A DNA stretch of 24,230 nucleotides from a virus, in IMG/VR virus record IMGVR_UViG_3300025889_000923, positions 1 to 24,230 of that record. One strand, 5' to 3'. How positions within the stretch are numbered: position 1 is the stretch's first letter; each line of letters opens with the position of its first letter. Positions 1 to 24,230 of the stretch are shown here, piece after piece. The notes beneath the pieces were generated by a model, which saw only the letters and a list, made by a program, of their open reading frames with translations, did no database searches and was not told where the DNA came from. The translations under genes and the position numbers were made by a program.

Positions 1-760
1 CTTCAGGAGGAACGTTTCCAACGTCAATATAGAAAACTTTTCTACCTGGTGCCCTAACAATTCTATGAACTAACATTGCGTCTTCTAGAAGTATCATTTG
101 TCTCCAAATTCTTCTAGCCGGCTCCAGGACTGAACTTCCATAAGGCAAAAAAGCATCATTTGCTAAAAGTCTCATATGAGACACTTGCCAATTTTCTAAA
201 ACTTGATTTCCTTGTGTTACCCATCTAAATCGAACTGCCATTGGGTCATTAGGATCAAATCCTTCTTCTCTTTCTACCTCTGATATAGGTAAAGGATATG
301 CGTTAATTACACCATGTTTTGGATGTACATCGTTAAATAAGAAGCAGTCCCCATATTTAACTAAATTTCTAACCCAAGATGACATGTTAAATTCAACGTT
401 AAGTGTGTCATAAAATAATTCGTTCAGTAGCTCTTTAATTTTAGGATTGTCTGAATAAATATGTAGGGTTTTTCCGGCCTCATCAGCTGACACTGATTCT
501 TCAGAATATATATCTAAAGCACTCGCGATTTCAGGTGTATATTCCATTTCAGAAAAATCAGAATATCTTGCCATTCTATCGTAAGTACCATACGCTGACA
601 TTGCATTACTATACACTTGTGATTGATTTTTTCTAAACTGCTCAAAAGCAGAAGATGTATAGTTTTTATCAGTATTTTTTAAAACGTTTCTTTTTACAAC
701 CGGTCCACTTCTAAAAAGCCTAGTCAGTCTCTTAAACAAGTTTCTTTCATTTTGTGCCAT
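1..760 (-). CDS. 20: Portal protein, T4 gp20-like, N-terminal part (runs off left edge)
   Basis: Portal vertex protein: in the T4 family it forms the dodecameric ring through which DNA enters the head and to which terminase docks. The frame is open from the ATG at 760 to the left edge, giving about 253 residues of a family usually near 500-560. Seen in the sequence: a basic N-terminus (MAQNERNLFKRLTRLFRSG), then a segment reading RYSDFSEMEYTPEIASALDIYS, then WVRNLVKYGDCFLFNDV, and a C-terminal visible part reading ILLEDAMLVHRIVRAPGRKVFYIDVG. Both the MEYTPEIASALDIYS-type and the LLEDAMLVHRIVRAPGRRVFYIDVG-type stretches are hallmarks of gp20. An AAGGAA ribosome site lies about 8 bases before the ATG. 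The gene follows the terminase after a 14-base gap, so it is probably in the same operon. Assignment is by motif recognition; the C-terminal half is missing only because the window ends. Confidence 0.93.
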   Translation of the reverse strand, partial: MAQNERNLFKRLTRLFRSGPVVKRNVLKNTDKNYTSSAFEQFRKNQSQVYSNAMSAYGTYDRMARYSDFSEMEYTPEIASALDIYSEESVSADEAGKTLHIYSDNPKIKELLNELFYDTLNVEFNMSSWVRNLVKYGDCFLFNDVHPKHGVINAYPLPISEVEREEGFDPNDPMAVRFRWVTQGNQVLENWQVSHMRLLANDAFLPYGSSVLEPARRIWRQMILLEDAMLVHRIVRAPGRKVFYIDVGNVPPE

Positions 761-774
761 ATATATTCCTTAAC

Positions 775-2391
775 TTAAAGAAGCCATTTATTATCATTAA
801 TACTTTGTTTTTGTTTGGTAGATGCTCCTCCAAAGTATCTTTTAGAAGAGTCTCTGTTTTGCTTCTGATTACCAGTATACACTGAAACTGGAGAAATTAT
901 ATTTTCTGATGTTTCTGTATAGGGATTGACTCTTTTTGACATTGCGTTTAACATTGCTTCGTTTATTGCCTTTGAATTTTTACTATAGTCAGATGATGCA
1001 TCAAAAAGCCATGTACCAATAGCTAAGCTCATTACTAAATCGTCATTATAGCCTCTTCTTGCAGAAGCTCGTCCATCATTACCTACTGCAAAAACTTTTA
1101 ATTCTTCATAAAATCTAGATGAGTATGTTTTTAACTGTTTATTTCTTAAAACTTCTTCAAGTTTTGCCAATACAGTACCTCTAGTTTTACCATTAGTGTT
1201 AAAACCAGCTACATCAGGTGTTTGTTGTGGAACATAATCACCAATATATACACCTTTTCTTTTTCGATAATAAAGTCTAGGATATTTTAATTCTTGCAAT
1301 TTTAATATTGTTGCATACCCATAGCTATTATTTTCAGGGCATACAAGAGCTTTGTTATATTTTATACCGTATGTATTTATTAATTCTGCAAAAGTATCTG
1401 GCCGTATTTTTCCTTTATATTCAGCAACAACTTCCGATTCATTAACGTCTATAACGTGAAAAGTGGAATAGTCTTTTGCATCACCCCTAGATACATCAGC
1501 TGATATTACATATTCATGTTCACTTAAAGGTTGTTTCCAGATCCATACATTGTTATCTGTGCCTTCTCTCATAATAGGCTTAGTAACTAAGGAACCAACC
1601 CACTCAAGTGTCCCTGTGTCTAAATATGTCTCTCCAGAGATGGCAAAATCACATAGATACTCTTGGGCGATTTGCCTCTTAGATAGGTTTGCCGTCGTTC
1701 GCTTAAACCAGTCCTCACCTCTTTCTGGGTGCACATCCCACATAAGTTTAATTGGATTAAATTCATTAAGTCCAGCTTCAGCTTCTGTATAAAGTTTATG
1801 ATATTGTCCACCTACTCCGTTAGGTGTCGATAAAATAACAACCCGGCCACCAGTAGAAATAGTAGGATAGATACCGGTCCAAATTGTATCAAAGTTTCTA
1901 ACAAATGCAGCCTCATCAATAATCAATAAAGAAAGTGCTTCAGAACGACCTGCATCGTCTGAAGTTGGAATTGCTTTAATTTGTGATCCGTGACTAAACA
2001 TTATTTCTTGCTTATTATTTGAGACTATTTCTGGTAGAAGCAACCACTTTGGCAAGGATCGGATCATTGTTTTTACTTTAATAATAAAGTTTTGGGCAAC
2101 TTTAAGCTTTGTAGCAATCACAAGGATGTTTTTTTCTTTTTTAAAAATTGCCATCCAGACAGAATAAGCAGCAGTTAGCGTAGATATACCTAACTGTCTT
2201 GATTTAAGAATAATATTAAATCTATGCTCATTAAATTCATCTACGCAATCTTCTTGAAAAGGATACATTTCAAACGGAATAAGACCTTTGACTGGGTGCT
2301 GTATTTTTAAATAGTTTTTAAAAAAATAATTTGGATTTTTTCCGCATTGAATAATTTCTTTAACTTGTGCTTGTTTTGAAAGCCTGGCCAT
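775..2391 (-). CDS. 17: Large terminase subunit, T4 gp17-like packaging ATPase/nuclease
   Basis: DNA-packaging motor: the N-terminal ATPase drives DNA into the head and the C-terminal RNase H-fold nuclease cuts the concatemer. At 538 residues it is somewhat shorter than T4 gp17 (610). Visible motifs: adenine-binding YPFQ (43-46); Walker A region KSRQLGIST (63-71); Walker B LLIIDE (155-160); coupling motif ILSTPNG (186-192); nuclease acids in SADVSRGD (D299), PENNSYG (E353) and YNDDL (D450/D451). The Walker A lacks the usual GK(S/T) lysine and instead has a lysine upstream, before SRQLG. This 'deviant' form is known in other terminases. The ATG at 2391 directly follows the TAA of the preceding gene (TAAATG), suggesting translational coupling. 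The order terminase then portal matches T4, but genes 18 and 19 are absent between them here. Confidence 0.96.
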   Translation of the reverse strand: MARLSKQAQVKEIIQCGKNPNYFFKNYLKIQHPVKGLIPFEMYPFQEDCVDEFNEHRFNIILKSRQLGISTLTAAYSVWMAIFKKEKNILVIATKLKVAQNFIIKVKTMIRSLPKWLLLPEIVSNNKQEIMFSHGSQIKAIPTSDDAGRSEALSLLIIDEAAFVRNFDTIWTGIYPTISTGGRVVILSTPNGVGGQYHKLYTEAEAGLNEFNPIKLMWDVHPERGEDWFKRTTANLSKRQIAQEYLCDFAISGETYLDTGTLEWVGSLVTKPIMREGTDNNVWIWKQPLSEHEYVISADVSRGDAKDYSTFHVIDVNESEVVAEYKGKIRPDTFAELINTYGIKYNKALVCPENNSYGYATILKLQELKYPRLYYRKRKGVYIGDYVPQQTPDVAGFNTNGKTRGTVLAKLEEVLRNKQLKTYSSRFYEELKVFAVGNDGRASARRGYNDDLVMSLAIGTWLFDASSDYSKNSKAINEAMLNAMSKRVNPYTETSENIISPVSVYTGNQKQNRDSSKRYFGGASTKQKQSINDNKWLL

Positions 2392-2850
2392 TTAGCTCAC
2401 CTCAAAATAAGCTCTTCTATAAATGTATGCCTGCCTTGTTTCTGCATAGTGATTAATCATTTGAACATCTGTCGTTCTTTTGTTTTTGTCTTCTTTTGTC
2501 TTAAGTGCTCTACCAGCATATTCTTTTTTCTTAAATCTATCTTTAAGATTTTTCATATAAGCATTAATATGACTATTGAGTTCATCCTCTGTTTGCTGAA
2601 TTACTTGGTGCTGATGACCGTGAGGCCCTAAATTGACAATACACAAACTAGTTACACAAAGCATATCACCTTGTAAGTTAGACTTAGTTGCAACTGAATT
2701 TACAGTCCCCGTACCTCCTTTAGAATAACCTCCGTATCTAGGATTACCTCCTTGTTCAACAGAGCTATATCCTGTTTGAGTTGCTGGTTTTCCAAATGTA
2801 TCGTTAATTAAGTTTCCTAGAATATTAACTTCTTCAAAACTAAGTGACAT
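2392..2850 (-). CDS. Unknown 152-residue protein upstream of terminase (positional candidate for small terminase)
   Basis: I do not recognise a family. The N-terminal half (about 1-60) is Gly/Tyr/Ser-rich and of low complexity (for example GGNPRYGGYSKGGTG). A short hydrophobic segment with MLCVTSLCIVNLGPHGHQHQ follows at about 62-81. The C-terminal half is charged and helical (KNLKDRFKKKEYAGRALKTK, ending in a Tyr/Arg-rich stretch). The gene starts 1 base after the stop of the zinc-ribbon gene (TAA-T-ATG), with GGAG about 8 bases upstream. Its TAA abuts the terminase ATG. In T4 the small terminase gp16 (164 residues) occupies this position and has a similar size. That is the only argument for a small-terminase role; no helix-turn-helix or coiled-coil signature is convincing. 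Confidence 0.85.
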   Translation of the reverse strand: MSLSFEEVNILGNLINDTFGKPATQTGYSSVEQGGNPRYGGYSKGGTGTVNSVATKSNLQGDMLCVTSLCIVNLGPHGHQHQVIQQTEDELNSHINAYMKNLKDRFKKKEYAGRALKTKEDKNKRTTDVQMINHYAETRQAYIYRRAYFEVS

Positions 2851-2851
2851 A

Positions 2852-3106
2852 TTATTTCTCCTTCTTGTTATAAAGTTTATTTCTTATAGATATATAACTA
2901 TCTATTTCTTTTTTATTAGGACGCCAACCATTTTTCCATTCATTTTTTCTACTTTCTATAAAACTTAAATAGCATTCATGGCAGCATTGGTATAGTTTTT
3001 CTTTATTAAAATCTTCTAAAGTCAAAAGTGGATAGTTGCATAAATTGCAATAAAAGTTTTCTTTAATATGTTTTCCTATTATTTTAATCTTAGGGCTGAT
3101 AAACAT
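2852..3106 (-). CDS. Small zinc-ribbon-like protein, 84 residues
   Basis: A short protein with two cysteine pairs, C20-x2-C23 and C42-x2-C45 (C41 adjacent), as in a four-cysteine zinc ribbon. Between them lies a 18-residue spacer, and after them a basic/aromatic tail with NEWKNGWRPNKKEID. The open frame reaches back to 3229, but I choose ATG 3106 because it has a good ribosome site (GGAG about 9 bases upstream). The upstream codons also overlap the Rad50 C-terminus in another frame and read as hydrophobic noise. With this start the gene overlaps the Mre11-Rad50 stop by 17 bases. Similar small Cys-rich proteins with a W-x-x-G-x-RP tail are common in T4-like phages, but I know no function. It may bind zinc and nucleic acid or a protein partner; this is inference. 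Confidence 0.85.
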   Translation of the reverse strand: MFISPKIKIIGKHIKENFYCNLCNYPLLTLEDFNKEKLYQCCHECYLSFIESRKNEWKNGWRPNKKEIDSYISIRNKLYNKKEK

Positions 3107-6100
3107 ATGAGTCGACTCCTTTTTTAATAATGTCAATATTGTTATCAACAATATCTTTGATCTCATCAATATGTGATATAATAACAATATTTTTAAACCA
3201 TTTTTTAAGTGATTGTAATAGTTTACCACAAGCTTCTAGATTTGTTTCATCCAAAGCACCAAAACCTTCATCAATCATTAACATACTAGTCTTTGGCAAT
3301 GACGATACATTAATCAATGCAACTCTAATTGCTAAAGATGACATCATTTTTTCCATCCCGGATCCTAGCTCAACAATACGCCTACTATCTCCATAGTTAA
3401 TATAAATATCCATTGAATTACTTTCTAAATCTGCTTCTAATTCAACTGTAAATCCTACAACACCTTTAAGAATTTTAGATATTTCTGCATTAATTTGCGG
3501 AAGCATAGAGTGTATAATTTGTACCGGGATACCCTTGTTTGACGTTGCTTGTAAAAATAAATCATAAGCCCTCAAAGACTTGCTTATCTTTTCAAACTCC
3601 TCTTTTTGTTTTACTAGCATATCTCTTTCGGCTTTTTCTTTTGCTAGTTTTGTAATGAGAGAAGTTCTATTTTTATCTAGATTTTTAATATCGTTGTTTG
3701 TCGATTTAATCTTTTTCTCAAGCAATAATTGGCTGTCGTTTGAGTCCTGATTGTCAAACATTTCCTTTAAATCTTTATATGTCGTTTCTAATTCCGGAAT
3801 CAACGGGCGAGTATTCTCAATATCTTTTTCATGGCTGTTAATTTTAATTAGTATGTTAGATATTGAAGAGACTAGATGTGATTTTCTTTGCACTATAGCA
3901 TTATACTTATCTAATTGTATATCGTAGTCTTCTTTTCCTAGCTTTTTAAATGCAGTCTTAAGGTCATCTACTTTTATTTTAAGCGCAGTTACTTTGTCTC
4001 GCTGCCTATCAAGCTTTTTTTTGTTTGAATGTGATTCTTTTATAAATTTACATGTTGGAAAACTATCTCCGCAAGGTACTTCACTAAGTTTTTCAACTGA
4101 TTTTTCTATTGTCAAGAGCTCTTTTCTTTCGTATTTTAAATCACTCTGCATTTCAGACAAAAGTCGATTTATTTCTTTTTGTGCATCTCGTTTTTGTTTA
4201 ATATCATCAACATCAAAGTTTGATAAAAATAAATCTACTTTTTCAATTTTTTGTTCCACTTCAAATATTTCGTCTTTGAGATTGTCTCTTAATGACTCTG
4301 ATTCTTGAATGTGTTTTAAACTTTTTTGCCATTTTGACTTGGCTACCTCTACCTCGCGGAGAGTAATGTAGCTATTATCTGTGTTTGAATGTAGTTCTTT
4401 TACATAAGTCTCATAGTCTTTTTTAAGTTTAGTGATGCTTTGCTCTTCTAGTTTAATTAATGCCTTAACTGATGTGATGCTGTTTTCTTTTATACTTATC
4501 TGTTTAACCCAATCGCCCTTATTAATGGAAGCTGCTTGTTGCTTTAAATTAGCGCTTTCTTTTTTTGCAAACTCATTCATTGCATCAAAAACAGTTAGAT
4601 CTAAAAAATTTGTAAGTATTGCTTTACGTGCTGTTGCTTTTTCTTTAATAAAGCTATTCATATCACCTTGACTGGCAAGTGATGTCATTGAAAATTCTTC
4701 TGATGTACCTAGCATTCCTCTAATAATCTTTTCAGTTTCTCTACGTTGCTCTTCAGTTAGATCTTCAATGACCTCACCAGACTTGTCTAGACGATAAAAC
4801 TTAAGTGTTGTGGGTGCCCATATGTTTTTCTTAGTTTGCTTTTTAATTGTCTGCCTAACAATTCGATAAGGTATATTATTAACAGATATATCTAGCTCAG
4901 CTTTGCATGAATTTTTTCTAGTATTGATCAAGTGTATATTTTTAATTGCACCTCTGTCTGATGTATTAAACAAGGCGTATGCTATTGTCCCAATAATTGA
5001 TGATTTACCTCTTGCATTCCTACCAAAGATCCCGGTTATCCCAGGAAGATTTTCAAAATTAATATAGTTGCTATCAGTGTAAGAAAAACAATTATCAAAT
5101 TTTATGCTGTTAATAGACCATCTAACGTTTCGTAAGTCTGTATCAGAATGAGATATTTCAGAAAGACTTCTGTCAACAAGATCGTCTAGTTTGTCTAGAT
5201 CATCTTTGAGAAGATGATTTCCATTGTAATATTCTCTTATAAGTTCTTTGTGCTTTTCAGGACTTCTAAGGTCAATTGACATTCCGCCCGTAGTGTTTGT
5301 TTCAATTTTACCTGAATCAAATTTTGAGTCGACTTTAAAAACAACTTCTGACGCTGCTTTTTGTTTTGTCAAAATTTTTTGTAATCTTCTTGCATCAGCT
5401 TGGCTTATGTAATTATCAGCCTTAATTCTAAACCTAGATAGATTAGGATATTCTCTACACTTATTCACTGTTCTTTGTACATCTCCTTGCCAGTCAACAG
5501 TTACAAAATGATACTGATTTTCAACAGGGTAAAAATTACAGGTAAAGTCGTCAGGACTCTGGATGTCCCATAACAAAAAGCCTTTTTCGCTATCTTCTCC
5601 AAAGTTTTGCTGAATTGTAGAACCACAATAGGCAATTGTACCTTTCTTATTTAGAAACTGTCTTTTATGTATATCGCCTAAGAGGGCAAAATCATATGAC
5701 TTAAATAAGTCCAATGTTGACTCGCCTTCAAGTTGCCAATCAACATCAGTAAGACTACCTCTAACAGCGCCGTGATAGAGTGCAATGCTAACTTTATCTT
5801 TGCTAGGCTTAGCCCTGTGAAAATTTTCTTCATCAAAGCAAGATAAAACACACCATTCAAACCCAGGAGCAAACTCATATGTTCCTGAATTTTTGTATAA
5901 GAATATATTTGGATTATCCAATGCTTCTACAATAGGTGTAATAGCATCTTGCCTGTCCTTGTTGAGGATTAGGCCGTCGTGGTTCCCGAGAATGACATGT
6001 GTTGGTGCTATTTTAGCCAGACCATTAAACCACCAGCAAAGATTTTCAATTAACTCTGGGGATATCCCTTGTGTTTTAGAATGTACAATATCGCCGCCTA

Positions 6101-6221
6101 CATAGATAATGTCTGGGTTTAGCTCTTCTGCCTGTTTAAACAGATCTTTGAAGGCTAAGACATACTCTTGATGTCTAGACAATCCTCTCCAATGTACGTC
6201 GGCAATATGTAGTATTTTCAT
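3090..6221 (-). CDS. Single-chain Mre11-Rad50 (SbcD-SbcC) recombination nuclease/ATPase; gp47-gp46 fusion
   Basis: One 1043-residue chain carries both subunits of the phage gp46/gp47 complex, which resects DNA ends for recombination-dependent replication and degrades host DNA. The SbcD/Mre11 part is about 1-320. Metal-site motifs are DVH (8-10), GGD (42-44), GNHD (79-82), YHGAV (149-153) and GDIH (182-185). A helical Rad50-binding region follows (about 320-362). The SbcC/Rad50 part begins near W368: Walker A GRNARGKSS (400-408), Q-loop area SLASQGDMNSF, a long coiled coil (about 570-890), hook cysteines C717 and C724, signature ELGSGMEKMM (951-960), Walker B SMLMIDEGFGALDE (979-992), and switch SH (1016-1017). 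In T4 these are two genes, 47 and 46. The ATG overlaps the preceding stop as ATGA. All catalytic residues appear intact. The fusion is continuous in frame, with no sign of a stop or restart between the parts. Confidence 0.95.
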   Translation of the reverse strand: MKILHIADVHWRGLSRHQEYVLAFKDLFKQAEELNPDIIYVGGDIVHSKTQGISPELIENLCWWFNGLAKIAPTHVILGNHDGLILNKDRQDAITPIVEALDNPNIFLYKNSGTYEFAPGFEWCVLSCFDEENFHRAKPSKDKVSIALYHGAVRGSLTDVDWQLEGESTLDLFKSYDFALLGDIHKRQFLNKKGTIAYCGSTIQQNFGEDSEKGFLLWDIQSPDDFTCNFYPVENQYHFVTVDWQGDVQRTVNKCREYPNLSRFRIKADNYISQADARRLQKILTKQKAASEVVFKVDSKFDSGKIETNTTGGMSIDLRSPEKHKELIREYYNGNHLLKDDLDKLDDLVDRSLSEISHSDTDLRNVRWSINSIKFDNCFSYTDSNYINFENLPGITGIFGRNARGKSSIIGTIAYALFNTSDRGAIKNIHLINTRKNSCKAELDISVNNIPYRIVRQTIKKQTKKNIWAPTTLKFYRLDKSGEVIEDLTEEQRRETEKIIRGMLGTSEEFSMTSLASQGDMNSFIKEKATARKAILTNFLDLTVFDAMNEFAKKESANLKQQAASINKGDWVKQISIKENSITSVKALIKLEEQSITKLKKDYETYVKELHSNTDNSYITLREVEVAKSKWQKSLKHIQESESLRDNLKDEIFEVEQKIEKVDLFLSNFDVDDIKQKRDAQKEINRLLSEMQSDLKYERKELLTIEKSVEKLSEVPCGDSFPTCKFIKESHSNKKKLDRQRDKVTALKIKVDDLKTAFKKLGKEDYDIQLDKYNAIVQRKSHLVSSISNILIKINSHEKDIENTRPLIPELETTYKDLKEMFDNQDSNDSQLLLEKKIKSTNNDIKNLDKNRTSLITKLAKEKAERDMLVKQKEEFEKISKSLRAYDLFLQATSNKGIPVQIIHSMLPQINAEISKILKGVVGFTVELEADLESNSMDIYINYGDSRRIVELGSGMEKMMSSLAIRVALINVSSLPKTSMLMIDEGFGALDETNLEACGKLLQSLKKWFKNIVIISHIDEIKDIVDNNIDIIKKGVDSYVYQP

Positions 6222-7591
6222 GATGTTTTAGCTCCTCGAGTCATTTTAACAACTGTATCTCTTTTATCAAACTGAAATGTTTGTTGTACACCTGGTAATA
6301 ATACCCAGCATCTTTTAGAAATACAAGTTTTTGGTTTGGGAGCATATCCATCCGTCATAATGATATAACCGTCATATTCAGAGCTTACTTTTCTAAAGTG
6401 ATCTTCAACAACATCAAAGTCTGTACCACCACTTCGAGTTCGATATGCCTTAGTAATTTTTTTATTTTTAGTCCATCTATGCTTGCTATCTTCATCAACA
6501 GTACAATCAAAGTGATACACAGTAAAGTTAACACGAGAAACTAAGTCATTTAGTGAACTAAAGAAATCTTGAAGCGAGACATCATCGACAGAACCAGACT
6601 GATCGATATAGATAGCGATGTTTGATGTGTACTTTGTTTTTCTACCCGGGTGAATATAAGGATACTTCCTATTGATCTTTTTAAAAGATCGAGTCCTGTT
6701 AGCTTTTTGTTTAGTACCACAAAAATATCTTAAAACTGCCTTCCAATTAATTTCATCAGCAAATGAGGCAATAATTTCTTGACGTATTGCACTACTTACA
6801 CTTCCCCAGTTTTTTGATCGATCACACCGTTGCGCTGCTTTTTTGACAATATCCTTAATTTTAGCGTCGACCATTGCCTTGTCACCTGGAGATGATGAAT
6901 CATCATTAAAGTGATAATCAAATCCTGCACATGTACCTTTTCCGGGTTTTTTGCCGTTATTACCATCTTTTGAACCATCACCGTCACCAATGTCATTACC
7001 ACTGCAATCGCCATCGCCCGATCCAAAAAGGTCTTCTAAACTAGGCGGTGCAAACATTTCCTCAATTAGTTCTTGATTTTCATCAGAGGACATAATTATT
7101 TCCATGTACCACTCAGACGATTTTCCCTTAGGGAGTGAAGCAATAAAATCTGATAATTGTTGTGCTTTTTCAGGTGCATAAGAATTTTCAATTTCAATAC
7201 ATCGCTCACCAGGAATTAGACCACCATCAGGCAATTCTGATTTAGGAATTGTTGAATTGATTGCCAAATCTGTTGCGATGTTCCACATTAAATGAGGATC
7301 CTGCTTTCTAGATGTAACATGCTGATATATCAAATGGTAACATTCATGTTTTAACAAACCAAATACTTTTTTAGTAGTTAGGCTTGATAAAAACTTTGGG
7401 TTCCAATAAAGAACAATGTCACCATTTGCGCAAGACACACCTGCTGTAGGTATTGAGTATGTCATTTCTTTGCGCATACACCTAACAATATGTGAAAAGA
7501 AAGGTTCATGTAAAAGAAATTTAAGCAATATTGCATCGAAATCTTTTTGATTATTTAATTCAATTTCATTATTTTCGGTAATGTTTTCCAT
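6218..7591 (-). CDS. Metallopeptidase-like plus VWA-domain protein, partner of MoxR ATPase
   Basis: A 457-residue protein of the putative metallopeptidase/VWA type (the DUF2201 and VWA-like pairing known next to MoxR ATPases). The N-terminal part has a zinc-protease-like HECYH (82-86) within FGLLKHECYHLIYQH, and downstream WNIATDLAIN (103-112), the usual third conserved block. A low-complexity Gly/Asp/Lys linker (about 190-220) follows, then a basic helical region. The C-terminal VWA domain starts with IAIYIDQSGS (325-334), whose DxSxS is the MIDAS metal site; later blocks are RSGGTDF and GYIIMTDGY. The start at 7591 has AAGGAGG 4 bases upstream. It lies directly downstream of a TGTAAC-N16-TATAAT promoter, and its TGA overlaps the Mre11-Rad50 ATG. 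By analogy with RavA-ViaA or NorQ-NorD, it may guide the ATPase to a substrate complex. The substrate is unknown, and protease activity is not established for this family. Confidence 0.9.
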   Translation of the reverse strand: MENITENNEIELNNQKDFDAILLKFLLHEPFFSHIVRCMRKEMTYSIPTAGVSCANGDIVLYWNPKFLSSLTTKKVFGLLKHECYHLIYQHVTSRKQDPHLMWNIATDLAINSTIPKSELPDGGLIPGERCIEIENSYAPEKAQQLSDFIASLPKGKSSEWYMEIIMSSDENQELIEEMFAPPSLEDLFGSGDGDCSGNDIGDGDGSKDGNNGKKPGKGTCAGFDYHFNDDSSSPGDKAMVDAKIKDIVKKAAQRCDRSKNWGSVSSAIRQEIIASFADEINWKAVLRYFCGTKQKANRTRSFKKINRKYPYIHPGRKTKYTSNIAIYIDQSGSVDDVSLQDFFSSLNDLVSRVNFTVYHFDCTVDEDSKHRWTKNKKITKAYRTRSGGTDFDVVEDHFRKVSSEYDGYIIMTDGYAPKPKTCISKRCWVLLPGVQQTFQFDKRDTVVKMTRGAKTS

Positions 7592-7612
7592 ATAACCTCC
7601 TTGGTTGTTAAT

Positions 7613-7640
7613 ATTATATACATAATAAAGATAGGTTACA
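7613..7640 (-). promoter_or_regulatory. Promoter-like element TGTAAC-N16-TATAAT, copy 1 (metallopeptidase/VWA gene)
   Basis: On the minus strand TGTAAC (7640-7635) is followed after exactly 16 bases by TATAAT (7618-7613). The VWA-gene ATG is 21 bases further on. The TAA inside TGTAAC is the stop codon of the upstream MoxR gene. The same pair of hexamers at the same spacing occurs before three neighbouring genes, which makes chance unlikely. Confidence 0.8.
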
Positions 7641-8712
7641 CTTTGGTTCCGTTTGCACCATTAACAGCATTTACAAATTTGTCGCCAAGGAACTTGTGAA
7701 ACTTTTTGATATTTTCTAAGTTTTTGTTTTCCATCACCATGTTCATAAAATTAACTAACATCTCTTCAGAACAAGCACAAACAAAGTTACATGCTCTTTC
7801 AATTTGTGTTATTGCGATATCGTTATCTTTTGTATATCTTGCAATTAATCCTAATAAGTCATTTTTCTTATCTGTAGATAGTTTATCAATTTTAGACTTA
7901 GTAGCTGAGCCGGGTGTGTATCTATCAAATACATCTAATGCACCAAAATTTGACTTATATTTTCTAATGAACTCATTAAATGCAATTGTTGTTTCAGCAC
8001 CAATAAAACCTAATGACATTGAGTATTGAAGATCTCTGATTGCTGAGTCATCGATATCAGTAGTCTCTGATGGTGTGATATTAGCATGCTTAAATGCAGC
8101 ATCTAAGCGTGCCCAGGAAGCTGGATTAGGGTATACCTTACCTGGTTCGAATTGGCCTTCATGTCTAAGCTTTGCTGGGTATTTTGTGATAAATTCAACA
8201 ATGATAGGATCGATATTTCCTATTGTTCCTGCCCAGTCTAACCAGTCGTTAGTTGTAGGCTCTAAACCAATTGACCAAAAACGTCGAAGAAGTGCAGGAT
8301 CCATATCTGAAACTTGGTAATCAGATCCTTCATTAATTGCTGCATAAACCCGTGTTTCAGGATGTAATTTATGACCATTGAGCTCTCTATCAAGTACAAT
8401 TTGGAAAGCGCATTGTTGCACTTCAATTGTTGCGCGATTAAGCTCGTCAAAGAATAGAATTAAAGGTTCATTGCATGCTCGAATAAACCAGTCAACAGGT
8501 GCAAATCTTGTGGTGCCGTCAACCAATTCAGGCAAACCAATTAAGTCGCCTTCAGTCATATATGATAAGCGTCGATCAACAACTTCCATATTAAGTCTTT
8601 TGCCAACTTGGTGAACAATATGAGACTTACCAATGCCCGTAGGTCCTTTTGCCAAAACTGCAATATCTGGCGGTAAGTTTGAAATTACTTGTACGAAGGT
8701 TTTAATATCCAT
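7636..8712 (-). CDS. MoxR-family AAA+ ATPase
   Basis: A 358-residue AAA+ ATPase of the MoxR type, a chaperone-like motor that usually works with a VWA-domain partner; that partner is the next gene downstream. Motifs: Walker A GPTGIGKS (23-30); the family-typical GDLIGLPE (55-62) and TRFAPVDWFIRA (68-79); Walker B LILFFDELNR (84-93, D89-E90); sensor 1 in YAAINEGSDY (N127); arginine-finger block MDPALLRRF (137-145); a helical lid follows. The ATG at 8712 has AGGAG about 7 bases upstream and a promoter-like element about 31 bases upstream. A 44-base gap with its own promoter separates it from the VWA gene, so the two can be expressed together or apart. Family assignment is firm; its role in the phage is unknown. 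Confidence 0.93.
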   Translation of the reverse strand: MDIKTFVQVISNLPPDIAVLAKGPTGIGKSHIVHQVGKRLNMEVVDRRLSYMTEGDLIGLPELVDGTTRFAPVDWFIRACNEPLILFFDELNRATIEVQQCAFQIVLDRELNGHKLHPETRVYAAINEGSDYQVSDMDPALLRRFWSIGLEPTTNDWLDWAGTIGNIDPIIVEFITKYPAKLRHEGQFEPGKVYPNPASWARLDAAFKHANITPSETTDIDDSAIRDLQYSMSLGFIGAETTIAFNEFIRKYKSNFGALDVFDRYTPGSATKSKIDKLSTDKKNDLLGLIARYTKDNDIAITQIERACNFVCACSEEMLVNFMNMVMENKNLENIKKFHKFLGDKFVNAVNGANGTKV

Positions 8713-8743
8713 TATATCTCCTGGATGATTAGGTTATGGTTAT

Positions 8744-8771
8744 ATTATACTTTATTATTTATACTGTTACA
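8744..8771 (-). promoter_or_regulatory. Promoter-like element TGTAAC-N16-TATAAT, copy 2 (MoxR gene)
   Basis: On the minus strand TGTAAC (8771-8766) and TATAAT (8749-8744) are separated by exactly 16 bases, 31 bases before the MoxR ATG. The TGTAAC lies within the last codons of the upstream gene, which stops at 8759. The spacer also holds a perfect T4-type late motif (see the separate entry). Confidence 0.8.
8756..8763 (-). promoter_or_regulatory. T4-type late promoter motif TATAAATA inside the spacer of promoter copy 2
   Basis: The minus strand reads TATAAATA at 8763-8756, the exact T4 late promoter -10 consensus, 43 bases before the MoxR ATG and therefore suitably placed for a late start. 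It may give the MoxR gene a second, late promoter. The region is AT-rich, so an 8-base match could also be accidental. Confidence 0.4.
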
Positions 8772-9202
8772 CTTTTGATTAGAGCCTTAATTTCACTTAC
8801 CTTTTTGTCAACTTGTTTAGGTGTGACTTCATATACAAAGTTCGGGTCTTCAGGCCAACCAGGTGGTAAAGGCTCATATTTGTCTGTTGTCAAAGTACCT
8901 GCAATTAGAACTTTATAATTACTACTAGTTCTAGATTTTTTTTGTATGGAATACTGAAAGAAGTGAAAAGTTCCATCGTCTTTAAGATGTTCTTGGAATG
9001 AACAATAATAATATTTTCCGTCTTTACCTTGATAGAGGCCTTCGTTTGACTTAGCGCTTTTATTATAAACACCATTATGGATAAACTTTTCACCAGAACG
9101 AGGATGTAAATTCATATTCCATCCTATTGATTTAAGAAAGTAAAAGAGATCTTCGTTATGAGGTCTTCCAATGAAGGCCGGATTGCTGAGTATGACAGAC
9201 AT
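8759..9202 (-). CDS. Unknown 147-residue protein with its own promoter
   Basis: I recognise no family. The sequence is rich in aromatic residues and mixed in charge: FYFLKSIGWNMNLHPRSGE near the start, KYYYCSFQEHLKDDGTFHFF in the middle, PLPPGWPEDPNFVYEV towards the end, and a short lysine-rich C-terminal helix. It looks like a small soluble alpha/beta protein; no signal peptide, membrane segment or zinc site is seen. The start at 9202 has AAGGAA 7-8 bases upstream and promoter copy 3 about 39 bases upstream. It lies between another orphan gene and the MoxR gene, each with the same promoter type, so it is probably co-regulated with them. It may be a host-directed accessory protein, but nothing in the sequence says so directly. 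Confidence 0.82.
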   Translation of the reverse strand: MSVILSNPAFIGRPHNEDLFYFLKSIGWNMNLHPRSGEKFIHNGVYNKSAKSNEGLYQGKDGKYYYCSFQEHLKDDGTFHFFQYSIQKKSRTSSNYKVLIAGTLTTDKYEPLPPGWPEDPNFVYEVTPKQVDKKVSEIKALIKSVTV

Positions 9203-9241
9203 TGCTATTATTCCTTGGTTGGATGTTGTTGTTGCAGTGTT

Positions 9242-9269
9242 ATTATAAACTACTGGAGACTGTGTTACA
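9242..9269 (-). promoter_or_regulatory. Promoter-like element TGTAAC-N16-TATAAT, copy 3 (147-residue gene)
   Basis: On the minus strand TGTAAC (9269-9264) and TATAAT (9247-9242) are separated by exactly 16 bases, 39 bases before the ATG at 9202. The TGTAAC begins immediately after the stop codon of the upstream gene (9272-9270). This 67-base gap is the longest non-coding stretch in the window and shows nothing else. Confidence 0.8.
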
Positions 9270-9758
9270 TTATTTACAAACTGCTAGTGACTTTGCGTAA
9301 TGCCAATGATTACCTGATGGTGACATAACAAGAAATAGGGTTCTATCATAATGCACAGCGTGACTACCTGTTCCATTATAGCTTTCGTCTACATCTTCAC
9401 TAACAATAATGCCATAAGATTGTTCTGATACATTTCTATGTGATATCAATACAAGGTCACCAATTTTATGGTTCCATTTAATTCCACGAGTCTTAGGTTC
9501 TGATGACATATGTTTACGTGCTTTCTTTTTGGCATTTTTAATTTGTGCTGACTTGCTTATTGCTGGTTGCGATTCTGGTGAATTTTTAGCTTCTTCACGA
9601 ATTGCTTTCTTAATATCATTAAGTGTCTTAGGTGTATTGTCAGAATTATCTTCTGTGATTGTTTGGTTTTGAAGCTGTTGTTCTATCTCAACAGCATTTT
9701 GTTCTCTAAGTTTAGCCTTGATTTTGCTCAATTCTTTTCTATTGATTTTTCTTCCCAT
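9270..9758 (-). CDS. Unknown 162-residue protein: basic N-terminus, SH3-like C-terminus
   Basis: No confident family. Residues 1-90 are highly charged and predicted disordered or helical (RKINRKELSKIKAKLREQNA at the start, KNAKKKARKH near 75-83), fit for nucleic-acid or protein binding. Residues about 95-162 form a string of short beta strands: KIGDLVLISHRN, SYGIIVSEDV, TLFLVMSPSGNHWHYAKSL. The pattern of a chain starting GDLV, then YGIIV, then a W-containing strand resembles small SH3-like barrels found in phage proteins. The start at 9758 has AAGGAGG about 6 bases upstream and promoter copy 4 about 19 bases upstream. Expression is therefore likely independent of the PAP2-Fic gene before it. 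The barrel assignment is by eye. Confidence 0.82.
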   Translation of the reverse strand: MGRKINRKELSKIKAKLREQNAVEIEQQLQNQTITEDNSDNTPKTLNDIKKAIREEAKNSPESQPAISKSAQIKNAKKKARKHMSSEPKTRGIKWNHKIGDLVLISHRNVSEQSYGIIVSEDVDESYNGTGSHAVHYDRTLFLVMSPSGNHWHYAKSLAVCK

Positions 9759-9777
9759 AAATCCTCCTTGCCTTTAT

Positions 9778-9805
9778 ATTATACACAATAAACGGCAAAG
9801 TTACA
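9778..9805 (-). promoter_or_regulatory. Promoter-like element TGTAAC-N16-TATAAT, copy 4 (162-residue gene)
   Basis: On the minus strand TGTAAC (9805-9800) and TATAAT (9783-9778) are separated by exactly 16 bases, 19 bases before the ATG at 9758. The -10 also carries an upstream TG (TGTGTATAAT). The TAA within TGTAAC is the stop codon of the PAP2-Fic gene, as in copy 1. Confidence 0.8.
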
Positions 9806-11099
9806 TTTTTAGTAGTTTTTCCATCTTATCAGGCTGCATGTGTGCTATTATATTTTTTATATAATCACTACTTATCATTTGATTAACTTTTGAAAAATCA
9901 AAATCACAATCTGCAGCCATTACAATTCTTCCTGACCTACCGTTTCCATCGCAAAATGGATGTACATATTCATAAAGTAAATGTCTTATCCACGGATTAT
10001 CTATAAAGTTATGTGTTGCTTTAAGATAGCTATCTATTGTGTTAGGTTCGGGATATGAAACAGACGCACGGGAACTATGAGAAAAGTTTCTAAATTCGCC
10101 TGGTGCACCTCGTTCTAAGACATTAGGATGAAAGCATTTATGAATTTTATTAACTTTGTAATTGTTGTCTATTGGCATACATACACTTGCCATAACTAAA
10201 CCGTCAATCTGTGATTTAATATGTGGGTTTTTAGTTATAAACTCGCTAGGTAGTCCAGCCATTAAATGTTTTGCGGCATCAAAGCATTCATCATATGAAA
10301 GATTATAAAATTCTATCTGATTTGTCCGGTGCAAAAAATCAGCTATGTCATGTGCAAAGTTTTTTTGACAATCATTTTCACCGTAAACATGATGTGCTTT
10401 TTTGTTCATTTTTTTGGCAAATTTTTTATAATGCTTATTTTTGAGACCACCTTCTATCTCACCCATTGTATTATCATTATCTAAAAAAATAGAAGCCAAT
10501 GTTTCACCAATTAATCTACCGTACTCAACGTCTGTAGGGAAATGTACAGCATTTTCTAATCTGGTTTGACCAATCAATCCTGCTAGGGTTTGTAAGTCGT
10601 TTTTAATTTCAGGAATTTGGGAAGATAAAACATCACATAAAAAATATGCGATTGTTGTATGACCGCTTGGAAAGCTAGGTGATTTCTTATATTTAATCTG
10701 AGTGCTGTCTTGACTGTCAAAGTAGTGTAACGGTCTAGGTCTATTATTGTCATATTTTAACTTTAAAACGATTGAGTCGACATCATCAAGTATGCCAGAT
10801 ATCTTTTTCCAATCAATATTCTTGTAGCCGTTTTCCTTGCAATACGTTTTAAATATATCTTCTACGGATTCATCACTTTGTCTAAGAAAACTAGTTGTCA
10901 TACTAGGCGTATTATAGCAACGTACTACTTCTTTCATATCATTCTGAAACCTTTGTGTACCTTCCTTAGGGTAATTAATTTTAGGTATTTTATCAAAACA
11001 AGACATGTCAAAGTATCTGCATCTTCTGGCCATTCTTTTTGCATGTGATACATCTATTTCATTTTTTGTTTCTTTAAATAGTCCTTGTATAGATTTCAT
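9801..11099 (-). CDS. PAP2-superfamily phosphatase fused to a Fic domain
   Basis: A 432-residue protein that joins two enzymes not usually found together. The N-terminal half has the three blocks of the PAP2/class A acid phosphatase signature: K113-x6-R120-P121 (KLKYDNNRP), PSGH at 144-147 with catalytic H147, and TRLENAVHFPTD at 179-190 with R180, H186 and D190. The C-terminal half is a Fic domain: GAPGEFRNFS (331-340), then the active-site HPFCDGNGRSGR (380-391), matching HPFx(D/E)GN(G/K)R. Fic proteins transfer AMP or other phosphate-linked groups to proteins; PAP2 enzymes remove phosphates. No signal peptide or membrane helices are seen, so it is probably cytoplasmic. I found no clear inhibitory (S/T)xxxE(G/N) helix. 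The ATG overlaps the stop of the preceding gene (TAATG), pointing to coupled translation. The substrate is unknown; a host-modifying role is inference. Confidence 0.93.
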   Translation of the reverse strand: MKSIQGLFKETKNEIDVSHAKRMARRCRYFDMSCFDKIPKINYPKEGTQRFQNDMKEVVRCYNTPSMTTSFLRQSDESVEDIFKTYCKENGYKNIDWKKISGILDDVDSIVLKLKYDNNRPRPLHYFDSQDSTQIKYKKSPSFPSGHTTIAYFLCDVLSSQIPEIKNDLQTLAGLIGQTRLENAVHFPTDVEYGRLIGETLASIFLDNDNTMGEIEGGLKNKHYKKFAKKMNKKAHHVYGENDCQKNFAHDIADFLHRTNQIEFYNLSYDECFDAAKHLMAGLPSEFITKNPHIKSQIDGLVMASVCMPIDNNYKVNKIHKCFHPNVLERGAPGEFRNFSHSSRASVSYPEPNTIDSYLKATHNFIDNPWIRHLLYEYVHPFCDGNGRSGRIVMAADCDFDFSKVNQMISSDYIKNIIAHMQPDKMEKLLKM

Positions 11100-11734
11100 T
11101 AAAACTCGTCATCATAAAAATCATAATCTAGAGAATGATACACTTCAGATATATCGTCAGATATTTGAGCAATTTTTGTTCTTTGCCAGTCATCTAATTC
11201 ATATCCATCAGGGATCATTTGTAAAAGCTTTTGGGAATATTTTGCAACTTTATAAAGGGAGGGTTTTGCCATATAATTGTTATTCTTATATTCATGGCCA
11301 TCTAATTGACCGTTGTCAATTTGACCACCTAAAGCACCCATAACAATATGTGTAATATCATCTTCTAAAAAGTCATGATCAGGTCGAGGATTTGGAAATC
11401 GCACTCCATGCTCCAAATGATCAGGAATAAAATCATTATCCAAATCGTTGTCACCACACGTCGGACATGATCCACAGCCACAATCACCTTCTTCAAGCAT
11501 GCCTCCTCTAGAATAACCACATTCCATGCAATCACCTTCATATACTTCGGAACCACCGCATTGTCGGCATGTGTCATGCATGACAGCATTACCTTTCTTT
11601 ACTCGTTGGATATCGTCATATCCTGTATCTCTATTCATATCTTTTACACGATTAACTAGCGTATCTTCACCAACGACTTTTGCCAACTCTTGTATTACTA
11701 GGCTTCTTATTTTTTGCTTATTTAGTCTGGACAT
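11099..11734 (-). CDS. Cysteine-rich protein with zinc-ribbon and TSP3-like calcium loop
   Basis: A 211-residue protein in four parts. (1) A basic N-terminal helix (MSRLNKQKIRSLVIQELAKV). (2) A zinc-ribbon-like segment with C56-x2-C59 and C69-x2-C72, followed by a second cluster C85, C87, C90, C93. (3) An acidic loop, DNDLDNDFIPDHLEHG (95-110), with aspartates at 95, 97, 99, 101 and 105, close to the calcium-binding thrombospondin type-3 / dockerin pattern. (4) A C-terminal helical segment (about 160-205) with DGYELDDWQRTKIAQISDDI. A segment of the type ELDDWVQxKIxxAxDYI recurs in several marine phage proteins, often near head genes. The start has AGGAGA 7 bases upstream. The gene is TAATG-coupled to the PAP2-Fic gene. 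Exact role unknown; metal binding is predicted only from residue spacing. Confidence 0.85.
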   Translation of the reverse strand: MSRLNKQKIRSLVIQELAKVVGEDTLVNRVKDMNRDTGYDDIQRVKKGNAVMHDTCRQCGGSEVYEGDCMECGYSRGGMLEEGDCGCGSCPTCGDNDLDNDFIPDHLEHGVRFPNPRPDHDFLEDDITHIVMGALGGQIDNGQLDGHEYKNNNYMAKPSLYKVAKYSQKLLQMIPDGYELDDWQRTKIAQISDDISEVYHSLDYDFYDDEF

Positions 11735-11742
11735 ATTATCTC

Positions 11743-12708
11743 CTAAAATATTGATCCTGAATATATATTCTCTAATAAATATGTTATTCTATCAGATATT
11801 TCATAATTCTTAGCTGTCTGAATTAAATAATTTGCTTCTTTCTTCGACATGTCGCCTATATCTGTCATTTTATTTTGTGTTATTTTTACATCTATACCAT
11901 ACTCAGATAATTTTTTTGCTATTTTTAACTCTTTTTGATGTGCATCCGGATCCATACCTAGTACAACACTAGACTTTTCTTTTACTATTCTTTTAAATAG
12001 ATAATGGCTTTCGTCTATCCAGCTTCCAAGCATCGGAATTGAATTGTCGCCTGCTTTTATCGAATCAAACACACCTTCAACAAGTATTACCGGCTTTTTC
12101 CAGTCAATTAAATATTCGTTAAATATGACATCGCTTCTACTTGCATTACAGTTTTTGTATTTTCTTTTTTGAGCCTCGTCATATGTTCTGGTCAAATAAT
12201 AGTTAAGTTTCATATTGTCACAGAATGACGGAAATATAACTCTGTTGGAATATTCGTATTCGTTACTTATTCCTATTTTAAACTTTAAAAGATCATCTGT
12301 GCTTAATCCTCGTGACTCTAAATACCTTCTTGCAATACTACCTTGGCGCGTAGTATTGTCGTATAGCAGTGCAAAGTCATCTGGTAGCTTAACTATTTTT
12401 TCTTCTACATCTTTTTCAATTAAGTCGACTATTCCAAAAGCTGACGTTAATTTATTGGCTAGCGCTTTGTTTTGAGTGTATCGATTTACAAAAGAAGCAA
12501 TGTTCTTTCCTTTCGTTTCACATACCCAACAGTGATATATTCCTTTATCTAGACAAATAGATAGTTTTCTTTTCTTCGAACTGCTTTTACTATCTTGTTT
12601 GCAAGATGGGCACACAACTGATATGTTTTTACCACTGTTTGCCAATGAAGATTCTCCAAAGGCTGCTTCCAATAGATCGATTTTTTCTTGTGTAGTTACA
12701 ATATCCAT
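11743..12708 (-). CDS. DNA primase with zinc ribbon and TOPRIM domain (T4 gp61-like role)
   Basis: Primase that makes RNA primers at the replication fork. The N-terminus has a zinc-binding site C33-x2-C36 ... C60-x2-C63 (NISVVCPSCKQ and YHCWVCETKGKNI), typical of the CHC2-type primase finger. A linker domain follows with YLESRGLSTDDLLKFKIG (129-146). The TOPRIM core has VILVEGVFDSIKA (207-219, catalytic E211) and VVLGMDPDAH (248-257, acids D253/D255). At 321 residues it matches the size of T4 gp61 (342) and lacks a fused helicase. An in-frame stop at 12721-12723 forces a start at ATG 12708 or later. There is no clear ribosome site before it; instead an imperfect palindrome ATACCTGTAT overlaps the ATG. 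The gene ends 8 bases before the next ATG. It lies next to a RuvC resolvase, in a small replication/recombination block. Confidence 0.9.
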   Translation of the reverse strand: MDIVTTQEKIDLLEAAFGESSLANSGKNISVVCPSCKQDSKSSSKKRKLSICLDKGIYHCWVCETKGKNIASFVNRYTQNKALANKLTSAFGIVDLIEKDVEEKIVKLPDDFALLYDNTTRQGSIARRYLESRGLSTDDLLKFKIGISNEYEYSNRVIFPSFCDNMKLNYYLTRTYDEAQKRKYKNCNASRSDVIFNEYLIDWKKPVILVEGVFDSIKAGDNSIPMLGSWIDESHYLFKRIVKEKSSVVLGMDPDAHQKELKIAKKLSEYGIDVKITQNKMTDIGDMSKKEANYLIQTAKNYEISDRITYLLENIYSGSIF

Positions 12709-12729
12709 ACAGGTATTGTATTATTATGT

Positions 12730-13272
12730 TTATAAATTTTCAATTAAAAATGACTTGCCTATTACATAGGCATCTGCCATATCATATGCTTCTGCACAAA
12801 TTCTTGTTTTACCTTTATTAGGGCCCGATTTTAATACCTTGGTAGGCCAATTAATACTAGGGTTGTCATTGGATACCCACTCTAAAACTTGCTGCTTTGT
12901 ATTTTTTTGTTTATTTTTCTTATCTATTTTTAAACCAATCGACTTTCTAGCTGAGTTCACATTAATTGCATTAACAGGTACAGACAATACTTCATAACAA
13001 ATCCAGCGAACTACACCGTTAAACTGTGCCAATGTCATTAGAGTTTTTGCAGAACTTAGCCCAGGACGAAATGCTTGAAGATTTTCTTCAACGGCAACGT
13101 GGGTGATGCCATATTTCTTTTTAACTTCTATTATCCTAGATTTAACATAGGAAGCTTTTTCAAACAGCCCTTTATGTTTACTTAAGTTTATTTGTCCAAT
13201 GTCTACAAGTTTATTCTCGTTAAAAATACAATAACCAGTGCAGCTAGTAGATATATCTAATGCCAGTAACAA
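12730..13272 (-). CDS. RuvC-like Holliday-junction resolvase, TTG start
   Basis: RNase H-fold endonuclease of the RuvC type that cuts branched DNA. It may clear junctions before packaging, a job done by the unrelated endonuclease VII in T4. Seen: first strand LLALDISTSCTGY with catalytic D6; second-strand acid in HVAVEENLQAF (E62/E63); C-terminal acids in AEAYDMADAYVIG (D164 and D167). At 180 residues it is close to the usual RuvC length. The start is TTG at 13272, directly after the TAA of the preceding gene (TAATTG), with an AGAGGA ribosome site about 8 bases upstream. No ATG would preserve the first catalytic strand, so TTG is well supported. It lies between a virion adhesion gene and the primase gene. 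Confidence 0.92.
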   Translation of the reverse strand: MLLALDISTSCTGYCIFNENKLVDIGQINLSKHKGLFEKASYVKSRIIEVKKKYGITHVAVEENLQAFRPGLSSAKTLMTLAQFNGVVRWICYEVLSVPVNAINVNSARKSIGLKIDKKNKQKNTKQQVLEWVSNDNPSINWPTKVLKSGPNKGKTRICAEAYDMADAYVIGKSFLIENL

Positions 13273-15591
13273 TTAAAAATCCTCTTTTAGTCTTATAACA
13301 AACTCGTCTTCTTCTGTTTTAAAAACAGGTTGTGAAAAGTTTGCCTTCATAATAATATTAAGGTTATTGTCATGAATGTTAACTGTGGTGATGTATATAG
13401 AGGATAAATCTTCATCATTAGCGGCCGTTGATGGCTGTACAATCGTAAACGTAGGATTGGAAGAAGAGTTAAACATTTCAGAGAAAACAGGAATATCTAA
13501 AATCATTGTGTGTAAGTTTTGCTCACCTTTAAATTTTACATCTAACATGTCTTTTCCAAAATAAAATAAATGAGGAGACTTAATAATTGCAATTCCTTCA
13601 TCGTAAAATAAATTACCAATATTGTTCCAATCTGCTTGCTTTGTCAAACAGTCTGCCCTATACAATCCTCCTCTTTCGTTATCTTTGATTGTTATCTTGA
13701 CTTTGCCGTCTGATCCTGTCAAATCTTTTTCATACATTTCAAACGAACCTGGATGAATTTTATTGCCATAGTAAATATTTGATATATCGGTTATGACTAT
13801 TTCGTTACTGCTTAGATCTCTAGTTCTTTGAGCAATGGTTAGAACAGATCCCGGGGAAACTCCTGGATTTTCAGGGCTAGCCCCTGCTATTTCCTCAAAT
13901 ATAGTCCCTTGTGAAGCTACTAATCCTGGGTATAGAGAAGAACTAGGAATAAGGTTTTCCAAGCTAATAATTGAGTAATCTTTTTTATTACTATAACGAA
14001 ATTGATCATGTGTCCATTTTTCGCTAGCTGACATGGGAGAACTGCTTAAAGCAAAATAATTTGGCTTAAAAAGACCATTATCATTTGGCAATATTGTCAT
14101 ATTTCTTTTCTTTATAGAACCAGAGCTATAAACATACTGATCAGCTGTTATATCTTCAATTGTATTATTGATAATTTGAGGTACTAAATTAAAATGCCTA
14201 GGGCTTCTCCCATTAACGAATTCTCTGGTAAAATTTTCTAAATTAATCATTTTACCATTAACACCAAAAGAAAAAGACGAATTAAAAGGATCATCTGTGT
14301 AACTTGTAATTTTTTGAAAAGGTGTTACTAAAACTTCCCTTTCTGGTGTCTGCGGGTAGAAAAACGGAGGCACATAAAAAATTAAATTGTTAAAATTAGC
14401 TGGGCCGCTGTTTTTAACTGATTCCCTTTCGTTTTCAAAAAGAGAGTCAATAGATCTTAAAACTTTATTATATATTTTTAATTCATGTATTTCGGCATTG
14501 AGAGGGTGATTTAGCATTATCTCAGTAATTGCAGGATCTGAAATTGCACCATCAACATTTGGTAAAAAACCTTCACTTTCAGCTGAACTCGAGTTTAAAA
14601 TATTAGCTTGAACTCCGTACGGTGCATTAAAGTAATTTCCTATAACGACACCTGGTGGTGATAAATCAGAATGAGCTGATAGAGAAGCAGAGTTAATGTG
14701 AAATGTTGTTTCATTATCATCTATAAATATAGAACCGGTACTATTATTAAATAAGTTTGACCATTGGATACAAACATGATGCCAATTGTTCTTGTGTAGT
14801 GAATTTGAAGATGTAAATATTAGATCTTGTGGGTAGTTTCCTGAAGGACTACTTAAACTAATATTTGAAGGTGCAATATCTGCGCTCTGACTAAGTTGTA
14901 ATAATATCTTAAAATCAGTCGATTCATTATTTTCATTTTTATTTGAACCTGAGACAATTGATATTGCAATTGATGATGACATATGGAGGACTGTTCCAGC
15001 GTGATATATACCTTCACTAGTATATCTAGGATTAATCCAAAAATTAACACTAAATGAATCAGGTAAATTGTAAACTTCTTCAACATTTGGGTATATTAAA
15101 GCAGACCCACTAGGAATGGTATTACTATTAAAAAAGTTTAGTGTATGATAATTAGTATAAGTCATATGACAATTGTCATATCTAATTTGATGAAATGGCA
15201 TTAAACTTTTTCTAACAATATTTTTAATTGTTCTATTTTTGTTAAAATTGACAGGTTGGTCAAATCTAAAAACGTCTATAGTTTTATCAAATTTATCAAT
15301 TGTATCTTTTTGATTAACAGAATTTAAATAATCAAGCATGTATCCATATGACAATTGATTAACATTTGCAGCTTTGATTTTATCTTCAACTGTATACCCT
15401 GACTCTAATACTGGCGAATTTAAAGCCAGACTGTCACTCCAATTTTTCTTAAGCGCTTTAGATCTAAAAGGAGAAACATAATTAGATCCTGTTACACCTA
15501 GTCCTAGCGAAGAGGAAATAAAATGAGAATTTGGCTTAAGATTAAGCGTTATTGAATCAAAGTTATTGTTGTCAATTTTGACAAATGACAT
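13273..15591 (-). CDS. Large virion protein with LamG/concanavalin-like domain, probable tail-associated adhesin
   Basis: A 772-residue structural protein. The middle part (about 155-380) has the pattern of a LamG-type jellyroll: SFSVNFWINP (179-188), NNWHHVCIQW (268-277), GSIFIDDNE (286-294), and AEIHELKIYNKVLR (366-379). Such domains usually bind carbohydrates, so a host-recognition or tail-fibre/baseplate role is likely. The last ~125 residues (from DEGIAIIKSPHLF, with SIYITTVNIHD, then NFSQPVFKTEEDEFVIRL) share order and residues with the C-terminus of the next upstream gene product, suggesting a shared assembly module. The N-terminal ~130 residues are of unknown type. Start ATG 15591 has GGAG 7 bases upstream, and the gene begins 16 bases after the preceding stop. 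No signal peptide. Function is inferred from the fold and location. Confidence 0.88.
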   Translation of the reverse strand: MSFVKIDNNNFDSITLNLKPNSHFISSSLGLGVTGSNYVSPFRSKALKKNWSDSLALNSPVLESGYTVEDKIKAANVNQLSYGYMLDYLNSVNQKDTIDKFDKTIDVFRFDQPVNFNKNRTIKNIVRKSLMPFHQIRYDNCHMTYTNYHTLNFFNSNTIPSGSALIYPNVEEVYNLPDSFSVNFWINPRYTSEGIYHAGTVLHMSSSIAISIVSGSNKNENNESTDFKILLQLSQSADIAPSNISLSSPSGNYPQDLIFTSSNSLHKNNWHHVCIQWSNLFNNSTGSIFIDDNETTFHINSASLSAHSDLSPPGVVIGNYFNAPYGVQANILNSSSAESEGFLPNVDGAISDPAITEIMLNHPLNAEIHELKIYNKVLRSIDSLFENERESVKNSGPANFNNLIFYVPPFFYPQTPEREVLVTPFQKITSYTDDPFNSSFSFGVNGKMINLENFTREFVNGRSPRHFNLVPQIINNTIEDITADQYVYSSGSIKKRNMTILPNDNGLFKPNYFALSSSPMSASEKWTHDQFRYSNKKDYSIISLENLIPSSSLYPGLVASQGTIFEEIAGASPENPGVSPGSVLTIAQRTRDLSSNEIVITDISNIYYGNKIHPGSFEMYEKDLTGSDGKVKITIKDNERGGLYRADCLTKQADWNNIGNLFYDEGIAIIKSPHLFYFGKDMLDVKFKGEQNLHTMILDIPVFSEMFNSSSNPTFTIVQPSTAANDEDLSSIYITTVNIHDNNLNIIMKANFSQPVFKTEEDEFVIRLKEDF

Positions 15592-15607
15592 AAAAGCTCC
15601 TTTTTAA

Positions 15608-16804
15608 TTAAAAGTCGAGCCTTACTCTAAATGTCAAATCTTTTTCATCATTTTTCTCGACCGGTCGACTTAGCTTAGCAACAGCCAGTAATTCTTCATT
15701 TGCATCATAAAGTCCGATTGTTGTTACAAAAGCAAAAGATTTTTCAATATTTTCTTGTCCAGTGTTAATAACTCTAACTCTTCCTTCACTATTAGTATAA
15801 GTGGGGTTTGAACTAAAGTTAAATTCATCAGCGGTAGCTCTACAGTATACTAGTGTTGAATTAATTTTTGTATTATTTTGAAAGGTTAAAGTCGTGTTAG
15901 ATCCGGATCCAAATCTAGTAGAAGCAATGTGATCAATTACATCGTCCATGGACGCAGACGTTACAAAGTCTGGTATAAAAGATCCGGAAAAATTTGCATT
16001 TGTTGCACTGGAACCTACAGTTGCTATTGAACCGGTTATGATTTGATTACTAAAAACTTTTGACATGTCAAAAATCGCAATGCCTTGTTGATAAAACATC
16101 AAACCTACAGTTTCAGAAGTGTTTGCAGCATTGACAATATTTCCTACGTCTCCACCTGTAGCAGATCTTTCAATTGATGTTGCTGATCCTACGTCTGTAA
16201 AAATAGCAGATCCGGATGCAGGATTAACAGCAGTTATATTAATATTTTGAGGATTTGCCTCTGTTGAGTGTCCAGCTGAAGAACTTTGGAACATTTTAAT
16301 TGCAAACGTCTCTCTTTTAATACCGTCTCGTACAAAAAGTCTTTTAAATGATATAAACAAAGCTTCATCTAGATTATCAGATCCATCAGATGCTGCATTA
16401 GAAAAAGGAGCACTAAACCTGCCATCAGCATTTCCTAAAAGCAATTGAGCATATTGCCTATAAACGTTGACCTTTTCTCTCATCATTGGTGAACTTTCTG
16501 AATATAATCTTTTTCCATTAATATCTGTACTGGTCTGTGATCCGGTTGCAGAAGTCCCCAAAGCATACAGACCGTAAGTCATATCAAACAATTCATTAGA
16601 AGTTTGTAATGTAAAATTTTGATCATAAACAGTTTGATAAATCGATGATGTTATTGCATTATCACCTGAGCTAGTTAAAAAAACTTGGTATTTTTTTCTA
16701 GTTGCAGAACCTGAAATGTCTTCTTCAACAAAGTCAACTAGTTGATTTAACACTGATTGCGTTGTTTTAATATCAGCGCTTGATATGGTTTTAAAAGTTG
16801 CCAT
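15608..16804 (-). CDS. Virion structural protein, 398 residues
   Basis: A Ser/Thr/Asn-rich protein of the kind found in tail or baseplate regions of marine myoviruses; no exact T4 counterpart. The N-terminal part has RKKYQVFLTSSGDNAITSS (about 36-54), TVYDQNFTLQTSNELFDMTYG (about 58-78), and EALFISFKRLFVRDGIKRE. The C-terminal part has GLMFYQQGIAIFDMSKVF, NPTYTNSEGRVRV, and FVTTIGLYDANEELLAVAKLS followed by RPVEKND. That C-terminal layout recurs in the 772-residue adhesin downstream and probably marks a common attachment module. Start ATG 16804 with GAGG about 10 bases upstream; 16 bases after the preceding stop. Expected to be made late with its neighbours. Specific position in the virion cannot be read from the sequence. 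Confidence 0.87.
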   Translation of the reverse strand: MATFKTISSADIKTTQSVLNQLVDFVEEDISGSATRKKYQVFLTSSGDNAITSSIYQTVYDQNFTLQTSNELFDMTYGLYALGTSATGSQTSTDINGKRLYSESSPMMREKVNVYRQYAQLLLGNADGRFSAPFSNAASDGSDNLDEALFISFKRLFVRDGIKRETFAIKMFQSSSAGHSTEANPQNINITAVNPASGSAIFTDVGSATSIERSATGGDVGNIVNAANTSETVGLMFYQQGIAIFDMSKVFSNQIITGSIATVGSSATNANFSGSFIPDFVTSASMDDVIDHIASTRFGSGSNTTLTFQNNTKINSTLVYCRATADEFNFSSNPTYTNSEGRVRVINTGQENIEKSFAFVTTIGLYDANEELLAVAKLSRPVEKNDEKDLTFRVRLDF

Positions 16805-16820
16805 TTATGTTGCCTCTAAA

Positions 16821-17543
16821 TTATTGTATTTTTAATTCGAATGTTTTACTTAAACCTGAATTAATTCCTGTTACCTTTACATAAGTTCTAATGTCGCTTC
16901 CGCCTGAAGTACTATAAACATTAAACGTTGTATCTGTCATTTGTTTAACAGTTAGATCAATTACTGCCTGAGATGCAATATTGTTAGACCCGGGTCCTGC
17001 TCCAATTTCATAAACAGCAATATTGTCTGTATAAATTACATCAGGAGACTCACCATCGATTTGAAAAAAGATAGAATTAACCTCTACTCTAAAAGAGCTG
17101 TCTCTTAACTGATTATCTACATTAGGTGTACCTGCTGCAGGTTGCACTTCGATTGTCATCGTTTTGGTCTTATTAGTGCCCGTAGTATTTGTTCTGTTGT
17201 ATGTAGGAACAGTTGCTCCTGCTGCTGTTACATCATCCGAACCAACCCTAATAGTCATATTTGGAAAATGTGTAACGTACTCATTATCTATACTTACAAG
17301 TTTATATTTAAGACCAAGACTTCCAACAGTCAATGCCTCTAAAACAGGTGTATTTTTTTCTATTTTTTCTTTTCCTACTGTTCTACCATACTGTTCGATT
17401 ATTTCATAATCAACTTCATCATCGCCTAAGGCAAATTGAAAAACTTGAAAAGATCCATCGTTTCTAGAAAGTGCTCTTCTTCCTGCATCTGTTAAAACAG
17501 CATCAACAATAATATTGTTTGTACTATGATCTAAAAATCCCAT
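16821..17543 (-). CDS. Virion structural protein, 240 residues (conserved LTDAGRRAL N-terminus)
   Basis: The N-terminus, MGFLDHSTNNIIVDAVLTDA then GRRALSRNDGSFQVFQFALG and DDEVDY, is a pattern I recognise from many large-phage structural proteins, where a short N-terminal motif of the form 'VLTDxGRxxL...GSFxxxxFALxDDEVxY' is conserved. The rest is beta-rich with Thr/Asn repeats (TNTTGTNKTKTMTIEVQPAA) and resembles an Ig-like tail decoration: KQMTDTTFNVYSTSGGSD towards the end. Length 240. Start ATG 17543 has GGAG about 9 bases upstream. A T4-type late promoter motif lies 27 bases upstream in a 64-base gap, so this gene probably begins a late transcript running through the two structural genes, RuvC and primase. 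Exact role unknown. Confidence 0.88.
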   Translation of the reverse strand: MGFLDHSTNNIIVDAVLTDAGRRALSRNDGSFQVFQFALGDDEVDYEIIEQYGRTVGKEKIEKNTPVLEALTVGSLGLKYKLVSIDNEYVTHFPNMTIRVGSDDVTAAGATVPTYNRTNTTGTNKTKTMTIEVQPAAGTPNVDNQLRDSSFRVEVNSIFFQIDGESPDVIYTDNIAVYEIGAGPGSNNIASQAVIDLTVKQMTDTTFNVYSTSGGSDIRTYVKVTGINSGLSKTFELKIQ

Positions 17544-17570
17544 ATTGTATTTCTCCGATACGTATAAGTA

Positions 17571-17578
17571 TATTTATT
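17571..17578 (-). promoter_or_regulatory. Late promoter motif AATAAATA before the structural genes
   Basis: The minus strand reads AATAAATA at 17578-17571, seven of eight bases of T4 TATAAATA and an exact fit to the NATAAATA form described for T4-like cyanophages. It stands 27 bases before the ATG of the 240-residue structural protein, in one of the few real gaps. Position supports it more than the bases do, since the gap is very AT-rich. Confidence 0.5.
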
Positions 17579-17600
17579 AAAATATTTTCGTAAATATTTT
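17579..17600 (-). repeat. AT-only inverted repeat in the 17544-17607 gap
   Basis: Nine-base perfect arms AAAATATTT / AAATATTTT around a 4-base loop (17588-17591), 7 bases after the stop of the 687-residue gene and just before the late motif. With no G-C pairs in the arms and no clear T-run after it on the minus strand, it is a weak terminator candidate. It could as well be chance in an AT-rich gap. Confidence 0.3.
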
Positions 17601-17607
17601 TACTTTT

Positions 17608-19671
17608 TTAATTAATTCCATATTGAAAGCTGATATTATTTCTAGAAAAATTCTCAGCCGGCTGTTTAACCTCAATCCCGCTTCCGCCGGGACTAGATCG
17701 ATCAGCTAATTTAATTTTAATTATCTGATCTTTTTGGTTATCTACATTAATAATTTGAAGTTTGTAAGTAAATTTATCAGGATCGATTGCCAAAAAATTT
17801 AAGTTGTCTTCTCTGATCGATCCACCTTTACCATCTTGTTCATCAATTCTTGTTTTGAAAACCTGATAATATTCAGGATCAAAAAATATTTTCATATTTT
17901 TAAGTTTACTAGTTTTAATAGAGTCTAAAAAGGCGTCTTGGTTAATTAACATGTTAGGGTAAGGCTTAGGTGCATTTGGACCACTAATTATTTTTCTATC
18001 TACTTTATTAGTGTATCGATTTCTTTCAACTTGTACTTGTGCACTATAATTTGAACTTAGTGAATGTGCATCTACACAAGCAACAGCATAAATTGGTTTT
18101 TCTCCTTCATTATGACTTTTATCGATAAAAGAAAGTCGGGGGTATAACATTTTATATATATTCTTACTAATTGCAATTTCATTAGGTAAAGACTTAATCT
18201 CAGACCGGTCAAAATCATATTCTGCAATTAAAGTAAAAGGCTCTAATATGTCTAGTCTTTTAAATATTTGAAACTTAACAATATCTCTTTGTTTGTTAAG
18301 AGGAAATTGCCACCTAATTTTAGGCTTTAAAGTTTTAAAATCAAAAGTTGCACTAATTGCACCAGGAGGAGGGGGAGGAGTATTTTCTTCACAAAGTACA
18401 GTATCAGATATACCTTCCGAAGCAGCATATACAGTTGCCAACATAGACTGATTTAAAATACTATTAGTAATATTATCAGTACTTACCACAGTTTTAATTC
18501 TGCACACAGTTCTAATTTTATAAAAATATTTTTTACCATAAACCACGTCATAATCAACAAAAAATGTTTTATTATAATCTTCAATTAAAAACTTTCCTAA
18601 ATATACAACACCTTCATTTGATAAAAGTTCATATTTTTCTACAAGATATCCTAAGAATTCTACACTAGGATATTGCGCTGCATCTTGCGCGCTTTTAATA
18701 GGCGTCATTTCTATTGCCGGTACTTGAAGTTGATAATCTAATTCGTTGTAAGTATTTGTTGGTGGAATTGATTTAATTAATTTATCATAAATAGATTTTG
18801 ATAATGTCTCTAGACCTCTTAATTCATCTTGATATACATTGTCTGGAATTCTACAAGATTCTCTAATTACATCATGCATTAACAAATTATTAAGCTGAAT
18901 TGAAAAAGTTTGTTTACCTAACGGATCGTTTTCATTTGTAACTACTGTTTCTTGATTTTTCCTATCAGAAAAATAGTTTAAATTTTGTGCTTTTAGTCCG
19001 GATAATGCATCAACAATAAGTTTTTTATCAGCGCCAAACAATCCACCTTTTTCTCTGAGCGTTTCAAAAAGTTTTTGTGCACCAGATTTAATTGAATCAT
19101 TTGCATTTTTAGAATTAATAATTGTTTGCGCGCTTTCGAGCATAGAATATATTTTTTCTTCTTTTCCAGTGTCTATTAGTTCAAATCCGGTAAATATTTC
19201 GTTTGACATTGCACCTTCAACTAATATGTCATCAACAATTGCCGAAAGAACGTATCCTTTTTCTTTGCCAGGAATATCGACTAGATTTAAACTATTGTTG
19301 TAGATTTTTGGCTTTTTAAAAGAAACTTTAACTAGTCTAGGTTTTTTTTGTGTTTTTACTCTATAAAATATTTCATCAGAATTATCTATGTCTAAATTAA
19401 CTAAGGTTTTTTCGCCTGGAATATCAGGTACTGATCTTTCATCAACAGTATAAAAGTTGTACTCAAATTCTACTTTAAGATTTTTTATTTCTGGAATATT
19501 AATTTTATCTAAAGGTCTAGATAAAAAAGATTTATGAATTTGACTATAGATTCCAGATGCGTTAAAACATTCGTCACTTACACTTGGAAAACCTGACTTC
19601 TTTTTTCCTGAATCATTATTTGAACTTTCCTTTCCATTTTTGTTATTTTGTGTACCCTTGTTTATACTCAT
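17608..19671 (-). CDS. Virion protein with fibronectin-III-like segments, 687 residues
   Basis: The first 30 residues are disordered and Asn/Lys/Ser-rich. Two regions look like fibronectin type III or related beta-sandwich repeats. The first, about 340-415, has VVYLGKFLIED and then YGKKYFYKIRTV, the usual strand pair. The second, about 432-550, begins at a proline run (TPPPPPGAI, 431-439). It continues KPKIRWQFP (449-457), FQIFKR, FTLIAEYDFD, and IYAVACVDAHSLSSNYSAQV. Such domains are common in tail fibres and other surface-exposed phage proteins. The ATG at 19671 lies 3 bases after the preceding stop, with AAAGGA about 6 bases upstream, so it is in one operon with the giant gene. I know no T4 counterpart. 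The structural role is inferred from domains and neighbourhood. Confidence 0.86.
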   Translation of the reverse strand: MSINKGTQNNKNGKESSNNDSGKKKSGFPSVSDECFNASGIYSQIHKSFLSRPLDKINIPEIKNLKVEFEYNFYTVDERSVPDIPGEKTLVNLDIDNSDEIFYRVKTQKKPRLVKVSFKKPKIYNNSLNLVDIPGKEKGYVLSAIVDDILVEGAMSNEIFTGFELIDTGKEEKIYSMLESAQTIINSKNANDSIKSGAQKLFETLREKGGLFGADKKLIVDALSGLKAQNLNYFSDRKNQETVVTNENDPLGKQTFSIQLNNLLMHDVIRESCRIPDNVYQDELRGLETLSKSIYDKLIKSIPPTNTYNELDYQLQVPAIEMTPIKSAQDAAQYPSVEFLGYLVEKYELLSNEGVVYLGKFLIEDYNKTFFVDYDVVYGKKYFYKIRTVCRIKTVVSTDNITNSILNQSMLATVYAASEGISDTVLCEENTPPPPPGAISATFDFKTLKPKIRWQFPLNKQRDIVKFQIFKRLDILEPFTLIAEYDFDRSEIKSLPNEIAISKNIYKMLYPRLSFIDKSHNEGEKPIYAVACVDAHSLSSNYSAQVQVERNRYTNKVDRKIISGPNAPKPYPNMLINQDAFLDSIKTSKLKNMKIFFDPEYYQVFKTRIDEQDGKGGSIREDNLNFLAIDPDKFTYKLQIINVDNQKDQIIKIKLADRSSPGGSGIEVKQPAENFSRNNISFQYGIN

Positions 19672-19674
19672 TGA

Positions 19675-22600
19675 TTATCCTTTGTTGGTATCAGCAGTTG
19701 CATACTTAAATTCTACTGATGACGATTCATCGTCTTTTTTATCTTTAGATTGAGGTTGTACTTGTGTTAAAAAATCACTAGGTAGTAATACAGCATTTAC
19801 TGAATAATTATAAACCTCAGGAGAATTCTCAGACAAAGACTCAACATAACTATCAATTTTAACAGGAATAATAGAAGATCTTCTATCAAATATGTCTCCT
19901 AAAGTTTGTTGTATATAGTCTATTAACATTTCGTCTGTTATAATCTCACTAGTTATACTTGCTGAACTAGTTGATAAATTGCCTAAAGCAGCAATAAGAC
20001 TATTATCTCCTGTACTTGATCCAATATTTGACTTTGCTTGGGCAATTTTATTTTTATCAACTAACTCCGGACGTTCAAGGGCTGATCCTATACTTCTAAC
20101 TGGATCATCTTGGAAAATATCTGTAAATCCTCTAAGTAAAAAATCTTTTTCATTAACAATGATGGAATAAACCTTATCAAATTTTTTAGGTGCTATTGTT
20201 TTTACAAAGTTTCTTCTTGATGCAAAAGGCATTATTTGCTTAATTACATTTGTAAGTCTGTAAACTTCATTTAATAATTGAGGATCCTCATTAACTTGCG
20301 GGTATGTTTCAAATATTGTATTAATAATTGTATCAAATATTGACTGGTATTTTGGGTCTAGATCAGGTTCGATTATGTTTCTATCCGGATCCAGTAAAAA
20401 TGTTTCTTCATCAAATATCATACCTGATGTTAATTTCATGTACTCTTTCAAACAATAGTCTATTAAATGATTAGTTGCGATATCTACATTAGGAATCTCA
20501 CTAAGGCCGGTGCCTATTTGTATGTCTATTTCATCGTTTAAAGAGTTTATTGTTGGTTGTTTAAATCTTGTTATTTCTAAATATTTAGAAAGAATTTGGT
20601 CGATAGATAAACTATCAGAATAGTTCTTTAAATGAAAACTAGTTTCTTTAGTTAAGTAGTTTATATCTAGAATATTAGCACTTGTATCAAAAACAAATAT
20701 CTTTGGACAATAAATTTCTCCGTCACTCAAGTGATTGTTTTTATTAATAGTAATACACAAATAAGGAGACTCTAAAAACTTTTCATTTTTGGTTTTTTGG
20801 TATGCATTTTTTTGCATAACAGTCATAAAGCCATTAGGTATACCTACGTTCATTATGGTTTTTAAACCTCTTCTTTCATTAAAAAGAAAACCATACCCTT
20901 TTTGTGACAACACTTTGTACATTAGTCTAGTTTTATTTAAACTAAAATTAACTTCTTTTGGAATTAATTTTTCTGTAAAATCATTGTTTCTTATTTTTGA
21001 TCCTAAAATAGATGAATTAGTCAAAGGGTTTGCCAATGCAAGTGTTTGTTTTAGAGTTTTTTGCATTTTTAAACGATTAAAAGAGTCTCCATCTTCAGAT
21101 TCAACAAAACTTTTAAGTGCTATGCTTGTCATAAAATCAGGTGATATTATTGATTCAATTCCATAATTTTCTGACGACCCTATTCTGTATAAATTAGTAC
21201 TATGATTTAAAAAAGCATGCACGCTATTTGCAAAAGATTCTTGACGCTTATCAATTGCCATTTCCAATACTTTTATTTTTGATTTAACACTATTAATAAC
21301 CGGATCAGCATTTTGAATTGTTATGCCTGTACCTAATTCATTAATTGCTTCTGTTAAACCGGTAATTATCTTTTCTATATATCCTCTGTTAATTGATAGT
21401 TTTAAATTATCAGAAATCATTGACGTCGGAGACTTTATCAATAAAAGATTAACAGGTATTGTTGATAAAAAGTCATAACACCACTTATACCACACCAAAA
21501 AACGATGATGCATGTGCAAAGATAGCGGTCCTCTATTTGGCTTATAATCACCTATTGAGTCTTCATTGCTTTGATTAGCCCAGCTAGGAATATTTCCGGA
21601 TATATCTGCTATATTAATTGTTTTTTGATTAATTTCAGAACTCCACCAATCATCATCCGGAACACCCGTCGAGGTGTCTATGTTTGCTGCACATGCTGAC
21701 AATGTATTTTTTAATAATCTAAATATACCAATAGACATGTTTCCTACGTCACCACTACTTAAATCAAAATCAGAATAATTAACATTATACAAATCTTTAC
21801 TTCCACCGCCTAGTGAAGTTGATAATTTGCTTTTAATATTAGATGTTTCGAGCATTATTAAATCGCCAGATTGTGACGTGCTTTGATTAATGTCTATCGG
21901 TAGAGTTAACACCTTTGAAGAATTAACATTATAATCTACGTTTGACCCAAAGATATTGTTAAATTTTGCTGTCAATTCTTCTGAACCATCACTTACCTGT
22001 CTAATCGATGAGACAGACATACTTCCACCAAATGAATATTGTAAATTGTTTCCTTGCGTAATATTAATATCACAAATATTTTCAATAAAATATTTTGCCA
22101 CTTCAATATTATAATATTTTGCCATCGATGCAATTAAATCAGATACTTCGCCTATTTTTACTGATGCTTCACCGTGATGAATTTCTAAATTAAGTGCTTT
22201 TCTGTAGTGTGAACTACCTACATAGCCCCAAAAAGAAGCAAGAAACGTGTTAAGTTGTTGCTCTTTTGTAGATTCTTCTTTTCCAGCTGCTGTTGTCATT
22301 GCTAATAAAGGAATTAAAGATGTGTCAAGCTGGAGTGCCTCTATATCTTTTTTTAAATAAAACAATAACGACTTAAGTCTGTGATATGGTGATCTTTTTT
22401 TAAATATGGATTCATTAGATGCGTTTTCAATTGTTTCATACGCAGGAAAAAAAGAAGACATATCCAAGGCAAATTTAAGAGTTTGTTGATAGTAATTTGT
22501 TGATATATTCTTAAACGCTTCTTTTGCTCTTTTTTCATTTTCTGTAATAGTATCTTCAGGCAGCCCTAAAATATCTGATGTGTTTGCACTAACTATATTA

Positions 22601-24230
22601 TCAATATAAAACTCTGAACCTGGTACATATTGTTGACCGGGAAAGTCTGTATTTGTTTTTGTGCTTTCCATATCAATAATACCACTATTGTTGATATTAA
22701 AGCCATTAAATAAAAAAGGCGGATTAGATCTGTTACCAAAAGCCGTTGATTTATCTACTTCTTTAACACGCGGCGTTGTTTCGGAAGGAAAACCAAATAT
22801 TGATAAGTTTTTAAAACGATTAAATTTATTTCTTTCAGTACCATACCCTAGATCGTTTAAGAAATTAATTCCTAAATTATTAATTGTACCTGATTCAGAT
22901 TCGTGTACTTCATGTCTTTTTTCAATAACATAATCATACAATGTCCCCACAACAGCTTCGGGCAAAGCTATTGAAGGATTGTCAATTGTTAAGTCCGGCT
23001 GATCTCCGATCGATACTTTTCTAAATAAATTAAAATAAGTGTCGCCATTAATCATTCTTTGACTGTCATACGATCCTAGCCTTGTGTAAATAGTATCACC
23101 ACCTACGTTAATTAAGTCAGGCACTCTTATATTTTTGAGAATTAGATAACTGTCACCCAAGTCGTATCTATTTCCAAAATTCAAAACTAAAGGATTAATA
23201 TTTTTAGGCTGCCTGGGTAACGTGCACGTGTCATTAAAAGATATGATTCCGTACATTTGACAAAGCATTTCATAATACATATCAGAGTCAGAATCTGATT
23301 CGCTTCTAAAAATACCAAATATGTTTTCAATATCGTTTTTGGAATAAAAATTTCCTAACGAAGGAAGAGTTGACTTACTTAAAAAAGAGCTGAGATCTGC
23401 ACGTTGGTTTAATTCACCTAATAATTCTTCAATGCCTAAACTCTTAGTTCTATCAATTCTCCAATATTTTTTAAATACTTCAGAAATATTACCAACTTTA
23501 GAAATATATTTTACCATGACATCTATTAAATGACTATAAATGAAAGAGTGAATTATTGATCGAATAAAACGATTACTTAATATTTCATTTCTATTTTTGT
23601 TTAACAATTCGTTAGAGATTATAATCCTATCAGTAATAGCTTCAATTGGTGTTTTGTTGCTTGTATCTATTGCATTTTGATCTCTTAATATTTGACCTGA
23701 ATTAAAATATATTTGAACCATACCTTTTAAAAGATTGATTATGTCTGATCTATATTCAGGAAATGATCTTTCTAAAACTTTTTCTGCAGTCAAAACTATG
23801 TAGTCTCTTATTTGTCTGTGAAGCTCAATTAAACGTCCTACATTTCTAATTGCTAAAGAATTTATACCTCCATCTTGAATATATCTTTTTTGGAACTGTT
23901 TAATGTCTTCTGATTTGTCTCCTGTAATAGGGATGAATTCCAATGCACCAATTATCTCTGACCTTAAAACATTTAAACCAGATTGTTGTAAAACTAAATA
24001 TTTATTTCTGCTATCCGGATCAGTAAATGCGGTCTGTCCTGGACTAATTGGATTGTTTACTTGTCTTGCTTCTTCTTTTGAACTATAGGTTTTTATTTCT
24101 AGGTCTTCTTTATCAACTTCACCTGCACCCTTTCCGAGTTTGTTGTTTTTAAATTTTGGCTGTCCATTATTTTTTTTACCTTTTAAAAGATCTTGCTTTA
24201 CATTCCTTTCGGGCTTCAGCTTGTCTTTTA
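19675..24230 (-). CDS. Giant unknown structural protein, at least 1517 residues, start beyond right edge
   Basis: The frame is open from the TAA at 19675 to the right edge, 1517 codons in the window with no ATG in the first 95. A TTG at 23943 could be taken as a start, giving 1422 residues. However, the frame continues upstream without a stop, and there is no good ribosome site at the TTG. The extra segment reads as normal protein: a Lys/Asn/Gln-rich hydrophilic stretch (KGKKNNGQPKFKNNKLGKG) followed by SRNKYLVLQQSGLNVLRSEI. The true start therefore lies outside the window. The body is Asn/Ser/Ile-rich and mostly helical, with no membrane segments or enzymatic motif I recognise. Near the C-terminus is a helical LIDYIQQTLGDIFDRRSSII. 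Being first in the virion-protein block, and by its size, it could be a tail or head-internal protein. I cannot assign a family. Confidence 0.88.
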   Translation of the reverse strand, partial: KDKLKPERNVKQDLLKGKKNNGQPKFKNNKLGKGAGEVDKEDLEIKTYSSKEEARQVNNPISPGQTAFTDPDSRNKYLVLQQSGLNVLRSEIIGALEFIPITGDKSEDIKQFQKRYIQDGGINSLAIRNVGRLIELHRQIRDYIVLTAEKVLERSFPEYRSDIINLLKGMVQIYFNSGQILRDQNAIDTSNKTPIEAITDRIIISNELLNKNRNEILSNRFIRSIIHSFIYSHLIDVMVKYISKVGNISEVFKKYWRIDRTKSLGIEELLGELNQRADLSSFLSKSTLPSLGNFYSKNDIENIFGIFRSESDSDSDMYYEMLCQMYGIISFNDTCTLPRQPKNINPLVLNFGNRYDLGDSYLILKNIRVPDLINVGGDTIYTRLGSYDSQRMINGDTYFNLFRKVSIGDQPDLTIDNPSIALPEAVVGTLYDYVIEKRHEVHESESGTINNLGINFLNDLGYGTERNKFNRFKNLSIFGFPSETTPRVKEVDKSTAFGNRSNPPFLFNGFNINNSGIIDMESTKTNTDFPGQQYVPGSEFYIDNIVSANTSDILGLPEDTITENEKRAKEAFKNISTNYYQQTLKFALDMSSFFPAYETIENASNESIFKKRSPYHRLKSLLFYLKKDIEALQLDTSLIPLLAMTTAAGKEESTKEQQLNTFLASFWGYVGSSHYRKALNLEIHHGEASVKIGEVSDLIASMAKYYNIEVAKYFIENICDINITQGNNLQYSFGGSMSVSSIRQVSDGSEELTAKFNNIFGSNVDYNVNSSKVLTLPIDINQSTSQSGDLIMLETSNIKSKLSTSLGGGSKDLYNVNYSDFDLSSGDVGNMSIGIFRLLKNTLSACAANIDTSTGVPDDDWWSSEINQKTINIADISGNIPSWANQSNEDSIGDYKPNRGPLSLHMHHRFLVWYKWCYDFLSTIPVNLLLIKSPTSMISDNLKLSINRGYIEKIITGLTEAINELGTGITIQNADPVINSVKSKIKVLEMAIDKRQESFANSVHAFLNHSTNLYRIGSSENYGIESIISPDFMTSIALKSFVESEDGDSFNRLKMQKTLKQTLALANPLTNSSILGSKIRNNDFTEKLIPKEVNFSLNKTRLMYKVLSQKGYGFLFNERRGLKTIMNVGIPNGFMTVMQKNAYQKTKNEKFLESPYLCITINKNNHLSDGEIYCPKIFVFDTSANILDINYLTKETSFHLKNYSDSLSIDQILSKYLEITRFKQPTINSLNDEIDIQIGTGLSEIPNVDIATNHLIDYCLKEYMKLTSGMIFDEETFLLDPDRNIIEPDLDPKYQSIFDTIINTIFETYPQVNEDPQLLNEVYRLTNVIKQIMPFASRRNFVKTIAPKKFDKVYSIIVNEKDFLLRGFTDIFQDDPVRSIGSALERPELVDKNKIAQAKSNIGSSTGDNSLIAALGNLSTSSASITSEIITDEMLIDYIQQTLGDIFDRRSSIIPVKIDSYVESLSENSPEVYNYSVNAVLLPSDFLTQVQPQSKDKKDDESSSVEFKYATADTNKG

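Follow-up and report, generated by a model that had tools for sequence, protein, structure and literature searches.

A PAP2-type phosphatase joined to a Fic transferase in an uncultured lineage of T4-like phages, with an N-terminus that may direct it to the phage head

We analyzed a stretch of 24,230 bases of viral DNA (hereafter the window) from IMG/VR virus record IMGVR_UViG_3300025889_000923; all contigs compared with it likewise come from IMG/VR. On the minus strand, positions 9801–11099, an open reading frame with an ATG start encodes a chain of 432 residues in which a PAP2 phosphatase domain is followed by a Fic domain (PAP2-Fic). Immediately upstream on the same strand lies a gene for a 211-residue protein with a Cys-rich middle (11099–11734), the stop of which shares one base with the ATG of PAP2-Fic. 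Downstream, again on the minus strand, are a gene for 162 residues that was recognized only in nearer members of the lineage (9270–9758) and two genes of a conserved block, encoding a MoxR-type AAA ATPase (7636–8712) and a DUF2201 metallopeptidase-like/VWA protein (6218–7591). An SbcD-type nuclease and an SbcC-type ATPase, joined lineage-wide in a single chain of 1043 residues, occupy positions 3090–6221, and the window further encodes a T4-type terminase as well as primase-like and RuvC-like proteins. Since the closest terminases from isolates, those of Microcystis phage Mel-JY01 and the Flavobacterium phages 'immuto', are only ∼41% identical, the collection yielded no cultured representative of this lineage. 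The last 55 residues of the 211-residue neighbor are almost invariant within the lineage (86–98% identity) and recur in 30 contigs at ∼32–52% identity; the stretches retrieved from these contigs lack PAP2-Fic.

Alignment scans brought in the close relatives of PAP2-Fic, and motif scans (Fic and PAP2) the more distant ones, yielding ∼20 distinct homologues with 32–63% identity to the window protein. The compared set consisted of 17 distinct chains in which both motifs are intact (L132 among them being truncated) and three with a degenerate Fic half. Wherever the context was readable the locus was constant, with the RuvC/primase side on one flank and the MoxR/VWA/SbcDC side on the other; this also held for L232 and L149, in which neither MoxR nor VWA was seen and PAP2-Fic is directly followed by SbcDC. 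PAP2-Fic is a conserved block gene of an uncultured T4-like phage lineage. A preliminary description of this DNA had read the chain as one protein with a PAP2 and a Fic half, and both halves indeed matched their Pfam profiles above the gathering scores (PAP2, E = 8.2e-14, residues 110–205; Fic, E = 1.3e-8, residues 319–395). That description had also allowed for a frameshift that relatives would lack. The corresponding artefact, two genes merged into one reading by gene calling or assembly, has nothing in its favor except the odd pairing of domains, and its probability is practically nil: the ∼20 distinct homologues stem from different samples and carry the fusion with identical domain order in a single open frame, which already refutes it. 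PAP2-Fic is thus a genuine phage fusion with both active sites intact.

The three catalytic motifs of the PAP2 half, all on the minus strand, are invariant in 20/20 chains: K115-x6-R122-P123 (10731–10757), PSGH at residues 144–147 (10659–10670) and R180-x5-H186-x3-D190 (10530–10562). Together they fit the signature of class A acid phosphatases, KX6RP-(X12-54)-PSGH-(X31-54)-SRX5HX3D (PMC12356135), with inter-motif spacings of 20 and 31 residues. The second and third motifs had been placed correctly before, whereas K113 had been taken for the signature lysine. We reject this assignment because K113 (N in L002, R in L010) and P121 (L in L015) of a K113-x6-R120-P121 reading vary, while K115-x6-R122-P123 fits KX6RP and never does. 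In a profile search of the PDB the PAP2 half matched PhoN/PhoC (1.8e-14), and Foldseek returned acid phosphatases with a TMt of up to 0.70 (7f18). PAP2-Fic shares with these class A enzymes both signature and fold, and differs from them in its C-terminal Fic domain and in the residue preceding R180, which is T (T179) in the window protein and some other members and S, as in the signature, in several relatives. It also differs in having no membrane segment or secretion signal: the N-terminus is hydrophilic and the highest 19-residue hydropathy is 0.76. The lack of a secretion signal indicates an acid-phosphatase-like protein rather than a periplasmic class A enzyme, and, since no part of the chain reaches the hydrophobicity of a membrane segment, the protein should be soluble, presumably cytoplasmic or head-internal. 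We predict with high confidence that the PAP2 half is an active phosphatase. PAP2 domains were also seen within large phage chains of ∼890–1120 residues (L166:6974-9766 on the plus strand, L231, L199, L193 and L174). In L166, a 293-kb contig with a gp21-type protease, the region before PAP2 resembles tRNA nucleotidyltransferase and contains an LLLRE|S site.

The Fic active site, HPFCDGNGRSGR (residues 380–391; 9927–9962, minus strand), lies where the preliminary description had placed it and fits HxFx[DE]GNGRxxR. H380, D384, GNGR 385–388 and R391 are identical in 17/20 chains, the catalytic positions being replaced in L197, L219 and L182. The 17 Fic-intact members agree at every catalytic residue of both halves, at identities of 35–63%. 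A flap-like segment, PGEFR at residues 333–337 (10089–10103, minus strand), contains G334 and R337, neither of which varies among the 16 full-length rows. No clear inhibitory helix had been recognized previously; however, the predicted helix 244–262 ends at an [ST]xxIE motif, T259-N-Q-I-E263 (10311–10325, minus strand), in which E263 is present in 17/17 Fic-intact members. The textbook motif of class II Fic proteins is [ST]xxxE[GN]. TNQIE matches [ST]xxxE, with F instead of the usual G/N at the sixth position; this position is N, in full agreement with the textbook form, in L011 (TSEIEN), L010 (SNQKEN) and L230 (TNEIEN), and often R or K elsewhere (SNEIER, TNQIER). In a profile alignment, segment 259–263 pairs with SSKIER of the Fic protein in PDB 7cb8. 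PAP2-Fic thus resembles the class II enzymes FICD, SoFic and CdFic in its HPFxDGNGRxGR site, its N-terminal [ST]xxxE helix and its flap arginine, and is unlike them in its phosphatase partner domain and in a sixth motif position that is mostly R/K/F. As this position departs from G/N in most members, assignment of the Fic half to the auto-inhibited class II is probable only. An inhibitory glutamate of this kind damps AMPylation in Fic enzymes and supports de-AMPylation, which in EfFIC and FICD can be carried out by Fic itself (PMC6408439). Further PDB profile matches were 4x2e, NmFic, SoFic and FICD, the last also being the Foldseek match of the Fic half. PADLOC reported Fic-only similarity (SoFic, PDC-S04) and no sign of a defense system, and every NCBIfam profile scored below its cut-off. 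We consider both enzyme identities, phosphatase and Fic transferase, to be strong. The Fic half is very likely an active NMP-transferase, most likely an AMPylator, and its auto-inhibition is likely. Another phage protein with a Fic fold, P1 Doc, differs from PAP2-Fic: it is a kinase, its antitoxin is separate, and its motif is degenerate, K standing in place of G (PMC4454073 and general background).

AlphaFold2 gave a confident two-domain fold with a 76-row alignment (mean pLDDT 94.8, pTM 0.88), which was used in place of an alignment of four close relatives (pLDDT 42). Foldseek found no target covering both halves. Nor was a chain with both halves found in INPHARED, PLSDB, the PDB or BFVD, and tblastn against phages and plasmids returned single-domain matches only. 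Among 399 cellular genomes of one phylum, all matches with E ≤ 1e-10 fell within the PAP2 half or close to it, without any of them reaching the Fic active site, and one narrow scan of the whole genome collection yielded only a Fic-only contig. The literature search retrieved no paper in which PAP2 is combined with Fic, or in which Fic is linked to head packaging. Within the collections searched, PAP2-Fic is a new domain architecture, and the earlier statement that no characterized phage protein is built this way holds for INPHARED, PLSDB, the PDB, BFVD and the literature searched.

The three chains with a degenerate Fic half (L197, L219 and L182) form a single branch with support of 100/100. 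Their Fic motifs read KPFSNGNKR, APFEKGNKK and APFSRGNRK, respectively, and H380, D384 and R391 are lost, while every PAP2 catalytic residue is kept. PAP2 thus seems to have a selected role that does not depend on Fic catalysis, since the clade keeps its PAP2 sites complete. The inhibitory motif reads CTRAN in L197, CTGIS in L219 and CTHKE in L182, which suggests that it decays once the transferase is dead; the loss of E263 together with the Fic active site is only partial, as L182 retains its Glu. This natural Fic-dead clade offers a ready comparison for the role of each half.

The first ten residues, MKSIQGLFKE (11070–11099, minus strand), resemble a capsid-targeting sequence with a putative prohead-protease site, LFKE|T. 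The 19 members whose start is intact all have I or L at position 4, L at position 7 and F at position 8. Position 10 varies: 13 members have E, two D, two N, one A and one L. T4 IPIII begins with MKTYQEFIAE and has the same spacing, with hydrophobic residues at 4, 7 and 8 and E10. The ten-residue N-terminus is thus a likeness to T4 IPII/IPIII, which are otherwise small proteins and not known Fic or PAP2 enzymes. In the T4 sequence, positions 4 and 7 are important for targeting, and positions 8 and 10 for processing; a D at position 10 prevents processing but leaves targeting in place (PMC9026906). A gp21-type prohead protease (peptidase S77) was present in 6/6 lineage contigs tested and a T4-type major capsid protein in 5/5; the protease was not seen within the 24-kb window. 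In G001, a protein of 490 residues encoded just before the capsid gene, in the scaffold position, starts MSKLFEE|A, and the major capsid protein carries VLRE|A near residue 60, both sharing the phi-phi-x-E form of LFKE|T. Residues 1–10 have a pLDDT of 57 in the AlphaFold2 model and appear flexible. The first ten residues therefore plausibly, by analogy with T4, serve head packaging and make PAP2-Fic a candidate for delivery into the host with the DNA. On the other hand, 6/19 members have another residue (N, N, L, A, D, D) in place of E10, which means that cleavage cannot be general, though D10 keeps targeting in T4; the ten-residue match may be due to chance; and the neighborhood of the gene includes replication/recombination genes besides those for head and packaging. 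A search for the T4 late promoter TATAAATA gave nothing above chance. On balance, we put packaging in the phage head, as predicted from the N-terminus, at even odds.

In G001 (L235-L245) and G002 (L246-L257), dozens of otherwise unlike proteins start with MKITRRQLRKLIxE or a near variant (for example L242:11006-11770 and L247:6618-8909), and phi-phi-x-E occurs at residues 3–20 of 54/200 and 59/212 genes, respectively, whereas protein interiors would predict ∼23 and ∼24. MKITRRQLRKLIxE may act as a tag that targets a large set of head-packaged proteins to the capsid; our literature search found no paper with this tag. Two standalone Fic proteins, L069:294-923 (minus strand) and L084:69-707 (plus strand), start with MRITKNDLRKIIVE or alike, carry SNEIE and HPFSDGNGRSGR, and are near relatives of the Fic half of the fusion (E = 8e-50 and 4e-45); genes adjoining them bear the same kind of tag. 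Among the tagged genes of G001, at ∼151.8 kb, lies a phage tmRNA with the tag ANNNNFYDVALAA (L242:13225-13561, plus strand; ARAGORN and Rfam RF00023, 109 bits).

We propose that PAP2-Fic is a head-packaged, ejected and auto-inhibited Fic NMP-transferase with an attached phosphatase, and give this complete reading a probability of about 0.4. The first ∼10 residues would draw the protein into the prohead, where the gp21-type protease would usually clip it after LFxE and so free it from the scaffold, and it would then be ejected into the host along with the DNA, as is T4 Alt. Once there, displacement of E263 would allow the Fic half to modify one or several host proteins by NMP transfer, and the PAP2 half would hydrolyze a phosphomonoester or pyrophosphate in solution, one candidate being the PPi that Fic releases, or act on a separate target. 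T4 Alt, which loses an N-terminal propeptide of six residues, MELITE, also ending in phi-phi-x-E, is likewise a protein-modifying transferase of a T4-type phage. It differs in being an ADP-ribosyltransferase without a phosphatase and in being head-packaged, which for PAP2-Fic is a prediction from sequence.

The same two enzymes could also act unpackaged, modifying host or phage proteins in the cytoplasm of the infected cell, with the N-terminus serving oligomerization or stability. The location of the gene between replication/recombination genes (RuvC-like, primase-like, MoxR, VWA, SbcDC) agrees with this, and we regard it as a real possibility; however, it leaves an invariant, flexible N-terminus at the T4 targeting spacing unexplained, and tagged standalone Fic relatives exist. 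It is less probable that PAP2 is the main activity, draining a pool of a signal nucleotide or pyrophosphate, and that Fic is an accessory that tunes it, perhaps via self-modification. PAP2-only phage relatives are common, and the three-member clade lost H380, D384 and R391 while keeping all PAP2 catalytic residues, both of which would be expected in that case. Yet Fic-only relatives exist as well, and the invariance of the Fic catalytic residues and E263 in 17/20 chains implies that Fic catalysis is selected.

The preliminary description had suggested a modify/unmodify or substrate-preparing device, in which PAP2 removes the group attached by Fic or makes the Fic substrate. Such coupling is conceivable for two sites on one chain whose arrangement is confidently predicted (pTM 0.88). 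The protein–AMP bond, however, is a phosphodiester, whereas PAP2 and class A acid phosphatases are phosphomonoesterases. Moreover, glutamate-bearing Fic enzymes can de-AMPylate by themselves (PMC6408439), which together with the nature of the bond disfavors an undoing role for PAP2, and PAP2 is intact where Fic is dead. The idea thus finds no support in our data and seems very improbable.

While each of the two domains is well known, the joined chain, its lineage-wide conservation and its possible head packaging are new with respect to the collections and literature searched. Fic-type chemistry in phages is best known from the P1 Doc kinase. If the head-packaged reading of PAP2-Fic is true, phages would use Fic-type NMP transfer as an injected host-modifying activity, fused to a phosphatase across a whole lineage. 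The N-terminal pattern would further point to dozens of other candidate packaged proteins in the same genomes, and PAP2-Fic, as a virion-delivered host-modifying enzyme within a large tagged head-packaged set, would represent a chemical alternative to T4 Alt.
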